A stretch of 64,000 nucleotides of DNA from Halohasta litorea (lineage in GTDB: Archaea; Halobacteriota; Halobacteria; Halobacteriales; Haloferacaceae): the NCBI RefSeq assembly GCF_024494645.1, contig NZ_JANHDJ010000001.1:806001-870000 (forward strand), given 5' to 3'. Within the stretch, counting starts at the first letter, position 1. Each line of letters begins with the position of its first letter. Shown here one piece after another: positions 1-64,000 of the stretch. Both the position numbers and the translations under genes were made by a program. The notes beneath the pieces are model-generated. The model had not been told where the DNA came from, made no database searches, and worked only from the letters and a program-made list of their open reading frames with translations.

Positions 1-2
1 AG

Positions 3-410
3 GCGCTCTGGTCGACGATCTCCGACCCGGCAACACTGACCGAGTGTGTGCCGGGCGCGGAGTCGATCGAGCGGGTCTCCGAGCGCAAATACACCGTCAA
101 GATCACGCGGGGTGTGAGCCATCTGACCGTCTCGCTGTCGGGTGAGGCCGAGTTCGTCGAGATGAACCCGCCCGACTACGTCGTCACGAGCGCGACGGCC
201 TTCGACTCGAAGACCGGCAGCGATTTCGATATCCTTGCGGCCATGGAGATTTCGCCGGTCGAGGACGGCACCGCCGAGTTGGCCTACTCCGCGGAGGTCT
301 CGATCAGCGGCGGGGTCGGTACGATGAGCTCGCGGCTCCTCCGGCCGATCGTCAACCGCGATATCACGACCTACTTCAGCAATATCAAAACCGAAGTCGA
401 GGAGGAGTAG
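3..410 (+). CDS. CoxG-like SRPBCC protein (5' partial)
   Basis: The reading frame is open to the left edge, so the first residues are missing; the GTG at 48 lies inside the protein. The visible 135 residues begin LWSTISDPATLTECVPGAES, the pattern of the carbon monoxide dehydrogenase subunit G (CoxG) family in the SRPBCC/START-like fold. Members are about 145-150 residues, so roughly 10-15 N-terminal residues are off-window. CoxG proteins accompany molybdenum hydroxylases of the CoxMSL type and help membrane recruitment or maturation. The hydroxylase subunits, if present, would lie left of the window. The C-terminus ends in an acidic tail, common in haloarchaea. A flavin reductase follows 81 bp downstream on the same strand. 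Confidence 0.82.
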   Translation, partial: ALWSTISDPATLTECVPGAESIERVSERKYTVKITRGVSHLTVSLSGEAEFVEMNPPDYVVTSATAFDSKTGSDFDILAAMEISPVEDGTAELAYSAEVSISGGVGTMSSRLLRPIVNRDITTYFSNIKTEVEEE

Positions 411-491
411 CCGCCTCACGGGTCGACTACCTCCCGGCAGTCGACTGCGCTTTCGCGGACGTATTTATACAGACAGCCGATACACTCACCA

Positions 492-1151
492 ATGACAACC
501 GATCCAACCGACGTGTTCGACGAGATTTCGGAGTACGATTCGAAGGCCCTTTTCAAACCGAAAGTAGTCTCGCTTGTCGTCTCCAACAGCGACGAGCGCG
601 GGCCGAACCTCATGACCGCCTCCTGGTGGATGCTGGCGGGCTACAACCCGTTCCGGTATCTGCTGGCGGTCAGTCACAAAACGCTCACCTACGAACTCAT
701 CGAGGAAAGCGGGGAGTTCGTCCTCGCTGCGCCGTCGATGGAGATGGTCGATGCGCTGACGCTCTCTGGGATGGTCAGCGGCCGCGACATCGACAAGATC
801 GAGCATCTCGATCTGGAGACGGTTCCAGGACAGTCGATCGACGTGCCGCTGTTGGCCGACGCTACCGGTAACATCGAGTGTTCAGTGATGGACTCCTTCG
901 AGTTCATGAACTGCACCTACTACTTCGGCGAGGTCGAGAACGCTTACGTCACCAAAGGCGGGATGGACGGCCGACTGCTCTCGCCAGACGCCGACGTACT
1001 GGCCTACATGGGCAGCGACTGGGGCGAGGAGGAGACCAAGACAAAATACCGCTACTACGCCGACATTACCCCCGAGTCGATCAAGCGCTTTTCCGGCGAC
1101 GAGGTCGTCGACTCGCTGCCGCCGGAACTCCGTGAGGAGTACAGCGAGTAA
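492..1151 (+). CDS. Flavin reductase-like protein (FMN-binding split barrel)
   Basis: A 219-residue protein of the flavin reductase-like, FMN-binding split-barrel family. Family-typical stretches are the N-terminal PKVVSLVVSNSDERGPNLMTASWWM, where the protein part after the first strand is the usual 'N-x-x-T-A-S' flavin site, and a later FVLAAPSMEMVDALTLSG segment. Relatives reduce flavins with NAD(P)H or act as flavoproteins supplying reduced FMN to a partner oxygenase. It lies between a CoxG-like gene and a sulfonate-type ABC importer, which would fit desulfonation or another monooxygenase route, but no oxygenase is visible. Its stop codon directly abuts the stop of the convergent permease. 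The true substrate is unknown. Confidence 0.85.
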   Translation: MTTDPTDVFDEISEYDSKALFKPKVVSLVVSNSDERGPNLMTASWWMLAGYNPFRYLLAVSHKTLTYELIEESGEFVLAAPSMEMVDALTLSGMVSGRDIDKIEHLDLETVPGQSIDVPLLADATGNIECSVMDSFEFMNCTYYFGEVENAYVTKGGMDGRLLSPDADVLAYMGSDWGEEETKTKYRYYADITPESIKRFSGDEVVDSLPPELREEYSE

Positions 1152-1931
1152 CTATTCGGCTTCCCAGAAAGTCAGGCGATTGCCAAGTATGTCCACGCCG
1201 TAAATAAAGACGATACCCAGCAGGGTGATCATCACCAACGCGGCATACATCTGCTGGATCGTAAACAGCCGCCACGACCGCCAGATGAGATAGCCCAGTC
1301 CCGATTTTGCCGCCAGCATCTCGATGACGACGATGAGGTTGAATCCGACGCCCAACCCGAGACTCAACCCGGCGAAAATCTCCGAGAGCGAGCCGGGTAT
1401 CAGGACGTCGCGGTACAGCGCCAGTGTCCCGGCACCGTTGTCGAGTGCGGCATCGATGTACGCGTCGTCTATCTGCCGGACCCCACCCATCGTATTGACC
1501 GCAACCAACAGAAAGACCGCGATGCTCATCGCCAGTACCCGAACCGTCTCGGTCACGCCCAGCAGCGTGAACATGATAGGCACCAGCGCGATTTTCGGGA
1601 TGGGATAGAACAGACTCACGTATGGGTTTACGATGAGTCGAACCGGCCGCGACCACCCCATCCACAGGCCGACCGCGATACCGCTCGTGGCACCTATTAG
1701 GAAGGCAATCAGAATGCGCCGCAGGCTGACCCAGGTGTGATAGAGTAGCGGCCCCTCGACGAGCAACTGGCCGGTCACGCCCACCACGACCGACGGCGGT
1801 GGGAAGAAAGTCGGATTGAGAATCGCCAGCCGGGCAAGTACCTCCCAGCACAGCACCACCGCGAGGATCGGGGCGAGATGGAGCCCGAGTCGACGCGTCG
1901 ACGTGTGCCGACGGCGGCGAGCGTGGCTCAT
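1152..1931 (-). CDS. ABC permease, SsuC/TauC/nitrate family (distal copy)
   Basis: A 259-residue integral membrane protein with about six hydrophobic segments. It carries the binding-protein-dependent permease signature (the EAA-loop equivalent around DAALDNGAGTLALYRDVLIP and the following GLSLGLGVGFN). It belongs to the SsuC/TauC/NrtB group importing sulfonates, taurine, nitrate or related anions. Its ATG overlaps the upstream ATPase stop by 4 bp, so the two are translationally coupled. It is the last gene of a leftward operon starting at 6481. The operon contains a second, non-identical permease (4237-5025), suggesting a heterodimeric channel with the single ATPase. The substrate cannot be read from sequence. 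Confidence 0.9.
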   Translation of the reverse strand: MSHARRRRHTSTRRLGLHLAPILAVVLCWEVLARLAILNPTFFPPPSVVVGVTGQLLVEGPLLYHTWVSLRRILIAFLIGATSGIAVGLWMGWSRPVRLIVNPYVSLFYPIPKIALVPIMFTLLGVTETVRVLAMSIAVFLLVAVNTMGGVRQIDDAYIDAALDNGAGTLALYRDVLIPGSLSEIFAGLSLGLGVGFNLIVVIEMLAAKSGLGYLIWRSWRLFTIQQMYAALVMITLLGIVFIYGVDILGNRLTFWEAE

Positions 1932-2791
1932 CGCGTAACCGACTGCTGGACTTCGTCGCTTAGCAGTTCCCAGACGCGCTCGCGCAGTGTCGTGAACTCG
2001 TCGGTTGGAATCGACCCGCGGGTTCGTGGCCGCGGCAGATCGACGTCCAGGACCTCCTTGACGCCGCCGGGCCTGGCGGTCATGACGGCCAGTCGATCAC
2101 CCAGCGTGATCGCCTCCTCGATGTCATGGGTGACGTAGACGACCGTCTTTTTGGTCTCGCTCCACAGCGAGAGCAGTTCCGTCTGGAGGTTGCGTTTCGT
2201 CTGGGCGTCCAGGACGCCGAACGGTTCGTCCATCAGGAGGACTTCGGGATCGTTCGTGAACGCGCGGGCGATGGCAACGCGCTGTTTCATCCCGCCGGAC
2301 AGCTGGTGTGGGTAGGCGTCGGCAAACTCCGCTAGGCCGACTTTTTCGAGGTAGCTGCGGGCTCGCTCGTGGCGGCGTTGTTTCCTGACACCGTCCATCT
2401 TCAGCCCGAAGGCAACGTTGTTGAGGACGGTCTTCCAGGGGAAGATGCCGTACTCCTGGAAGACCATGTTCGTCACGGAGCCACCGTCGGCACGGGCCGA
2501 CGAAATCTCGATCTCGCCGGAGTACTCGGAGACGAGTCCCGAGAGGATGCGCAGGAACGTCGACTTCCCACAGCCCGAGGGACCGAGCAGGCAGAAGAAC
2601 TCCTGGTCGTAGACCGTCAGATCCACGTCGGTCAGTGCCTCGACCTCGCTAGACCGGCTGGAGTAGGTCTTCCCGACGCCGCGTGCGCGGATGCACGGCG
2701 AGCCGGTCGCTGACGCCTCGTAGCTGGTCTCGGCCATCGCTGTGGCCTTCGAGTCCGGTTCATTGAACGCTTTCGGTGGCTCTCGGTTCAT
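1928..2791 (-). CDS. ABC ATPase, SsuB/TauB/nitrate family
   Basis: A 287-residue nucleotide-binding subunit. Visible motifs are Walker [10 protein letters not shown]-loop in [13 protein letters not shown] signature LSGGMKQR and Walker [12 protein letters not shown] followed by the D-loop and a switch His in [10 protein letters not shown]. These place it with SsuB/TauB/NrtD ATPases energizing anion or sulfonate import. The first 30 residues are a non-conserved acidic extension, so the true start could be slightly downstream, though the ATG lies 15 bp from the preceding lipoprotein gene and spacing favours the longer form. It overlaps the downstream permease by 4 bp. Confidence 0.93.
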
Positions 2792-2806
2792 AGTCGGTGG
2801 CGTCGG

Positions 2807-4066
2807 TTACTGACAGATCGTGTCGTCTGGGAAATCGGGCAGCTCTGTTATCTCGCCGATGGACGTGTACGGCTGTGGCGCGTTCTCTCCCCACTGTCGG
2901 ACCTGGTCCGGCGAGGGGGTCGCTTCGTCCTCGGAGACACGCCCGACCGAGTCGAGTGCCTCCGACAGCAGCGAGGTGTCGAACAGGGTGCTCCGGTCGA
3001 CTGGATCGTCGACGTACCCACGGCAGGCGTGGTACTCCTGTTGGGCCATCACGTCGTCTTGGTTAACGCGGCCGTTCTTGTTCGGGATTGCCGGGACCGA
3101 GGACTTGATCGACGCTTTGTTGATATCGAAGGCCTCGTTGATCAGGGTCGCGACCTCGTCGTTCGGGTACGATCCCATCTCGTAGTACCGCCGGACGCCT
3201 TGCAGGTAGCCTTCGAGCCACCGGACGGCCACGTCCGACCGTTGCTCGATGAACGGCCCACCGAAGAAGTACGCCGCAATCTGCATCCGCGGAGCGACCG
3301 CAGATCCATAGAGGACGTGGCCAGCGTTGGCGTTGTTCGCCAGTGCCAGTCCCAGCGGGTCCGGTACAATACAGACGTCCGTGTCGCCGGACATCATCGC
3401 CGATACCATGTTCGAGAACTGTATCTCACTGACTTCGACGTCATCCCACGTCATATCGTGTGCGGCAAGCAGCCGACCGAGGATGTAGTCCAGCGAGCCA
3501 CCTTCAGCGTTGTGGGCGACCGACAGCGGCCCGTCGACTGCGTCGGCGATCTCCTGGAACGTGGCATCCTCCGAGTAGATCCCCTCGCGGGCCCAGACCC
3601 GCGCTGCGCCCGGTGCATTCGGGTAGTGCTGTGCCATGTCGGCCGCGATTCTGATGGGCACGTCCTGTGCGATGGAGTTGGCGATGCTGGCTCCGAACGA
3701 TCCGGCGGCGACGTCGATATCGCCCGATGCCAACTCGGGTGTCGCCAGCGGGACGCCGTTGATTCGCTCCCGTTCGACTTCGATGTTCCGTTCCTCGAAG
3801 TAGCCCTCCTCTTGGGCGATGAGCACCGGCACGACCGTCGCGATGGGGAGGGTGCCGAAGGTGACAGTGTCGACACCGTCTCCCTCAACTGTTGAGCCGA
3901 GACAGCCACCGACCGCGGCGGCCGTCGCTGCTCCGGCAGCCCCGAGGAACTGTCGACGTGAGGGAACTGCGGTACCTTCGTCGCTGTGAGCGTCCGTCCC
4001 GTTTGGCTTCGACGCCGATAACCGTCGTCCCGTCGCGTCGGTAGACGGCCGCTCGGTAGGGTTCAT
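2807..4066 (-). CDS. Tat-exported lipoprotein, ABC substrate-binding protein (NMT1/TauA-like)
   Basis: A 419-residue periplasmic-binding protein. I chose the ATG at 4066 because the next residues carry a twin-arginine motif (SRRQFLG) and a lipobox ending GGC, giving a Tat-exported lipid-anchored protein, and because a TATA-like box lies 25-32 nt upstream. The mature part starts with VTFGTLPIATVVPVLIAQEEG, a hallmark of the NMT1/TauA/SsuA group binding sulfonates, thiamine-precursor-like or other small organic ligands. It would deliver ligand to the two permeases. A longer frame reaches 4621 but has no homology there. It has its own promoter, so it may be made in excess over the membrane parts. 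Confidence 0.9.
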   Translation of the reverse strand: MNPTERPSTDATGRRLSASKPNGTDAHSDEGTAVPSRRQFLGAAGAATAAAVGGCLGSTVEGDGVDTVTFGTLPIATVVPVLIAQEEGYFEERNIEVERERINGVPLATPELASGDIDVAAGSFGASIANSIAQDVPIRIAADMAQHYPNAPGAARVWAREGIYSEDATFQEIADAVDGPLSVAHNAEGGSLDYILGRLLAAHDMTWDDVEVSEIQFSNMVSAMMSGDTDVCIVPDPLGLALANNANAGHVLYGSAVAPRMQIAAYFFGGPFIEQRSDVAVRWLEGYLQGVRRYYEMGSYPNDEVATLINEAFDINKASIKSSVPAIPNKNGRVNQDDVMAQQEYHACRGYVDDPVDRSTLFDTSLLSEALDSVGRVSEDEATPSPDQVRQWGENAPQPYTSIGEITELPDFPDDTICQ

Positions 4067-4090
4067 GTGTAATCGTCGCATTCTCGACCT

Positions 4091-4098
4091 ATTAAAAA
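4091..4098 (-). promoter_or_regulatory. TATA-like box of the binding-protein gene
   Basis: An A/T-only octamer (plus-strand ATTAAAAA) lies 25-32 nt upstream of the ATG at 4066. This is the expected spacing for an archaeal TATA box with a leaderless transcript and supports the chosen start. Confidence 0.5.
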
Positions 4099-4236
4099 GC
4101 CGCCCTATTCCCACGGCATGGGAGTCGGAGACGGCGGATTCGACATCGCGTGACGAACCGTCGAGGGCCCAGAGTTCGAACGCAACGCACCCCTCTCGTA
4201 TCTCGACACCCATCCGACGGGGTCGGTGCCAGCGTT

Positions 4237-5025
4237 TCACCGAAACGTGTGTTCGGCGGGTCGCTCCGTCTCGGCGGGTGTCCACGTGATGAGTCGGTCG
4301 CCGAGCCATCTGAGTCCGTAGGTGATGCCGACGCCGATAGCGGCGATGACAACTAGCGTGGCGTAGATATCTCCCAGCGAGTACGTCTGATAAGATACCC
4401 AGAGGTAGTACCCCAGTCCCCGCCCGCCAGCTAGCAACTCCGCCGAGATGACGATGAGCAGTGCCGTATTCATCGCCAGTCGAAGGCCGACGAAGATGGC
4501 TGGCAGCGATCCGGGTAGCAGGATCTCCCGAAAGATCGTGATTGGACTCGTCGCACCGTTGTCGGTCGCCACATCGAAATAGAGCTGCCGTATCTGCCGG
4601 GCACCGTTCATTGCATTCCACATCACAACGAAAAAGCCGCCGAGTGCGGCCGTGAACACGAGTGCGTTGCTGTCGGTACTAAACACGAGTACCACAAGCG
4701 GGAGCAACGCGATAACTGGGATCGGATAGACAGCCGAAAACAGCGGCCCAAGCAGTGCCTTCACGGTGTCGTTCCACCCCATGAGCACCCCGACGCTGAC
4801 GCCGAAGACGGTCGCCAGTACCGAGGCGAGGAGCGTCCGCTCGATGGTCGCCGAGACGTGACCGAGAAACGACTGTTCACCGAGCAACGCGAGCGTGCGC
4901 TCGAAGATGGTCGCTGGCGGCGGCAAGACTCCAGGATCAATCACGCCGAAGACGCCGACGGCGAGCTGCCAGGCCAGTACTGCGGCAACAAGCGAAAGCA
5001 TCTGATAGCGGCGGTCGGTGTGCAT
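4237..5025 (-). CDS. ABC permease, SsuC/TauC/nitrate family (proximal copy)
   Basis: A 262-residue permease of the same family as the gene at 1152-1931, sharing the sequence pattern VATDNGATSPITIFREILLPGSLPAIFVGLRL at the cytoplasmic coupling loop, but clearly diverged elsewhere. It has about six membrane segments and an N-terminus of only 9 residues before the first helix. The ATG at 5025 is chosen because the longer frame to 5322 overlaps the IPT gene. It is 14 bp downstream of that IPT gene and 170 bp upstream of the binding-protein gene. With one ATPase and one binding protein in the operon, the two permeases probably pair as a heterodimer. Confidence 0.9.
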   Translation of the reverse strand: MHTDRRYQMLSLVAAVLAWQLAVGVFGVIDPGVLPPPATIFERTLALLGEQSFLGHVSATIERTLLASVLATVFGVSVGVLMGWNDTVKALLGPLFSAVYPIPVIALLPLVVLVFSTDSNALVFTAALGGFFVVMWNAMNGARQIRQLYFDVATDNGATSPITIFREILLPGSLPAIFVGLRLAMNTALLIVISAELLAGGRGLGYYLWVSYQTYSLGDIYATLVVIAAIGVGITYGLRWLGDRLITWTPAETERPAEHTFR

Positions 5026-5038
5026 CGAGAGGGTGTGA

Positions 5039-6481
5039 CTACTCCTCGATCTTGAACGCCATGTGGTAGGCGGGCAGCGGCCGGATCGGGTGGTTGTCGA
5101 GATACGACAAGTGTGGCCGCAGCTCGAAGTCGGGTTCGTCTTCCTGCATCTCGAAGATACACGGGTAGGCGTCGATGAAGTGCCAGCCGGGCTGGCCGCT
5201 GGCCGGGAGTTCGAGCCGGACGACGCCACCGCCGTCGTTGTCAGTGAGTCCACAGACGTAGCCCAGCGGCTTGTTGTCGTAGAGGAAGTACGGGGCGTTC
5301 TCGTAGACCGGCCAGCCGACACCCGAGAGTTCGATCTCGATCGTCGTCCCGACGGGGCCGCTTGTGGGACTGAACGTCTCGATGGAGGGCTGCATCATGA
5401 AGCCGGTAACCGCGATCTCCCGACCCTCTACAGCGGCCGTAATCGGCCGCGTCGAGCCCTCGCCCTGTGGGATCGTGAACTCGGTCTGGAACGTCCCGTT
5501 GTCGTCGGTCGTCACCGTCGGCAGCATGTCCGGCTTCGGCTCCGGCGTGATCGGGATTCCCTTGACTCGGTGGCCCTCGTGGCGGTACCAAATCAGGTCG
5601 ACTTCCTCGTTGGCTGGGAAGTTCTCGCCGGTGATGAACGCCGAGGTCCCGGGCTGGCCCGAACTCGGCGAGATCGAGAGCTCGGCGTCGGTCTCCTCGT
5701 CGATCTCGGGGTAGTGAATGCTGATCGGGTTCTCGTCGAGCTGGTCGTCGAGCCACGCGGTCCGCGGTTCGACCTCCGGCTCGGTGACCTCGACGGTCCA
5801 CTGGGACTGTCGACCGTCGGCGACCGGGCCGTACGGTGACTGGGTGTTGTTCTGGAGGTACGGAACCCCACGGTAGTTACGCCACACCTGGAGGGTATGT
5901 TTCCCTGGCGGGCCGACCGCGCGGATGCGTGCGGTTGCAGTCCCGCGGTTCATCACGCCCGTCATGAAGCCCACGTTGCCGTTGTCCCAGGCGACCTGGT
6001 AGTTGTTCGTGACGACGTTCGGCCCGATCCCATGGCCAGTGATCGTAAAGAAGTCCCCAAGGGGGGCTTCGGTGCGATCGAGTTCGAAATGTGGGAGGAT
6101 CGTGAACGTCGCCGTGGCGACCGTCGAGTCGCCGTCGACGACCTCGATCCGGTGTTCGCCGCCGTAGTCCTGGGCGACCGTCCACTCCTCGTCGAACGCC
6201 CCCGAGCCGTCGGTCGTGACTGTGGCGACGGTCTCTGTCCGTGGGTGGTACTGCGCCCCGACGACCTCGTTGGCCTTGAGGACGCCCCAGCGACCGTCGG
6301 TCGTCTTCCACTTGATCTCGAACCGTTCGTTGGCCGGGAGGTTTCGGCCTTTAAACGTGATCGAGTCGCCGACGTACCCCTCCTGATCGCTGACGACCAG
6401 CGTTCCCGAGGAGTCGCCCCCACGTCGGTGGCCCTGAAGCGTCTCTTCGAGATCCGAAGATATCGCTGAGTCCTTATCCAT
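5039..6481 (-). CDS. Cytoplasmic IPT/TIG-like repeat protein, internally duplicated
   Basis: A 480-residue protein with no signal peptide or membrane segment; the ATG at 6481 is chosen because it lies 20-32 nt below an AT-rich TATA-like stretch and the frame above it has no protein-like character. It consists of immunoglobulin-like IPT/TIG-type modules. Residues 27-130 and 267-365 match each other (RNLPANERFEIKW versus ENFPANEEVDLIW, and GSGAFDEEWTV versus NGTFQTEFTI). Residues 131-205 and 366-440 also resemble each other, so a two-module unit has been duplicated. The C-terminal 40 residues are unlike the repeats. It is the first gene of the ABC importer operon, 14 bp from the permease. Function is not known; I infer a binding or scaffold role. 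Confidence 0.75.
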   Translation of the reverse strand: MDKDSAISSDLEETLQGHRRGGDSSGTLVVSDQEGYVGDSITFKGRNLPANERFEIKWKTTDGRWGVLKANEVVGAQYHPRTETVATVTTDGSGAFDEEWTVAQDYGGEHRIEVVDGDSTVATATFTILPHFELDRTEAPLGDFFTITGHGIGPNVVTNNYQVAWDNGNVGFMTGVMNRGTATARIRAVGPPGKHTLQVWRNYRGVPYLQNNTQSPYGPVADGRQSQWTVEVTEPEVEPRTAWLDDQLDENPISIHYPEIDEETDAELSISPSSGQPGTSAFITGENFPANEEVDLIWYRHEGHRVKGIPITPEPKPDMLPTVTTDDNGTFQTEFTIPQGEGSTRPITAAVEGREIAVTGFMMQPSIETFSPTSGPVGTTIEIELSGVGWPVYENAPYFLYDNKPLGYVCGLTDNDGGGVVRLELPASGQPGWHFIDAYPCIFEMQEDEPDFELRPHLSYLDNHPIRPLPAYHMAFKIEE

Positions 6482-6617
6482 GTCTGAACCGTCAGGAGCG
6501 TAATTTAATAAACCCAGTCTGTTCTTCCCACCCGATGGGAACCCAGTCGGGTGGAATTGTTCCCAGTAGCTGAGAACATGGATCAACCTTATTGGAGAGT
6601 ATGTGTACGATACATAT
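6482..6617. promoter_or_regulatory. Divergent promoter region with interlocked inverted repeats
   Basis: This 136-bp space separates the leftward ABC operon from rightward doxX. An AT-rich block at 6501-6513 is correctly placed as TATA box for the left operon. Two inverted repeats interlock: CCACCCGA at 6528-6535 with TCGGGTGG at 6547-6554, and TGGGAAC at 6536-6542 with GTTCCCA at 6559-6565. They look like operator sites for a dimeric regulator controlling one or both genes. This is inference; no regulator gene is adjacent. Confidence 0.5.
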
Positions 6618-7142
6618 ATGTCGTCCAAGAGTGCCACATCCAAGCTGTTCGGCCACGACGTAGAATTCACGTACTCGGAGACGTGGATCGCCTACGCCCT
6701 CTTCGCACTGCGGCTGATGATGGGGTGGGTGTTCTTCTACGCCGGTATCGTGAAGGTCATCGATCCGAACTGGAGCGCCCGCCCGTTCCTGCTCAACGTC
6801 GACCCGGCCAACCCGCTTGTCGATATGTGGGCCGCGATGGCCGACTGGGTCTGGCTGTTGACCCCGCTGAATCAGGTCGGCCTGACGCTTGTCGGGATCG
6901 CGCTCCTCCTCGGGGCGTTCACTCGGCTGAGTGCCTTCTTCGGGGCGATGATGATGCTGTTCTACTGGGCCTCGGCCTACCCCTTCGCGGATGCAATCTT
7001 CATCGACTTCCACCTGATCTACGCCTTCCTGCTGTTCGCGCTGGGCGCGGCCGGTGCCGGTCGCATCCTCGGGCTCGATCAGTGGATCGAAGAGCTGGAC
7101 ATCATCAAGAACAACCCGAAACTCACCGTGCTGCTGGGCTAA
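6618..7142 (+). CDS. DoxX/DoxD-like membrane protein
   Basis: A 174-residue protein with about four hydrophobic helices (around residues 25-45, 75-95, 98-120 and 128-150). It resembles the DoxX/TQO small-subunit (DoxD) family: FALRLMMGWVFFYAGIVKV at the first helix and GAFTRLSAFFGAMMM in the centre. DoxD is part of thiosulfate:quinone oxidoreductase in Acidianus; other DoxX members have unclear redox roles. The ATG at 6618 is preferred to a GTG 15 nt upstream because it sits where a leaderless transcript would start. Its position opposite a sulfonate-type importer hints at sulfur-compound metabolism, but this is only contextual. Confidence 0.85.
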   Translation: MSSKSATSKLFGHDVEFTYSETWIAYALFALRLMMGWVFFYAGIVKVIDPNWSARPFLLNVDPANPLVDMWAAMADWVWLLTPLNQVGLTLVGIALLLGAFTRLSAFFGAMMMLFYWASAYPFADAIFIDFHLIYAFLLFALGAAGAGRILGLDQWIEELDIIKNNPKLTVLLG

Positions 7143-7238
7143 CTGGGCCGCACCGTTTCGGTCCGGTCCCGCTTTTATCAGAGCCAAGAGCGAGCTCCGT
7201 CTCGACCAGTCGCCGACAGCTACCCTGAGCCGGAGCGC

Positions 7239-7248
7239 ATTTAATAGC
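7239..7248 (+). promoter_or_regulatory. TATA-like box of the XPB helicase gene
   Basis: CATTTAATAG lies 20-29 nt before the GTG at 7268. The spacing supports the GTG as the real start of a leaderless transcript. Confidence 0.5.
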
Positions 7249-7267
7249 CGCCGGTCGACTTTCGACA

Positions 7268-8620
7268 GTGACAGTCCGGCTCGAATACGAGGACGGCACC
7301 CTCCGCATCGAAAGCGACCGCGAGAGCGATCCGCCGCTCGGTGGGCTGCCGGGGGTCGAAGCCGACCCGCGGAGCGGGACGGCCCGCGCTCCGGCCTCCT
7401 TCTACGGGCCGATCCAGGATATCCTCCAGGAACTCGATGCCGATGTCGACGACCGAGTCTGCCCGACCGAGCCGCTGACTCTATCGACGGCCTACGAACT
7501 CCGCGACTACCAGCGTGAGGCCCTCGACGGCTGGATCGACAGCAACCGCCGCGGCGTGCTCGAACTCCCGACCGGCGCGGGAAAAACCGTCATCGCGCTG
7601 GCCGCGATCGCCGACACCGGGACGCCAACGCTCGTTGTCGTCCCGACGATCGACCTCCTGGAGCAGTGGCAGCGCGAACTCGAAGCCGAGTTCGACGTGC
7701 CCATCGGCCGCCTCGGCGGCGGCGAACAGCGCGTCGAGGACGTGACGGTGTCGACCTACGACTCGGCCTACTTGCGCGCCGACGAACTCGGCGATCGCTT
7801 CGGGCTCGTCGTCTTCGACGAGGTCCACCACCTCGGCGCGGAGGGTTACCAGGACATCGCCCGCCTGCTGGCCGCGCCGGACCGCCTCGGCCTCACAGCG
7901 ACGTTCGAGCGACCGGACGGTGCCCACGAGACGATCCGCGACCTCGTGGGGCCGCGGGTCTACCAACTCGCGGTCGACGATCTCGCGGGCGACCACCTCG
8001 CACCCTACGAGATCCGGCGGATCGAGGTCGAACTGACACCCGACGAGCGGGCGGAGTACGACGAGGCACAGGGGACCTTCGTCGACTACGTCCGCAAATC
8101 GAATCTCAGCTTCAACAGCGGGAGCGACTACCTCCAGTTGGTCAAACGCTCGGGCAACGACCCCGCGGCGAGGGAGGCCCTGCTGGCCAAACAGCGGGCC
8201 CGCGAGCTGATGATGAACGCCGACAACAAGCGCCATCAGCTGGCGCGAATCCTGGATCGCCACCGCGAGGATCGAATCATCGTCTTCACCGCCCACACCG
8301 AACTCGTCTATCGGCTCTCCGAGCGGTTCCTGCTGCCAGCAATCACCAACGAGACAGGGGCCAGCGAGCGCCGGGAGATCCTCCAGCGGTTTCGGGATGG
8401 GACCTACAGTCGAATCGTCGCGGCAAATGTTCTGGACGAGGGCGTCGACGTCCCGGATGCCAACGTCGCCGTGGTCCTCTCGGGCAGCGGGTCGGAACGG
8501 GAGTTCACCCAACGACTCGGACGAATCCTGCGGCCGAAGGACGACGGCGGCCGAGCGATCCTCTACGAACTCGTGAGCGCCGAAACCGCCGAGGAGCGGG
8601 TCGCCGAGCGACGACGCTGA
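7268..8620 (+). CDS. rad25: XPB/Rad25-like DNA helicase
   Basis: A 450-residue superfamily 2 helicase of the archaeal XPB type, starting with GTG. Visible motifs are Walker A PTGAGKT near residue 102, DEVH at residues 184-187, motif III GLTATFERPDG, and the C-terminal RecA-like domain with VLDEGVDVPD and QRLGRILRP. XPB unwinds or bends DNA in nucleotide excision repair and, in eukaryotes, in TFIIH. Haloarchaeal XPB forms a pair with the nuclease Bax1, and the bax1 gene follows 62 bp downstream on the same strand. The N-terminal 75 residues correspond to the damage-recognition-like region and are less conserved. Confidence 0.93.
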   Translation: MTVRLEYEDGTLRIESDRESDPPLGGLPGVEADPRSGTARAPASFYGPIQDILQELDADVDDRVCPTEPLTLSTAYELRDYQREALDGWIDSNRRGVLELPTGAGKTVIALAAIADTGTPTLVVVPTIDLLEQWQRELEAEFDVPIGRLGGGEQRVEDVTVSTYDSAYLRADELGDRFGLVVFDEVHHLGAEGYQDIARLLAAPDRLGLTATFERPDGAHETIRDLVGPRVYQLAVDDLAGDHLAPYEIRRIEVELTPDERAEYDEAQGTFVDYVRKSNLSFNSGSDYLQLVKRSGNDPAAREALLAKQRARELMMNADNKRHQLARILDRHREDRIIVFTAHTELVYRLSERFLLPAITNETGASERREILQRFRDGTYSRIVAANVLDEGVDVPDANVAVVLSGSGSEREFTQRLGRILRPKDDGGRAILYELVSAETAEERVAERRR

Positions 8621-8649
8621 GTCGGATCGACATGGACCGCTCCTCGGGA

Positions 8650-8659
8650 TATTTATAAC
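8650..8659 (+). promoter_or_regulatory. TATA-like box of bax1
   Basis: TATTTATAAC lies 24-33 nt upstream of the GTG at 8683, supporting that start and an independent promoter for bax1 despite its proximity to the helicase gene. Confidence 0.5.
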
Positions 8660-8682
8660 TAGTCGGCAGCTACCACTGAGTC

Positions 8683-10197
8683 GTGCTGACGAAGGACCTC
8701 CTTCGCGTCTCCCGGCGCGGCGGCAGCTACCGCCCGGAGTTCATCGGTCGTGAGCATCGGCCACTCGCCGCTCGACTGATTGCTGTTTATAATGACCACG
8801 TCGACGAGCCACGGCAGGAAGTCGACGAAGCGGTCGAAGCCATCGAACGCGAAGAGTCCGATTTCAAACTCGTCCGCGGCTTTGCCGCGCTGCTCGACCG
8901 CGAGGCCACCTTCGAGACGATCGCACCACTCCCACCCGAACGAACGCGGCGGCGGGTCTTCGAGGCCGCCGAGACCGTCGGCGTCGCCACATCCGAGGAT
9001 CGCGAGCAGGCCCTTATAACTGCGGCCGACGAACTTGCGGTCGACACCGCTGCGGTCGAGGACTCGTTGTATGCGGATCGTGACTGCAATCAGCGACTGA
9101 CGGCCTTCGACTCTCGGTGGGACCCCGACGACCTGATCGAGCAGTACAACCTCTCGCTGGCCCAGACCGCACTGTTCGATGCCACGGAGGTCACGGTGAC
9201 GAGCGACGACCCCCGTGGGCTCGTCTCAGCGATCAAACGGCTCGGCCTGCTATACGAGATCGACTGCCAGGAGCAGGCCGCTGGTCCCGACGAGCGGACG
9301 GTCGTCGTCACCGGCCCCGACCGACTGTTTCGCCGCACGCGCCGGTACGGCACCGCCTTCGCCCGATTGCTGCGGTCGGTCGCGGCGAGCACCGAGTGGG
9401 AGCTCCGGGCGACGATCGACGACCGTGGCACCGAACGCGAATTCGTACTGACCGAAACCGACGTGACGGTGCCGGGCGTCGAGCCGGTCGCCGAACCGAG
9501 TTACGACAGCGGCATTGAGGCCGACTTCGCCGCCCGGTTTTCCAGCCTCGATCTCGACTGGGAGTTGCGTCGTGAACCGGGGCTCCTGGAGACGGGCACC
9601 AGCGTGATGATCCCGGATTTCGCCTTCGACTACCGCTATGGAGAGTTTCGGGTCTACTTCGAGGTGATGGGCTTTTGGACGCCCGAATACGTCGAGAAGA
9701 AACTCGGTCAGTTGGAGACCGTCGAAGACGTCGACCTCATCGTCGCGGTCGACGAGTCGCTGGGCGTCGGCGAGGCGATCAAGGCGACCGACCACCGGGC
9801 GATTCCGTACTCGGGATCGGTGCGCGTGAAGGACGTGGTCGACGTGCTCCGAGAGTACGAGGCCGACCTCGTGGACGAAGCCGCCGCTGAGTTGCCCGAC
9901 GACCTCCAGCCCGAGGCTGACGTGATCGAGTTGGAGACGCTCGCGGCCGACTACGGCGTCTCGGTCGACGTGATCACTGACCGGACGTTTCCGGACCACC
10001 GGCGCGTCGGCCAGTGGCTGGTTCGGCCCGCCGTGCTGGATTCGATCGGGACCGAACTTTCGGCCGGGATGTCATTTTCGGACGCAGAGAAGGTCATCGA
10101 CGAGCACGGTCCCACCGACGCCAGCGCGGTGCTGGCGGCGGTCGGCTACCGCGTCGAGTGGGAGGGACTGACCGGCGGGGTAGTTAAAAAGCGGTAG
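8683..10197 (+). CDS. Bax1-type endonuclease (DUF790)
   Basis: A 504-residue member of the DUF790 family, called Bax1 (binds archaeal XPB). Known family members are structure-specific nucleases stimulated by XPB and are proposed to act like XPG in excision repair. The N-terminal half begins with the conserved LTKDLLRVSRRGG and is mostly helical. The nuclease domain lies around residues 280-360, with MIPDFAFDY near 308 followed by FEVMGFWTPEYVEKK near 326-340, the arrangement of PD-(D/E)xK active sites. A GTG start is used, supported by the TATA box at 8650-8659. Adjacent to its partner helicase, as in other archaea. Confidence 0.9.
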   Translation: MLTKDLLRVSRRGGSYRPEFIGREHRPLAARLIAVYNDHVDEPRQEVDEAVEAIEREESDFKLVRGFAALLDREATFETIAPLPPERTRRRVFEAAETVGVATSEDREQALITAADELAVDTAAVEDSLYADRDCNQRLTAFDSRWDPDDLIEQYNLSLAQTALFDATEVTVTSDDPRGLVSAIKRLGLLYEIDCQEQAAGPDERTVVVTGPDRLFRRTRRYGTAFARLLRSVAASTEWELRATIDDRGTEREFVLTETDVTVPGVEPVAEPSYDSGIEADFAARFSSLDLDWELRREPGLLETGTSVMIPDFAFDYRYGEFRVYFEVMGFWTPEYVEKKLGQLETVEDVDLIVAVDESLGVGEAIKATDHRAIPYSGSVRVKDVVDVLREYEADLVDEAAAELPDDLQPEADVIELETLAADYGVSVDVITDRTFPDHRRVGQWLVRPAVLDSIGTELSAGMSFSDAEKVIDEHGPTDASAVLAAVGYRVEWEGLTGGVVKKR

Positions 10198-10270
10198 CTG
10201 GTAGCGATCCGGTGGCCGAGCCGTCGCGTCCCGCCACGACCTTTTTGCTGGTTCGGGCCCTCCGGTAGCT

Positions 10271-10510
10271 ATGGTCCTCAAACGATTGCTCGGCTCGAAG
10301 TGGTCACGGCTGTTTAGCGTCGTGACGGTGTTGTACAACGGGATTCGGGCACTGATCCGGGGCAACAGAGGCGTCGGCGCGCTGTTGATCGGGGTGGCCC
10401 TACTGGCGTATCGGTGGTCGCCACTCGGCATCGCAATCACGATCCTGATGCACCAGTACGGCGACGAAATCCGTGCGTGGGCGATGGGCCGATCCGAGCC
10501 GACTGCCTGA
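10271..10510 (+). CDS. Small hypothetical membrane protein
   Basis: A 79-residue basic protein, which is unusual among acidic haloarchaeal proteins. Residues 1-33 are rich in Lys/Arg, followed by a hydrophobic segment (VGALLIGVALLAYRW, around 34-50) and a second shorter one (PLGIAITILMH). A T-rich element (CCTTTTTGCT, 10239-10248) lies at promoter distance from the ATG. It does not match any family I recognise. It is convergent with the PUA-like gene, only 1 bp apart. Confidence 0.6.
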   Translation: MVLKRLLGSKWSRLFSVVTVLYNGIRALIRGNRGVGALLIGVALLAYRWSPLGIAITILMHQYGDEIRAWAMGRSEPTA

Positions 10511-10511
10511 G

Positions 10512-11084
10512 CTACAGCACCGACAGCGCCTCTTGATTGCCTTTCGGCACCGTCGATCGCAGCTCGTCGTAGACATACAACGCCACGCCGACAGGTTCGC
10601 GCTCGCCCGCGAGCTCGTGGGCGGCGATCAGGTAGCCCCAGTCGCCGTCCCACTCGGGGAGGTCCTGGTCCTCGCCGCGGGCGAAGGTGGCCGCCTGTTC
10701 CGGTGAGAGATCGATGACGTTTTTCGTCGCATGACGGCCGAACCGCTGGACAGCGCTGTGGGTCGGCTTCCAGTGTTCCTGGCGCGTGCGCAGGACAGTC
10801 ATCCCCAGCCCCTCGATCCGAACCGGACTGGGGTTGTCAGCGGCGAAGATCCAGATTTTACCCTTGCCTTTCTCCCAGAACGAAAAGTCCTCGAAGACCG
10901 CGGGTTCGATACCGAACCGCTCGTTGAAGAACTCGACGACCTCCTCGCGGGAGGCCCGCCCTTTCACTTCGCGGTCGGCAGACGTGGCGGGCAGTCGACC
11001 GAACCGCTGGCCGACGTTGTCCCGCAGGTTCTCCTCGTCACTCTCGCTGCCCTCGCCGGTGTCGTCGGTTTCGGGGTCGCTCAT
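10512..11084 (-). CDS. RsmF-type PUA-like domain as a separate protein
   Basis: A 190-residue protein whose C-terminal 120 residues align in pattern with the C-terminal PUA-like part of bacterial RsmF-type rRNA m5C methyltransferases: GLGMTVLRT, WKPTHSAVQRFG, then IDLSPEQAATFARGE and a final STVPKGN. The N-terminal 45 residues are acidic and disordered; the rest would bind RNA. Its ATG overlaps the stop of the methyltransferase gene by 4 bp, so the two halves of what is one protein in bacteria are made together. I infer it acts as RNA-binding partner of that enzyme. Confidence 0.75.
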   Translation of the reverse strand: MSDPETDDTGEGSESDEENLRDNVGQRFGRLPATSADREVKGRASREEVVEFFNERFGIEPAVFEDFSFWEKGKGKIWIFAADNPSPVRIEGLGMTVLRTRQEHWKPTHSAVQRFGRHATKNVIDLSPEQAATFARGEDQDLPEWDGDWGYLIAAHELAGEREPVGVALYVYDELRSTVPKGNQEALSVL

Positions 11085-11989
11085 GCGGTTACCTCCAGTT
11101 TCGCACAGTAGAACCCGCCCGTATCGTTGAGATGCGGGTAGATCCGGTGGGTCTGCTCGACGCTCGAATCGTACTCGTCGTCCTCCCACTCGGTGACGCC
11201 GGGCCGCGATTCGAGCGGGCAGTCGAAGGCGACGACCTCGCAGTCCTCGGTCTCCAGGACATGATCGATGACGGCCTCGTTTTCCTCGGGCGCGAAGGTA
11301 CACGTCGAGTAGACCACCGTACCGCCGGGTTTGGTGGCCTGGACTGCCCGCGAGAGGATGCCCTTTTGAATGGCCGAGACGCTGTGGACGTGCTCCAAGG
11401 TCCACTGGTCGAGGGTGTCGGGGTTCTTGCGGATCGTCCCCTCACATGAACAAGGTGCGTCGACGATGGCCCGGTCGAACTCGTCGAAGCCGAACGGTTT
11501 CAGCGAGAAGTTCCGGCCATCCTGCTTGGTGACTACAAGATTCGTCACGCCGAGCCGTTCGGCGTTGTGCCGGAGCGCCGACAGTCGCCCGAGGTTGTTG
11601 TCGTTGCCAACCACGACGCCGCGATCGTCCATCATCGCCGACAGCTGGGTGGTTTTGCTGCCCGGCGCGGCACAGCTGTCCCAGACCTTTTCGCCGGGCT
11701 GTGGATCGAGCGCGATCGCGGGGAGTGCCGAGACCTCTTCCTGGCCGTGAAGCCAGCCGTGGAAGTAGGGCCACGATGTGCCCGGCCCGCGTTCGTCGAG
11801 CCGGAGGAGTTCGGGGTTCCAGTCGACCTCCTCGTAGCCGACCCCTTCCTCGTCGAGGGCCGCTCGCGCACGGTCGGGCGTCGACCTGATCGTATTTACG
11901 CGAACGACCGACGGCAAGGGGCGCTCACAAGCGTCGAAAAAGGCCTCTCGGTCGTCAACGAGCGGGGCATACCGCTCTAACGGATTCAT
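11081..11989 (-). CDS. RNA m5C methyltransferase, RsmB/NOP2/Sun family
   Basis: A 302-residue SAM-dependent RNA cytosine-5 methyltransferase. The ATG at 11989 starts the family-typical sequence MNPLERYAPLVDDREAFFDAC; the frame extends further up without homology. Motif I is WDSCAAPGSKTTQLS, the DAPCSCEGT motif holds the first catalytic cysteine, and YSTCTFAPEEN holds the second. These two cysteines are characteristic of NOP2/Sun enzymes acting on rRNA or tRNA. It lacks the C-terminal PUA-like domain, which is encoded by the overlapping downstream gene. Target RNA position unknown. Confidence 0.9.
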   Translation of the reverse strand: MNPLERYAPLVDDREAFFDACERPLPSVVRVNTIRSTPDRARAALDEEGVGYEEVDWNPELLRLDERGPGTSWPYFHGWLHGQEEVSALPAIALDPQPGEKVWDSCAAPGSKTTQLSAMMDDRGVVVGNDNNLGRLSALRHNAERLGVTNLVVTKQDGRNFSLKPFGFDEFDRAIVDAPCSCEGTIRKNPDTLDQWTLEHVHSVSAIQKGILSRAVQATKPGGTVVYSTCTFAPEENEAVIDHVLETEDCEVVAFDCPLESRPGVTEWEDDEYDSSVEQTHRIYPHLNDTGGFYCAKLEVTA

Positions 11990-12094
11990 GACTCCTCTTT
12001 CGAGTGCCGCCGTTAGTCCGTTTCGGAGTGGCTGCGGATCGAGCGGGACCCATCCAGCACCAACGATTAGGTGCCGGGGCGACGTAGGTCGAGT

Positions 12095-12835
12095 ATGACA
12101 CAGATTGACATTGTCGACGAGGGGGTATCGCTGGACAGTCCCGTGCTGGTCGAGGGGTTCCCGGGCGTCGGGTTGGTCGGGAAGATGGCCGTCGACCATC
12201 TCATCGCGACCTTCGAGATGGACCACTACGCCAACGTCTACTGCGATACCATTCCACCGGTGGCGACGTATCAGGAGGACAGCCGGGAGCTGGTGACACC
12301 GGTGCGGCTCTACGTCGACGCCGAGCGGGATCTGTTAGCGATCCAAAGCGACGTGCCGATCGGCCCGGAGGCGGCCACCGAGTTCGGCAACTGTGTCGCG
12401 GGCTGGTTCGCCGAGGCCGACGTGCTGCCTGTCTATATCTCCGGACTGCCACGCCAGACCGACGATGTCCCGAGTTTATATGGAGTTGCGACCGACGACG
12501 CTGCCGGTGATCGGCTCACTGACGCCGGGGTCGACCAACCCGCTGAGATGGGGCTTATTTCGGGGCCGACCGGCGCGCTGTTGGCCCATGCGACCGAACA
12601 CGACAACACGGCCGTCGGGCTCGTCGTCGAGTCGAACCCACAGCTGCCCGATCCGATCGCCTCTCAGGTCGTCATCGAGGGTGGGATCGAACCCATCGCC
12701 GGGATCTCGGTGCCGACCGAAGACCTCTCGGCGCGCGCCGAGGAGATCGAGCAGGCCCGCCAACAGCTCATTCAGCGAATGCAGCAGGCCACCGAAGACA
12801 GCAGCCGTGCCCAACCGCTGCGGATGTACCAGTAA
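12095..12835 (+). CDS. PAC2-family proteasome assembly chaperone homologue
   Basis: A 246-residue protein of the PAC2 / archaeal PbaB-like family. Diagnostic N-terminal sequence is VLVEGFPGVGLVGKMAVDHL, and the later VYISGLPRQ plus PTGALLAHATEH segments match the family. Eukaryotic PAC2 helps assemble the 20S proteasome; archaeal relatives bind proteasome subunits or PAN-like partners. The C-terminal 35 residues form a probable helix ending in a tail LRMYQ, which is hydrophobic-Tyr-X-like. The ATG at 12095 is preferred to an in-frame start 24 nt upstream because a TATA-like element lies at 12062-12071. Confidence 0.88.
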   Translation: MTQIDIVDEGVSLDSPVLVEGFPGVGLVGKMAVDHLIATFEMDHYANVYCDTIPPVATYQEDSRELVTPVRLYVDAERDLLAIQSDVPIGPEAATEFGNCVAGWFAEADVLPVYISGLPRQTDDVPSLYGVATDDAAGDRLTDAGVDQPAEMGLISGPTGALLAHATEHDNTAVGLVVESNPQLPDPIASQVVIEGGIEPIAGISVPTEDLSARAEEIEQARQQLIQRMQQATEDSSRAQPLRMYQ

Positions 12836-12872
12836 GGTCGATGATCGGGCGGTCATGGGTCAGCTTCTGAAC

Positions 12873-12880
12873 TCTTAAGC
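12873..12880 (+). promoter_or_regulatory. TATA-like box of grpE
   Basis: TCTTAAGC lies 24-31 nt before the grpE ATG, consistent with a leaderless transcript. Confidence 0.45.
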
Positions 12881-12903
12881 CGCCGAAGCGACTGGACCGC
12901 AAT

Positions 12904-13524
12904 ATGAGCGACGACCCAGCAGCGGTCGACGAATCGGCTGCCGAACCGACCGACGCCAACGAGGACTCGGAGCCCGACGTGGCCGAGACTGCTGGCACAG
13001 AGACGGTCGAGGCGGAGGCCGATGGAGCCGACCAAGCCGACCGATCGGTCCAGGAGCTCGAAGCCCGGATCGAGGCGTTGGAAGCCGAACTCGACGAGAA
13101 AGACGACGAGATCGACGAGCTCACCGAAAAGCTCCAGCGCTCGCGGGCGGACTTCCAGAACTACAAAAAACGAATGGAAGACAAACAGGAGGAGATGCAG
13201 GCCCGCGCGGCCGAGGATCTCGTCTCGCAGTTCACGAAGATCCGCGGCAACCTCGTCCGGGCGCTCGATCAGGACGCCGACGCCGACATCCGGCCGGGCA
13301 TCCAGTCGACCCTCGACGAGTTCGACACCATCCTCCAGGAGGAAAACGTCGAGATCATCTCGCCGGAACCGGGCGACGAGGTCGACCCCCAGCGCCACGA
13401 AGTAATGATGCGGGTCGACAGCGACCAGCCCGACGGCACGGTCGCCGACGTCTATCAGGACGGCTACGAGATGGCAGGCAAAGTCCTGCAGGCTGCCCAA
13501 GTGACAGTCAGCAGCGACGACTGA
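12904..13524 (+). CDS. grpE: GrpE nucleotide exchange factor
   Basis: A 206-residue GrpE, which releases ADP from DnaK. The first 45 residues are an acidic, low-complexity tail. Residues 45-100 form a long coiled coil (heptad-like ELEARIEALEAELDEKDDEI) that dimerises the protein. The C-terminal beta domain contains the family signature around HEVMMRVDSDQPDGTV and VYQDGYEMAGKVLQAAQV. dnaK follows 152 bp downstream with its own promoter; no dnaJ is seen in the window. Confidence 0.95.
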   Translation: MSDDPAAVDESAAEPTDANEDSEPDVAETAGTETVEAEADGADQADRSVQELEARIEALEAELDEKDDEIDELTEKLQRSRADFQNYKKRMEDKQEEMQARAAEDLVSQFTKIRGNLVRALDQDADADIRPGIQSTLDEFDTILQEENVEIISPEPGDEVDPQRHEVMMRVDSDQPDGTVADVYQDGYEMAGKVLQAAQVTVSSDD

Positions 13525-13642
13525 GCACGCGGCGGTTGCATTGCGGTCATACTAAACCTGTCGGGCGGATCGATTTCTGTTCTCGATAATCGCAAGACAG
13601 CGCCGCGTCAGGGACTGGGCGTGTGTCGCAGTATCTAGTAAC

Positions 13643-13650
13643 CTTTAACC
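13643..13650 (+). promoter_or_regulatory. TATA-like box of dnaK
   Basis: CTTTAACC lies 27-34 nt before the ATG at 13677. No CIRCE-type inverted repeat is visible, as expected for archaea lacking HrcA control. Confidence 0.45.
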
Positions 13651-13676
13651 GATCCAAGCCGGTAATTAGGGCCAAC

Positions 13677-15572
13677 ATGGCCAGCGAGAAGATTCTCGGT
13701 ATTGACCTTGGTACCACGAACAGCGCGTTCGCGGTTATGGAAGGTGGAGAGCCCGAAATCATCGTCAACTCCGAGGGGAACCGGACGACGCCCTCGGTCG
13801 TTGCCTTTTCCGATGACGATGAACGGCTGGTCGGCAAGCCAGCCAAAAACCAGGCTGTACAGAACCCCGATAAAACGATCCAGTCGATCAAGCGCCACAT
13901 GGGCGAGGAGGATTACGAGGTCGAGATCGAGGGCGACTCCTACACCCCCGAGCAGATCTCGGCGATGATCCTCCAGAAGATCAAACGCGACGCCGAGGAG
14001 TATCTCGGCCACGATGTCGAGAAGGCCGTTATCACGGTTCCGGCCTACTTCAACGACAAACAGCGACAGGCGACCAAGAACGCCGGACAGATCGCCGGCT
14101 TCGAGGTCGACCGCATTGTCAACGAGCCGACCGCCGCGTCGATGGCCTACGGGCTCGACGACGAGTCCGATCAGACGGTTCTCGTTTACGACCTCGGTGG
14201 CGGCACCTTCGACGTGAGCGTCCTGGAACTCGGCGACGGCGTCTACGACGTGGTTGCAACCAACGGGGACAACGACCTCGGTGGCGACGACTGGGACGAC
14301 GCCATCATCGACCACCTCGCCGAGGAGTTCGAAAACGACCACGGGATCGACCTCCGAGAGGACCGTCAGGCCCTCCAGCGCCTCAAAGAAGCGGCCGAAG
14401 AGGCCAAGATCGAACTCTCCTCCCGCAAAGAGGCCAAAATCAATCTGCCGTTCATCACGGCCACGGATTCGGGGCCGGTCCACCTCGAAACCTCGATCAC
14501 ACGGGCGACCTTCGAGAGCCTCACCTCGGATCTGATCGACCGCACGGTCGGCCCGACGGAGCAGGCCATCGAGGACGCCGGGATCTCCGACAGCGACATC
14601 GACGAGGTCATCCTCGTGGGTGGCTCGACGCGGATGCCCCAAGTAGCAGAGAAGGTCGAGGAGATCATCGGCCAGGAGCCGAAAAAGAACGTCAACCCCG
14701 ACGAGGCGGTCGCGCTGGGCGCGGCGATCCAGGGCGGCGTCCTCGCCGGAGACGTCGACGACATCGTCCTGCTCGACGTGACGCCGCTCAGTCTCGGAAT
14801 CGAGGTCAAAGGCGGGCTCTTCGAGCGACTCATCGACAAGAACACGACGATCCCGACCGAGGCCTCGAAGATCTTCACCACCGCTGCTGCAAACCAGACC
14901 TCGGTGCAGGTCCGGGTCTTCCAGGGTGAGCGTGAGATCGCCGACGAGAACGAACTGCTCGGCGAGTTCATGCTGAGCGGGATTCCACCGGCTCCGGCCG
15001 GGACGCCACAGATCGAAGTCGAGTTCTCGATCGACGCCGACGGCATCGTCAACGTTTCGGCGGAGGATCAGGGCTCGGGCAACGCCGAATCGATCACCAT
15101 CGAGGGCGGCGCTGGGCTCTCCGACGAGGAAGTCGAGCGCATGCAGGAGGAAGCCGAGCAGCACGCCGAAGAGGATGAAGCGCGCCGCGAGCGCATCGAA
15201 GCCCGCAACGACGCCGAGGGCGCAGTCCAGCGCGCCGAGTCGCTGCTCGAAGAGAACGAAGAGCAGGTCGACGAGGACCTCGAGGCCGACATTCGGGACG
15301 CGATGGACGACGTCGAAGACGTGCTCGAAGACGACGAGGCCGACACCGAGGAACTCCAGGACGTCACCGAGTCGCTGACCGAACAGCTCCAGGAGATCGG
15401 CAAGCAGATGTACCAACAGCAGGCCCAGCAGGCCCAGGCCGGTCCCGGCGGAGCCGGTGCCGCCGGTGGCCCTGAGGGCGGCTTCGGTCCCGGTGCCGAG
15501 GGGGCAGCCGGTGAGGGCGACGAGTACGTCGACGCCGACTTCGAAGACGCGGACGACAAAGACGACGAATAG
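13677..15572 (+). CDS. dnaK: Hsp70 chaperone DnaK
   Basis: A 631-residue Hsp70. The ATG at 13677 begins [20 protein letters not shown], the first phosphate-binding motif; an upstream in-frame GTG would add a non-conserved 18 residues. Further motifs are [19 protein letters not shown] and [18 protein letters not shown] in the ATPase domain, the interdomain linker near [15 protein letters not shown], the substrate-binding beta domain, and a helical lid with an acidic and glycine-rich tail. It folds nascent and stress-damaged proteins with GrpE and DnaJ; dnaJ must lie elsewhere since a sulfatase follows. Confidence 0.97.
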
Positions 15573-15688
15573 ACGACGCTGACGGTCTACCGCAGCCTTC
15601 TCTTCCCGGTTCGACACGATATCCGATTTTTCGACAGGTCACCCGAGCGGGCACCTGACCTTTGACAACGGACGCCGAAGTCGACGCT

Positions 15689-17125
15689 ATGTCCGCCAGT
15701 CGACCGAACGTCCTCCTGCTTTTGACCGATCAAGAACGCGCCGACCTCGTGGCTCCCGACGGCCTCCCCGTTGAAACGCCGAATATCGATCGTCTCCGCC
15801 AGCAAGGGATGTGGTTCGACTCTGCTTACACGCCGACGAGCATCTGTACGAGTGCTCGGGCTTCATTGTTAACCGGTCTTTACCCCCACGCCCACGGACT
15901 GCTCAATAACAGCCACGAGGCGGATGCGATCCGGACAGATCTCCCCGAGGGGCTGCCGACGCTGGGCGAACTGCTCGCCGAGGGCGGCTACACCAACACC
16001 TACCTCGGCAAATGGCACGTCAGCCACAACCACACGCCCGGCGATTTCGGCTTTCGCTACTTCGGTGGGAGCGACTATCACCATGACAACTTCGATGTCG
16101 CCTTCGAACACTACCGCGAATCCCACGGCACCACTGTTCACGAAACTGATGTCGAAGACCGGATCTATACCGGCGCGAACGACGACGGCACCCTCATCGC
16201 CGGGACCGATCCGGTGCCGGTCGAGTTCTCGCGGCCCTACTTTCTGGCCGAGCGGACGATCAATGCACTCGAACGCTGGGTCGATGGTGACCGCCAGCCG
16301 TGCTTCCACCGCACGGACTTCTTAGGGCCACATCACCCCTATGTCGTCCCCGAGCCGTATGCCTCGATGTACGATCCGGGCGAGATCGAGCCGTGGGGCA
16401 CCTACGCCGAGACGTTCGACGGCAAGCCACGCGCCCACGAGCAGTATCTACAGTATCGAGGGGTAGCGAGCTTCGACTGGGAGACGTGGGCCGAGGCTGT
16501 CGCGAAATACTTCGGCTTTATGACGCTGATCGACGACCAGATCGGGCGGGTGCTCGATGCGCTCGACGAGCTCGGTCTCGCCGCGGAGACGGCCGTGGTC
16601 CACACTTCGGATCACGGCGATCTCACCGGCTCCCACCGCCTGTTCAACAAGGGACCGATGATGTACGAGGAGACCTACCGGATTCCGCTGGTCGTCCGGT
16701 GGCCGGGCGTCGTCGAGGCCGGAAGCCAGTCGGATGCGTTCGTCCGCCTCCAGGACCTCATGCCGACGTTCCTGGAGTGGGCCAACGCCGACGTTCCCGA
16801 GGGGCTCCACGCCAGGAGTATCCAGCCGCTACTCAGCGGCGAGACGCCCGCCGACTGGCCCGAATCCGTCTATGCCCAGTACCACGGCGACGAGTTCGGC
16901 CTCTACAGCCAGCGGATGGTCCGCACCGACCGGTACAAGTTCGTCTACAACGGCCCCGACCGCAACGAGCTCTACGATCTTGCGACCGACCCACACGAGC
17001 TCCAGAACCTCGCCGACCACCCGCAGTATGCCGATATTCGGGCTGCGATGGGACAGCGACTGGCCGACTGGATGGATCAGGTCGACGATTCGCTCCGAGG
17101 TTGGGTGCCCAAAACGCTACACTGA
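15689..17125 (+). CDS. Sulfatase (formylglycine type)
   Basis: A 478-residue arylsulfatase-family hydrolase. The N-terminal metal-site segment is NVLLLLTDQERADL, and the CTSARASLLTG motif places a Cys at residue 53, the residue converted to formylglycine in active sulfatases; it is followed by Arg as in the canonical C-x-[PA]-x-R box. A second metal-site block is VHTSDHGDLTGSHRLFNKGP. There is no signal peptide, so it probably acts in the cytoplasm on imported sulfate esters or related phosphonates. The ATG at 15689 is preferred over a TTG 27 nt upstream. It lies 117 bp after dnaK but appears unrelated in function. Confidence 0.9.
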   Translation: MSASRPNVLLLLTDQERADLVAPDGLPVETPNIDRLRQQGMWFDSAYTPTSICTSARASLLTGLYPHAHGLLNNSHEADAIRTDLPEGLPTLGELLAEGGYTNTYLGKWHVSHNHTPGDFGFRYFGGSDYHHDNFDVAFEHYRESHGTTVHETDVEDRIYTGANDDGTLIAGTDPVPVEFSRPYFLAERTINALERWVDGDRQPCFHRTDFLGPHHPYVVPEPYASMYDPGEIEPWGTYAETFDGKPRAHEQYLQYRGVASFDWETWAEAVAKYFGFMTLIDDQIGRVLDALDELGLAAETAVVHTSDHGDLTGSHRLFNKGPMMYEETYRIPLVVRWPGVVEAGSQSDAFVRLQDLMPTFLEWANADVPEGLHARSIQPLLSGETPADWPESVYAQYHGDEFGLYSQRMVRTDRYKFVYNGPDRNELYDLATDPHELQNLADHPQYADIRAAMGQRLADWMDQVDDSLRGWVPKTLH

Positions 17126-17480
17126 GAGAGTTCGGGAAACGATCCGTCCGATGGATTCGTCCTCTACTCGTGTGGTAACATACAACACGATGGGGTCGAC
17201 CGTACCGAACCGTATTATCTACCGTCTACTTGCTGGTAGGCGGGGTTATCCCTCAGCCGAGACCGGCCGAAGACACCGTATTGTAGACTGTACGTATCCG
17301 TTTCTGTAGTTTTGTTCGGGAGAACAGCCGAAGTGGTTGTCAGGTAGCGGTAGTGGTTATATACGCGAATCGGTCATTCCAGTAGTAGTCTCATAAAAGC
17401 CTGTAGGTAACTGATTACAATACGTTTATCCAGTGAGTATTCGGCACTCACCGGCCCGATCAGGGCTGGGGGGACCAACC
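17126..17480. other. Intergenic region with possible promoter
   Basis: A 355-bp gene-free stretch, more AT-rich than its surroundings. It holds two TATA-like elements, GGTTATATACGCG at 17355-17367 and TACGTTTATC at 17421-17430; the second would give a leader of about 25 nt for the gene at 17481. A G-run 10-16 nt before that ATG could serve in ribosome binding. No RNA gene or repeat recognised. Confidence 0.35.
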
Positions 17481-19625
17481 ATGTCCGACGAACGAAAGCT
17501 GTCAAGACGAGCGAGCCTTCGAGGTATCGCAGCGACCGGCGCGATCATCAGCGGCACTGGTCTCAGTGCCGGGACGGTCAGCGCGAGCGAGAAAAAGGCC
17601 GAGTACATCAAAGAGATCGACTTCGAGGACTGCCACTCGATGGCCGTTCATCTGAAGAAGGGCGTCGACGAGCTCCCGATCACGATCAGAGCCTACAACG
17701 CCAAAAACGAGCGGATCGAGAACATCCGCCAGACGATCAAGCAAAAGGAGTTGTTGCCGTACGAGCTGTGGAAAGAGATCCACGACGGCGACGATCACGA
17801 GGACGATCTCGACGAGTACGACGACCACGACGACAAAAAGAAAGACGACGACCACGACGACGAGAAGTGTCTCTGCGGTGAGCACGACGATGATGACGAT
17901 GAGCATAAAAAGAAGGACGACCACGACCGGAAACGCGTCTGGACGTTCGACATCTACCAGTTCTACGATCACGCGATCGACGCCGACGACAAGATCCTCT
18001 CGGTGAAGATCGGCGACAAGCGGATCAAAAACACCAACGACTGCGCGAAAAAGTACCCCACCGACTACGACAAGAAAGGCGACATCGACACCGACGACAT
18101 CGGTCTCGTGGCGATCTGTGTCAACGGCGACGACAACACGGCACGCTACCGCGTCGACAACTGGAACAAAAAGGCGGTGACGGTTCAGTACGACGTCTAC
18201 AACACTGACCGTGGCGGTGAGGTGCTGATCGAGCCACAGAGCTCGACCTACTTCGATGTCGAAGCGACCGGCTCGGGCGGTGAGGCGACCGTTCGACTGT
18301 TCTACGAGGGCGAACAGATCGATGTCAAGGCCAGCAACACCGAGCGCGACTGTCTCGCCGCAGATGATGTCGCGTTCAGCGTGAACGACGTCGACTACTC
18401 GAAACGGAAAGTCGAGTTCTACCTCCACGACGGAACCGACTTCGATCGGACGTTCAACTACTACAACTATGAGACCGGAGCCGCGGGGACGATCACGGTT
18501 CACGACGGTCCCGCCAGTGCCGAGACGTTCTGGCTCGACGCACCACGCTGCAAGGCGTCGGTCAAACTGTTCTATCAGGGCCACGTTGTCGGTGAAGCCG
18601 AGAATACTAGCGATCTCGACGGGCCAGTGGTCAACAAAACCCAACAAGAAAGCTACGAGACGATCCAGGAGGCGGTCGACGACGCCAATGAGGGCGATAC
18701 GATTATCGTCTGCGAGGACCAGGAACCCGCCGAGACGGTTGTAGTCGACGTAGAGAACCTAACGATAGAAGGGTTCGAAAAACCGATTGTTGAGGTGAAC
18801 GCCACTTCTGCATTCAGCATTGAAGCCGACGGCGTAACGATTGACGGCCTCGAAATACGAAATCCGGCAAGTGGGATCTCGGCTAATCCGGGCGACTTCG
18901 GTGGGGCCGTCGGGATAACTGTCAGTGCCGGAACTGAGAACGTGCGTATAAAAAATAATGAGATCACCGAGATTGGAACAGAGAACGACGACGCGAACGC
19001 AATCGGAATTCTGGCGAATGACGGCACCAGCGGGATCAAGATCTATAACAACGAAATCAGCGACCTCGAAGGGACTGACGAAGACCAAGGTGCTGTGCAA
19101 GCGATCCTGATCGACGAATCCGGCACACAGATCACCGACGTGACGGTCAAAAACAATACAATCTCCAACCTGCTCGACACGCGCTCGACAGTTGCGGTCC
19201 GATTCAATGGCGATGTTTCCGGTGAGATCAGTGACAATGACATCAGTGATCTGAACACCGAGGGTAATACCGCTGGTGGCGATCCCGGTGGCTTCACTCA
19301 GGTTATTTCGCTGGCTCGAGGTGGCGCTAGCACTACCGGCCCCTCGAATGTCACAATCGAAGACAATTCCATTTCTGACATCGAGACGACGACTCCGGAT
19401 AACTTCTTTGGACCCACCCACATCATCGTAGGGGCAGATGCGGACGCAGCGACAATTATCATCGAATCGAACGAGTTCTCCGGAGACAGTACTGACGACG
19501 ATGAATTCTACATCATCGACGAAACTGGAGATCTGGATCTGGATTCTGTGCTGGATGACAACAGCTTCGATCCGCCAGGAGATGTCACCTCGTTCAACGG
19601 TGGCGCAATCGTGAGAGACGACTAG
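17481..19625 (+). CDS. Tat-exported right-handed beta-helix protein with D/H/K-rich segment
   Basis: A 714-residue secreted protein. The ATG at 17481 gives a Tat signal (SRRASLRG followed by a hydrophobic stretch to about residue 35). Residues 95-155 form an extremely polar Asp/His/Lys-rich stretch with a CLCG motif, possibly metal-binding. Two similar beta-sandwich-like modules follow (VDNWNKKAVTVQYDVYN and YDFDRTFNY-type segments, each with a 'LFY.G' end). From about residue 390 a parallel beta-helix region begins with ETIQEAVDDANEGDTIIV and continues with repeated N-N-x-I motifs, as in pectate-lyase-like or NosD/CASH proteins. No C-terminal sorting signal. It may bind or act on surface polysaccharides; no catalytic residues can be assigned. 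Confidence 0.7.
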   Translation: MSDERKLSRRASLRGIAATGAIISGTGLSAGTVSASEKKAEYIKEIDFEDCHSMAVHLKKGVDELPITIRAYNAKNERIENIRQTIKQKELLPYELWKEIHDGDDHEDDLDEYDDHDDKKKDDDHDDEKCLCGEHDDDDDEHKKKDDHDRKRVWTFDIYQFYDHAIDADDKILSVKIGDKRIKNTNDCAKKYPTDYDKKGDIDTDDIGLVAICVNGDDNTARYRVDNWNKKAVTVQYDVYNTDRGGEVLIEPQSSTYFDVEATGSGGEATVRLFYEGEQIDVKASNTERDCLAADDVAFSVNDVDYSKRKVEFYLHDGTDFDRTFNYYNYETGAAGTITVHDGPASAETFWLDAPRCKASVKLFYQGHVVGEAENTSDLDGPVVNKTQQESYETIQEAVDDANEGDTIIVCEDQEPAETVVVDVENLTIEGFEKPIVEVNATSAFSIEADGVTIDGLEIRNPASGISANPGDFGGAVGITVSAGTENVRIKNNEITEIGTENDDANAIGILANDGTSGIKIYNNEISDLEGTDEDQGAVQAILIDESGTQITDVTVKNNTISNLLDTRSTVAVRFNGDVSGEISDNDISDLNTEGNTAGGDPGGFTQVISLARGGASTTGPSNVTIEDNSISDIETTTPDNFFGPTHIIVGADADAATIIIESNEFSGDSTDDDEFYIIDETGDLDLDSVLDDNSFDPPGDVTSFNGGAIVRDD

Positions 19626-19699
19626 ACGAGAGTCCGCTAACTCCCGACACCATACGTTACCGATGGTGTCTCTCTATCTGTATTTTTCGTGAGGCAGAG
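19626..19699. other. Downstream flank of the beta-helix gene
   Basis: Contains a short inverted repeat near 19650-19670 (ACACCAT with ATGGTGT) followed by a T-run, a plausible transcription end for the beta-helix gene. Confidence 0.35.
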
Positions 19700-20170
19700 A
19701 TCACGAACGATTCTTCCCGAACTCGGTGAAACAGCGGTAGGAACCACGACATCTCGTAGAACGTGTCTGGGTGTGAACAACCAACCGACACACATTCACT
19801 GTTACTCGCAACACACTCTTCGAAGGACGAACGCTCGACGAGGTTATCATCACCTTCGTACTCTACGTAGATACGCTGCTTAATCAGCCAAATCGCTCAC
19901 CCCGGCATGACAGGTGTCGCGGGTACGTGGCACTCGTCTCTGACAACGAGAAAACCGTTCCACACTCCGAAGAGTTCGTCACTGATGAGGGCGTCCTCGT
20001 CAACCAAGTCGAATGTATCTGGTCACTCGTGAACCGTGGCTGCAGAAGTTTTGTGGGCTCTCGCCCGGATTGAAGCAGTCCGTTCGACGGGTTCGTACGG
20101 ACAGTGAACTCGCTGAATACCGTTGAGTGAGCTCATTGACTGCTTTGCGATCAACGTGTTTTACTGAGTT
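19700..20170 (+). pseudogene. Decayed transposase remnant, probably IS1595 family
   Basis: No intact frame remains, but pieces on the plus strand are recognisable. From 19921 the frame reads GYVALVSDNEKTVPHSEEF and then EGVLVNQVECIWSLVNRG, the pattern of the DDE-region 'H-x-N-x-x-E-x-x-W-S-L' of haloarchaeal IS1595 (ISXO2-like) transposases. After a stop and frame changes, a shifted frame shows ELIDCFAINVFY near 20127-20165, the typical C-terminal end. Stops and at least two frameshifts show it is dead. Terminal repeats could not be paired. It marks past mobile-element activity in this accessory region. Confidence 0.55.
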
Positions 20171-20267
20171 ATGCAAGAGCCTCACAGACAGCTCGTTGAT
20201 GGGAGGTGATTGGCGTCAATATTCAGCTACGTAATCAGCATCGTAGTGAAAAATCGAACGCCGTCGA

Positions 20268-21194
20268 CTACCGATGACTCAGGCGAGCCCCGACGACCAA
20301 CGAGAATATCGCAACAAGACCGCCGACGATTCCGAATCCTGGAGCCTCGTCGGCCGTCGCAGCGTCGTCAGCGCCGTTCGCCTCGGTGCCGTTGTCTGCT
20401 GTCGATTCAGCCGCCTCGACGCCCGCTGCGGTTCCGTTTTCAGCTGACTCGTCCGATGTGAGTTGGAGGACGACAACGACCTGTCCGTGTGACTCCGATT
20501 CGCGAAACGTCCATCCACCGCCAGCATCCTCGTATGAGGTCGCCGCGTCGATGGGGTCGATATCCGTCTCCCAGGCGTAGCCGTCCCGCTGGATGTAGCC
20601 GACGACCTCGATCTCGTCGGCGTGATCGCCGTCGACGGTGGCCTCGCCGTACTCGATTTCGTCGCCGATGGCAGGTCCGTGGAACTCGATACAGTGGCTA
20701 TCCATGCGGCCGTCGCCCTGGGCGACGTCATCGCTGGTCCCGAACTGATCGGCATCGAGCGGTCGTTCGTAGTGCTCGGTGAGCGGGTACTCGACGGTCA
20801 TCGGATCGGCACTACTGTGCCACTCTAGCGTCTCGCCGGTCGGGATCGTGACCGTCGTGTTCGGCACCGTCTCGCCGACGATCGGCTCGCCCGCTTCGTT
20901 GAGCAGGACGGTGCAGATCTTTCCGGAGCCGTCGCCGAGATACGGATCGCGGTACTCGTCGCGGGGGTTGACGTAGCTCACCCAACTCCCGTCGTCGGCT
21001 GCGGCCTCGAAGTACTCGTCGCCGGGCTCCGGCGCTGGCTCGGTGTAGGCGTCCTCGGTGACGTTCACTGCATTGGTTTCGCCCTGGGCTGCAACGGCTG
21101 CAGGGGCAACGATACTGCCGATGAGGCTGAGACACAGGAGGACGGCGAAACCGACCCGACTGCGCTCCCAGACTCGTGGATGTAGCTGTGACAT
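20268..21194 (-). CDS. Secreted PGF-CTERM surface protein, function unknown
   Basis: A 308-residue protein with a Sec-type signal peptide (residues 13-37, ending in AAVAAQG) and a C-terminal PGFGIVGGLVAIFSLVVGARL segment followed by a basic end. This is the PGF-CTERM signal, processed by archaeosortase A for lipid attachment to the cell surface. The middle contains acidic sequence with two Cys residues (one in GKICTVLL, one in SHCIEF) and no domain I recognise; near the C-terminus is a Glu/Asn/Thr/Ala-rich linker typical for glycosylated stalks. The upstream region has nested hairpins (21210-21268). Confidence 0.72.
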   Translation of the reverse strand: MSQLHPRVWERSRVGFAVLLCLSLIGSIVAPAAVAAQGETNAVNVTEDAYTEPAPEPGDEYFEAAADDGSWVSYVNPRDEYRDPYLGDGSGKICTVLLNEAGEPIVGETVPNTTVTIPTGETLEWHSSADPMTVEYPLTEHYERPLDADQFGTSDDVAQGDGRMDSHCIEFHGPAIGDEIEYGEATVDGDHADEIEVVGYIQRDGYAWETDIDPIDAATSYEDAGGGWTFRESESHGQVVVVLQLTSDESAENGTAAGVEAAESTADNGTEANGADDAATADEAPGFGIVGGLVAIFSLVVGARLSHR

Positions 21195-21209
21195 TGGTGG
21201 TTGTTCGTG

Positions 21210-21268
21210 GTGTCACTCGGCACGCCTCGACAGGATTGGAGTCCTCGATGGCGCATCGAGAGTGACAC
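21210..21268. repeat. Nested inverted repeats upstream of the PGF-CTERM gene
   Basis: GTGTCACTC at 21210-21218 pairs perfectly with GAGTGACAC at 21260-21268. Just inside, CTCGATG at 21244-21250 pairs with CATCGAG at 21254-21260 over a 3-nt loop. They lie 16-74 nt upstream of the start at 21194 and may form an operator or a leader structure. Confidence 0.5.
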
Positions 21269-21431
21269 TCCCACCGCTGGCTACACCGTTCGGTCGTTTA
21301 GCTACCCTCCGTATAACCGCCCGAATACGCCGTGTCCCTGTTGGGCTGTTCGAACTCCCGGTCCAGTAGGTGTTGTCTACCGCTTCGTAGACACTCTCTA
21401 CCCACCCGTTCTCTCGGATCGCAGAGGCTGT

Positions 21432-22949
21432 TCAGAGATAGCCCAGATCGGCCAGCCGCTGTTCGGTCGAGGCGCTCATCTCGACTGCAGTCTCGGGGGT
21501 ATGATCCCGCTCGACGGTGCCCAGCCAGTCGTCAAGCCGGGTGTCGAGTTGGGCTGCGAGTGCGGGTCGCTGGTCGGCCCGGTTGTGATGTTCGTCGCCA
21601 TCGGCGGCCAGATAGAGCCACTGTGAGCCATCCGACCCTCGAATATACGTTGCCCCCTCGGTTCGCACCGACCGGAGCGACCGATCGAAGCCACGAACCC
21701 GGTCGGGAAGCTCGCCAAATCTGGCTTCCAGCGAGTCGACCGCGGGCTGGGGCTGGATATGTTCGGCAAAGACTGCGTCTCGGGGAGTGGTCGCCGACCG
21801 CGGGTGGAACGACTGGCCCTGTGCCTGCATCGCCAACTCGGGGGCCGAGATACCGGCCGTCTCCAGGAGCGTCGGGACGAGATCGAGCAGTTGGACGAAC
21901 CCATCGCGCTGGCTACCGTCCTGAAACGGACCGCCAGTGATGACAAGCGGGACGTGAACGACCGTCTCGTGGAGGTTGTACTGATGACCGAAAAAGCCGT
22001 ACTCGCCGATGTTTTCGCCGTGATCGCCGAGCACCACGAAAATCGTGTTCTCCCATTCGCCCGCTTTTTGAATCGAATCACGGAGCCGACCGAGCTGGGC
22101 GTCGACGTAGGCGAGCTCGCCCCGATAGAGTCCGCGGAGTAGCTCACATTCCCGCTCGGAGAGGTCGTACTCGCCGACGTCGAAGGCCCGCGGGTCCTGT
22201 CGGAGTCCGAGCGCCTCGTCGACCGCCGTTGGCGAGAGGAACTGCTCGGCGTACTCCCGGGGTGGATCGTACTCGATATGTGGCTCGATGTAGTTACAGA
22301 ACAGGAAAAACGGCTGGTCGGTGCGCCTGTGTTGCCGGTCGGCAAGCCACTCGGTGATCCAGTCAGTCGTCCGGGCAGCCCCGTTGTCGCCACAGAGATA
22401 CCGTTCGTAGGCAACGTTTGCCAGCGTGATCGCCGGATTCCCCGCGAGCAACTGGTCTTTGAACGACGTTAGTCGCTCACTAACGCCGCTGGCTCGGACG
22501 ACTGCGCCGGTGTCGACATCGGACTGAATGTACTGCCAGCCCTTCCGAAACCGATCGAAGCCACGATCAAAGCCGAACTCGCCGGTGATCCAGCAGTTGT
22601 TCGAGACGCCGACCGTCTCGTAGCCTGCCGATTGGAAGGCCGCCGGTACTGTCTCGTGGTCGGCATCGAGATAGGTGTGGCCGCCGTGGGCTCCGTGGGC
22701 GGCGGTGTACAGTCCGGTAAACAGCGAGGCGTGGGAGGGGAGCGTCCACGGCGAACTGGTGTAGGCGCGGGTGAACTCGGTTCCGGCGGCGGCCAGCGAC
22801 GCCAGTGTGGGGGTAATTCGGGACGCCGCGGGGACGGTTTCCTTCGCCCGCGCGGTGTCCATGACGACGAGAACGACGTTTGGCCGGTCGTCCCCGTCGC
22901 CGAGATCATGGGGGTCCGTCGTCGACCGGGGGCTGCTGTCGGGGGACAT
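21432..22949 (-). CDS. Sulfatase/alkaline-phosphatase superfamily enzyme with Thr at the nucleophile site
   Basis: A 505-residue protein of the sulfatase fold. The first metal block is NVVLVVMDTARA. The active-site box reads WTLPSHASLFTG: lined up with CTSARASLLTG of the neighbouring sulfatase, the Cys/Ser position is Thr69 and the Arg position is His73. So it is unlikely to carry formylglycine and may instead be a phosphohydrolase or phosphotransferase of the same superfamily. The second metal block is VVLGDHGENIGEYGFFGHQ. No signal peptide; the ATG at 22949 avoids a non-conserved 16-residue extension and has a TATA-like CTTACGAC (minus strand) about 30 nt upstream. The substrate is unknown. 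Confidence 0.82.
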   Translation of the reverse strand: MSPDSSPRSTTDPHDLGDGDDRPNVVLVVMDTARAKETVPAASRITPTLASLAAAGTEFTRAYTSSPWTLPSHASLFTGLYTAAHGAHGGHTYLDADHETVPAAFQSAGYETVGVSNNCWITGEFGFDRGFDRFRKGWQYIQSDVDTGAVVRASGVSERLTSFKDQLLAGNPAITLANVAYERYLCGDNGAARTTDWITEWLADRQHRRTDQPFFLFCNYIEPHIEYDPPREYAEQFLSPTAVDEALGLRQDPRAFDVGEYDLSERECELLRGLYRGELAYVDAQLGRLRDSIQKAGEWENTIFVVLGDHGENIGEYGFFGHQYNLHETVVHVPLVITGGPFQDGSQRDGFVQLLDLVPTLLETAGISAPELAMQAQGQSFHPRSATTPRDAVFAEHIQPQPAVDSLEARFGELPDRVRGFDRSLRSVRTEGATYIRGSDGSQWLYLAADGDEHHNRADQRPALAAQLDTRLDDWLGTVERDHTPETAVEMSASTEQRLADLGYL

Positions 22950-23089
22950 GGTATACACAGTACGCCAACTCGTCGTAAGGCAGTAGTTGCAGAACACTGA
23001 CCACGTGTATCCGGCAGGATCGACGCCGACACTGACGCTCCCGGCTGCGGCTCACGGAGTATTTAAACTGCGGGACCGGAGATTCCCCA

Positions 23090-23926
23090 ATGCGTGCGTT
23101 CCGTCTCGCCTACGATGGCCGCCCGTTTTACGGCTTTCAGCGCCAGCCCGACGTGCCGACCGTCGAGGGGACGCTGTTCGCGGCGCTCCGGTCGCTGTCG
23201 GTACTACCGAGCGACGCCCACCGGCCAGAGGGGTATGCGGCGGCGGGCCGAACCGACGCCGGAGTGTCGGCGGTCGCTCAGACGGTTGCCTTCGAGTGTC
23301 CCGACTGGCTAACTCCGCGGGCGCTCAACAGCGAACTCCCCGGCACGATCCGGGCGTGGGCCAGCGCCGATGTCGCCCCCGAGTTCCATGCCACCCACCA
23401 CGCGGTTCGCCGAGTATACACCTACTATTTATATGCACCCCAGAAGGAGAGCCGAAGCCTCGATGGTCGGCCCCCGGTCGACGACGAGCGGACCACCGCG
23501 GCACTCGATGTGCTCTGTGGATACAACGATTTTCACAACCTGACATCCGACGACCACGGGACTCGGCGTGGGCTATCGGGGCGTGTCGACCGCGACGGCG
23601 AGTGGCTGGTAGTCGAGGTCGCTGCGGGGGGGTTCGCCCGCGAGCTCGTCCGGCGGCTGGCGTCGGTGGTTCGGATCGTCGGCAGCGGCGAGCGATCGGC
23701 CGACTGGGTCGACGATCTCCTCGGCCCCGAACCGGTCGACCCGCGGCCACCGCCTGCACCACCGGAGCCGCTCGTCCTCTCGGACGTTCGGTATCGGAGT
23801 GTCGACTTCAAGCGTGATCCGGAGGCCGTCGACAGCGGCGCGGTTGCTTTCGGCGAGCGGGCAATCGAGGCACTCGCCCGTGGGCGTGTTTCCCGGACAG
23901 TTGTCGACCGGCTCACGGAAAAATAG
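23090..23926 (+). CDS. truA: tRNA pseudouridine synthase A
   Basis: A 278-residue TruA/Pus3-type enzyme making pseudouridine in the anticodon stem-loop (positions 38-40 in bacteria, 38/39 in archaea and eukaryotes). N-terminal FRLAYDGRPFYGFQRQPDVPTVEG and GRTDAGVSAVAQ, with the catalytic Asp at residue 56, are diagnostic. The later ARELVRRLASVVRIVGSG is the conserved C-terminal block. A TATA-like ATTTAAAC at 23061-23068 lies about 22-29 nt upstream of the ATG, fitting a leaderless transcript. The gene is divergent from the sulfatase-fold gene. Confidence 0.94.
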   Translation: MRAFRLAYDGRPFYGFQRQPDVPTVEGTLFAALRSLSVLPSDAHRPEGYAAAGRTDAGVSAVAQTVAFECPDWLTPRALNSELPGTIRAWASADVAPEFHATHHAVRRVYTYYLYAPQKESRSLDGRPPVDDERTTAALDVLCGYNDFHNLTSDDHGTRRGLSGRVDRDGEWLVVEVAAGGFARELVRRLASVVRIVGSGERSADWVDDLLGPEPVDPRPPPAPPEPLVLSDVRYRSVDFKRDPEAVDSGAVAFGERAIEALARGRVSRTVVDRLTEK

Positions 23927-23938
23927 GGGTGAAGACAG

Positions 23939-24541
23939 CTACGTGTTCACTGTCAGGTCGATCTCGTCGGTCTGGGCACCCATGATGAGATTGTAGGTCG
24001 GCGACCGGGCCGGGTAGGTCGAGAGCTGTTTGATCTCCTCGGGAGAGAGATCTGGTGCTGTGACAGTCACCTCTAGGTGGATATCGCCGTACATCTCGTC
24101 GGCACGGTCGACGTCGTGGATGCCGAACAGCACGCGGAGGTCGACCGGGACGCTCACTCTCGTTTCGACCTCGTCGAAGTCGAGCCCCTCGCGCACAGCG
24201 TTGTAGCCGATCGTCCCGTTGATACACGCCGTGAGGGCTGCCAGTGCGACCTCGATCGACTCCTGTCGGTCTTCGAGTTCGGTGTAGCCCATCGCCTCTT
24301 CGATCTCCGGTGGCAGGCCGAACCGGATGGGGTGGGCTCGGTCCTCACCCATGCGTTCACCGCCGAGTTCCCACTCGCTGATCGTCGCTGTCGTGCGGTT
24401 GATGACGTCCTCGCTCGTCCCGGTTGCGCTGAACGTGACCGCGGCATCGTCGGGGTTCGAAGCCATCCAGTCGATGAATTCGAGATGGCTGCCGACGTTG
24501 ATGCCGTGGCTGGTTTCGGGTGTGTGTTCTTCTGTTGCCAT
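23939..24541 (-). CDS. OsmC-family protein
   Basis: A 200-residue OsmC-like protein. Family marks include the helix with ALAALTACINGTIGYNAVREG, where the Cys is the expected peroxidatic residue, and a C-terminal ARSPTYNLIMG, lacking the second conserved Cys found in active OsmC/Ohr hydroperoxidases. It may therefore be a YhfA/SACOL-like member of uncertain activity. The ATG at 24541 is preferred over a GTG 9 nt upstream. It is divergent from pepF and separated from truA (convergent) by 12 bp. Confidence 0.82.
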   Translation of the reverse strand: MATEEHTPETSHGINVGSHLEFIDWMASNPDDAAVTFSATGTSEDVINRTTATISEWELGGERMGEDRAHPIRFGLPPEIEEAMGYTELEDRQESIEVALAALTACINGTIGYNAVREGLDFDEVETRVSVPVDLRVLFGIHDVDRADEMYGDIHLEVTVTAPDLSPEEIKQLSTYPARSPTYNLIMGAQTDEIDLTVNT

Positions 24542-24802
24542 TGGGGACACCTGTCGTGAGAGATGAGTCCGACGAGCCTAACCGTAGTTACGTGGTTTCG
24601 ACCGATAGCTGTCGGATCAGCACACAACGCGTCGCGGAACTGGCTCCTACTCGATTCGAGCCGACACGTTGTATGTGTGACTCTCTCTGCGTTCTGGCTC
24701 GATACTCCCCGTGTGCAGTTCGGTCGGGGACTACTGCAAATCACAACCGCCGCAACCGTCCGAGTAACAAGACTTACACTCACTGTCGGCCTTCCGTTGC
24801 CC

Positions 24803-26602
24803 ATGAGTACGGTTCCCGAACGGTCGGAGCTGGCGGACGAACACACATGGGCACTCGAAAGCATCTTCGAGTCCGACGAGGCCTGGGCGGACCACTTCGA
24901 GACGGTCTCCGGGCGGATCGAGGAGCTCACCGCCTACGAGGGACGGGTTACGGAGAGTTCCGAGACACTCCTGGAGCTCTTGGAACTCCGCGAAGAGATC
25001 ATGCGTGAGGTCTCTCAACTCGGGGTGTACGCCAACCTCCGGGCCAGCGAAGACACCCGCGACCAGGAGTATCAGGCGCTTTCGGGGAAAGCCCAGGCGC
25101 TGTCCTCGGAGGCATCCAGTGCGGTCTCCTACATCGAACCGGAGCTCCAGGAGCTGACCGAAGCCGACATCGAGGAATACGTCGACGAGGTGCCGGAACT
25201 CGCGGCCTACGACCAGTTCTTTGATGACGTGCTGCGTGCCAAACCGCACACCCGCTCGGCGGAGGTCGAGGAACTGCTCGCGGAGTTGGGCGAAGTCACC
25301 AGCTCGCCGAGCGACATCTACTCGATGCTGGCCAACGCCGATATGACGTTCCCGACTGTCGAAGACCCCGACGGCGAGGAGATCGAAATCAGCCAGGGAA
25401 ATTTCACGAAACTGCTGAAACACGAGGACCGAAGCTTCCGAAAACAGGTCCACGAGCAGTATTACGACGAGTGGGAGAACGTCCGAAACACGGTCGGTAC
25501 CTCGCTTAAAAAGCAGATCCGGAAGGACGTCAAAGTTGCCCGTGCCCGCAACTACGAGACCGCCCGGGAGGCCGCCCTCGACGGCCCAAACGTTCCGACG
25601 GAAGTGTACGATACGCTCGTCGACACCGTCCACGAGAACCTCGATCTCCTCCACCGCCACGCCGAACTCAAAGGCGACGCACTCGGCGTCGACGAGCTCC
25701 AGCCGTGGGACCTCTATATGTCGCTGACCGGCGAGGAAGGGCCGGATATCGAGTACGAACAGGCCAAAGACTGGATCGTCGAGGCCGTCGAACCGTTAGG
25801 CGACGCCTATCAACAGCGAATGGCCGAAGGCCTCGAAAGTCGGTGGGTCGACGTCTACGAGAACCGCGGCAAGCGCTCGGGCGCGTTCTCCTCGGGCACC
25901 TACGACACCCAGCCGTTCATCCTCATGAACTACCAGGACGACATCGCCTCGATGTTTACTCTTGCTCACGAGTTGGGCCACTCGATGCACTCGGAGTTGG
26001 CCCAGGAGGCCCAGCCGTGGCACGACGCGGGCTACGAGATCTTCGTCGCCGAGGTCGCCTCGACGGTCAACGAGACGCTGCTGACCCACCATCTCCTGGA
26101 GACCGTCGACGACGACGAACTTCGCCTGCACGTCCTGGATGAGTATCTCGAACGCTTCCGTTCGACCCTCTTCCGGCAGACGATGTTCGCGGAGTTCGAA
26201 CAGCAGATCCACGAGCGCGCAGAGAACGACGAGCCGCTGACGCCCGACGTCTTCGACGAGCTGTATGGCGATCTCAAAGGAGCCTACTACGAGCCAGCGG
26301 CGGTCGACGACCACATCCAACGCGAGTGGCAGCGGATTCCACATTTCTACTACAACTTCTACGTCTACCAGTATGCGACCGGCATCTCGGCGGCGGTTGC
26401 GATCGTCGAGGGAATCCTCGAAGACGGCCAGACGGGTGGCGACGGGGCCGCGGCCTACCGCGAGATGCTCCGGGCGGGCGGCAGCGTCTATCCGATTGAG
26501 GCCCTCGATATCGCGGGCCTCGATATGACCTCGCCCGATCCGATCGAGTCGGCGCTGTCGGTGTACGGCGACTACCTCGACCGCGTCGACGAGCTTCGGT
26601 AG
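24803..26602 (+). CDS. pepF: Oligoendopeptidase F
   Basis: A 599-residue M3B zinc metallopeptidase degrading short peptides in the cytoplasm. The HELGH zinc motif is at about residues 389-393 within TLAHELGHSMHSEL, and the third zinc ligand lies in the downstream FVAEVASTVNE helix. N-terminal DEHTWALESIFES is the usual PepF opening. Length matches the family (about 600). The ATG at 24803 follows a TATA-like GACTTACAC (24771-24779); an in-frame upstream region of 80 codons has no homology. It could recycle peptides made by the proteasome, whose ATPase gene follows. Confidence 0.95.
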   Translation: MSTVPERSELADEHTWALESIFESDEAWADHFETVSGRIEELTAYEGRVTESSETLLELLELREEIMREVSQLGVYANLRASEDTRDQEYQALSGKAQALSSEASSAVSYIEPELQELTEADIEEYVDEVPELAAYDQFFDDVLRAKPHTRSAEVEELLAELGEVTSSPSDIYSMLANADMTFPTVEDPDGEEIEISQGNFTKLLKHEDRSFRKQVHEQYYDEWENVRNTVGTSLKKQIRKDVKVARARNYETAREAALDGPNVPTEVYDTLVDTVHENLDLLHRHAELKGDALGVDELQPWDLYMSLTGEEGPDIEYEQAKDWIVEAVEPLGDAYQQRMAEGLESRWVDVYENRGKRSGAFSSGTYDTQPFILMNYQDDIASMFTLAHELGHSMHSELAQEAQPWHDAGYEIFVAEVASTVNETLLTHHLLETVDDDELRLHVLDEYLERFRSTLFRQTMFAEFEQQIHERAENDEPLTPDVFDELYGDLKGAYYEPAAVDDHIQREWQRIPHFYYNFYVYQYATGISAAVAIVEGILEDGQTGGDGAAAYREMLRAGGSVYPIEALDIAGLDMTSPDPIESALSVYGDYLDRVDELR

Positions 26603-26717
26603 CCCTCCCTACTGACGCCGATCGATTTACTGACGCCGGTCGATTGCCCGAGGGCTGGTCTCGGGGAGGTGTGCCGATTGCTGGGCGGCCCGAACATTCC
26701 CCGAGACCCAAAGGCCC

Positions 26718-26724
26718 ATTTACG
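26718..26724 (+). promoter_or_regulatory. TATA-like box of the PAN gene
   Basis: ATTTACG lies 25-31 nt before the ATG at 26749, supporting that start over the longer frame that reaches 26644. Confidence 0.4.
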
Positions 26725-26748
26725 CCCGGCACTAACCACAGCCAACAA

Positions 26749-27972
26749 ATGTCACGTAGCCCGTCGCTTCCCGACCGTCCACGGCTGGACCTCGATCCCG
26801 ATATGTCGACAGCCGAGCGGCTCGATGCGATCCGTAAACACTTCCGTCGGCTCGTCGAGGTCAACGAGGAGCTCGACGACCGGCTGGCCGAGGCCACCGA
26901 CCGCCGAAGCGAGCTCCAAGAGGAGGTCTCCCAGCTCAAAGAGCGCAACGAGGCGCTCAAAACCTCGGCGCTCTACATCGCCAGCGTCGAGGAGCTGACC
27001 GATGACGGGAGCGTCATCATCAAACAGCACGGCAACAACCAGGAGGTCCTCACCGAGGTCTCCCCGCAGCTCTACGAGGAGATCGAAAACGGCGACCGGG
27101 TGGCGATCAACGAATCGTTCGGCGTCCAGATGGTCCTGGATGACGAAACCGACTCCCGGGCCCAGGCGATGGAGGTCACCGAGTCGCCCGACGTGAAGTA
27201 CGACGATATCGGCGGCATCGACGAACAGGTCCGGGAGGTCCGGGAGGCCGTCGAAGACCCCATCGATAACCCCGCGCAGTTCGACGCGGTCGGCATCGAG
27301 CCGCCGTCAGGTGTGTTGCTCCACGGCCCGCCGGGAACCGGCAAGACGATGCTGGCGAAAGCCGTCGCCAACGAGAGCAATGCGACCTTTATCAAGATGA
27401 CTGGCTCCGAACTCGTTCAAAAGTTCATCGGCGAGGGCGCGCGGCTGGTCCGGGACCTGTTCCAGCTGGCCGCCGAAGAGGAGCCCGCGGTCGTCTTCAT
27501 CGACGAGATCGACGCCATCGCCTCCCGGCGGACCGACTCGAAAACCTCCGGCGACGCCGAGGTCCAGCGGACGATGATGCAGCTACTCTCGGAGATGGAC
27601 GGCTTCGACGACCGCGGCGAGATCCGGATTATGGCCGCCACGAACCGCTTCGATATGCTCGACGAGGCGATCCTCCGGCCCGGCCGGTTCGACCGCCTCA
27701 TCGAGGTCCCGAAACCCGGCCCCGAGGGTCGCGAGAAGATCCTGGAGATCCACAGCCGCGAGATCAACGTCGACCCCGATATCGACTTCGCCGAACTCGC
27801 CGAGGAACTCGACGACTACAGCGGGGCCGACATCGAGAGCCTCGTCACCGAGGCCGGGATGTTCGCGATCCGCAACGACCGGACGACCGTTACCCGCGAG
27901 GACATCGACCACGCCCGCGAGAAACTCGACCGCGGCGAGACCGAACACGGCGTCGTGCGCTACCAGTACTAG
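26749..27972 (+). CDS. pan: Proteasome-activating nucleotidase (PAN)
   Basis: A 407-residue AAA+ ATPase that unfolds substrates and feeds them to the 20S proteasome. Residues 30-75 form the N-terminal coiled coil, followed by an OB-like domain. Walker A GPPGTGKT is near residue 193, Walker B VVFIDEIDAIASRR follows, then the second region of homology with AATNRFDMLDEAILRPGRFDR. The C-terminus is RYQY: a Tyr-Gln-Tyr end, not a strict hydrophobic-Tyr-X docking tail. Haloarchaea often carry two PAN paralogues; only one is here. Confidence 0.95.
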   Translation: MSRSPSLPDRPRLDLDPDMSTAERLDAIRKHFRRLVEVNEELDDRLAEATDRRSELQEEVSQLKERNEALKTSALYIASVEELTDDGSVIIKQHGNNQEVLTEVSPQLYEEIENGDRVAINESFGVQMVLDDETDSRAQAMEVTESPDVKYDDIGGIDEQVREVREAVEDPIDNPAQFDAVGIEPPSGVLLHGPPGTGKTMLAKAVANESNATFIKMTGSELVQKFIGEGARLVRDLFQLAAEEEPAVVFIDEIDAIASRRTDSKTSGDAEVQRTMMQLLSEMDGFDDRGEIRIMAATNRFDMLDEAILRPGRFDRLIEVPKPGPEGREKILEIHSREINVDPDIDFAELAEELDDYSGADIESLVTEAGMFAIRNDRTTVTREDIDHAREKLDRGETEHGVVRYQY

Positions 27973-28017
27973 TCTCGATTCGTAACCGATTACCCCCGTC
28001 GGCGTCCACCGACAGTA

Positions 28018-28497
28018 ATGAGTACGATTCACGTCGCGGGCGGGGTCGGCGTCGCACCGACCGAAATGTCGGCCTACGACGCTGCGCTTGCCGACGCGAA
28101 CCTCCACAACTACAATCTGATCACCGTGTCGTCGGTGATCCCGGCCGACGGCCGCCTGGAAGTCGTCGACGAGGCTCCGGATCTCGGCCCGGCGGGCAAC
28201 CGGCTGACGGTCGTCCAGGGCAAGACCGTCGCCGGGCCCGAGAGTAGCGCCGAAGCGATTACTACTGGTATCGGTTGGGCGACCGGCCCCGGTCCAGGAC
28301 TGTTCTACGAGGCCTCGGGGGACGATCCCGAAGCGGTGGAGGCCGAAATCCGGCGTGGGCTTGCGGCTGGCTGTGAGCTTCGGGAGTGGACGATCACCGA
28401 CCGGGACGTCCATCTCTCGACTGTCGAACCGGTCGCAGGCCAGTACACGGCCGCCGTCGTGTTGGCAGCCTACGGCGAGAGCGAGCCGATCCTGTAG
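28018..28497 (+). CDS. pdaD: Pyruvoyl-dependent arginine decarboxylase
   Basis: A 159-residue proenzyme of the PvlArgDC family, converting arginine to agmatine for polyamine or agmatidine synthesis. The self-cleavage site lies in ITVSSVIPADG: cleavage between Ser38 and Ser39 would produce the beta chain and a pyruvoyl group at the alpha chain start. The conserved GPGPGLFYEA segment and the C-terminal TAAVVLAAYG also match. Length is the family norm. Agmatine is needed for the archaeal tRNA-Ile2 modification agmatidine. Confidence 0.9.
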   Translation: MSTIHVAGGVGVAPTEMSAYDAALADANLHNYNLITVSSVIPADGRLEVVDEAPDLGPAGNRLTVVQGKTVAGPESSAEAITTGIGWATGPGPGLFYEASGDDPEAVEAEIRRGLAAGCELREWTITDRDVHLSTVEPVAGQYTAAVVLAAYGESEPIL

Positions 28498-28578
28498 TGC
28501 CGTTGTGGTCGCTCAGACGGCTGTGTGATGCGGCGACGCCTTTTTACGACCGTCTCCCCAACTGTAGCTACAATTCAT

Positions 28579-28956
28579 ATGAACGGAAACTATACCGGAG
28601 CAGGTGGGACACCGGTTGGTGGGGGTCAGTCGACGAGCGCGGAGGATCTTTCTGTGGGGCAAAAAGATGCCCTCCGAGTCGCGGTTGCGGGTATCGTCGA
28701 CGAGACTCAATCGTATCTCCCCGAGGGGTATCAGGTCGGCTCCGAGCTGACCTACGGCAGTGGGGCGACCGCGACGGTGGCCGTCGATCCACCGGCGGGC
28801 CATCCGGTCACGGCGGGCTACTCGCCCGATCCGGACGAGCTCGAAAGCGGCCTCGATCCGGATACCCAGCAGGAAGTCGCCCAGGGGCTGGCAGCGAGTG
28901 CCGTGATGCAGGTCATGGACGCTGTCGGCGACGGGATCACGCCGACCGGCCGATAA
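28579..28956 (+). CDS. Conserved haloarchaeal protein (DUF5811-like)
   Basis: A 125-residue acidic soluble protein. After a flexible Gly-rich start it has a compact domain: LSVGQKDALRVAVAGIVDET, YLPEGYQVGSEL, ATVAVDPPAGHPVTAGYSP and a C-terminal AQGLAASAVMQVMDA. This pattern resembles the haloarchaeal DUF5811 family, for which no function is known. The ATG at 28579 is preferred to an ATG 54 nt upstream because CCTTTTTACG (28539-28548) is a plausible TATA box 30-39 nt before it, leaving a leader of about 9 nt. Confidence 0.65.
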   Translation: MNGNYTGAGGTPVGGGQSTSAEDLSVGQKDALRVAVAGIVDETQSYLPEGYQVGSELTYGSGATATVAVDPPAGHPVTAGYSPDPDELESGLDPDTQQEVAQGLAASAVMQVMDAVGDGITPTGR

Positions 28957-28986
28957 CACGATCGAACAGGCTCGACGGGACTGTTT

Positions 28987-29250
28987 TTACTCAGCTGTCG
29001 TGTGGTGGCTACCTGCGGTTTCTTCCGCGCTCATATATGCCGACTGTGCGATGGCGTAGATGCTGTAGCCCACGAGGCACGCAGCGACAGCCGCACCGAG
29101 CGTGACGCCGACGAACTGTGGGATCGGGAAGAGGACGACGCTCCCGACGCCTGCCAACAGCGCCAGTGGGATCGCTACGAGCAGGAGATCGAACTCCGAA
29201 CAGTTCCGTTCCGGTCTCGTCTCGTCGACCGTGTGTTGGGTCTGCGCCAT
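28987..29250 (-). CDS. Small two-helix membrane protein, tandem paralogue 1
   Basis: An 87-residue membrane protein with two hydrophobic segments: LLLVAIPLALLAGVGSVVLF and GVTLGAAVAACLVGYSIYAI. It is clearly paralogous to the gene at 29430-29693, sharing the 'EFDLLLxAIPLxLLAG' and 'P.FVG(V/I)TLGAA' patterns and exactly the same length. The ATG at 29250 is chosen because an AT-rich element (29263-29276) sits at promoter distance; a GTG 12 nt further up is possible. No function known. Confidence 0.65.
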   Translation of the reverse strand: MAQTQHTVDETRPERNCSEFDLLLVAIPLALLAGVGSVVLFPIPQFVGVTLGAAVAACLVGYSIYAIAQSAYMSAEETAGSHHTTAE

Positions 29251-29429
29251 CCACCGAGCCACCTAATTAGATATAATGTACTGCCCACCATACTTATATT
29301 CTTATACACGACCCGCCAGCAGTCACCGTTCAAGGCCAGCTGCCTGTCGGCACGTGACCGGCGTCGCTACTGTCGGCTGTTGGTGTAGCGAATCGGTCAC
29401 ACACTTCTAAACAGGGTGAAACAGGGGGG

Positions 29430-29693
29430 TCAGTCGAGGCGGTTTACTCGCTCATCGAACGTCGACTTCGTGTTGGTGGGCGGCTGGAGTCGCATGATGG
29501 CGTAGATACCGTAGCCGACGAGAGTTCCAGCCAGTGCTGCACCCAATGTGATCCCGACGAACGATGGGACCGGCAGCAGGTATGCACTCACAATCCCTGC
29601 CAGCAGCATGAGAGGAATCGCCGCCAACAGGAGATCGAACTCGGTGAGCTGTCCGCCTCGAAACGCAGTACGAAACCGTGGTTGCGTAGTCAT
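29430..29693 (-). CDS. Small two-helix membrane protein, tandem paralogue 2
   Basis: An 87-residue membrane protein with hydrophobic segments LLLAAIPLMLLAGIVSAYLL and GITLGAALAGTLVGYGIYAI and a charged C-terminus. Paralogue of the gene 180 bp downstream. A TATA-like TATATA block at 29716-29722 is 23-29 nt above the ATG at 29693, which argues for a leaderless start there rather than at the GTG at 29705. Two copies in tandem with separate promoters suggest duplication and perhaps hetero-oligomers or differential expression. Confidence 0.65.
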   Translation of the reverse strand: MTTQPRFRTAFRGGQLTEFDLLLAAIPLMLLAGIVSAYLLPVPSFVGITLGAALAGTLVGYGIYAIMRLQPPTNTKSTFDERVNRLD

Positions 29694-29829
29694 ATACTGA
29701 TTCACCCACTCTGTATATATTGCAGTCAGATTACTTATATACTATGGCGCGGGTGCTCTACGGACTCTACGCAAACGGGTCGGATCCGCGTTCCGCTCTG
29801 CCGACAGTACCGTCGGTGGCACACACACC

Positions 29830-31026
29830 TCAGTCGTCGTCACTACTCACCTCGGAGTCTGCACTGGTGTCGACGCTGGTGTCGACCCGCACCGGCTCGG
29901 AGAGCCCGTGGGCGAGTGCTTCCTCAGTTTCGGCGTCGAACAGATGCAGATTCGTTTTGTCGAAGACAACCGACAGCTCCTGGTTTTCCGCCACGTCAGT
30001 GCCGGGGCCGACGTTCATCAGGATCTGGCCGCTGGCGCTGGGGTCTTCCATGTCGACCGTTTCGCCCTTGCTGGTGACGAGATAGACGAATATCTCGTCG
30101 CCCATCGGCTCGATGACGTCGGTGTAGGTCTCGATGGTATCGGTCACGTCGCCGACGGCCTCGTCGACCGGAATCACGTGTTCCGGTCGTACCCCGAGAG
30201 TCACGTCCTGACCAGCCTGGACCCCGATCGCTGCCGGATCGAACTCAACATCGCCGTGTCCCGAATCCGAGCGGAACCCGTCCGTGGTTATTTCGCCGCT
30301 GATGAAGTTCATCGCGGGCGAACCGATGAAGCCAGCCACAAACCGGTTGGCTGGCTCGTGGTAACAGACCAATGGTGGATCGATCTGCTGGAGTTCACCG
30401 TCGTTGAGGACCGCGATCCGATCCGACATCGTCATGGCTTGAGCCTGATCGTGGGTAACGTAGACGATGGTCGTATCTAGCTTGTTGTGGATGCGCTGGA
30501 GTTGGGTCCGCATATGGACCCGCAACTCGGCATCGAGGTTTGCCAGCGGCTCGTCCATCAGGAACACGTCAGGCTCCCGAACGATCGCCCGGGCGATAGC
30601 GACGCGCTGGCGCTGGCCGCCGGACATCTCGCTGGGCATTCTGTCGAGCATCCCGGAGAGCTGGACCGTGTTGGCGGCATCCTCGACGCGTCGATCCATC
30701 TCCGCTTTATCGAAGTTCCGCAACTGCAGGCCGAAGGAGATGTTGTCATAGACGTTTTTGTGGGGAAACAACGCGATGTTCTGGAACACCATCGCGATCC
30801 CTCGATCCTTCGGCGGGAGGGCCGTCACGTCACGCTCACCGATCGAGACGGTGCCGCTGGTGGGTTTGGTCAACCCCGCGATCATTTCGATCGTGGTCGA
30901 CTTCCCACAGCCCGAGGGGCCGACGAGCGTGACAAACTCGCCGTCCCTGATGTCGAGGTTGATGCCTTCTATCGCTACGTCGCTGCCGTACTTTTTTCTG
31001 ATGTCTTGGAGGGTGATGGTTGCCAT
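29830..31026 (-). CDS. CUT1 ABC ATPase, MalK/UgpC/MsmK family
   Basis: A 398-residue sugar-type ABC ATPase. Motifs: Walker [11 protein letters not shown]-loop VFQNIALFPHKNV, signature [14 protein letters not shown], Walker B VFLMDEPLANLDAEL, switch His in VYVTHDQAQAMTMSDR. The C-terminal 160 residues contain the MalK-type OB/TOBE regulatory fold (for example GVRPEHVIPVDE). The last 25 residues are acidic. The ATG at 31026 is the natural start; its first base overlaps the last base of the upstream permease stop region. It completes a four-gene leftward importer operon for a sugar or glycerol-phosphate-like ligand. Confidence 0.93.
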   Translation of the reverse strand: MATITLQDIRKKYGSDVAIEGINLDIRDGEFVTLVGPSGCGKSTTIEMIAGLTKPTSGTVSIGERDVTALPPKDRGIAMVFQNIALFPHKNVYDNISFGLQLRNFDKAEMDRRVEDAANTVQLSGMLDRMPSEMSGGQRQRVAIARAIVREPDVFLMDEPLANLDAELRVHMRTQLQRIHNKLDTTIVYVTHDQAQAMTMSDRIAVLNDGELQQIDPPLVCYHEPANRFVAGFIGSPAMNFISGEITTDGFRSDSGHGDVEFDPAAIGVQAGQDVTLGVRPEHVIPVDEAVGDVTDTIETYTDVIEPMGDEIFVYLVTSKGETVDMEDPSASGQILMNVGPGTDVAENQELSVVFDKTNLHLFDAETEEALAHGLSEPVRVDTSVDTSADSEVSSDDD

Positions 31027-31964
31027 TATTCTTTCAGTGCTCCGGAGGTGAGTCCGCTGACGATCTTTTCCTGTGCCACGACGACCAGAATCGCCACGGG
31101 AACGACCGCGACGATACTGGCGGCTGCCATCAGGTCGTACCGGACCTGGAACTGCGACTGGTAGGAGATGATGCCGTCGACAATCGGGGCCCAATCCTGG
31201 GCCGCCGTGCCAGTCATCAGGAACGAAAAGAAGAATTCGTTGTAGACCGCGATGAATGTCAGAATCCCCGCCGTGGCGACACCGGGTGCTGACAGCGGGA
31301 TGATGACCCGGAACAGCGCGCCGAGCCGGGTCGTCCCCTCGATGCGGGCGGCGTCTTCGAGCCCATCGGGGATCTGACTGTAGAAGGTAGTGAGAATAAA
31401 GATCGCCAGCGGCATGAAGATCGCACTCAGGGGGACGACGACGCCGCCGGGCGTGCTGTACAGTTCCGGCGGTGTCAGTCCTAGGAAGGCGATCTGCTGG
31501 GTGAACAGCTGGAACAGCGGTATAAAGAACGCCGCCGGTGGGAAGAAGCTGATTATGAGCACCGTCAACAGCAGCGTGCGCTTGCCGCGGAATTCGAGTC
31601 GACCGAAGGCGTAGCCCGCGAGGCTGGCGACGATCAGCACGAAGATCGTCGTCAGCGTCGCGAACACGAAGCTGTTGAACAGATAGAGATGCAGCGGGAT
31701 CTGCTGGAAGATTTCGACGAACGAACTGGGGTCGAATCCAGCAGGAAGGAGACCGACACCCTCGCTGACGCGGTTGCTATTGGAGAGTGCGATCATCGTC
31801 AGCCAGTAGAGTGGGAACAGCGTGGTAAACAGGAAGAAGATCACGACCACGTAAAACATCGCGCGGTAGACCTTCTTCGGGTTCTTGATCGCGCTGTCGA
31901 CCCAGTTGCTGAGTGGACCACGCGTTTCGTCATCCGAACGCTCGGTTCCTGTTGGTTGACTCAT
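31026..31964 (-). CDS. CUT1 ABC permease, MalG-like
   Basis: A 312-residue permease with six membrane helices after a 30-residue charged N-terminus. The coupling motif DAARIEGTTRLGALFRVIIPLSAPGVATAGI is the MalG/carbohydrate-uptake-1 EAA loop. It ends one base into the ATPase start. With the MalF-like partner upstream it forms the channel of a sugar-type importer. Confidence 0.93.
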   Translation of the reverse strand: MSQPTGTERSDDETRGPLSNWVDSAIKNPKKVYRAMFYVVVIFFLFTTLFPLYWLTMIALSNSNRVSEGVGLLPAGFDPSSFVEIFQQIPLHLYLFNSFVFATLTTIFVLIVASLAGYAFGRLEFRGKRTLLLTVLIISFFPPAAFFIPLFQLFTQQIAFLGLTPPELYSTPGGVVVPLSAIFMPLAIFILTTFYSQIPDGLEDAARIEGTTRLGALFRVIIPLSAPGVATAGILTFIAVYNEFFFSFLMTGTAAQDWAPIVDGIISYQSQFQVRYDLMAAASIVAVVPVAILVVVAQEKIVSGLTSGALKE

Positions 31965-32956
31965 TGGTAGGACCCCTCTGGACTAAGCTTGAGTACGACG
32001 AGGTAGCCGCCGATCACCAGGGCGATAATCGACGCCGTGATGAACGCGATCGTCGCCGCCGAGGCGTAGGCCTGGGTGACGCCGAACATCGTGTCGACGA
32101 CCAGGCACGACAGCGACGGAACCGTGCCACAGCCAGCCCCCGAGGCTTCGATGATCCCGTAGATTCGCATGGCGTCGATGGTGCGGAACAGCATCGCGAC
32201 CATCAGCGCCGGGAAGATCAGCGGGAGGGTGATGTGGCGGAACCGCTGCCACGGCGACGCGCCAGCGACCTCTGCGACATCGTAGAGGCTTTTGTCGATA
32301 CTCTGCATTCCCGCGAGGATCAGCAGTGCCATGAACGCTGAGGTCTTCCAGATGTCGGCGACAGTGACGATCACGAACGCGTTCGTGCTGCTGGTCAGTG
32401 GGTTTGAGCCGAACAGCCCGATCGCCTGTAATGGATCGGAAAGGAACCCAACTGACGGGTTGAACAGCAGGAAGAACAGCATTCCCTGAATGACGATCGG
32501 GATCGCCCACGGCAGGATGATCGCGACGCGAACCCAGCGCCGACCGCGGTACTCTTTGGACATGATGTAGGCCTGTCCGAAGCCGATCAGGGTCTCGAAG
32601 ACGACGCTGATGACGGCGAACGCGAGCGTGACCAACAGTGCCTGGCGGAAGAACGGCGTGCCGCCAGTGAGGTCGATCAGTGGTCGTGATAGCAGTGGGT
32701 TCTGGTTGGTGAGGACCTCGATGTAGTTCTGGAGGCCGACGAACTCGCCGGTTTTGGCCGCACCGAACAGATTGTCCGCGAACAGCGAGACTCTGAACGT
32801 TCGCCACAGCGGCCAGAGTGCGATCGTGAACAACACCAGAAACGCCGGTGCCAAGAGGAGATAGGCGTAGGCCTCCTCGCTCAACTGCTCCATCCAGTTG
32901 AGGACGCGTGAGACTGGATTCCAGCCCTGTTGCTGTTGTCGCTGTTCAGTCGCCAT
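31961..32956 (-). CDS. CUT1 ABC permease, MalF-like
   Basis: A 331-residue permease with six predicted helices after a 30-residue N-terminus. The EAA loop is VAEVAGASPWQRFRHITLPLIFPALMVAMLF. It belongs to the MalF/UgpA/LacF branch. The 3' end overlaps the MalG-like start by 4 bp. The gene follows the binding protein by 48 bp. Confidence 0.93.
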   Translation of the reverse strand: MATEQRQQQQGWNPVSRVLNWMEQLSEEAYAYLLLAPAFLVLFTIALWPLWRTFRVSLFADNLFGAAKTGEFVGLQNYIEVLTNQNPLLSRPLIDLTGGTPFFRQALLVTLAFAVISVVFETLIGFGQAYIMSKEYRGRRWVRVAIILPWAIPIVIQGMLFFLLFNPSVGFLSDPLQAIGLFGSNPLTSSTNAFVIVTVADIWKTSAFMALLILAGMQSIDKSLYDVAEVAGASPWQRFRHITLPLIFPALMVAMLFRTIDAMRIYGIIEASGAGCGTVPSLSCLVVDTMFGVTQAYASAATIAFITASIIALVIGGYLVVLKLSPEGSYQ

Positions 32957-33004
32957 GGTCCGTTCCCCTGGGATTTGGTTGGTGCATGGTTGTGGATCGA
33001 GTGT

Positions 33005-34438
33005 TCACGAGATGTTCTCCAAGTCGATGAACGCGCCTTCCAAATCGCTCATTGCCTCGGTTGGGCGCTTCCGGCCCTGGAGGGCGTCGTTGATGTCCTG
33101 GTAGGCTTCCTGGGACTGCTGTGACCAGACCGGCGTCACCGGTCGCGCGACGGTGTTATCACCTGCGATTCGCAGCGTCTCGGAGTAGTCGCCGAAAGCT
33201 GGATGCTCGCCAGCGAGACTCTCGACGAGATCCGGCTGATGGGGGAGGAACCCCGGCCCGTTCAACTGTGCGGCCTGGATTTCCTCGGAGTGGAACGCCC
33301 GGAGGACCTCCAGCGTCGACCCCAGATCGGTAGTATTGGGATTGGCCGCCACCAGCCACCCACCCAGTGCCGCGGCCGTGCCACCGAGTCCCTCGTAAGC
33401 GGCTTCGCCCTCCGGGACACCGTACGGCATCGGCATCACACCTAACTCCTGGCCGCCTTCGAACTGGTCTTCGGCCAGCGGAATCGTGTAGGTCCAGTTG
33501 CGCATCGCCACTGCATTCGTATCGCCGACGAACGCGCCGTCGGTCTCCTGTTCGGTCCAGCCGAACACCACGTTGGGCGAACACTGCGCAATGTCTTGCG
33601 AGGCCTCGCTACTGCCAGTAACCATGTCGCGGGCGACGTTGAGCGCCTCGATAACTGGCTCTTCTTCGACCGTCACGGGCCGATCACCGACCGGCCCGAA
33701 GAGGGTATCGAGGCCGCCGAAGTACGCCCCGCCGTAGCTCGACATGAGTTCGTTGAACGTACAACACGAGAGGCCGGGGTAGCTGTCGGCCTGCCAGACG
33801 TAGCCGTAGTCGACGTCGGCACTGTCGTGGACCTCCGCAACGCTGGCGCTCCACTCGCTCCAGGAGGGTGGGTCGGTCGACCACCGGTCGAACTCGCTGT
33901 CGGTGTAGCCTGCGTCCCGAAACAGGTCCTTGCGGTAGTGCATCGTCGGGAAGTCGGGAAAGAAGGGAATCGCCCACAGCTCGCCGGTGTCGGGATGGCT
34001 TCCGGTCTCGACGAGCATCTCGAAGCTCTCGGATTTGACCCGATCGATGAACTCGCTGTCCATCTCCGCTTCGAGATTGACGATACTCTCCCGGACGATA
34101 AACGGAATCGTCCACCCGTTGTCCATCACCATGATGTCCGGCTTTTCCTGTTGGGCATCGAGCAACGTCACGAACTCTTCGGCCCGTGCGTCGGTATCCT
34201 CGGGGCCGGCGGTGATCTCGATGCTGATGTTCTCGGAGACTCCCGCGTCGTAGAACGCTTGCACGTCCATGTTCTGGGCGAGGTTCTGGTTGCCCAGGAT
34301 TTCGACACCCTCGCTCCCGCTGGCACCGTAGCAGCCCGCGATCGAGGCCACGCCAGCCGTTCCGGCTATCCGAGCGAACCGGCGTCTGGATACTGGTCCA
34401 GGACGTGTCTTTTGGCTCTTTTTTCTCTCCTGTACCAT
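33005..34438 (-). CDS. Tat-exported lipoprotein, CUT1 ABC substrate-binding protein
   Basis: A 477-residue family-1 extracellular binding protein. The N-terminus has a twin-arginine motif (SRRRFAR) and a lipobox ending AGC, so it is exported folded and lipid-anchored. The mature part shows PDIMVMDNGWTIPF, the usual hinge-region segment, and GELWAIPFFPDFPTMHYRKDLF, typical for sugar-binding proteins in the MalE/UgpB group. It is first in the operon, and the promoter carries a perfect palindrome over the TATA position. The ligand is probably an oligosaccharide or polyol but is not identifiable. Confidence 0.92.
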   Translation of the reverse strand: MVQERKKSQKTRPGPVSRRRFARIAGTAGVASIAGCYGASGSEGVEILGNQNLAQNMDVQAFYDAGVSENISIEITAGPEDTDARAEEFVTLLDAQQEKPDIMVMDNGWTIPFIVRESIVNLEAEMDSEFIDRVKSESFEMLVETGSHPDTGELWAIPFFPDFPTMHYRKDLFRDAGYTDSEFDRWSTDPPSWSEWSASVAEVHDSADVDYGYVWQADSYPGLSCCTFNELMSSYGGAYFGGLDTLFGPVGDRPVTVEEEPVIEALNVARDMVTGSSEASQDIAQCSPNVVFGWTEQETDGAFVGDTNAVAMRNWTYTIPLAEDQFEGGQELGVMPMPYGVPEGEAAYEGLGGTAAALGGWLVAANPNTTDLGSTLEVLRAFHSEEIQAAQLNGPGFLPHQPDLVESLAGEHPAFGDYSETLRIAGDNTVARPVTPVWSQQSQEAYQDINDALQGRKRPTEAMSDLEGAFIDLENIS

Positions 34439-34516
34439 ATGAATAGATTTCTAACATGATTAATCATAAATGTTTTTGCCATCAGTTTCAATATCGCGAT
34501 TATTTATATTAGAAAT
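34439..34516 (-). promoter_or_regulatory. Promoter of the CUT1 importer with palindromes
   Basis: A perfect 12-bp palindrome, ATGATTAATCAT, occupies 34456-34467, overlapping the TATA-like box (34463-34470) of the binding-protein gene. Further out, ATTTCTAA at 34447-34454 pairs with TTAGAAAT at 34509-34516. A repressor bound here would block TBP. It does not match the TACT-N7-8-GAGTA pattern known for haloarchaeal TrmB. Confidence 0.5.
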
Positions 34517-34656
34517 GACAGTTCCGGTCACATCGACCAGCGGACGACACCAGGAGCGAGGCGATGGATCGTGACGCTGTTAGGGATATTTGCCTCCTCT
34601 GTGATTTAAAACAGGTCTCGGTGCCGAACCGCCTCACAGCGGCTCTCGAAGCGCTG

Positions 34657-36444
34657 CTATTTGCCCCAGAACGGATCGCGTTTCCGGCGCTTGTTTAAAT
34701 AGCCCGACAGCGCCTCAAGCTCGTCGGCCGGGATCTCGTCGGAAAGCTCCTGTTCGAGGATTTTGGCGTGCTTTTCGGGGAGGTCGATCCACAGCTCGTC
34801 GCCCTCCTCGATCTGTCGGCCCACTGTCGGCCCGTCGATAGCGAGACTCACACGCTGGCCAGCCCGGGCCTCCGAGACGTCATCGCCCTGCAGCTGGATG
34901 CCCGACAGTTGGCCGACCCGATCGGGCTCGTTGTTCTCGAATTTGGCGACGTTGGCGTTGTTCTTGACCGTCCCGGACATGATTTCAACCCCGACTACGG
35001 CGGGGTCGGACTGGCGGAAGGTGTGGTCCTGGAGGATCTGGAACCGCGCCGGGCGGATGATCTTGTCGAGAATCGTTTCCTGCTGGGAGCGTTTCATCTC
35101 CTCGACGTACTCGTCGTACTCTTCGACCAGCTGGTAGATCACGTCATCGCTGAACAGCCGCACTTCGGCCTGTTCGAGTTCGCGCTCGGCGTTCGGCAGC
35201 ACATCGACGTTAAAACCGAGAATGGCTTTGTTCTCGGCCTCCCGGGCCGTGCCCGCAACCGCCACGTCACGCGGAGCGATATCGCCGACCTCGGCCCGAA
35301 GGATCGGTATTTCGGCCTCCTGGAGGGCGTTGGCCATCGCCTCCAGACTGCCGAGGGTGTCGGCTTTGACGACGACGCCCTCCTCTTCAGTGCCGACTTC
35401 GATCTCGGCGAGTTCAGCCTTCACCTCCTCGACCACGTCTTCCTCCGGTCGGTCGCGGACGACCCGGACGGGAGCGCCAGCGATCGCGTTGTCGAGATCC
35501 GGCGCGGCGATCTTGACACCGGCGGCCGCCCCGACGCTGTCGACCTGTTCGAACTGTTTTTCGACCCGGATCTCGGCGTTCGGCCGCGGCTGGAGCAGCG
35601 CCCGGACCTCGGTGACGATCGGCTCGTTGCTCGCGCCGACGACGATCGTATCCCCCTCGCGGATGATTCCGTCGTAGACGACCACATCGAGGGTGGCTCC
35701 GAACCCCTGTTGATCCTTGACCTCCAAGACGGTCCCCTCGCCGGGGCCCTCGACGTCGATCTCCATCTCGGCTTTCATAAACCGCTGGGAGAGGCCCATC
35801 AGCACGGCGAGGATGTCGGGGACGCCTTCGCCGGTGAGCGCCGAACAGGGGACGACGCCGATGTTGTTCCGGAAGTTCTGGACCCGCCAGTAGAAGTCCG
35901 CCGAGAAATCCCGGTCGGAGAGCTGGCCGATCAGCTCATAGAGGTTCTCGTCGAGCCGGCTGCGGGCAGCGTCGCTTTGGCCGTCGTAGCTGGGTTTGAT
36001 CGGCGAATCCTCGACCGGGTTCCACCCCGGGGTCGTATCGACCTTGTTGGCAGCGACGACGAAAGGCGTCCCCGTCCGTTGGAGGATGTCGATGGCCTCC
36101 TCGGTCTGGGGCTGGAAGCCGTCGTTGACGTCGACGACGAGGATCGCGATGTCGGCGAGCGCGCCGCCACGCGCGCGGAGCGTCGAAAACGAGTGGTGTC
36201 CAGGAGTATCGATGAACAGGAGTCCGGGGAGATCGAAATCGGAGGGCTGGACCAGCGAGCCAGCCATCTCGGAGATCGTATCGAGCGGGACGGCTGTCGC
36301 ACCGATGTGTTGGGTGATCGCCCCGGCTTCGCCGTCGCTGACCGCCGAGCCGCGGATCTTGTCGAGCAAACTGGTCTTGCCGTGGTCGACGTGGCCGAGG
36401 ACGGCAACGATGGGTGTACGTAACGAGTGGGCTTGATCAGACAT
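34657..36444 (-). CDS. infB: Translation initiation factor IF-2 (aIF5B)
   Basis: A 595-residue GTPase of the IF-2/eIF5B family that promotes ribosomal subunit joining. G1 is GHVDHGKTS near residue 15, G3 DTPGHHSF, G4 NKVD. Domains II to IV follow, ending in [15 protein letters not shown]. The ATG at 36444 begins [20 protein letters not shown], the standard archaeal opening, and the upstream five codons are not conserved. No intein interrupts it. Confidence 0.96.
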
Positions 36445-36653
36445 GGGATAAAACCTCAAAAGGTCGCTTTACAGGAATCCAGTGGGGCGTCGGTGTTAAG
36501 TGTTTCAACTTCCGGTTCATCCCGTCTTCGGGCTATAGTGATGGACGCGAGTGGGGTGCTGTACCGCTGTCGCCACAGACTGTTCGATCCCGACACGCCG
36601 GAGTCGTCGGGATCGTGGTTGCGACAGACGACCGTCAGACAGTCCCCGTGGCG

Positions 36654-36661
36654 TTTATATA
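36654..36661 (+). promoter_or_regulatory. TATA-like box of the PRC-nob1 operon
   Basis: TTTATATA lies 23-30 nt before the ATG at 36684, a strong archaeal TATA match indicating a leaderless transcript for the PRC-barrel gene and nob1. Confidence 0.6.
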
Positions 36662-36683
36662 ATTCCGTCCGGTTAGCAGAGGT

Positions 36684-36929
36684 ATGGTAGACATACTCGC
36701 CGAAAACCTCTCCGGGAAAGCGGTGATGGGGGCGGATGGAACCGAACTCGGGGACCTGTACAACATTACGATGGAGATGAAGACGGGCGGGCTCCGAAAC
36801 CTGCTTGTCGTCCCCAACGAGGGGATTTCGGCACACTCCTCGGGATTCGAGGCCGACGACGCCGGTCGGCTCAAGATCCCGATCAGTGGCGTTCAGGCCG
36901 TCAAAGACTACATCGTCGTCTCTCGCTAA
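36684..36929 (+). CDS. PRC-barrel domain protein
   Basis: An 81-residue single PRC-barrel protein, with the pattern LSGKAVMGADGTELGDLYNITM and a central GLRNLLVVP. PRC-barrels occur in RimM and photosynthetic reaction centre H subunits; stand-alone archaeal versions such as CdpB are linked to cell division or RNA metabolism. It lies 3 bp upstream of nob1, so the two are co-transcribed, which could favour an RNA-related role. Confidence 0.88.
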   Translation: MVDILAENLSGKAVMGADGTELGDLYNITMEMKTGGLRNLLVVPNEGISAHSSGFEADDAGRLKIPISGVQAVKDYIVVSR

Positions 36930-36932
36930 CGC

Positions 36933-37391
36933 ATGGAAATTCTCGACACGTCGGCTTTTATTCACGAGTATCATACCGACGATGACACGGCGTCGGTGCC
37001 ACAGGTCCACGAGGAACTAGAGGGTGAACACGCCTTCCGATTCGATGCCGAGGAGGGTGCGGGAATGCACATTCACATCCCCGCCGACGGCACCGCCGAA
37101 AAAGTCCAGCGGGTTGCCACCGAAACCGGCGACGCGGACGAACTCTCCGAGACCGATCTCCTTCTTGTGGCCGCCGCATTCGAACTCGACGGCACCTTGG
37201 TCACCGACGACTACGCAATGCAGAACGTCGCCGAGCGGCTCAACGTCGCCGTCCAGGTGATCGCCCGGGACGGGATCACCGAGCAGCGGGAGTGGCAGTT
37301 CCAGTGTGGCGGCTGTGGCCGCACCTTCGACGACGACCACGAACGGTGTCCGATCTGCGGCAGCGACCTCACGCGGAAAAACCCGGCCTGA
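36933..37391 (+). CDS. Nob1-type rRNA maturation endonuclease
   Basis: A 152-residue PIN-domain endonuclease that trims the 3' end of 16S rRNA precursor. The N-terminal MEILDTSAFIHEY carries the first catalytic Asp (residue 5), and ELSETDLLLVAAAFELDGTLVTDDY carries the others. The C-terminal zinc ribbon is CGGCG...CPICG. Domain order matches archaeal Nob1. Cotranscribed with the PRC-barrel gene. Confidence 0.93.
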   Translation: MEILDTSAFIHEYHTDDDTASVPQVHEELEGEHAFRFDAEEGAGMHIHIPADGTAEKVQRVATETGDADELSETDLLLVAAAFELDGTLVTDDYAMQNVAERLNVAVQVIARDGITEQREWQFQCGGCGRTFDDDHERCPICGSDLTRKNPA

Positions 37392-37418
37392 TTCGGCTGT
37401 CGACCGTTTCGTGACCCC

Positions 37419-38165
37419 TCAACCGATATAGCCGATCTCACCCAGATACAGGACTGCGAACAGCGTCCCGTTGTAGCAGCCGTGGGTCACCGCCGGAACG
37501 ACGATATTGTCGGTGTACTCGTAGAGATAGCCGAGCACGATACCGAGCACCCCGGCCAGCAGCGCATACGAGAGCTGGGCCCCGAACCCGCCGCTCACCG
37601 CGGGAATGTGGATCAGCCCGAACAGCACCGTCGCGGCGACGATCGCTGGCCACGCGCCCCACGACTCGCGGAGTCGCCCCTGGACGGCCCCCCGGAACAA
37701 CAGCTCCTCGGCCGGACCCACGAACAGCAGCGAGATGACGATCATCACGAGATAGTACACCGGGTCGCCAGCCCCCGCCAGCACAGCCTGATTAGCCCCC
37801 GGCGAGAGGTCGATCGCTTCGAGCAGCCGATTGATAAGATACTGGCCGCCCAACAGTACGACGGTTCCGCCGACGATAACCCCGACGCCGCGAGGGCTGG
37901 GGACGACTGCCCTGATCAGTCGCTCGGTGTCGACGAGCCGTCCGTACCCCACGACGACGGCGATCATCGTCACGAACTGCAACACGGTCTGGACGATCCG
38001 AACCGCGTTGGTCGAGGCCGAACCACCGACCGCAGCGGTCACTAGTGGATCGAAGACAGTCACCGCAAGGCTCGCAGCGAGATAGGCACCGACAATGACG
38101 AGAATCGCTTCGCCGATGTGTTGGAGGCGATTCCCCGGTGTCGGCTGTGCTGATGCCTGTTCCAT
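37419..38165 (-). CDS. CPBP-family intramembrane metalloprotease
   Basis: A 248-residue membrane protein with about eight hydrophobic segments. It contains the three CPBP (ABI/Rce1-like) motifs: EELLFRG near residue 160, FGLIHIP, and HGCYNGTL close to the C-terminus. Members cleave prenylated or bacteriocin-like substrates in eukaryotes and bacteria; archaeal targets are mostly unknown. An ATG at 38165 is chosen over the adjoining GTG. Convergent with nob1. Confidence 0.88.
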   Translation of the reverse strand: MEQASAQPTPGNRLQHIGEAILVIVGAYLAASLAVTVFDPLVTAAVGGSASTNAVRIVQTVLQFVTMIAVVVGYGRLVDTERLIRAVVPSPRGVGVIVGGTVVLLGGQYLINRLLEAIDLSPGANQAVLAGAGDPVYYLVMIVISLLFVGPAEELLFRGAVQGRLRESWGAWPAIVAATVLFGLIHIPAVSGGFGAQLSYALLAGVLGIVLGYLYEYTDNIVVPAVTHGCYNGTLFAVLYLGEIGYIG

Positions 38166-38285
38166 CACTACGGCCCGCTACGGTCAACAGGATGTTATGC
38201 ACACCGGTTGCCGACGACCACCCACGAGTGTGTTCGCCGAATCAAACACAGTAACTGCTAACCCGCGTCGACGGCAATGGCCTGT

Positions 38286-39236
38286 ATGACCGATTCCGAC
38301 CTTCGAGCCGCCGCCGAAACGGCACTCACCCAGTGTCACGACCTCGGCAGCGAGGAGACCTGCCTGATCATCACCGACGACAAGCGTGAGCGAATCGGCG
38401 AGATGCTGTACACTGTCGCCAGCGAAATCACCGACGACCCCGTGATCGTCCGCTACCCGCCGGGCCCACAGCACGGCGCGGAGCCGCCCGAACCCATCGC
38501 GGCGGCGTTTCGGGAGGCCGACGTCTTCCTCGCTCCGACGACCAAAAGCCTCAGCCACACCCGCGCCCGCGGCGCGGCCTGTGAGGCCGGTGCCCGCGGT
38601 GCCACGCTCCCCGGGATTACCGAGGACGTCTTCGTAACCGGCCTCGATGCCGACTACGAGGCGATCGCCGCCCACTCCGAAACAGTCCACGAGCAGGTCC
38701 GCGAAGCCGACGAGATCCGCGTCACCTCGCCGCAGGGCACCGACATCACCTTCGCAATCGCCGACCGCGAGTGGCACCTCGATACCGGAATCGTCCACGA
38801 GCCGGGTGACTTTTCGAACCTCCCGGCTGGCGAGGTGTTCGTCAGCCCCGAGAGTGCGACCGGCACCTACGTCGTCGATGGGACGATGCGACCTCACGGT
38901 CTCCTGGATGCCGACCATCAACTCACTTTTGAGGTCGAAGACGGCTATGTGACCGAGATCAGTGACGACGAGATCCGCGCACAGATCGAGACCGCTGCTG
39001 AGGAGGCCGGACAGGACGCCTACAACCTCGCCGAACTCGGGATCGGAACGAACGTCGGCGTCGACGAGCTGGTCGGCTCGGTTCTCTTAGACGAGAAGGC
39101 CGCCGGAACTGTCCACATCGCCATCGGCGACAACGCCTCGATCGGCGGCGAGACGGAGGCTCCGCTGCATCTCGACGGGATTCTCCGGGAGCCAACCGTC
39201 TACGTCGATGGTGTCGAGATCGAGTTACCCGAATAG
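38286..39236 (+). CDS. M29-type aminopeptidase
   Basis: A 316-residue protein of the thermophilic metalloaminopeptidase (M29) type. The C-terminal block AGTVHIAIGDNASIGGETEAPLHLDGIL supplies His and Asp metal ligands, and GEVFVSPESATGTYVVDG carries the conserved Glu. The family releases N-terminal residues from peptides in a cobalt- or zinc-dependent manner. The ATG at 38286 follows 9 nt after an alternative TTG-like start and gives the conserved opening. Confidence 0.85.
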   Translation: MTDSDLRAAAETALTQCHDLGSEETCLIITDDKRERIGEMLYTVASEITDDPVIVRYPPGPQHGAEPPEPIAAAFREADVFLAPTTKSLSHTRARGAACEAGARGATLPGITEDVFVTGLDADYEAIAAHSETVHEQVREADEIRVTSPQGTDITFAIADREWHLDTGIVHEPGDFSNLPAGEVFVSPESATGTYVVDGTMRPHGLLDADHQLTFEVEDGYVTEISDDEIRAQIETAAEEAGQDAYNLAELGIGTNVGVDELVGSVLLDEKAAGTVHIAIGDNASIGGETEAPLHLDGILREPTVYVDGVEIELPE

Positions 39237-39312
39237 GAGTCCGCTACGGTAGCTACCCCCATACCGCCTCGACAAGCACGACTTTTTACCCGCCGCCCTC
39301 GGAGAACCGCCT

Positions 39313-39972
39313 ATGAGCGACATAGACGCCGGTGACAGGGTGGCACTCACCTGTCCCTCCTGTTCACCACGCGAGGAAACGGTCCACGAGGTGCTGAAAC
39401 CCGGCGGCGACGTGACGGTCCGGTGTAGCGAGTGTAGCCACGTCCACAAGACCCAAATCGAGTCGACGCCCGCGGTCGACAAGAAGGTCATCGTCTCCCA
39501 GGACGGCGACTCCTTCAGCACGCGGCTCGAAGCCGACCCCAACGAGACGGTCGAAGTCGGCGACGAGTTCATCGTCGACACCCCCGAGGCGATCCTGCAG
39601 GTCCGGGTGACTGGCCTCGAACTCACAGACAGCGACGCCCGCTTCGAGAGCGCGATCATGGAAGACGTCGAAACCGTCTGGACGCGCGCGGTCGACAACG
39701 TCGGCGTCAACGTGACCCTCCACCCCAAGGACGGCTCGCGGGACGACACCAGGAGCCTGAAGGTCAACGTCCCCGGTGACTACGAGTTCACCGTCGGCGA
39801 GACCGACTCCTTCGGCGACGACGAATTCACGATCACCGGGATTTTCGTCCGCGACGACGCCGAGGGCTACCGCTTCGACAAGTTCGACGAGCGCGGCGAT
39901 ATGGTCTACGCCAAGGACATCAAACGGATCTACGGCACCGACGAGACCACCAGCGCGTGGTCGGCGTGGTAG
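39313..39972 (+). CDS. HVO_0476-family zinc finger protein
   Basis: A 219-residue protein with an N-terminal zinc finger: CPSC at residues 14-17 and CSEC at about 43-46. The rest is rich in beta strands, including ESTPAVDKKVIVSQDGDSF-type repeats and the C-terminal FDKFDERGDMVYAKDIKRIYG. It matches the haloarchaeal HVO_0476 group, of unknown function and probably nucleic-acid- or ribosome-related. TATA-like ACTTTTTACC at 39281-39290 supports the start. The last residues WSAW are typical of the group. Confidence 0.75.
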   Translation: MSDIDAGDRVALTCPSCSPREETVHEVLKPGGDVTVRCSECSHVHKTQIESTPAVDKKVIVSQDGDSFSTRLEADPNETVEVGDEFIVDTPEAILQVRVTGLELTDSDARFESAIMEDVETVWTRAVDNVGVNVTLHPKDGSRDDTRSLKVNVPGDYEFTVGETDSFGDDEFTITGIFVRDDAEGYRFDKFDERGDMVYAKDIKRIYGTDETTSAWSAW

Positions 39973-40018
39973 CCGACAGGTCCGACCGTTAAAGACCGTC
40001 CACACCGGAGTCCCCACA

Positions 40019-40756
40019 ATGGATCGCGAAACGCTTCGGGCAGACATGGTCGACGGGCTGGAGTACAGCCTCGACCAGCCGCTCGATCCCATACTCGTCG
40101 ACGCCCTCCAGACGGTCCCACACCACGAGTTTACCGAACCCGAAACCGACGGCGACAGCCCCGGCTCACGTAGTCTCCAACCCCAGTTGGTCGCCCGGCT
40201 GCTGCTCGCGCTGGATGCCGAACCGGACCACGAGACGCTGATCGTCGGCGCGGGCGTCGGCTACACGGCCGCGGCGCTCGCCGAAATCGTTGGCGGCCGC
40301 CACGTTCATGCGATCGATATCGACCGCCAGCTCGTTTCGGTCGCCCGGCAGAACCTCCAGTCGACTGGCTACGACGAGGTGCTGGTCGACCGGCGGGACG
40401 GCGCGACGGGACTCCCCGAGTACGCGCCGTTCGATCGAATCCTCCTGGAGTGTGCGGTCGTCGAGCCGCCGCGGGCGCTCGTCGACCAACTCGCCCCCGG
40501 CGGGCGGCTGGTGGTCCCCCGCGGGACGACCAGTCAAACGCTCGTGGCGTTCGACCGCGACCACGACAACGGAGCTATCCAGGAGACCGGGCAGTTCGGC
40601 GCGGTGCGGTTCCGGCCGATGTTGGTCGACGGCGAGCAGGCCAGCAGCCCCGTCAGAAACCGGACCGAACGCGAAGACACCGAGTTCGACCAACAGGGAT
40701 ATTTCGCCCCCGCTGGCTGGGAATACGAGTGGCTCGACTGGGACGAGCGGCTGTAA
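40019..40756 (+). CDS. PIMT-like SAM-dependent methyltransferase
   Basis: A 245-residue protein-L-isoaspartate O-methyltransferase family member. SAM motif I is LIVGAGVGYTAAALAE, followed by motif II HAIDIDRQLVSVARQNL and motif III APGGRLVVPRG. Position ARSLQPQLVARLL corresponds to the S-x-P-x-x-V/M site where active PIMT has conserved Ser and Gln. The C-terminal 50 residues (with QQGYFAPAGWEYEW) differ from classical PIMT, so this may be the haloarchaeal PCMT-like paralogue rather than the repair enzyme. TATA-like ACCGTTAAAG at 39985-39994. Confidence 0.82.
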   Translation: MDRETLRADMVDGLEYSLDQPLDPILVDALQTVPHHEFTEPETDGDSPGSRSLQPQLVARLLLALDAEPDHETLIVGAGVGYTAAALAEIVGGRHVHAIDIDRQLVSVARQNLQSTGYDEVLVDRRDGATGLPEYAPFDRILLECAVVEPPRALVDQLAPGGRLVVPRGTTSQTLVAFDRDHDNGAIQETGQFGAVRFRPMLVDGEQASSPVRNRTEREDTEFDQQGYFAPAGWEYEWLDWDERL

Positions 40757-40794
40757 GCGATACACTCAGGAATCCCCCAGTCGTACGTACCGCT

Positions 40795-41076
40795 GTGGCT
40801 GACTCAGCACAACCGCCGGGTGACGCCGATGGGCCCGCAACCGACGAGCCTGCGGCCGCGGACGTCGACCTGACCGAACTCGACATCCAGGAGCGAATCG
40901 CACTCGCAACCGCCCAACAGCCAGCTATCGGCCTGTTTCTCGTCTTATTTTCCCTGTTTGCCTTTACGTTCTTTATTGCGCTTGCACTCGTCTATCCGAC
41001 CGTCGCGGGGCTGTTTATTATCGTGCTGTTGGTGATCGCTCTCATCGGTAGCGGTCTGTACTTCCTCCTGCGGTGA
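40795..41076 (+). CDS. Small membrane protein with acidic N-terminus
   Basis: A 93-residue protein starting with GTG. The first 40 residues are acidic and Ala/Pro-rich; residues 46-66 (GLFLVLFSLFAFTFFIALAL) and 69-92 form two membrane helices with almost no loop. It follows the methyltransferase by 38 bp. The start is uncertain: the frame is open far upstream inside that gene, and this GTG is the first plausible codon outside it. No family assigned. Confidence 0.55.
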   Translation: MADSAQPPGDADGPATDEPAAADVDLTELDIQERIALATAQQPAIGLFLVLFSLFAFTFFIALALVYPTVAGLFIIVLLVIALIGSGLYFLLR

Positions 41077-41130
41077 GTTGTTCAACGGTAGGATCAGGCG
41101 TTCATTGGTTGTTGATTCGATGTCTGAAAA

Positions 41131-41205
41131 GCGCTCGGAGCGGGATTTGAACCCGGGCTGAGAACCTGCTCGCTACGTTCGCAGAACCTCAGCATGATTC
41201 AAATC
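41131..41205 (-). repeat. tRNA 3'-end-like repeat with hairpin
   Basis: On the minus strand the segment 41155 to 41131 duplicates the T-arm and acceptor end of the tRNA-Asp 150 bp away: GCGCtCGGAGCGGGATTTGA against GCGCcCGGAGCGGGATTTGA, continuing with ACCCG, one mismatch in 25. The rest does not fold into a tRNA. GATTTGAA at 41144-41151 pairs with TTCAAATC at 41198-41205 and GCTGAG at 41158-41163 with CTCAGC at 41188-41193, so it can form a cruciform. It resembles an integration (att) remnant. Confidence 0.6.
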
Positions 41206-41281
41206 CACTCTGGTTGTATCACTGAACACTGTAATCGCTCGCCGATGAAACGCCTCGCTGGAGGTTTGAGCTCGGAAAAAG

Positions 41282-41354
41282 CGCCCGGAGCGGGATTTGA
41301 ACCCGCGTCACGACCGTGACAGGGTCGTATGATGGGCCACTACACCATCCGGGC
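41282..41354 (-). tRNA. tRNA-Asp (GTC), copy 1
   Basis: Reverse complement folds as a full cloverleaf: acceptor GCCCGGA/TCCGGGC, T-loop GGTTCAAATC, discriminator G. The anticodon GTC is encoded at 41318-41320. Anticodon stem CGACC/GGTCG. CCA is not encoded. A TATA-like GCTTAAACG (minus strand) lies about 35 nt upstream. A second tRNA-Asp is at 47556. Confidence 0.95.
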
Positions 41355-41530
41355 TTGCTGCAATCATTCGTATCCGGGGGAGACGTTTAAGCCTTATTAG
41401 TTGCCCCCGCTCCGTGTGGCGATACCGTACCACTATCCTGACGACTGGTCGACTTCCGTTCATCCGACTCCACTATCCCGGCGATAACTGTCGATCCGAA
41501 ACGTGGCTTCTCAGCCCGGAGTCGATGTCG

Positions 41531-42058
41531 CTAACACTGAACGGGTCGATCGAATCGGGAGTCGATATCGGTACCGGAGACGTGGACTGTGATCTCATCG
41601 GTACACGACACGCCGACAAACCGCTCCGTTCTGTGTTCTCCCGGTTCAAGCGGGCTATTTTCAGCGAGGTGTTCAGTCGTGCCACCGACACCAACTTCGA
41701 TAGCTGTGAGTTCGATTTCCGTACCGAACTGATTTCGCACCGTCAGTTCAAGTTCGGTTGTCCCGTTTGCCGTATGAATCGCTCGCTGTTCGAAGCCGAC
41801 GACCGCAGCGTTATCTCCCGCAACAGCCATCTCAACGCCACGCTCTGCGGTCACTGAACTCGCACCGCTGGCACCGATCATCATAACGCCGACCATACCC
41901 AATGTTGCCAGCAGTAGCGCCTGCCGTTTCGAGATCATTCGTTGTCGACCCATCCTGCGGTACATGTCTCTGGTTGTCTCGGATGAAGGACGGTGCGGGG
42001 AGTCGTCATCTATTTGCGTACTGTCTTGATATCCAACCACTTCAGTAACTGTCGACAT
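41531..42058 (-). CDS. Secreted DUF1102/TasA-like subunit, divergent member
   Basis: A 175-residue protein. The first 42 residues are polar, then ISKRQALLLATLGMVGVMMIG forms a hydrophobic signal, followed by ASSVTAERGVEMAVAGDNAAVVGFE. This matches the shared start of the two DUF1102 genes on the other side of the promoter region (AF.SVTA.R...VAV..D.AAYLGL). The mature part is beta-rich with two Cys residues near the end. I infer a third, minor filament or tip subunit processed by the adjacent signal peptidase. The start at 42058 is supported by a TATA-like TGTATAATAACC about 35-45 nt upstream; a shorter start at 41938 is possible. The opposite-strand frame here is taken as a shadow. Confidence 0.62.
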   Translation of the reverse strand: MSTVTEVVGYQDSTQIDDDSPHRPSSETTRDMYRRMGRQRMISKRQALLLATLGMVGVMMIGASGASSVTAERGVEMAVAGDNAAVVGFEQRAIHTANGTTELELTVRNQFGTEIELTAIEVGVGGTTEHLAENSPLEPGEHRTERFVGVSCTDEITVHVSGTDIDSRFDRPVQC

Positions 42059-42429
42059 ACCACACGTTAAGCGCTGTATACTACCACAGCGTGGTTATTA
42101 TACAGTTACTAACCTCTCGGTTCTCGGGACAATCTCGCCACCGTTCTTTCTAGACGCCTCCTAATCAGCCCACAGGCAGTATGTCTGACAACTCAACCCT
42201 GCATAATTTACTCTACAAAAGATTGTTCGACGAATGGATTGCCTAACTGACTAACAAGATTTGGGAACGTCACTATACACTCACTACCAGCTTTCGCCTA
42301 CTTTCTGTTTCATTGATAGTCTGTCCATTCCAAAGTGTGTCTCTCCCTACGGCATCAGTACGCGCCGTAAAACGGGGGCGTCGATGCCTCTGGCTCGAAG
42401 GCGGCGCGCAATACGAGGTAAGACAAACC
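42059..42429. promoter_or_regulatory. Divergent control region of the filament genes
   Basis: A 371-bp AT-rich space between the leftward gene at 41531 and the rightward operon at 42430. CTGTATA at 42074-42080 pairs with TATACAG at 42099-42105, and inside it CGCTGT at 42072-42077 pairs with ACAGCG at 42086-42091. The arms overlap the TATA box for the leftward gene. No gene is seen in the rest. Confidence 0.4.
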
Positions 42430-42984
42430 ATGCAACGACGCAAATTTGTTGTCGGAGTTGGATCGCTTGCTGCCAGTGGGGCAGCCGCAATGGGTACCGG
42501 GGCGTTTACGAGTGTCACCGCGAGTCGGAACGTCGACGTGGCCGTGGCCAACGATTCGGCGGCCTATCTCGGACTCAGCAGCACCGGTGGTGCGAACGAA
42601 GAGTACGTCACGGATGACGGCTCATCCGGAACGCTGAGTATCGACCTCGACGCCGGCCAGAGCGTTGCCGGGGGCGGTGACGGTGTCAACCCCAACGCAC
42701 TGACGGAGATCGATCACCTGTTCCAGATCACGAACCAGGGCACACAGTCGGTCGATGTCAGCCTCTCGAAGTCCGGGGACAACACCGACCTGATCGGCTT
42801 CTACGCGGTCGACAGTTCCTCGGTGAGTGATCCCTACAGCAATGGGACACAGCTCGGTTCGGACAGTGTCACACTCGACGCCGGTGAGAGCGTCGTCGTC
42901 AGTCTCCAGATCGACACGCGCGGGTCCGGACTCGGTGACAGCGCCGAGATCATCTCCGGTGTGACGATCAGTGCGACTGCCTAA
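42430..42984 (+). CDS. DUF1102/TasA-like secreted subunit A
   Basis: A 184-residue secreted protein. Signal: QRRKFVVGVGSLAASGAAAMG, ending at GTGAFTSVTASR, where SipW-type peptidases cut. The mature domain is beta-rich and begins VDVAVANDSAAYLGLSS, a DUF1102 hallmark; the conserved 'GVNPNALTEIDHLFQITNQGTQSV' motif follows. DUF1102 lies in the wider TasA/camelysin/archaeal bundling pilus group whose subunits join by donor-strand exchange. Followed 5 bp later by a paralogue. I infer a filament or surface-coat subunit. Confidence 0.8.
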   Translation: MQRRKFVVGVGSLAASGAAAMGTGAFTSVTASRNVDVAVANDSAAYLGLSSTGGANEEYVTDDGSSGTLSIDLDAGQSVAGGGDGVNPNALTEIDHLFQITNQGTQSVDVSLSKSGDNTDLIGFYAVDSSSVSDPYSNGTQLGSDSVTLDAGESVVVSLQIDTRGSGLGDSAEIISGVTISATA

Positions 42985-42989
42985 CAACG

Positions 42990-43529
42990 ATGAACAGACG
43001 AACATTCGCGGTGAGTCTCGGTGCGCTGGTCGGCGGCGGCGCGGCGATCGGCACCGGCGCGTTCAGCAGCGTCACCGCCGAGCGCGATTTCGATGTCGTC
43101 GTCTCCGGTGACGCCGGTGCGTACCTCGGATTACAGTCCCATCCAGGACCGAACGGGGCGTACGCCGATACGACACCACAGGACACGCTCGGGGTCGACC
43201 TCACCGATAGCAACTCGAATATCGGCACGGCCATCAGCGGCGGCGAGGGCGTCAACGCTAACGCGCTGTCGACGTTCCTCAACGTCTTTCGGATCACGAA
43301 CCAGGGGACTCAAGCGATCGATGTCGAAATCGATCCACTCGTGTTCCTGGAGACGGAGCTCCCACAGTCGCTTTTGGGCGTCGCTATCGTGCCAGCGATC
43401 AACAATCCGATCCGCCTGACGCCGGGCGATGATCAGGACTTCCACCTGATCGCCTTCTCGTTCGAAGCCGACGGCGAACCGGATCTGCGTGTCGACGAAC
43501 AGATCGAAATCACTGCAACGGAGGCCTAA
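42990..43529 (+). CDS. DUF1102/TasA-like secreted subunit B
   Basis: A 179-residue paralogue of the preceding gene: signal NRRTFAVSLGALVGGGAAIG, cleavage region GTGAFSSVTAER, then FDVVVSGDAGAYLGLQS and GEGVNANALSTFLNVFRITNQGTQAIDV. The two differ most in the central loop and C-terminus. The close spacing (5 bp upstream, 3 bp downstream) indicates one transcript with subunit A and the 41-residue gene. Confidence 0.8.
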   Translation: MNRRTFAVSLGALVGGGAAIGTGAFSSVTAERDFDVVVSGDAGAYLGLQSHPGPNGAYADTTPQDTLGVDLTDSNSNIGTAISGGEGVNANALSTFLNVFRITNQGTQAIDVEIDPLVFLETELPQSLLGVAIVPAINNPIRLTPGDDQDFHLIAFSFEADGEPDLRVDEQIEITATEA

Positions 43530-43532
43530 CCG

Positions 43533-43658
43533 ATGGCACCAACACTCGACGATTACATCGACGAATCCGAGACGTACGATGCGGATGATGCCGCTGAAAT
43601 CCCGAACGACCTGCGGGCGGAGATCGATACGAACATAGACGACGCACACTCGTCGTGA
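43533..43658 (+). CDS. 41-residue acidic protein
   Basis: An ATG 3 bp after subunit B opens a 41-codon frame, MAPTLDDYIDESETYDAD and so on to a TGA at 43656. It is strongly acidic (about 15 Asp/Glu), has no signal or hydrophobic segment, and is flanked by in-operon genes with tight spacing. A cytoplasmic factor for subunit expression or export is possible. No family recognised. Confidence 0.55.
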   Translation: MAPTLDDYIDESETYDADDAAEIPNDLRAEIDTNIDDAHSS

Positions 43659-43795
43659 GAGTTGCTTCCTGGTGGGGGCAACAACACCGTATTTCGCCTG
43701 CGCACCGGTGGTAACCACCACCGAACCCCATTTCGGCCGTGCTACAATGGACTGTTGAGCGACACCAAACCACAAGCCTGTTTCATACGTTATCA

Positions 43796-44959
43796 ATGAG
43801 TACCGAAGAACCCGTTTGGCGTGTTAGTATCACCATCGCGATCGTCGTTATCCTCGCTTTGGTTGCCGGGCAACTACTCGGACAGCCGGTGTTGCTCTCC
43901 TACGTCGAAACCGAAAGTATGTCGCCGACGATGGAGCCCGGAGACGGATTCGTGCCGATTCCGGTACAAATAGCTGGCCCAATTGAGGAAGACGATGTCG
44001 TCGTTTTCGAGGCCGAAGAGCTCCACGGGGGTGGACTGACGACCCATCGTGTCGTCGACGAAACCGAACGCGGCTACATTACGCGCGGTGATGGGAACCC
44101 GTTTACCGATCAGGACGGTGATGAACCCCCGGTACGGGAGCCACAGATCGTTGCGAAGGCACTGCAGGTCAACGGGCAGGTCGTTGTGATCCCGGGGTTC
44201 GGCACTGGTGTCGAACGAGTCCAGTCCGTGTTGGATACGACACAGCGACAGTTGGCCGCAGCACTCGGTGTCCGATCGCTCGTCGACACCCAGACGCTCG
44301 CCCTCTCGTTTTTTATCGGGACGCTACTCTGGTATGTGGTCGGTGAACGCCGTGATAATCTCCCGGAGCGGGCTGGCCGGGGTACATCCCGAGAGACTGG
44401 ACTCGATACACGTGTTCTCGTTGGTGGCTGTGCCCTGCTGTTGATCGTTACTGCGACCGTGGCGATGGTTGCACCGGCCGGAACCCACGAGTACGGCATC
44501 GTGAGTGCGAGTTTCGAGTCCGACCAACCCACCGTCATTCCACAGGGCGAATCAGCCGACGTGGCATACCCCGTCGACAACGGTGGCTTCATCCCGACCG
44601 TCTCCTATATCGAACCCGCAAGCGAGGGTGTTGCTGTTCGGCCACACACCCTCACTGTCCAGCCACGAGCGACCGAGACAGCGACCGTCCAGTTGGATGC
44701 TCCAAGCGAGACCGGCTACTACCGACGGTATGTTACCGAACACAGGTATCTCGCCGTGCTTCCGGAGCCGGTGATCCAGAGTCTGTACGTGATCCACCCG
44801 TGGCTCCCGATCGCGGCCATCGACGCACTGATCGGCGGTTCCTTCTATCTATTCGGCCGCATACTTGTTGGCACAGATCGGCTCCGAATACGGACGCGAA
44901 GCCGTGAGGTCCCGGTGTCGACGCACCTCCGTCGGCTAGTAAACAGTCTCTACCGATAG
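43796..44959 (+). CDS. SipW/ER-type signal peptidase I with C-terminal domain
   Basis: A 387-residue membrane protease. After the N-terminal helix (residues 8-28) the catalytic region reads ETESMSPTMEPGD, with Ser41, and THRVVDE with His84 in place of the bacterial Lys, then TRGDGN with Asp99: the Ser-His-Asp arrangement of ER/SipW-type enzymes. SipW matures TasA and TapA in Bacillus. Here residues 185-387 form an extension with helices near 187-203 and 225-247, an exposed beta-rich stretch of about 100 residues, and a last helix near 345. That is about twice the length of a plain archaeal signal peptidase. The ATG at 43796 is chosen; a longer frame lacks homology. Confidence 0.85.
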   Translation: MSTEEPVWRVSITIAIVVILALVAGQLLGQPVLLSYVETESMSPTMEPGDGFVPIPVQIAGPIEEDDVVVFEAEELHGGGLTTHRVVDETERGYITRGDGNPFTDQDGDEPPVREPQIVAKALQVNGQVVVIPGFGTGVERVQSVLDTTQRQLAAALGVRSLVDTQTLALSFFIGTLLWYVVGERRDNLPERAGRGTSRETGLDTRVLVGGCALLLIVTATVAMVAPAGTHEYGIVSASFESDQPTVIPQGESADVAYPVDNGGFIPTVSYIEPASEGVAVRPHTLTVQPRATETATVQLDAPSETGYYRRYVTEHRYLAVLPEPVIQSLYVIHPWLPIAAIDALIGGSFYLFGRILVGTDRLRIRTRSREVPVSTHLRRLVNSLYR

Positions 44960-45025
44960 TAATCCGCCCCTAACGGGTGTAATGGTTCGAATAACTAAGC
45001 TAAACAGGATTAATTAACAACCAAT

Positions 45026-46186
45026 ATGGATGACTGGCGACGCCGCGCTCGGGCCGTTCTCGACAATCAGTTCGTTGTTGTCTGTGCGGTGCTTCTCGGG
45101 TGTGTCCTTGTGGGTGGGTGGCTGACGTATACGGCACACGTTGGGGCCGCAACGACGACCGAACAGCAGTCGACGGTCTCATGGGAGCAAACCGGGGCGT
45201 TCGATCATTCGGCGACCGTTCAAGAAGACAACTCCCTGTTTCCGGTCGGGACGACCCTCGAAAACCGATCAGTTTACTACACCCGTCTCTCGCCGGAACT
45301 CGATGGGACGTTCCGGACTACGTACGACGCGCGTGAGAGCGGCGACCTCGATCAGGACGTGTCGCTGTCGCTGGTGCTTCGGGAGGTCGATCCCGACAGC
45401 GAGGGCACCGAGCCGACGGTCTACTGGCAGACGAGTAGCGCCCTCGACGACGCGACTGTCGAGTCAGTACCTCCTGGAGAGCCCGTTCGTGTCTCGTTTT
45501 CCCAGGATATGAGCGCGGTCACCGAACGGATCGGCCGAATCCAGGAGGAACTCGGTGGCTCCACCGGCGAGGTCGAGGTGTTCGTTCGGGCGACGATCAC
45601 TGCTCAGGGCAAGATCAATGGCGATAGCGTCGACGAGACGGCGACCTACACCATGCCCGTGACAGTCAGTGACACGACCTACAGCGTCACAGACGCCGAA
45701 CCGACGGTCGAATCCTACGAGACCACACGGCCGGTGACCGTCGACCGGAACGATCGCCCGCTCCGGAGCGTCGGTGGACCGCTTTTGCTTGTGGTTGCGC
45801 TGGGGCTGCTCGGTGGCGTCGTCCGTTCGGATCGATCGACACTCTCGGAGACTGAACGGGCGAGACTGGCCTACGAGGACGACCGCGAGACGTTCGACGA
45901 GTGGATCTCGACGATCGAACTCCCTTCGGAGGCGTTCGAACTCCCACAGGCCGACGCCGACTCGCTGGCTGGATTGGTCGACTTCGCCATCGATACCGAC
46001 AACAGCGTCATCGAAGATCCGGACGATGACGCCTACTACGTCCGCCACGACGGCTATCTCTACTGCTACCGACCGCCACGGACCGATAGTGACGACGGTG
46101 AAACGACCGATAGTGTCGACTCCGAGACCGAGTCGACCGACGGAACCGAGTTGGACGAGGGTGGCATCGGTCCCGACGACCAGTGA
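45026..46186 (+). CDS. DUF5305 membrane protein
   Basis: A 386-residue protein: membrane helix at 16-36, an exposed region of about 220 residues rich in beta strands, a second helix near 253-270 (GGPLLLVVALGLLGGVV) and an acidic cytoplasmic C-terminal part of about 115 residues. The exposed sequence, with SWEQTGAFDHSATVQEDNSLFPVGTTLENRSVYYTRLSP, is typical of DUF5305. Family members lie next to signal peptidase and DUF1102 genes in other haloarchaea, which suggests a role in filament assembly or anchoring. TATA-like AATAACTA at 44991-44998. Confidence 0.75.
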   Translation: MDDWRRRARAVLDNQFVVVCAVLLGCVLVGGWLTYTAHVGAATTTEQQSTVSWEQTGAFDHSATVQEDNSLFPVGTTLENRSVYYTRLSPELDGTFRTTYDARESGDLDQDVSLSLVLREVDPDSEGTEPTVYWQTSSALDDATVESVPPGEPVRVSFSQDMSAVTERIGRIQEELGGSTGEVEVFVRATITAQGKINGDSVDETATYTMPVTVSDTTYSVTDAEPTVESYETTRPVTVDRNDRPLRSVGGPLLLVVALGLLGGVVRSDRSTLSETERARLAYEDDRETFDEWISTIELPSEAFELPQADADSLAGLVDFAIDTDNSVIEDPDDDAYYVRHDGYLYCYRPPRTDSDDGETTDSVDSETESTDGTELDEGGIGPDDQ

Positions 46187-46286
46187 ACGATCACAGAATC
46201 CCGGGCGACTCCTCAGCCCAGACTCACCACATCCAATTAGTCAATACACCATAATTACTAAGAAGACATGTTCAAACTACGAACTA

Positions 46287-47510
46287 ATGGTTTCCAACAA
46301 CGGGGGTTCGGCGGACCCGACCGTGAGACTAAGTCGGCGCCAAGCCGTACAGACGCCGCTTGCTGTGGGTGCTGGCGCTGTCTGGATGACGGGCGCTGGG
46401 GCTGCCACCCCGATCTTCCAGTCGGGTGATGCCGACCGAACGTGGATTCGTACCGAACTCGTTGGACGAACCGCCGATAGCGTCGACTTCGGTGGCGACA
46501 GCGAGGCCCAAGCCGCTGCAGCGGTCGCCGACGAACTCCCCGAGACGGCCGAGCGGGACGTGATCGCCCGACTGGGGTCCGGAGACGATGGGGGAACTAT
46601 CGAAGTCGTCGACTCCGGCGTCTCAGTCGACCAGTTTGAGACTGCACTGGACGCAGGCAGCTACAGCTACGACGAGATCACCGAGGGCCTGACACAGCAG
46701 ACCCGCGACGAGTCGATCGGCGTCATCCAGACCAGATTGGCGGCCGCTGACATCGACGACGCCACCGTCCGGCAGGGACGCGACGACACCGGCCTCGTAC
46801 TCGTGATCGGCGTCTCCGGTGAGGACGCTGAAGATATTGAGGACATCCAGGACCTCATCGGCAGCCGCGGCGTCGTTCGGATCGACATCTACCACGACGA
46901 GCAGGGGGAGTACGTCACCGACGAGGGCGCGCTCACGAGCAACGATTTCCAGAGCGTCGGCTCGGCGACCCAAGGCGATCGAACCGGCCCCCATGTGCCG
47001 GTGACTGTCGAGGCGTCGGCTGCCGAGCGGTTCCAACAGCAGCTCGTCGACACAGGCGTTGCACAGGACGGTGGCTCGCGATGTACCTACGACCAGGACC
47101 CCCAGAACACGGAGCCGTGCCTCCTGGTTGTCGACGACAGCGAGGTCATCAACGCCTTCGGGATGGCACCGGGGCTCGCAGAAAGTATGCAAACCGGCGA
47201 CTGGGCTGAAGATCCGCGCTTCATTCTCACGACGAGTAGCCTCGAAGCGGCCCAGCTCGTTTCGATCAATCTACGATCCGGCCCGCTTCCGGCCCCCGTT
47301 GAGCTCTCGACGAGCGACGAGCTGCCGGTCGAAGAGTCGACGCTAGAGAACCGAGCGGTCGAGACCGAGCCGACTCCCGACACGTCTGGGGCGTCGGCTG
47401 ACGGCAGGTCGACCGACCTCGAAACCCTGGGGTTCGGCATAGGAGCCGCGATTGCCGGACTCGGCGCGGCTGGCGCGCTCCTGCGGCGACTCGGCGATTC
47501 GGATTCGTGA
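46287..47510 (+). CDS. Tat-exported SecD head-domain-like protein without channel
   Basis: A 407-residue protein with a Tat signal (SRRQAVQTPLAVGAGAVWM), no internal membrane helix, and a C-terminal LGFGIGAAIAGLGAAGALLRR tail-anchor or sorting-like segment. Residues 100-340 resemble the extracytoplasmic P1/head region of SecD: TRDESIGVIQTRLAAADI, SRGVVRIDIYHDEQGEYVTDEGALT, FQSVGSATQGDRTGPHVPVT, SRCTYDQDPQNTEPCLLVVDD, AFGMAPGLAESMQTGDW, and SINLRSGPLPAPVEL. The six-helix channel of SecD is absent. I infer an extracellular chaperone for the adjacent secreted subunits. TATA-like ATAATTAC at 46251-46258 supports the start. Confidence 0.75.
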   Translation: MVSNNGGSADPTVRLSRRQAVQTPLAVGAGAVWMTGAGAATPIFQSGDADRTWIRTELVGRTADSVDFGGDSEAQAAAAVADELPETAERDVIARLGSGDDGGTIEVVDSGVSVDQFETALDAGSYSYDEITEGLTQQTRDESIGVIQTRLAAADIDDATVRQGRDDTGLVLVIGVSGEDAEDIEDIQDLIGSRGVVRIDIYHDEQGEYVTDEGALTSNDFQSVGSATQGDRTGPHVPVTVEASAAERFQQQLVDTGVAQDGGSRCTYDQDPQNTEPCLLVVDDSEVINAFGMAPGLAESMQTGDWAEDPRFILTTSSLEAAQLVSINLRSGPLPAPVELSTSDELPVEESTLENRAVETEPTPDTSGASADGRSTDLETLGFGIGAAIAGLGAAGALLRRLGDSDS

Positions 47511-47555
47511 GTTCTTTTTATAATAGACGCGACGCTGATTCTGCCGGGTTATAAA

Positions 47556-47628
47556 CGCCCGGAGCGGGATTTGAACCCGCGTCACAACCGTGACAGGGTT
47601 GTATGATGGGCCACTACACCATCCGGGC
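47556..47628 (-). tRNA. tRNA-Asp (GTC), copy 2
   Basis: Second full tRNA-Asp cloverleaf, anticodon GTC at 47592-47594, identical to copy 1 except the anticodon stem pair 28:42, here A:U instead of G:C (CAACC/GGTTG). The change is compensated on both sides, so both genes look functional. A TATA-like CCTTATTTG (minus strand) lies about 35 nt upstream. Confidence 0.95.
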
Positions 47629-47796
47629 GAACCGTACTACAACGTCTCCCCGAGACACAAATAAGGCTTCCTTTTTGAAGGCCGCGTGGTAGCCGGTACC
47701 GAACTGGCCCAAAAGCCTATAGTAGTCGACGGCCTGCCATACAGTATCACGCCCTCCTGCGGTCGGTGAGCCGCTGGTGTCGGGCGGAGTTGGCAA

Positions 47797-47808
47797 CTGT
47801 TATATGGC
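47797..47808 (+). promoter_or_regulatory. TATA-like box of the RNA polymerase operon
   Basis: CTGTTATATGGC, 67-78 nt before rpoH, is the best TATA match in the 246-bp space. It predicts a leader of about 40-45 nt for the rpo transcript, unlike the leaderless neighbours. Confidence 0.4.
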
Positions 47809-47874
47809 TCGGATCAGTAACTGGCTGTAGTATCTCGTGACAGTAGCTTCTTCCCACCGACAGACAACTCACCC

Positions 47875-48102
47875 ATGGTAGATGTCAGCCAACATGAACT
47901 CGTCCCGGATCATACCGTCCTCGAAGACGCCGAGATCGACTCGGTGTTGGAGGAGTATGGTCTCAGCCGTACCGACTTACCGAAAATCAAACTGAACGAT
48001 CCCGCACTCCCCGACGACGCCACACCGGGTGACGTAATCGAAATCGTTCGTGACTCGCGGACCACCGACACCGCGACCTCATACCGACTGGTGATCGAAT
48101 GA
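47875..48102 (+). CDS. rpoH: RNA polymerase subunit H (Rpo5)
   Basis: A 75-residue archaeal RNA polymerase subunit, equivalent to the C-terminal domain of eukaryotic Rpb5. Opening [15 protein letters not shown] and the later [11 protein letters not shown] and VIEIVRDS are diagnostic. Overlaps rpoB'' by 4 bp and heads the operon. Confidence 0.95.
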
Positions 48103-49667
48103 ACCGGCAAGACCGACGCACAATCTCCCGAGAGTACTTCGAGGAGGACCGACTCGCCGAACACCACTTCCGCTCGTTCAACGCGTTTTTGGACCGCGGC
48201 ATGCAGCAGGTCGTCGACGAAAAGGAGACGATCGACACCGACATCGGCGACAAGGAGGGCCAAGAGCCCGTCTACGTCGAGCTCGGCGACATCCGAATCC
48301 TCACACCGCGCGTGCGTGAGGCCGACGGCTCCGAAGAACTCCTGTATCCGCAGGAGGCCCGCCTCCGGAACATCACCTACGCCGCTCCGGTCTTCATGGA
48401 GATGTCGATCATCCGCGGCGGCGACGAGGAACCCGAACAGGTCGTCGACTCCACCGAAACCAAGGTCGGCCGGATGCCGATCATGGTCGGCTCCCAGAAC
48501 TGCAACATCCAGGGCTTCTCCGACCAGGAACTGATTGAGATCGGCGAGGACCCCGTCGATCCCGGCGGCTACTTCATCGTCAACGGCTCCGAGCGCGTCC
48601 TGATGACGAGCGAGGACCTCGCGCCGAACAAGATCCTGGCCGAACACGATACCAAGTACGGCGACGACATCCAGGTCGCCAAAACGTTCAGCCAGCGCCG
48701 TGGCTACCGCGCGCTCGTCCTCTGTGAGCGAAACCGCGAAGGGCTCCTCGAAGTGAGCTTCCCATCGGTTTCGGGCAGCGTCGACTTCGTCACGCTCGTC
48801 CGGGCACTCGGGCTCGAATCCGACGAGGAGATCGTCCACCGCGTCTCCGAAGATCCGGAGATCGTGAAGTTCATGCTCGAAAACCTCGAGGAAGCCTCGG
48901 TCCAGACCACCGAGGAGGCCATCGAGACGCTGGGCAAACGCGTCGCAAGTGGTCAAGGAAAGAACTACCAGCTCAAACGGGCGAACTACGTCATCGATCG
49001 GTATCTCCTGCCGCACCTCCACGAGGAGGGGGCCGAAGACGAGGAGATCCGCATCAACAAGGCCTACTACCTCTGTCGAATGGCCGAGGCCTGTTTCGAG
49101 CTCGCACTCGACCGCCGTGAGGCCGACGACAAGGACCACTACGCCAACAAACGCCTGAAGGTCTCGGGCGATCTGATGACCGATCTGTTCCGCACCGCAC
49201 TCAATAAACTCTCGCGGGACGTGAAATACCAGCTCGAACGCGCCAATATGCGGAACCGTGATCTCTCTGTCAGCACCGTCGTTCGTTCCGACGTACTCAC
49301 CGAACGGCTCGAACACCCGATTGCAACGGGCAATTGGGTCGGTGGCCGCTCCGGCGTGAGCCAGCTGGTCGACCGAACTGATTACATGGGCGTTCTGTCT
49401 CACTTGCGCCGACTCCGCTCGCCGCTGTCCCGCTCGCAGCCGCACTTCGAGGCACGGGACCTCCACGCGACCCAGTGGGGTCGCATCTGTCCCTCCGAGA
49501 CGCCGGAGGGGCCGAACTGTGGCTTGGTGAAGAACTTCGCCCAAGCGATGGAGCTGAGTCAGGATATCGAGGACGAACAGGGACTGAAACGAGAGCTGTC
49601 GTCGATGGGAGTCGAGGGGATCCCCGGCATTGACAGCATTGAACGAAGCACCCCGGCGGACGACTAA
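48099..49667 (+). CDS. rpoB2: RNA polymerase subunit B''
   Basis: A 522-residue N-terminal half of the second largest subunit (Rpo2N). Family blocks include [50 protein letters not shown] and [20 protein letters not shown] near the end. The split between B'' and B' is normal in haloarchaea. B' starts 3 bp downstream. Confidence 0.97.
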
Positions 49668-49669
49668 CA

Positions 49670-51496
49670 ATGGCTCAGGCACGAGAAGCGAAAGTATACG
49701 TCAACGGTAGTCTGGTTGGAACCCACCCGGACCCCGAACAGCTCGCCGAACAGATCCGCGAAGCCCGCCGCCGCGGCGACGTCTCGGACATGGTCAACGT
49801 CTCCGTACGCGGGCGCACCCAAGAGGTCATCATCAACGCCGACGCCGGTCGGGCCCGCCGCCCGCTGATCGTCGTCGAAAACGGCGAGCCGCTGCTCGGC
49901 GACGAGGAGATCGAGGCCGTCGAGGACGGCGACCTCGAGTTCGAGGACCTCGTCGACCGTGGCTACGTCGAGTTCATCGACGCCGAGGAGGAAGAGGACA
50001 TCCTCATCGCGGTCGACGAAGACGACATCACCGAGAAACACACCCACCTCGAAATCGATCCCTCCCTGATCTTCGGGATCGGTGCGGGGATGATTCCGTA
50101 TCCGGAACACAACGCCAGCCCCCGGATTACGATGGGCGCAGGGATGATGAAACAGTCGCTCGGGCTGCCATCCGCGAACTACCGGATCCGGCCCGACACG
50201 CGCCAGCACCTCCTGCACTACCCGCAGCTCTCGATGGTCAAGACGCAGACCACTGAACAGATCAACTACGACGATCGGCCCGCAGCCCAGAACTTCACGG
50301 TCGCCGTGATGAGCTACGAGGGGTTCAACATCGAGGACGCGCTCGTGATGAATCAGGGATCGGTCGACCGGGCCCTCATGCGGTCGCACTTCTTCCGAAC
50401 CTACGAGGGCGAGGAACGACGCTACCCCGGCGGTCAGGAAGACCACTTCGAGATCCCGAGTCAGGACGTCCGCGGCGCACGCGGGGAAGACGCCTACACC
50501 CACCTCGACGACGACGGGCTCGTCAACCCCGAGACAGTGGTCGACGAGAATTCCGTTCTCTTGGGCAAGACCAGCCCACCGCGGTTCCTCGAAGAGCCCG
50601 ACGACATGGGCGGTCTCAGCCCCCAGAAGCGGCGTGAGACCTCGGTGACGATGCGCTCCGGCGAGGACGGCGTCGTCGACACGGTCACGCTGATGGAGGG
50701 CGAGGACGGCTCGAAGCTCTCGAAGGTCAAAGTTCGGGACGAACGGATTCCGGAGCTCGGCGACAAGTTCGCCTCCCGGCACGGTCAGAAGGGTGTCGTG
50801 GGGCACTTGGCACCACAGGAGGATATGCCGTTCACCGAGGAAGGACTCGTTCCCGACCTCGTGTTGAACCCGCACGCACTCCCATCGCGGATGACTGTGG
50901 GCCACGTCCTGGAGATGCTCGGTGGGAAGGTTGGCGCGCTCGAAGGACGGCGCGTCGACGGGACGCCGTTCCAGGGCGAAGACGAGGAGGAACTCCGCGG
51001 AGCCCTCGAAGACCACGGCTTCAAATCCTCCGGCAAGGAGGTCATGTACTCCGGCGTTACGGGCGAGAAGATCGACGCCGAGATTTTCGTCGGCACGATT
51101 TTCTACCACAAGCTCTACCACATGGTCTCGAACAAACTGCACGCCCGCTCCCGCGGGCCTGTGCAGGTTCTCACTCGCCAGCCGACCGAGGGGCGTGCCC
51201 GTGAGGGTGGCCTCCGTGTCGGCGAGATGGAGCGGGACACCATCATCGGCCACGGGGCTGCGATGGTGCTCAACGAACGCCTGCTCGACTCCTCGGACAA
51301 GGAGACGGTCTACGTCTCGGCCGATACGGGAATGATCGCGGTCCAGGACCGCGAACAGCGCCGTGTCTACGATCCGGCGACTGGCAGCGAGGACAACATC
51401 CACGAACTGGAGATCAGCTACGCGTTCAAGCTCCTTCTTGATGAACTGATGGCGCTCGGCATCCGACCAACACTCGAACTCGAGGACGCAGTCTAA
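49670..51496 (+). CDS. rpoB1: RNA polymerase subunit B'
   Basis: A 608-residue C-terminal half of the second largest subunit (Rpo2C). It includes the hybrid-binding and wall regions, with [26 protein letters not shown] and the C-terminal anchor region. Follows B'' by 3 bp, consistent with one transcript. Confidence 0.97.
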
Positions 51497-51509
51497 GGGC
51501 CAACACACA

Positions 51510-54428
51510 ATGTCAATGCAAACACCAAAACAGCTCGGTGGGATCCGGTTCGGACTGATGGATCCCGAGACGTACCGCGACCTGTCGGCCACGAAAGTGA
51601 TCACGGCCGACACCTACGACGACGACGGCTACCCCATCGACATGGGGCTGATGGACCCACGGCTCGGCGTGATCGATCCCGGTCTCGAATGCCGGACCTG
51701 TGGCCAGCACTCCGGGTCGTGCCCGGGTCACTTCGGCCACATCGAACTCGCCGCACCGGTCATCCACGTCGGCTTCACGACGCTGATGCGCCGACTCCTG
51801 CGGGCGACCTGTCGGGAGTGCGGTAGCCTGACGCTGGTCGAGGAGAAAAAAGAGGAGTTCCGCGACCAGCTCGAACGCGCGGAGGAACTCGGCAAGGACC
51901 CCGATACGGTCCTCAAATCGGCCGTCCGCGAGGCCCGCAAGCAGAACACCTGTCCGCACTGCGGCTCGCCGCAGGCCGACATCAAACACGAAAAGCCGAC
52001 GACCTACTACGAGGTCGAAAACGTCCTCGCATCCGAATACTCGGAAGTCATCGCCGAAGCGATGCAGCCCGACGACGAGGACGAAGACGACGAGGGAATC
52101 AGTCCCTCGGAGCTGGCCGACCAGACCGGCATCTCCTTAGAGCGGATCAACCAGATCCTCGGCGGCGAGTTCCGCCCGCTCGACGAGGACCGACGGGCCC
52201 TCGAAAAGGCACTCGACGTCGACCTCACCGAAGAGGACATGAACAAGCTGATGCCCTCCGACATCCGGGACTGGTTCGAGGACATCCCGGATTCGGATAT
52301 CGAAGTGCTGGGAATCGACTCGGAGAACTCCCGGCCCGAGTGGATGATCATGACCGTGCTGCCGGTGCCGCCGGTGACCGCACGTCCATCGATCACCCTC
52401 GACAACGGCCAGCGTTCCGAGGACGACCTCACACACAAACTGGTCGACATCATCCGCATCAACCAGCGGTTCATGGAGAACCGCGAGGCAGGAGCCCCCC
52501 AGCTCATTATCGAGGACCTGTGGGAGCTGCTCCAGTACCACGTCACGACCTTCGTGGACAACGAGATTTCGGGCACCCCACCCGCCCGCCACCGCTCGGG
52601 TCGACCCCTCAAAACCCTCAGCCAGCGACTCAAAGGCAAAGAGGGACGCTTCCGTGGCAGCCTCTCGGGGAAACGCGTCAACTTCTCGGCGCGTACCGTC
52701 ATTAGCCCGGACCCGACGCTGAGCCTCAACGAGGTCGGGATTCCCGACCGCGTGGCCAGCGAGATGACGATCACGATCAACGTCACCGACCGCAACACCG
52801 AGGAGGCCCGGCAGTACGTCGCCAACGGCCCCGAGAAACATCCCGGTGCCAACTACGTCAAACGGCCCGACGGCCGCCGACTGAAGGTCACACCCAAAAA
52901 CTGCGAGGAGCTCGCGACGAAGATCGAGGAGGGGTGGGAGGTCAACCGCCACCTCGTCGACGGCGACATCGTGATCTTCAACCGCCAGCCGTCGCTCCAC
53001 CGGATGTCGATTATGGCCCACGAGGTCGTCGTGATGCCGTACAAGACCTTCCGACTCAACACGGTTGTCTGTCCGCCGTACAACGCTGACTTCGACGGCG
53101 ACGAGATGAACCTCCACGCGCTGCAGACCGAGGAGGCCCGCGCGGAGGCCCGTGTGCTGATGCGTGTCCAGGAGCAGATCCTCTCGCCGCGCTTCGGCGA
53201 GAACATTATCGGGGCGATCCAGGACCACATCTCGGGGACCTACTTGCTGACCAACGACAATCCCCACTTCACCGAGACGCAGGCGCTCGATCTGCTGCGA
53301 GCGACGCGCGTTGACGAACTGCCCGACCCCGACGGCGAGGACGAGGCTGGCCCCTACTGGAGCGGCCGGACAGTCTTCTCGCTGCTCCTTCCGGACGGGC
53401 TGAACCTCGACTTCACGTCCTCGACCGGCGAGGATGTCGTCATCGAGGACGGCGAACTGCTCGAAGGGACGATCGACGAGGACGCCGTCGGTGCCTTCGG
53501 CGGCGAGATCGTCGATACCATCGTCAAACAGTACTCCGAGACACGCGCCCGCGTGTTCATCAACGAGGTCGCCGCCCTCGCAATGCGTGCGATCATGCAC
53601 TTCGGGTTCTCGATCGGGATCGACGACGAGTCCATCCCACCAGTCGCCGACGAGCAGGTCGACGAGGCGATCGACAACGCCTACGACCGTATCGAGGAAC
53701 TCATCGACACCTACGAGGCGGGCGAGCTCGAATCGCTCCCCGGCCGGACGGTCGACGAAACCCTCGAGATGAAGATCATGCAGACGCTCGGCAAGGCCCG
53801 GGACTCGGCGGGCGAAATCGCCGACGACCACTTCAGCGACGACAACCCGGCGGTCGTCATGGCCCGCTCGGGGGCCCGTGGCTCGATGCTGAACCTCACC
53901 CAGATGGCTGGCTGTGTCGGCCAGCAGGCAGTCCGCGGCGAGCGGATCAATCGTGGCTACGAGGACCGGACCCTCGCTCACTACGAGGAGAACGACCTCT
54001 CCGCGGAGGCTCACGGCTTCGTCGAGAACTCGTATCGTAGCGGGCTCACCCCGCGGGAGTTCTTCTTCCACGCAATGGGTGGCCGCGAGGGGCTGGTCGA
54101 TACGGCAGTCCGGACCTCGAAATCCGGATATCTTCAGCGCCGCCTGATCAACGCGCTGTCCGAGCTCGAAGTCCAGTACGACGGGACGGTTCGGGACACC
54201 TCGGATACGGTCATCCAGTTCGAGTTCGGCGAGGACGGCACCTCGCCGGTGCGTGTCTCCTCGGACGACGACTTCGATATCGATGTCGAGTCGATCACCG
54301 ACCGCGTCGTCGACGCCGAGTTCGACAGCGAGGGCGAAAAGGAAGCGTTCCTCGGTCGGCGCGAGCCGCCGACGAACCTTTCAGAGCGTAGTGAGCCGCG
54401 GTTCCAGGAGGTGGAATCCGATGACTGA
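51510..54428 (+). CDS. rpoA1: RNA polymerase subunit A'
   Basis: A 972-residue largest subunit N-terminal part (Rpo1N). It carries the N-terminal zinc site [18 protein letters not shown], a second Cys pair (CPHCGSP), and the catalytic magnesium loop [10 protein letters not shown] near residue 530. An inserted acidic stretch near residues 185-205 is haloarchaeal. No intein. Its 3' end overlaps A'' by 8 bp. Confidence 0.97.
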
Positions 54429-55653
54429 CGCCGAGTACGATTCCATGGCCGACTACAACCACATCACCGACGACATCGAGGCAGTCGTCGAAGACACCGA
54501 TCTGCCCCGCCGACTCAAAGACCGGGTCTACGACACCATCGAAGCCCGTGAGGGCGTAACGACCGAGCAGGCCGACGAGATCGCCCGTGCGGTCGAATCG
54601 CAGTACGTCGACACCCGTGTTGACCCCCTCGAACCCGTCGGGACGGTTTCGGCCCAGTCGATCGGCGAACCCGGAACGCAGATGACGATGAACACGTTCC
54701 ACTACGCGGGGGTCGCCGAGATCGACGTGACTCAGGGCCTGCCCCGGCTAATCGAGCTGGTGGATGCTCGAAAAACGCCGGATACGCCGATGATGACGGT
54801 GTATCTCGAAGACGAGTACGCCGAGGACCGCGAGAAGGCCCACGAGGTCGTCTGGGCGCTCGAAGCGACGAAGATCCTCGCGCTCGGTGATGTCTCGACG
54901 AACGTGGCCGATATGCTCGTCCGGATCGATCTCAACGAGGAGACGCTCCTCGAACGCTGGCCGACGGTCGACGACGCCAACCTCGTTGCCCAGGAGATCG
55001 CCGAAACCATCGAGGACAACCTCGGTGTCTCGACCCGCCAGCAGGGGATGGCTATCGAGTTCGGCCCCAACGAGCCGAGCTACCGGGAGCTGCTCCAGCT
55101 GGTCGAGCGCCTCCGCGAGATCGTCTTCAAGGGGATCGAGGACATCTCCCGCGTCGTCATTCGGAAAGAAGAGACCGACGACGGCGAGGAGTTCGTCCTC
55201 TACACCGAGGGGTCGGCCTTCGGCGACGTGCTCACCATCGAGGGCGTCGACGCCAGCCGCTCGACCTGTAACAACATCCACGAGATCCGCGAGGAACTCG
55301 GGATCGAGGCCGCCCGCGAGGCGATCATCAACGAGACGAGCGACACGCTCCGCGAACAGGGGCTCGACGACGTGAACATCCGCCACCTGATGCTCGTGGC
55401 GGATATCATGACCAACGAAGGAACCATCGAGTCGATCGGTCGACACGGGATTTCCGGCTCGAAGGACTCGGTGCTCGCGCGGGCTGCCTTCGAGGTGACG
55501 GTCAACCACCTCCTGGACGCCGCGATCCACGGCCAGAGCGACGACCTCGATGGCATCATCGAGAACGTCATCGCCGGGAAACCGATCGCACTCGGGACCG
55601 GCGACGTGAAGCTCCGCATGGGCTCGATCGACGCCAACCCGGCTGACGACTAA
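54421..55653 (+). CDS. rpoA2: RNA polymerase subunit A''
   Basis: A 410-residue C-terminal part of the largest subunit (Rpo1C). The trigger-loop and bridge-proximal region [25 protein letters not shown] is conserved, and the C-terminal [23 protein letters not shown] follows. The ATG at 54421 overlaps rpoA' by 8 bp and is preferred over the longer frame. NusA begins 2 bp after its stop. Confidence 0.97.
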
Positions 55654-55654
55654 T

Positions 55655-56074
55655 ATGAAAGTCACGCTCTCCGACGAGGCACGGCGGTATATCGGGCTGT
55701 TCGATGAGGAGACCGGCGTCAGCCCGACGGACTGTCTCGTCGAGAGCGATCGGATCGTCTTTCTGATCCCCGCGGGAGAGATGGCCGACGCCATCGGTCC
55801 CGACGGGCGGACCGTCCGCCGCGTCGAGAAAAAGATCGGTCGCACGGTCGACCTCGTCGAGGACGCCGAGACGCCCGAAGCGTTCGTCGAGAACGCCCTC
55901 GCGCCTGCGGTCGTCCGCGGGGTGACGATCTCCGAACAGGGCGACACTGTCGCCTACGTCGAGGTCGTCGAAGCCGACCGCGGCGTCGCCATCGGCGCGG
56001 ACGGCCAACATATCGACACCGCCCGGCGGCTGGCGCGCCGACAGCACGATATCGACGACATCCAGCTGACTTAA
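55655..56074 (+). CDS. nusA: NusA-like transcription termination factor
   Basis: A 139-residue archaeal NusA-like protein, made of two KH domains without the N-terminal and S1 domains of bacterial NusA. Signature [23 protein letters not shown] and the second ADGQHIDTARRLARRQ are KH GxxG-type loops. It binds RNA and is encoded between rpoA'' and rpsL in most haloarchaea. Confidence 0.93.
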   Translation: MKVTLSDEARRYIGLFDEETGVSPTDCLVESDRIVFLIPAGEMADAIGPDGRTVRRVEKKIGRTVDLVEDAETPEAFVENALAPAVVRGVTISEQGDTVAYVEVVEADRGVAIGADGQHIDTARRLARRQHDIDDIQLT

Positions 56075-56250
56075 AAACACGGCCGTCGCTGACCGTTGTT
56101 ATCGGCGACGGTCGACTCGTTGTAAGCGGCTCTCGATGCGTTTCGTGGCCTGCGAGTCGTTCTCTGGTCGTTGTGTGAAACAGTCTCAGATTCGATTAGC
56201 GACCCCTAAGAAGCGATCTCAGCCCGTTTCGACAGGCCGAAAGAGGGACG

Positions 56251-56258
56251 CTTAAGTA
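56251..56258 (+). promoter_or_regulatory. TATA-like box of the rpsL-rpsG operon
   Basis: CTTAAGTA lies 25-32 nt before the rpsL ATG, the standard distance for a leaderless transcript. It separates ribosomal-protein expression from the rpo genes. Confidence 0.5.
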
Positions 56259-56282
56259 GCCGTATCCGAAAGGGAGTGCTAC

Positions 56283-56711
56283 ATGGCTAACGGCAAATAT
56301 GCCGCCCGGAAGCTCAAGCAGGACCGGCAGAAGCGACGCTGGTCCGACTCCGAGTACGCTCGACGAGAGCGCGGGCTCAAAAAGAAGTCCGACCCGCTCG
56401 AAGGCGCGCCGCAGGGCCGCGGCATCGTCCTCGAAAAGGTCGGCATCGAAGCAAAGCAGCCGAACTCCGCGATCCGAAAATGCGTTCGTGTTCAGCTGAT
56501 CAAGAACGGCAAACAGGTCACCGCCTTCTGTCCCGGTGACGGTGCGATTTCCTTCATCGACGAACACGACGAGGTCACGATCGCCGGGATCGGTGGCGCG
56601 AAGGGTCGCGCAATGGGCGACCTTTCGGGTGTCAACTACAAAGTCGAGAAGGTAAACGGCGTCTCGATGATCGAACTCGTTCGCGGCAACGCCGAGAAAC
56701 CGGTGCGATAA
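56283..56711 (+). CDS. rpsL: Ribosomal protein S12 (uS12)
   Basis: A 142-residue archaeal S12, with [19 protein letters not shown] and the conserved [20 protein letters not shown]. It sits at the decoding centre of the small subunit. The stop overlaps the rpsG ATG (TAATG). Confidence 0.97.
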
Positions 56712-57388
56712 TGTCCGAGAGCGAACCTGACGCCCCCGAAGATGCGGACGAAGTCGACGAGGATGTCGAGGCCGAGGCAGCCGAAGCCGACGCCGAAGCA
56801 GCCGATGCCGAAGCAAGCGACGACGGAGTCGAGAGCGCACTGCTGTTCGGCGTCTGGGAGGTCGGCGAGATCGAGTACGACGACCCCTCGACCAAGCGCT
56901 ACCTCAACGTCACGCCGATCGCCCACACGATGGGTCGACACGCCTCGAAACAGTTCGAGAAAAGCGAGATCTCGATCGTCGAGCGGCTCATCAACCGCCT
57001 GATGCAGACCGAGGAGAACACCGGCAAGAAGCAGCGCGCGACCAACATCGTTCGCGACGCCTTCGAGCAGGTCCACGAGCGGACCGACGAGAATCCCATC
57101 CAGGTGCTCGTCACCGCCGTCGAGAACGCCGCCCCGCGCGAGGAGACCGTCCGCCTCAAATACGGTGGCATCTCGGTTCCGAAGGCCGTCGACGTCGCCC
57201 CACAGCGACGAGTCGACGAGGCGCTGAAGTTCCTCGCCGAGGGGACCAAAAACGCGAGCTACAAATCGTCGACGAGTGCTGCCGAGGCGCTCGCCCAGCA
57301 GCTCACCGGCGCGGCCGACTACGACGTCGGCACCTACGCGATCAACCAGAAGGAAGAACGCGAACGCGTCGCCGCCGCAGCCCGCTAA
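56711..57388 (+). CDS. rpsG: Ribosomal protein S7 (uS7)
   Basis: A 225-residue S7. The first 35 residues are an acidic halophilic extension; the core includes NRLMQTEENTGKKQRATNIV and PRREV-like PREETVRLKYGGISVPKAVDV. The usual haloarchaeal next gene, elongation factor 2, is not here; urtE lies convergent beyond. Confidence 0.97.
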   Translation: MSESEPDAPEDADEVDEDVEAEAAEADAEAADAEASDDGVESALLFGVWEVGEIEYDDPSTKRYLNVTPIAHTMGRHASKQFEKSEISIVERLINRLMQTEENTGKKQRATNIVRDAFEQVHERTDENPIQVLVTAVENAAPREETVRLKYGGISVPKAVDVAPQRRVDEALKFLAEGTKNASYKSSTSAAEALAQQLTGAADYDVGTYAINQKEERERVAAAAR

Positions 57389-57400
57389 TCCAGGAGCCGA

Positions 57401-57414
57401 CTTTTCGTTTTATA
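57401..57414 (+). terminator. T-rich terminator after rpsG
   Basis: CTTTTCGTTTTATA starts 12 nt after the rpsG stop, a typical archaeal oligo-T terminator. In the opposite direction, A-runs near 57485-57490 would give a T-tract just beyond urtE, so the convergent genes appear separately terminated. Confidence 0.45.
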
Positions 57415-57509
57415 AGCGTGTGAGCGACAGCTATCGTTTTTAAATTGCTCAGTCGACGGATAGCATCCGCTGTCGGTCGTTATTTAAAAAGGAACACGGT
57501 GTGGGATGC

Positions 57510-58208
57510 TCAGACGACGAGGTACTCTTCGAGCTGGTCGCGGTCGGCCAGCGCCTCGCCGTTGAGTTCGTCGACCATCCGGCCGTGGTCCATCGCATAA
57601 CAGCGGTCGGCCAGTCCCTGTATGACGGACAAGTTCTGCTCGACGAAGAGGATCGTCGTTCCCAACTCCTCGTTGATCCGTGTGAGGTCCTCGGTGATCG
57701 ACTGGACGATCGACGGCTGAACGCCCTCGGAGGGTTCGTCGACGAGCAGGAGGTCGGGATTGCCGACCAGCGCCCGCCCGATGGCGAGCATCTGCTGTTG
57801 GCCGCCGCTCATCGTCCCGGCGTCCTGATCGGCGCGTTCCTCCAGGATCGGGAAGTACTCGTAGACGCGATCGTAGAGCGTCTCCTCGCCCGCACCGATG
57901 TTTTCGCCGATCAGGAGGTTCTGCTCGACGCTGAGGCCGGGGAACACGTCACGGCCCTGCGGGACGTAGCCGATCCCCGACCGGGCGTGGACGTCCGCTG
58001 ACTCGGCGGTGACATCTTCGCCGTTGAACTGGACGGCTCCGGCTTCGGGTTTGAGCAGCCCCATCACCGATTTCAACAGTGTCGTCTTGCCGACGCCGTT
58101 GCGGCCGACGACACCGACGATTTCACCGTCTTCGACGGTGCAGTCGACGTCCCGGAGAATCGGGGTGCCGTCGTAGCCCGCCGAGAGGTTCGAGACGGTC
58201 AGGCTCAT
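57510..58208 (-). CDS. urtE: Urea/branched-chain-type ABC ATPase, UrtE-like
   Basis: A 232-residue LivF-class ATPase. Walker A GRNGVGKTT, signature MSGGQQQMLAIGRA, Walker B LLLVDEPSEGVQPS. The segment HARSGIGYVPQGRDVFPGLS closely follows UrtE, the urea-transporter ATPase, rather than LivF in general. It ends a leftward operon urtABCDE, overlapping urtD by 4 bp. Confidence 0.88.
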   Translation of the reverse strand: MSLTVSNLSAGYDGTPILRDVDCTVEDGEIVGVVGRNGVGKTTLLKSVMGLLKPEAGAVQFNGEDVTAESADVHARSGIGYVPQGRDVFPGLSVEQNLLIGENIGAGEETLYDRVYEYFPILEERADQDAGTMSGGQQQMLAIGRALVGNPDLLLVDEPSEGVQPSIVQSITEDLTRINEELGTTILFVEQNLSVIQGLADRCYAMDHGRMVDELNGEALADRDQLEEYLVV

Positions 58209-58975
58209 GCGTTCTCACCCAGGTAGATCCGGCGGACGGCCTCGTCGGCCTCGATCTCCTCGATCGGTCCCTGCCGGAAGATCTCGCCCTGATTGAGGAC
58301 GGTGACCTGATCGGAGATCCGGCGGACGAACTCCATGTCGTGTTCGACGACGAGGAACGTCATCCCGTCGTCGTGCAGCGAGCGGATCAGCTCGGCGACG
58401 TCGGCGGTCTCGTCGACCGACATCCCGGCGACGGGTTCGTCCAGCAGCATGAGCGTCGGATCGAGCGTGACCGCCATCCCGATTTCGAGCCGCTGTTTCT
58501 CGCCGTGGGAGAGTTCGCTGGCCCGAACGTCGGCCTTCTCGGTCAGGTCGATCCGTTCGAGGGTCTCGGCCAATACGGTCTCGGTATCGCGGTCCGTTCG
58601 CTGCAGCGGGACCTGGAGGTTCTCCTCGACGGTGAGGTTCTCGTAGACGTGCGGCGACTGGAACTTGACGCTGAGGCCGGTGTCGATCCGGTTGTGCGTC
58701 TCCATGCCGGTCAGATCCTCGCCGTCGAAGTAGATATCGCCCTCGCTCGGCGAGAGCTGGCCGGTGATCAGCTCCAGGAGCGTCGACTTGCCCGCCCCGT
58801 TGGGGCCGATGAGACACCGGATCTCCCCCTCGGTGACCGAGAAGTCGACGCTGTCGACGGCGGTGAGGCCGCCGAAGTTCTTCGTGAGTGCTTTGGTTGC
58901 CAGCAAGGTTTCGGTGTTGCCACCGGTTGCGGCAACGGCAGGTTTCTGTCTGACGTTGATGTCCTGGGTGCTCAT
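58205..58975 (-). CDS. urtD: Urea/branched-chain-type ABC ATPase, UrtD-like
   Basis: A 256-residue LivG-class ATPase starting at ATG 58975. Walker A GPNGAGKST, signature LSHGEKQRLEIG, Walker B LMLLDEPVAGMS. The Q-loop region VKFQSPHVYENLTVEENL resembles the UrtD pattern KFQTPxVxxNLTVxENL. Overlaps urtC by 4 bp and urtE by 4 bp, so translation is coupled. Confidence 0.88.
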   Translation of the reverse strand: MSTQDINVRQKPAVAATGGNTETLLATKALTKNFGGLTAVDSVDFSVTEGEIRCLIGPNGAGKSTLLELITGQLSPSEGDIYFDGEDLTGMETHNRIDTGLSVKFQSPHVYENLTVEENLQVPLQRTDRDTETVLAETLERIDLTEKADVRASELSHGEKQRLEIGMAVTLDPTLMLLDEPVAGMSVDETADVAELIRSLHDDGMTFLVVEHDMEFVRRISDQVTVLNQGEIFRQGPIEEIEADEAVRRIYLGENA

Positions 58976-60093
58976 TCGATTGCCTCCTCTGGTGTGTTGG
59001 TCGACTGTCCGCGTTCGGTTCGGCGGTCGCGCAGTCGGGCGATCAGGTCGTCGGCCGTCGGGACGACCCCGGCAGGCATGAAGAGGATCACGCCCAACAG
59101 GAGCCCGCCGACGATGACGAGGGCCCACTCGGAGCCGATGGGACCGATCCCGCTGGAGAGTTCGGTTCGCATCCGCTCGATGAGCACCGTCGCACCGAGC
59201 GCCCCGACCAGCGACTCGCGGCCGCCGACGCTGACCCAGACGACCGGCAGCGCCGCGAAGGCGATGCCGAAGACGGTTGGATCGATGTAGTTGCCCCAAC
59301 TGCCGTAGAAGACGCCGCCGACGGCGGCCAGCGCGCCGCCGATGGTGAAGACGACGAGTTTGACGAACGGCACGTCGTAGCCGAACGTCCTCGTTCGGGC
59401 CTCGTCCTCGCGGATCGCAACCATCGTCAACCCGAAGCTGCTGTTGACGAGGACGCGCAGACCGAGGTAGGTGACCACGAGTGCGGCGAGCAGGGCGTAG
59501 TAGAGCGCCGCCCGTTCGAGCACGAAGCCGCTTTGGCCGATGCCGAGGGTGAGACTCGGGATATCCATCCCGTTGAAGCCGCCGAGTTGGGCCACGCCGA
59601 CGGCCCACTCACTGCCAGCAGTCTGGGCCATGAACGTGTTCAACACGAGGGCGATGACCAGCGTCATGATCGTGACGTAGGTGTCCCGTACCCCGCCGTA
59701 GAACATGAAGTAGCCCACGATGGCCGCGGCGACGGTGCCGACGAGGATGGCCCCGACGAGGGCAGCCATGATCTCGGTCGCCGAGCTGAAGTTGAGGCCG
59801 ATGATCCCGAAGGTGTAGGCCGCGACGCCAAAGAAGGCCACCTGACCGAAACTCAGAATCCCGGCGTACCCCCAGATGAAACTGAGGCTCAACGCGAGGA
59901 ACGCGAGCGCGAAGTAGCGGGAGGTCTGGATGACGGTGTAGACCCCGACCAACTGTGGGTACAGGGCGAGGCCAGCGATCACGACCGCGAAGACGGCCCA
60001 AAACGGCAGAGAGTTGCCGTAGGTGTTGGGCCCTTCGAGCCGACCGCGGAGCCGGTCGAGCACCGATGCCTCGGCGTCGACGGACTCGCTCAT
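58972..60093 (-). CDS. urtC: Urea/branched-chain-type ABC permease, UrtC/LivM-like
   Basis: A 373-residue permease with about ten hydrophobic segments. WGYAGILSFGQVAFFGVAAY and the C-terminal AVGGVFYGSWGNYIDPT motifs are those of LivM/UrtC. The ATG at 60093 is chosen over a long open frame that runs into urtB. Four-base overlaps on both sides. Confidence 0.88.
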   Translation of the reverse strand: MSESVDAEASVLDRLRGRLEGPNTYGNSLPFWAVFAVVIAGLALYPQLVGVYTVIQTSRYFALAFLALSLSFIWGYAGILSFGQVAFFGVAAYTFGIIGLNFSSATEIMAALVGAILVGTVAAAIVGYFMFYGGVRDTYVTIMTLVIALVLNTFMAQTAGSEWAVGVAQLGGFNGMDIPSLTLGIGQSGFVLERAALYYALLAALVVTYLGLRVLVNSSFGLTMVAIREDEARTRTFGYDVPFVKLVVFTIGGALAAVGGVFYGSWGNYIDPTVFGIAFAALPVVWVSVGGRESLVGALGATVLIERMRTELSSGIGPIGSEWALVIVGGLLLGVILFMPAGVVPTADDLIARLRDRRTERGQSTNTPEEAIE

Positions 60094-61013
60094 TGCTCGG
60101 CCCTCCGGCGTTGCTGCCAGTCTTTGACGTAGCCGGTGATCCCATCCGGCAGGAGCCGCAGCGCGACGATCGCCACGAGCAACAGCAGCATCTGTCCGAT
60201 GAACGTCCCGAAGAAGAAGCTCCCCGTGGCGTTGAACACGCTGAGGACGGCCGACGCCGACAGCGTGCCGATGATGACAGAGGGACCGCCGACGACGACC
60301 GCGACGAACGCCTCGACGAGGAATGTACTTCCGCGGTTCGGGGTGATCGATCCCAGCGCGGGGGCGTACAGCGCGCCGGTCAGCCCCGCCAGCGCGGAGC
60401 CGATGGCGAACGTCGAGACGTACATCCGGTCGGTATCGACGCCCATCGCGCGGGCGGTCTCGGGGTCCTTGATCGTCGCCCGTGCCTTGACGCCGAACTC
60501 GGTGCGGGTAAACAGGACGTAGAGGCCGCCGAGGACGGCGACGGCGACGATCGGCAGGAAGATGCTCCGGTAGATCGAGGAGCTGAACGGTCCGTAGCTC
60601 ACGCTGCCCATGGGGGTCGAGATGCTGTCGAGACTCGACCCGAAGACGATCAACAGCAGCTGGGAGATGACCAGTGCCAGCCCCCACGTTGCGACCATCG
60701 AATCCAAGAGCCGGTCATAGAGATGGCGGACGACCGTTCGCTCGACGATGACGCCGAAGATCGTCGTGACGACGACGCCAGCGACCATCGCCAGCGGTAG
60801 CGGGACGCCCGCGTGGTAGGTGAGGGCGGTGCCGTAGACGCCGATCAGGATGAACTCGCCGTGGGCGAGGTTGATGACGCCCATCATCCCGAAGATGATC
60901 GCCAGTCCGACGGTCGCCAGGATGATGAAACCGAAGCTGTTGAGGAACTGGAACAACAGCGCTCCGAGGCTGGGGGCCGATAGCTGCAGCGGCGTCGCTG
61001 CCACCTCAATCAC
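60090..61013 (-). CDS. urtB: Urea/branched-chain-type ABC permease, UrtB/LivH-like
   Basis: A 307-residue permease of the LivH/UrtB type, with IFGMMGVINLAHGEFILIGVY at the N-terminal region and GLTGALYAPALGSITPNRGS later. Unlike bacterial UrtB it lacks a long N-terminal extracytoplasmic domain. 55 bp separate it from urtA. Confidence 0.88.
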   Translation of the reverse strand: MIEVAATPLQLSAPSLGALLFQFLNSFGFIILATVGLAIIFGMMGVINLAHGEFILIGVYGTALTYHAGVPLPLAMVAGVVVTTIFGVIVERTVVRHLYDRLLDSMVATWGLALVISQLLLIVFGSSLDSISTPMGSVSYGPFSSSIYRSIFLPIVAVAVLGGLYVLFTRTEFGVKARATIKDPETARAMGVDTDRMYVSTFAIGSALAGLTGALYAPALGSITPNRGSTFLVEAFVAVVVGGPSVIIGTLSASAVLSVFNATGSFFFGTFIGQMLLLLVAIVALRLLPDGITGYVKDWQQRRRAEQ

Positions 61014-61068
61014 GGCGCACCGACCTCCGACGGCTTGGTGGTTGTCTGCAGATGCTCATTGGTACACC

Positions 61069-62334
61069 TTAGACGTCGTAGACGTCACTGGGGACGTACT
61101 GGGTGGTCTTGTCTTCCTCACGGAGGTCACAGCCTGCGCCGCCCTCGACCTCCTCGCGGAGGAAACTCGGGCCGATGCGCTCGTTGTTGGTAAAGGAGAT
61201 CTCGTGTTCCTCGTCGGCTTCGGCGACCCGCATCTCGTGTTCCATGTGGTGGGTCGCCCCGTCGAGGGTGAGCTCGCCGGAGGGGGCGCTGACCTCTTGG
61301 CCCTCTTCGAGCACCTCGATGACAGCCTCTTGATCGAAGGTCTCGGCCTCTCTGACGGCCTCGGCCCACAGGTACACCGAGAAGTAGTTGTTCTGGGCTT
61401 CCTGGTTGAGGTAGTTGGCGTCCGGCCACCGGTCGTAGAAGTCCTCGACGAAGTTCTCGCCCTCCCGGAGGTCGCCGAGCTCCTCCATGTAGCTGACGCC
61501 CGCGTAGACGTTGGTCAGCGCCGGCGGGTCGTAGCGGATGTGTTCGTGGCCCTGAGCCATCGCCGTCGACGTGCCGATCGGGATGTCCTCCATCCCGTTT
61601 GTGGCCCGCTGGTCGTAGAAGTTCTCGTGGTTCGCCCCGACCAGCATCGACATGATGAAGTCGGGGTCTTCGTCCTGGATCCGGTTGATGACCGACGAGA
61701 AGTCGGTCTCGTCCAGCGGGATGTATTCCTCGCCGATGATGTTGTAGCCGTTTTCCTGGGCCAACACGTTGACCCAGTCGCCCGACAGCTGGCCGAAGTT
61801 GTAGTCGGCGGCGATGATGTAGATGTCCTCGCCGAACTCGTCGGCGAGGTACGGTGTGACGATCCCGAGCTGCTGGCGGGCGGTCGCACCCACCGGGAAG
61901 ATCGTGTTGTCACAGACGCCGCCCTCGTACTGGGTGGTGTAGAAGTACAGCTGCTCGTTTTCGTTAATAATGGGGCGGATCGCCTCCCGTGTCGCCGAGG
62001 AGTAGCCCGCCCACAGCGCGTCGACCTGATCCTGTAAGATTAGTCGCTCGGTGAGTTCCTGGTAGCGTGAGTTGTCCGACTGTGGGTCGGGGTCGACGAT
62101 CTCGATCTGCTCGCCGAGGAGTCCACCGTTCTCGTTGATCTCTTCGATCGCCAGCCGCGTGGCCTGCCACTTCGAGGTCCCGTTGAGCTGGAAGTTCCCC
62201 GAGCGATCCTCCAGGATACCGACCGTCGGACCGCTACTGCCGCCACCACTACCGGAACAGCCAGCGACCGACATACCGAGTCCGGTCCCAGCCGCAGCCA
62301 GTACCGAGCGGCGAGAGACGCGATCAGAGTTCAT
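61069..62334 (-). CDS. urtA: Urea/short-amide ABC binding lipoprotein, UrtA-like
   Basis: A 421-residue lipoprotein. Tat motif SRRSVLA and lipobox ending AGC. The mature region follows UrtA/AmiC-type amide-binding proteins: WAGYSSATREAIRPI, YTTQYEGGVCDNTIFPVGAT and IGEEYIPLDETDFSSVINRI. This favours urea or a short amide over branched-chain amino acids. It is first in the operon after a 433-bp AT-rich region, with a TATA-like element at 62368-62376. Confidence 0.88.
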   Translation of the reverse strand: MNSDRVSRRSVLAAAGTGLGMSVAGCSGSGGGSSGPTVGILEDRSGNFQLNGTSKWQATRLAIEEINENGGLLGEQIEIVDPDPQSDNSRYQELTERLILQDQVDALWAGYSSATREAIRPIINENEQLYFYTTQYEGGVCDNTIFPVGATARQQLGIVTPYLADEFGEDIYIIAADYNFGQLSGDWVNVLAQENGYNIIGEEYIPLDETDFSSVINRIQDEDPDFIMSMLVGANHENFYDQRATNGMEDIPIGTSTAMAQGHEHIRYDPPALTNVYAGVSYMEELGDLREGENFVEDFYDRWPDANYLNQEAQNNYFSVYLWAEAVREAETFDQEAVIEVLEEGQEVSAPSGELTLDGATHHMEHEMRVAEADEEHEISFTNNERIGPSFLREEVEGGAGCDLREEDKTTQYVPSDVYDV

Positions 62335-62767
62335 TGAAGATCACCAAGAACTTCGACAAAATTGTGTGTATATTCGGCTTGATCAGTTCGTTTTGACATC
62401 GTTTGTCTACTCATGTTCGACAGAACGGTGAAGATGGGAGGTATATAAAAATGTTTTCAGACAATATCTCCTGATAAAATATATTCTACAGGGGAGTAGT
62501 AGGTATTGATATTTCCTTATATATTCGATATATCCGTATTTGATGGGTGTTTCTCCGAATCAGTGTTGACGAACGTTTCTTATTTTCTCGGTTAGCTGAA
62601 TGTTTGTTATCAAAACTGCATTCAATTATATTTAATTAAATGTAATTAGTCGAGCGGAGCGATAGTAGCCGAGGGAGATCGGGAAAAATCGTCGACGGAT
62701 CGCCAGCGCGCGAGGTGTGGTCGCGGTGTCGGTCGACACCGTCGAGATGGGGTCTCTCCGGCGGTTG
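62335..62767. promoter_or_regulatory. AT-rich control region upstream of urtA
   Basis: 433 bp without a gene, containing the lowest GC in the window at about 62440-62660. It has several TATA-like blocks, among them TATATAAAA at 62452-62460 and one about 35-40 nt before urtA. A 24-bp near-palindrome with 11 of 12 pairs spans 62624-62647 around TTTAATTAAA. The last 100 bp before nikR are GC-rich. Probably carries the urt promoter and regulator sites. Confidence 0.5.
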
Positions 62768-63178
62768 CTACTCGTCGACGACGATCACCTTGACCTGCTG
62801 GACGCCGCTGAGCGCCCGCAGTTGGTTTGCAAGGTCGGTGATCTCGCTGCCAGCTCCGGTAACGACCAGCGTTTCCATACAGGAGTCATGCGAGAGGTGG
62901 ATGTGTTGGACTGACGTAATGACGTCGGCCATCTCGTGTTGGATCGTCTGGAGGTCGTCGGCCAGCCCCGCTACGTGGTGGTCGTGGACGACAACGATCG
63001 TGCCGTGAAACGGGCCGTTGCCGCCGGTCTCCCACTCGTAGGTCCCAAAGAAATCCCGCAACGAGTCCCGAACGGCCTCCGAGCGGCTATCGTACTCCCA
63101 GTCGTCGACGATGCCGTCGAGCCGGTCGGTCATCGTCGAGGGGAGCGTGAGACTGATACGGTCGAGGTCGTCGGTCAT
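62768..63178 (-). CDS. nikR: Nickel-responsive regulator NikR
   Basis: A 136-residue ribbon-helix-helix repressor with a C-terminal ACT domain. The DNA-binding strand is DRISLTLP (residues 6-13). Nickel ligands match E. coli NikR: His81, His92, His94 and Cys100 in TIQHEM and QHIHLSHDSC. NikR represses nickel uptake when nickel is sufficient. The start at 63178 is supported by a TATA box 23-30 nt upstream. Divergent from the nickel transporter nikM. Confidence 0.95.
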   Translation of the reverse strand: MTDDLDRISLTLPSTMTDRLDGIVDDWEYDSRSEAVRDSLRDFFGTYEWETGGNGPFHGTIVVVHDHHVAGLADDLQTIQHEMADVITSVQHIHLSHDSCMETLVVTGAGSEITDLANQLRALSGVQQVKVIVVDE

Positions 63179-63200
63179 ACGTCCACCTATTTTCAAGAGA

Positions 63201-63208
63201 CATATATG
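63201..63208 (-). promoter_or_regulatory. TATA-like box of nikR
   Basis: The self-complementary CATATATG lies 23-30 nt upstream of the nikR ATG at 63178, implying a leaderless nikR transcript. Confidence 0.5.
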
Positions 63209-63224
63209 AATGGTTGCTTCGATC

Positions 63225-63256
63225 CAATAATACTGCACGATACCAAAGTATTATTG
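63225..63256. promoter_or_regulatory. Probable NikR operator (perfect inverted repeat)
   Basis: CAATAATACT at 63225-63234 and AGTATTATTG at 63247-63256 form a perfect 10-bp inverted repeat with a 12-bp spacer, half-site centres 22 bp apart (two helical turns). It lies in the only shared space of nikR and nikM, 24 nt before the nikM ATG, overlapping its promoter region. The geometry suits a NikR tetramer, though the half-sites differ from the E. coli GTATGA-N16-TCATAC form. Confidence 0.65.
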
Positions 63257-63279
63257 CAGGGACGGATGATACGGCAGAT

Positions 63280-63921
63280 ATGCATATACCGGACGGATAC
63301 GTCGACATAACGATTGCCGTGCTGTTCGGCGCGCTCTCGGTGGCGATCCTGGGGCTCGCCGCCCGGCGCGTCGGTCGCAGGGTTCCCGAGAGTCGCGCGC
63401 CACTGTTGGGCGTGGTCGCCGCGGGGATCTTCGCCGCACAGATGCTTAACTGGCCGATTCCCGGCGGGACGAGCGCCCACTTCGTCGGCGGCGCGTTCGC
63501 CGCGATCCTGTTGGGGCCGCATCTCGGCGCGCTGTGTGTGGCGACCGTCGTGACGATTCAGGCGCTGGTGTTCGGCGACGGCGGGCTGGTCGTCCTCGGA
63601 GCCAACGTGTTCAACATGGCGATCGTCGAGGTGTACGTCGGCTACGGGTTCTACCGACTGCTCGCCCCCTACGGCGAGTACCGGGCGGCGTTCGTCGCGG
63701 GCTGGCTGGGGATCACCGCGGGCGCACTGACCGCCGGGCTCCAACTCGGCTTGTCGTCGGCCTTCGAGTACCAGCTGCTGACGACGCTGTCGATAATGGG
63801 TGTCGGCCACCTCGTTCTCGGCCTCATCGAGGGGGCCATCACGGCGGTCGTCTACCGGTTCCTCGCGGAGGCCCGGCCCGATCTCCAGCCGACCGCCGCC
63901 GCGGAGGTGAGCCCTTCGTGA
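63280..63921 (+). CDS. Nickel ECF transporter component NikM/CbiM
   Basis: A 213-residue membrane protein. It begins MHIPDGYVD: the exposed N-terminal Met-His is the nickel/cobalt ligand in CbiM/NikM, so the ATG at 63280 must be the start and the longer frame is not used. Six or seven hydrophobic segments follow with QMLNWPIPGGTSAHFVGG and LGPHLGALCVATVVTIQALVFGDGGL, the family core with His residues. Next to nikR, it is most likely a nickel (not cobalt) energy-coupling-factor substrate component. Confidence 0.92.
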   Translation: MHIPDGYVDITIAVLFGALSVAILGLAARRVGRRVPESRAPLLGVVAAGIFAAQMLNWPIPGGTSAHFVGGAFAAILLGPHLGALCVATVVTIQALVFGDGGLVVLGANVFNMAIVEVYVGYGFYRLLAPYGEYRAAFVAGWLGITAGALTAGLQLGLSSAFEYQLLTTLSIMGVGHLVLGLIEGAITAVVYRFLAEARPDLQPTAAAEVSPS

Positions 63922-64000
63922 ACGCCCGTCCCGACTGGTTCCCCCGCGCACTGGCGATACTGCTCGTTTTGACACTGCTCACGCCGCTGTTCGGCTGGGC
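63918..64000 (+). CDS. NikN/CbiN-like membrane protein (3' partial)
   Basis: A GTG overlapping the nikM stop by 4 bp opens a frame that runs off the window. The 27 visible residues are basic (NARPDWFPRA) followed by a hydrophobic helix. By position it is the usual small CbiN/NikN or PDGLE-domain partner of CbiM-type nickel transporters; sequence alone is too short to confirm. Confidence 0.55.
   Translation, partial: MNARPDWFPRALAILLVLTLLTPLFGW

Follow-up and report, generated by a model that had tools for sequence, protein, structure and literature searches.

A probable divergent tafi (Tat-fimbriae) locus between tandem tRNA-Asp genes of Halohasta litorea

The window analyzed here, a 64,000 nt stretch of the Halohasta litorea genome, contains a putative pilus gene set at positions 41531-47510. 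These genes very probably form a tafi (Tat-fimbriae) locus, a divergent example of a known system, and this is the best explanation for the locus as a whole. According to PMC12687288, which cites Galeva et al. 2025 (iScience 28:111793), the Tat system of haloarchaea exports components of thin filaments, called Tat-fimbriae or tafi, and TafA is their core component. NCBIfam includes families of fimbrial proteins named TafA, TafC, TafE and TafF (NF052520-NF052523). The locus described here would extend tafi pili past the members covered by these families.

Gene content of the locus

ARAGORN detects a tRNA-Asp gene on either side of the gene set, both in the same orientation. The features are the following, with protein genes counted from their best starts and with the evidence used for each:

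41281-41354, minus strand: tRNA-Asp (GTC), copy 1, left edge of the insert (ARAGORN)
41531-41938, minus strand: A, divergent secreted protein of the tafi family, 135 aa (NCBIfam TafC/TafE, iterated profile)
42430-42984, plus strand: B, putative pilin with a Tat signal, 184 aa (TafE, TafA, DUF1102, 9P0A profile, fold)
42990-43529, plus strand: C, second putative pilin with a Tat signal, 179 aa (TafE, TafA, alignment with B)
43533-43658, plus strand: acidic microprotein, 41 aa (similarity to the ORFs after C in L062 and L082)
43796-44959, plus strand: D, S26 signal peptidase of the ER/SipW type with a C-terminal extension, 387 aa (TIGR02228, SipW)
45026-46186, plus strand: E, DUF5305 membrane protein (PF17231)
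46287-47510, plus strand: F, secreted protein similar to SecD P1 (NF006215)
47555-47629, minus strand: tRNA-Asp (GTC), copy 2, right edge, the insert abuts the 3' end of the tRNA (ARAGORN)

The secreted proteins

When the whole window is translated in six frames, the motif [ST]SVTA-x-R appears exactly three times, once each in A, B and C. In B the Tat signal is MQRRKF...GTGAFTSVTA, and the N-strand of the mature protein is SRNVDVAVANDSAAYLGL. In C the signal is MNRRTF...GTGAFSSVTA. The corresponding region of A, which is encoded in the opposite strand, reads GASSVTAER. A preliminary description of this DNA had proposed that all three proteins share the pattern AF[ST]SVTA. The common signal and N-strand pattern does appear in the three of them, but A lacks this exact form. 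That description mentioned neither the twin-arginine motifs of B and C nor the existing name tafi, under which such systems have NCBIfam families, a 2025 paper and a solved structure.

B and C can be aligned along their entire length and are paralogues. A falls into the same family once the profile is iterated. In an alignment of 60 proteins of the B/C type, the RR pair is invariant, and GTGAF and A-x-R vary little or not at all. The mature N-strand (residues 32-49) has a mean of 2.92 bits, most other mature segments are in the 1.7-2.0 range and residues 81-107 reach 2.73. A search of the genome collection with the single sequence of C gave no matches; an alignment-based query was needed.

The signal of A has KR instead of RR. 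The RR pair is absent in 23 of the 31 divergently encoded A-type proteins we have inspected, which makes a Sec route plausible, and A is probably a Sec substrate. Its NCBIfam matches are to the N-terminus of TafC (5e-9, 35.6 bits against a cut-off of 410) and to TafE (2.6e-5). The closest relative of A by best similarity is a divergent gene coding for 136 aa in Halohasta salina (L145). We considered whether A might be a gene truncated by tRNA recombination. This was ruled out, versions with 135-136 aa being present in Halohasta salina and Halorubellus.

The microprotein, which the preliminary description had missed, shares 44% identity (39 aa, E=3e-7) with ORFs located directly after C in two other genomes, at L062 and L082. 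Judged by this similarity, it belongs to the B-C cassette.

Relationship with tafi pilins

Both putative pilins match the Taf families. For B, the values are 1e-18 for TafE (67.7 bits, with a cut-off of 155) and 9e-10 for TafA; for C, they are 3e-15 and 4e-9. A, B and C are all under the curated equivalog cut-offs for TafA, TafC and TafE, so we do not claim that B and C are orthologues of TafA or TafE. One subunit also matches DUF1102, a Pfam family of unknown function.

A profile derived from 60 proteins of the B/C type has a single significant match among solved chains, PDB 9P0A (E=3.2e-30), which is the "Structure of Natrinema sp. J7-2 Tafi pilus". Along 215 aa this chain has 100% identity to L074:10389-11066, a pilin gene whose cluster also includes an S26 peptidase and DUF5305. 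The pilin in this structure is a homologue of B and C with the same Tat signal and N-strand and the same neighbours. It differs from them in its C-terminal half, which has diverged, and its cluster has an accessory protein with CARDB/Ig-like domains.

The solved pilin itself falls short of the Taf cut-offs (77.3 bits for TafE, where 155 are needed). Failing these cut-offs does not exclude, then, membership in the wider family. The equivalog cut-offs of NF052520 (TafA) and NF052522 (TafE) miss even a tafi pilin with a solved structure, so many tafi pilins will go without a name when genomes are annotated.

The AlphaFold2 monomer model of B (mean pLDDT 80) was compared with PDB by Foldseek. The first match is again 9P0A (TM 0.45) and the second one is the AbpA bundling pilus of Pyrobaculum calidifontis, 7UEG (TM 0.35, E=5e-4, probability 1.00). 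The top five further include FimA and the Sulfolobus thread. AbpA has only 14% identity in the structural alignment, and it was not found by the sequence profile search. Since these TM-scores are modest, the sequence match to 9P0A carries more weight than the fold. The ranking agrees with the bundling-pilus-like filament class suggested in the preliminary description. That description had named two outcomes against it, a predicted fold lacking the TasA-like jelly-roll and the lack of conserved co-occurrence of these genes in other genomes. Neither came true, as the fold of B has 9P0A in first place and the genes do occur together (see below); TasA is nevertheless outside the top 50 fold matches of B.

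Peptidase, DUF5305 protein and conserved neighbourhood

D matches TIGR02228 (6e-12) and, weakly, SipW (5e-5, 22.9 bits against a cut-off of 190). It has the Ser...His pair of the ER/SipW type. In its homologues, which have a median length of 386 aa, the Ser motif is found in 71/73 and [T]HR[VI] in 72/73. No solved relative of D was detected in a sequence search. E is a clear member of DUF5305 (PF17231, E=4e-56). Its order is TM helix, extracytoplasmic beta-sandwich, TM helix and cytoplasmic domain (model mean pLDDT 83). The fold of E only gives generic beta-sandwich matches (cytoplasmic domains of Kir channels, Spo0M) with TM about 0.2. These are uninformative and we have dropped any assignment of function from the fold. 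The signal peptidase of the SipW/ER type, the DUF5305 membrane protein and the secreted SecD-like protein had all been recognized previously from the letters of the sequence, and our family searches confirm the three of them.

DUF5305 is present in 158 of 194 Halobacteria genomes. We have inspected the surroundings of 42 DUF5305 loci, of which 40 were sampled, one is that of the window and one belongs to another cluster of this genome. S26 is nearby in 40 of them and at least one subunit in 37. Starting from the subunits, both S26 and DUF5305 are found within 8 kb in 30/67 loci of the named genome collection. The other 37 loci do not have the pair within this distance; some are near contig ends and many are from Halorubrum. 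A frequent gene order is subunit (minus strand), subunits (plus strand), S26, DUF5305. The co-occurrence of subunits, S26 and DUF5305 across Halobacteria, which the preliminary description had proposed to survey, is thus a real feature.

Clusters containing a TafA over the cut-off (L049 and L069) also hold S26 and DUF5305. In L049 the scores are 258 bits for TafA, 559 for TafC, 219 for TafE and 369 for a TafF-like protein (cut-off 420). The same two genes are found next to the 9P0A gene and in these clusters, so that, as judged from gene neighbourhood, D and E are core parts of tafi clusters. This identifies S26 peptidase and DUF5305 as a conserved module for assembly tests.

The locus resembles other haloarchaeal tafi loci in having Tat-signal beta-sandwich subunits, a divergent minor protein, and genes for S26 peptidase and DUF5305. 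On the other hand, its subunits are under the TafA/C/E cut-offs, and it has two paralogous pilins with a microprotein and a SecD-like passenger. Family searches with its six larger proteins detected neither TafF nor the DUF7344 regulator, both seen in L049. The TafC of L049 has a Laminin_G_3 lectin domain, which is also absent from the window cluster.

A second, diverged cluster of the tafi type is found in contig C31 of the same genome (L007:7499-11928). It has two Tat subunits, S26, DUF5305 and a small secreted protein, and adjoins two lectin-like proteins with Laminin_G_3. We should also note that a 3.2-kb contig labelled as a Spirochaetaceae MAG (L103) has pilin genes of haloarchaeal type; it is probably misbinned.

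Alternative explanations

The preliminary description compared the locus with TasA and SipW of Bacillus. In both systems a signal peptidase is encoded together with secreted beta-sandwich filament subunits, D has some similarity to SipW, and TasA, AbpA and the tafi pilins are all beta-sandwich subunits; TasA uses donor-strand exchange for its polymerization (PMC9674648). The locus might then code for a biofilm matrix fibre whose subunits are homologues of TasA, exported by Sec and matured by an orthologue of SipW. We consider this very improbable. The signals of B and C are of the Tat type, not Sec, the SipW score of D is far under its cut-off, and no Pfam match to TasA/Peptidase_M73 (camelysin) is found at E<=5. 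The fold search also places the Tafi pilus first and leaves TasA out of its top 50. TasA as the closest relative is not supported. It is also highly improbable that A, B and C are monomeric secreted surface proteins of the DUF1102 type, which happen to be beside a general signal peptidase. The DUF1102 match, to a family whose function is unknown, would fit such proteins. Nevertheless, B and C have a homologue among solved pilus subunits, and the co-occurrence with S26 and DUF5305 is strong.

The role of F is a separate question, and a functional F would be compatible with a tafi locus. F matches NF006215 (E=9e-68), although only positions 59-358 of the 522 in SecD, which correspond to its first extracytoplasmic part; the membrane part of SecD is missing. 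It has a twin-arginine-like signal and a weak PGF-CTERM-like hydrophobic tail at the C-terminus. Its best relatives elsewhere are SecD proteins, with 53% identity to the SecD of G068, a genome of the same genus, and 48% to that of its own genome. The preliminary description included F in the assembly system. This part is not supported: no homologues of F were found in about 107 related tafi loci surveyed, nor adjoining any other cluster we have examined. One weak match, in L041, comes from an ORF that overlaps DUF5305 out of frame. We have rejected F as a core component because of this absence; by its distribution, F is a passenger gene. Other features of F would fit a functional part, a factor derived from SecD P1 which helps to fold pilus subunits or to hand them over outside the cytoplasm: F is directly after E, in the same orientation and inside the same tRNA-bounded insert, and its open frame, signal and hydrophobic tail have been preserved despite the loss of the membrane part. 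We find such a role unlikely. Besides its absence from other loci, the best matches of F outside its own genome, in a search of 194 genomes, have frames of full SecD size. B and C are apparently exported by Tat, which is not known to use SecDF.

Proposed mechanism

The tafi reading suggests the following model. B and C, which have RR signals, would fold in the cytoplasm before export by Tat. D, as a membrane-bound S26 peptidase, would cleave after SV-x-A. The freed N-strand, R-x-V-x-V-x-x-D-x-x-A-Y-L, may then enter the beta-sandwich of the next subunit, giving a thin filament. Such an insertion is suggested by the fold and by donor-strand complementation in AbpA, TasA and threads. In thread filaments, the N-strand is inserted into a neighbouring subunit (PMC9715654). 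The conserved mature N-strand is consistent with head-to-tail donor-strand assembly. E would most likely anchor or dock the growing filament through its extracytoplasmic beta-domain, and A is a candidate nucleator, base or cap protein. For Halohasta litorea itself, we infer that export depends on Tat, that the subunits join by donor strands and that pili are formed.

Insertion site and mixed ancestry

The two tRNA-Asp genes stand in tandem, and the cluster is an insert of 6.1 kb between them. In G068 the pair of tRNA-Asp genes is only 320 bp apart and the cluster is absent, with collinear flanks (RpoB'' is 98% identical). Homology with this genome breaks at about 41453, past copy 1 of the tRNA, and resumes at 47553, the 3' end of copy 2. 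Close tandem tRNA-Asp genes are also found in G054, G075 and G006. In G122 (L157) there is a different insert between them, with 2.5 kb. Since other genomes have empty or close pairs and one of them has another insert, the tandem tRNA-Asp site (41279-41395 and 47553-47669) seems to be a hot spot for insertions, although the window insert has no evident integrase. In the tafi reading, the cluster was inserted between the tRNA genes and F is a passenger. An association with tRNA is not a general tafi feature, and we have rejected this idea: a tRNA is near about a fifth of the loci, which is close to the background estimated from the number of tRNA genes.

Different genes of the cluster have different relatives. 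In the tree of E, the sister is the DUF5305 protein of Halohasta salina (support 100/98), and grouping E with L062/L082 is rejected (p-AU 1.6e-4). In contrast, both B (support 98/92) and C (100/91) cluster with L062/L082, and a group of B plus the subunits of Halohasta salina, Halorubellus and Halobonum is rejected (p-AU 9e-7). Similarity searches preceded the choice of groups for these AU tests, and the B/C tree contains some rows with long branches. The relatives of the microprotein are in the same L062 and L082. By best similarity only, A is nearest to Halohasta salina, and D to G122 and Halorubellus. The conflict between the B/C and E trees points to a separate origin of the cassette and the DUF5305 gene: according to the trees, the B-C-microprotein pilin cassette and the E gene have different histories.

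This mismatch suggests an exchange of pilins around a machinery that remains in place. If so, the specificity of DUF5305 and S26 for heterologous pilins would be directly testable. A more elaborate proposal is a modular pilus, in which cassettes with two pilins and a microprotein pass from one lineage to another and join a resident processing and assembly module. A repurposed SecD P1 protein would be an additional, lineage-specific assembly factor outside the cytoplasm, and the microprotein would serve its own cassette as a chaperone or regulator. Taken as a whole, this proposal is improbable.

An extra tRNA-like fragment of 29 nt is found at 41127-41155.
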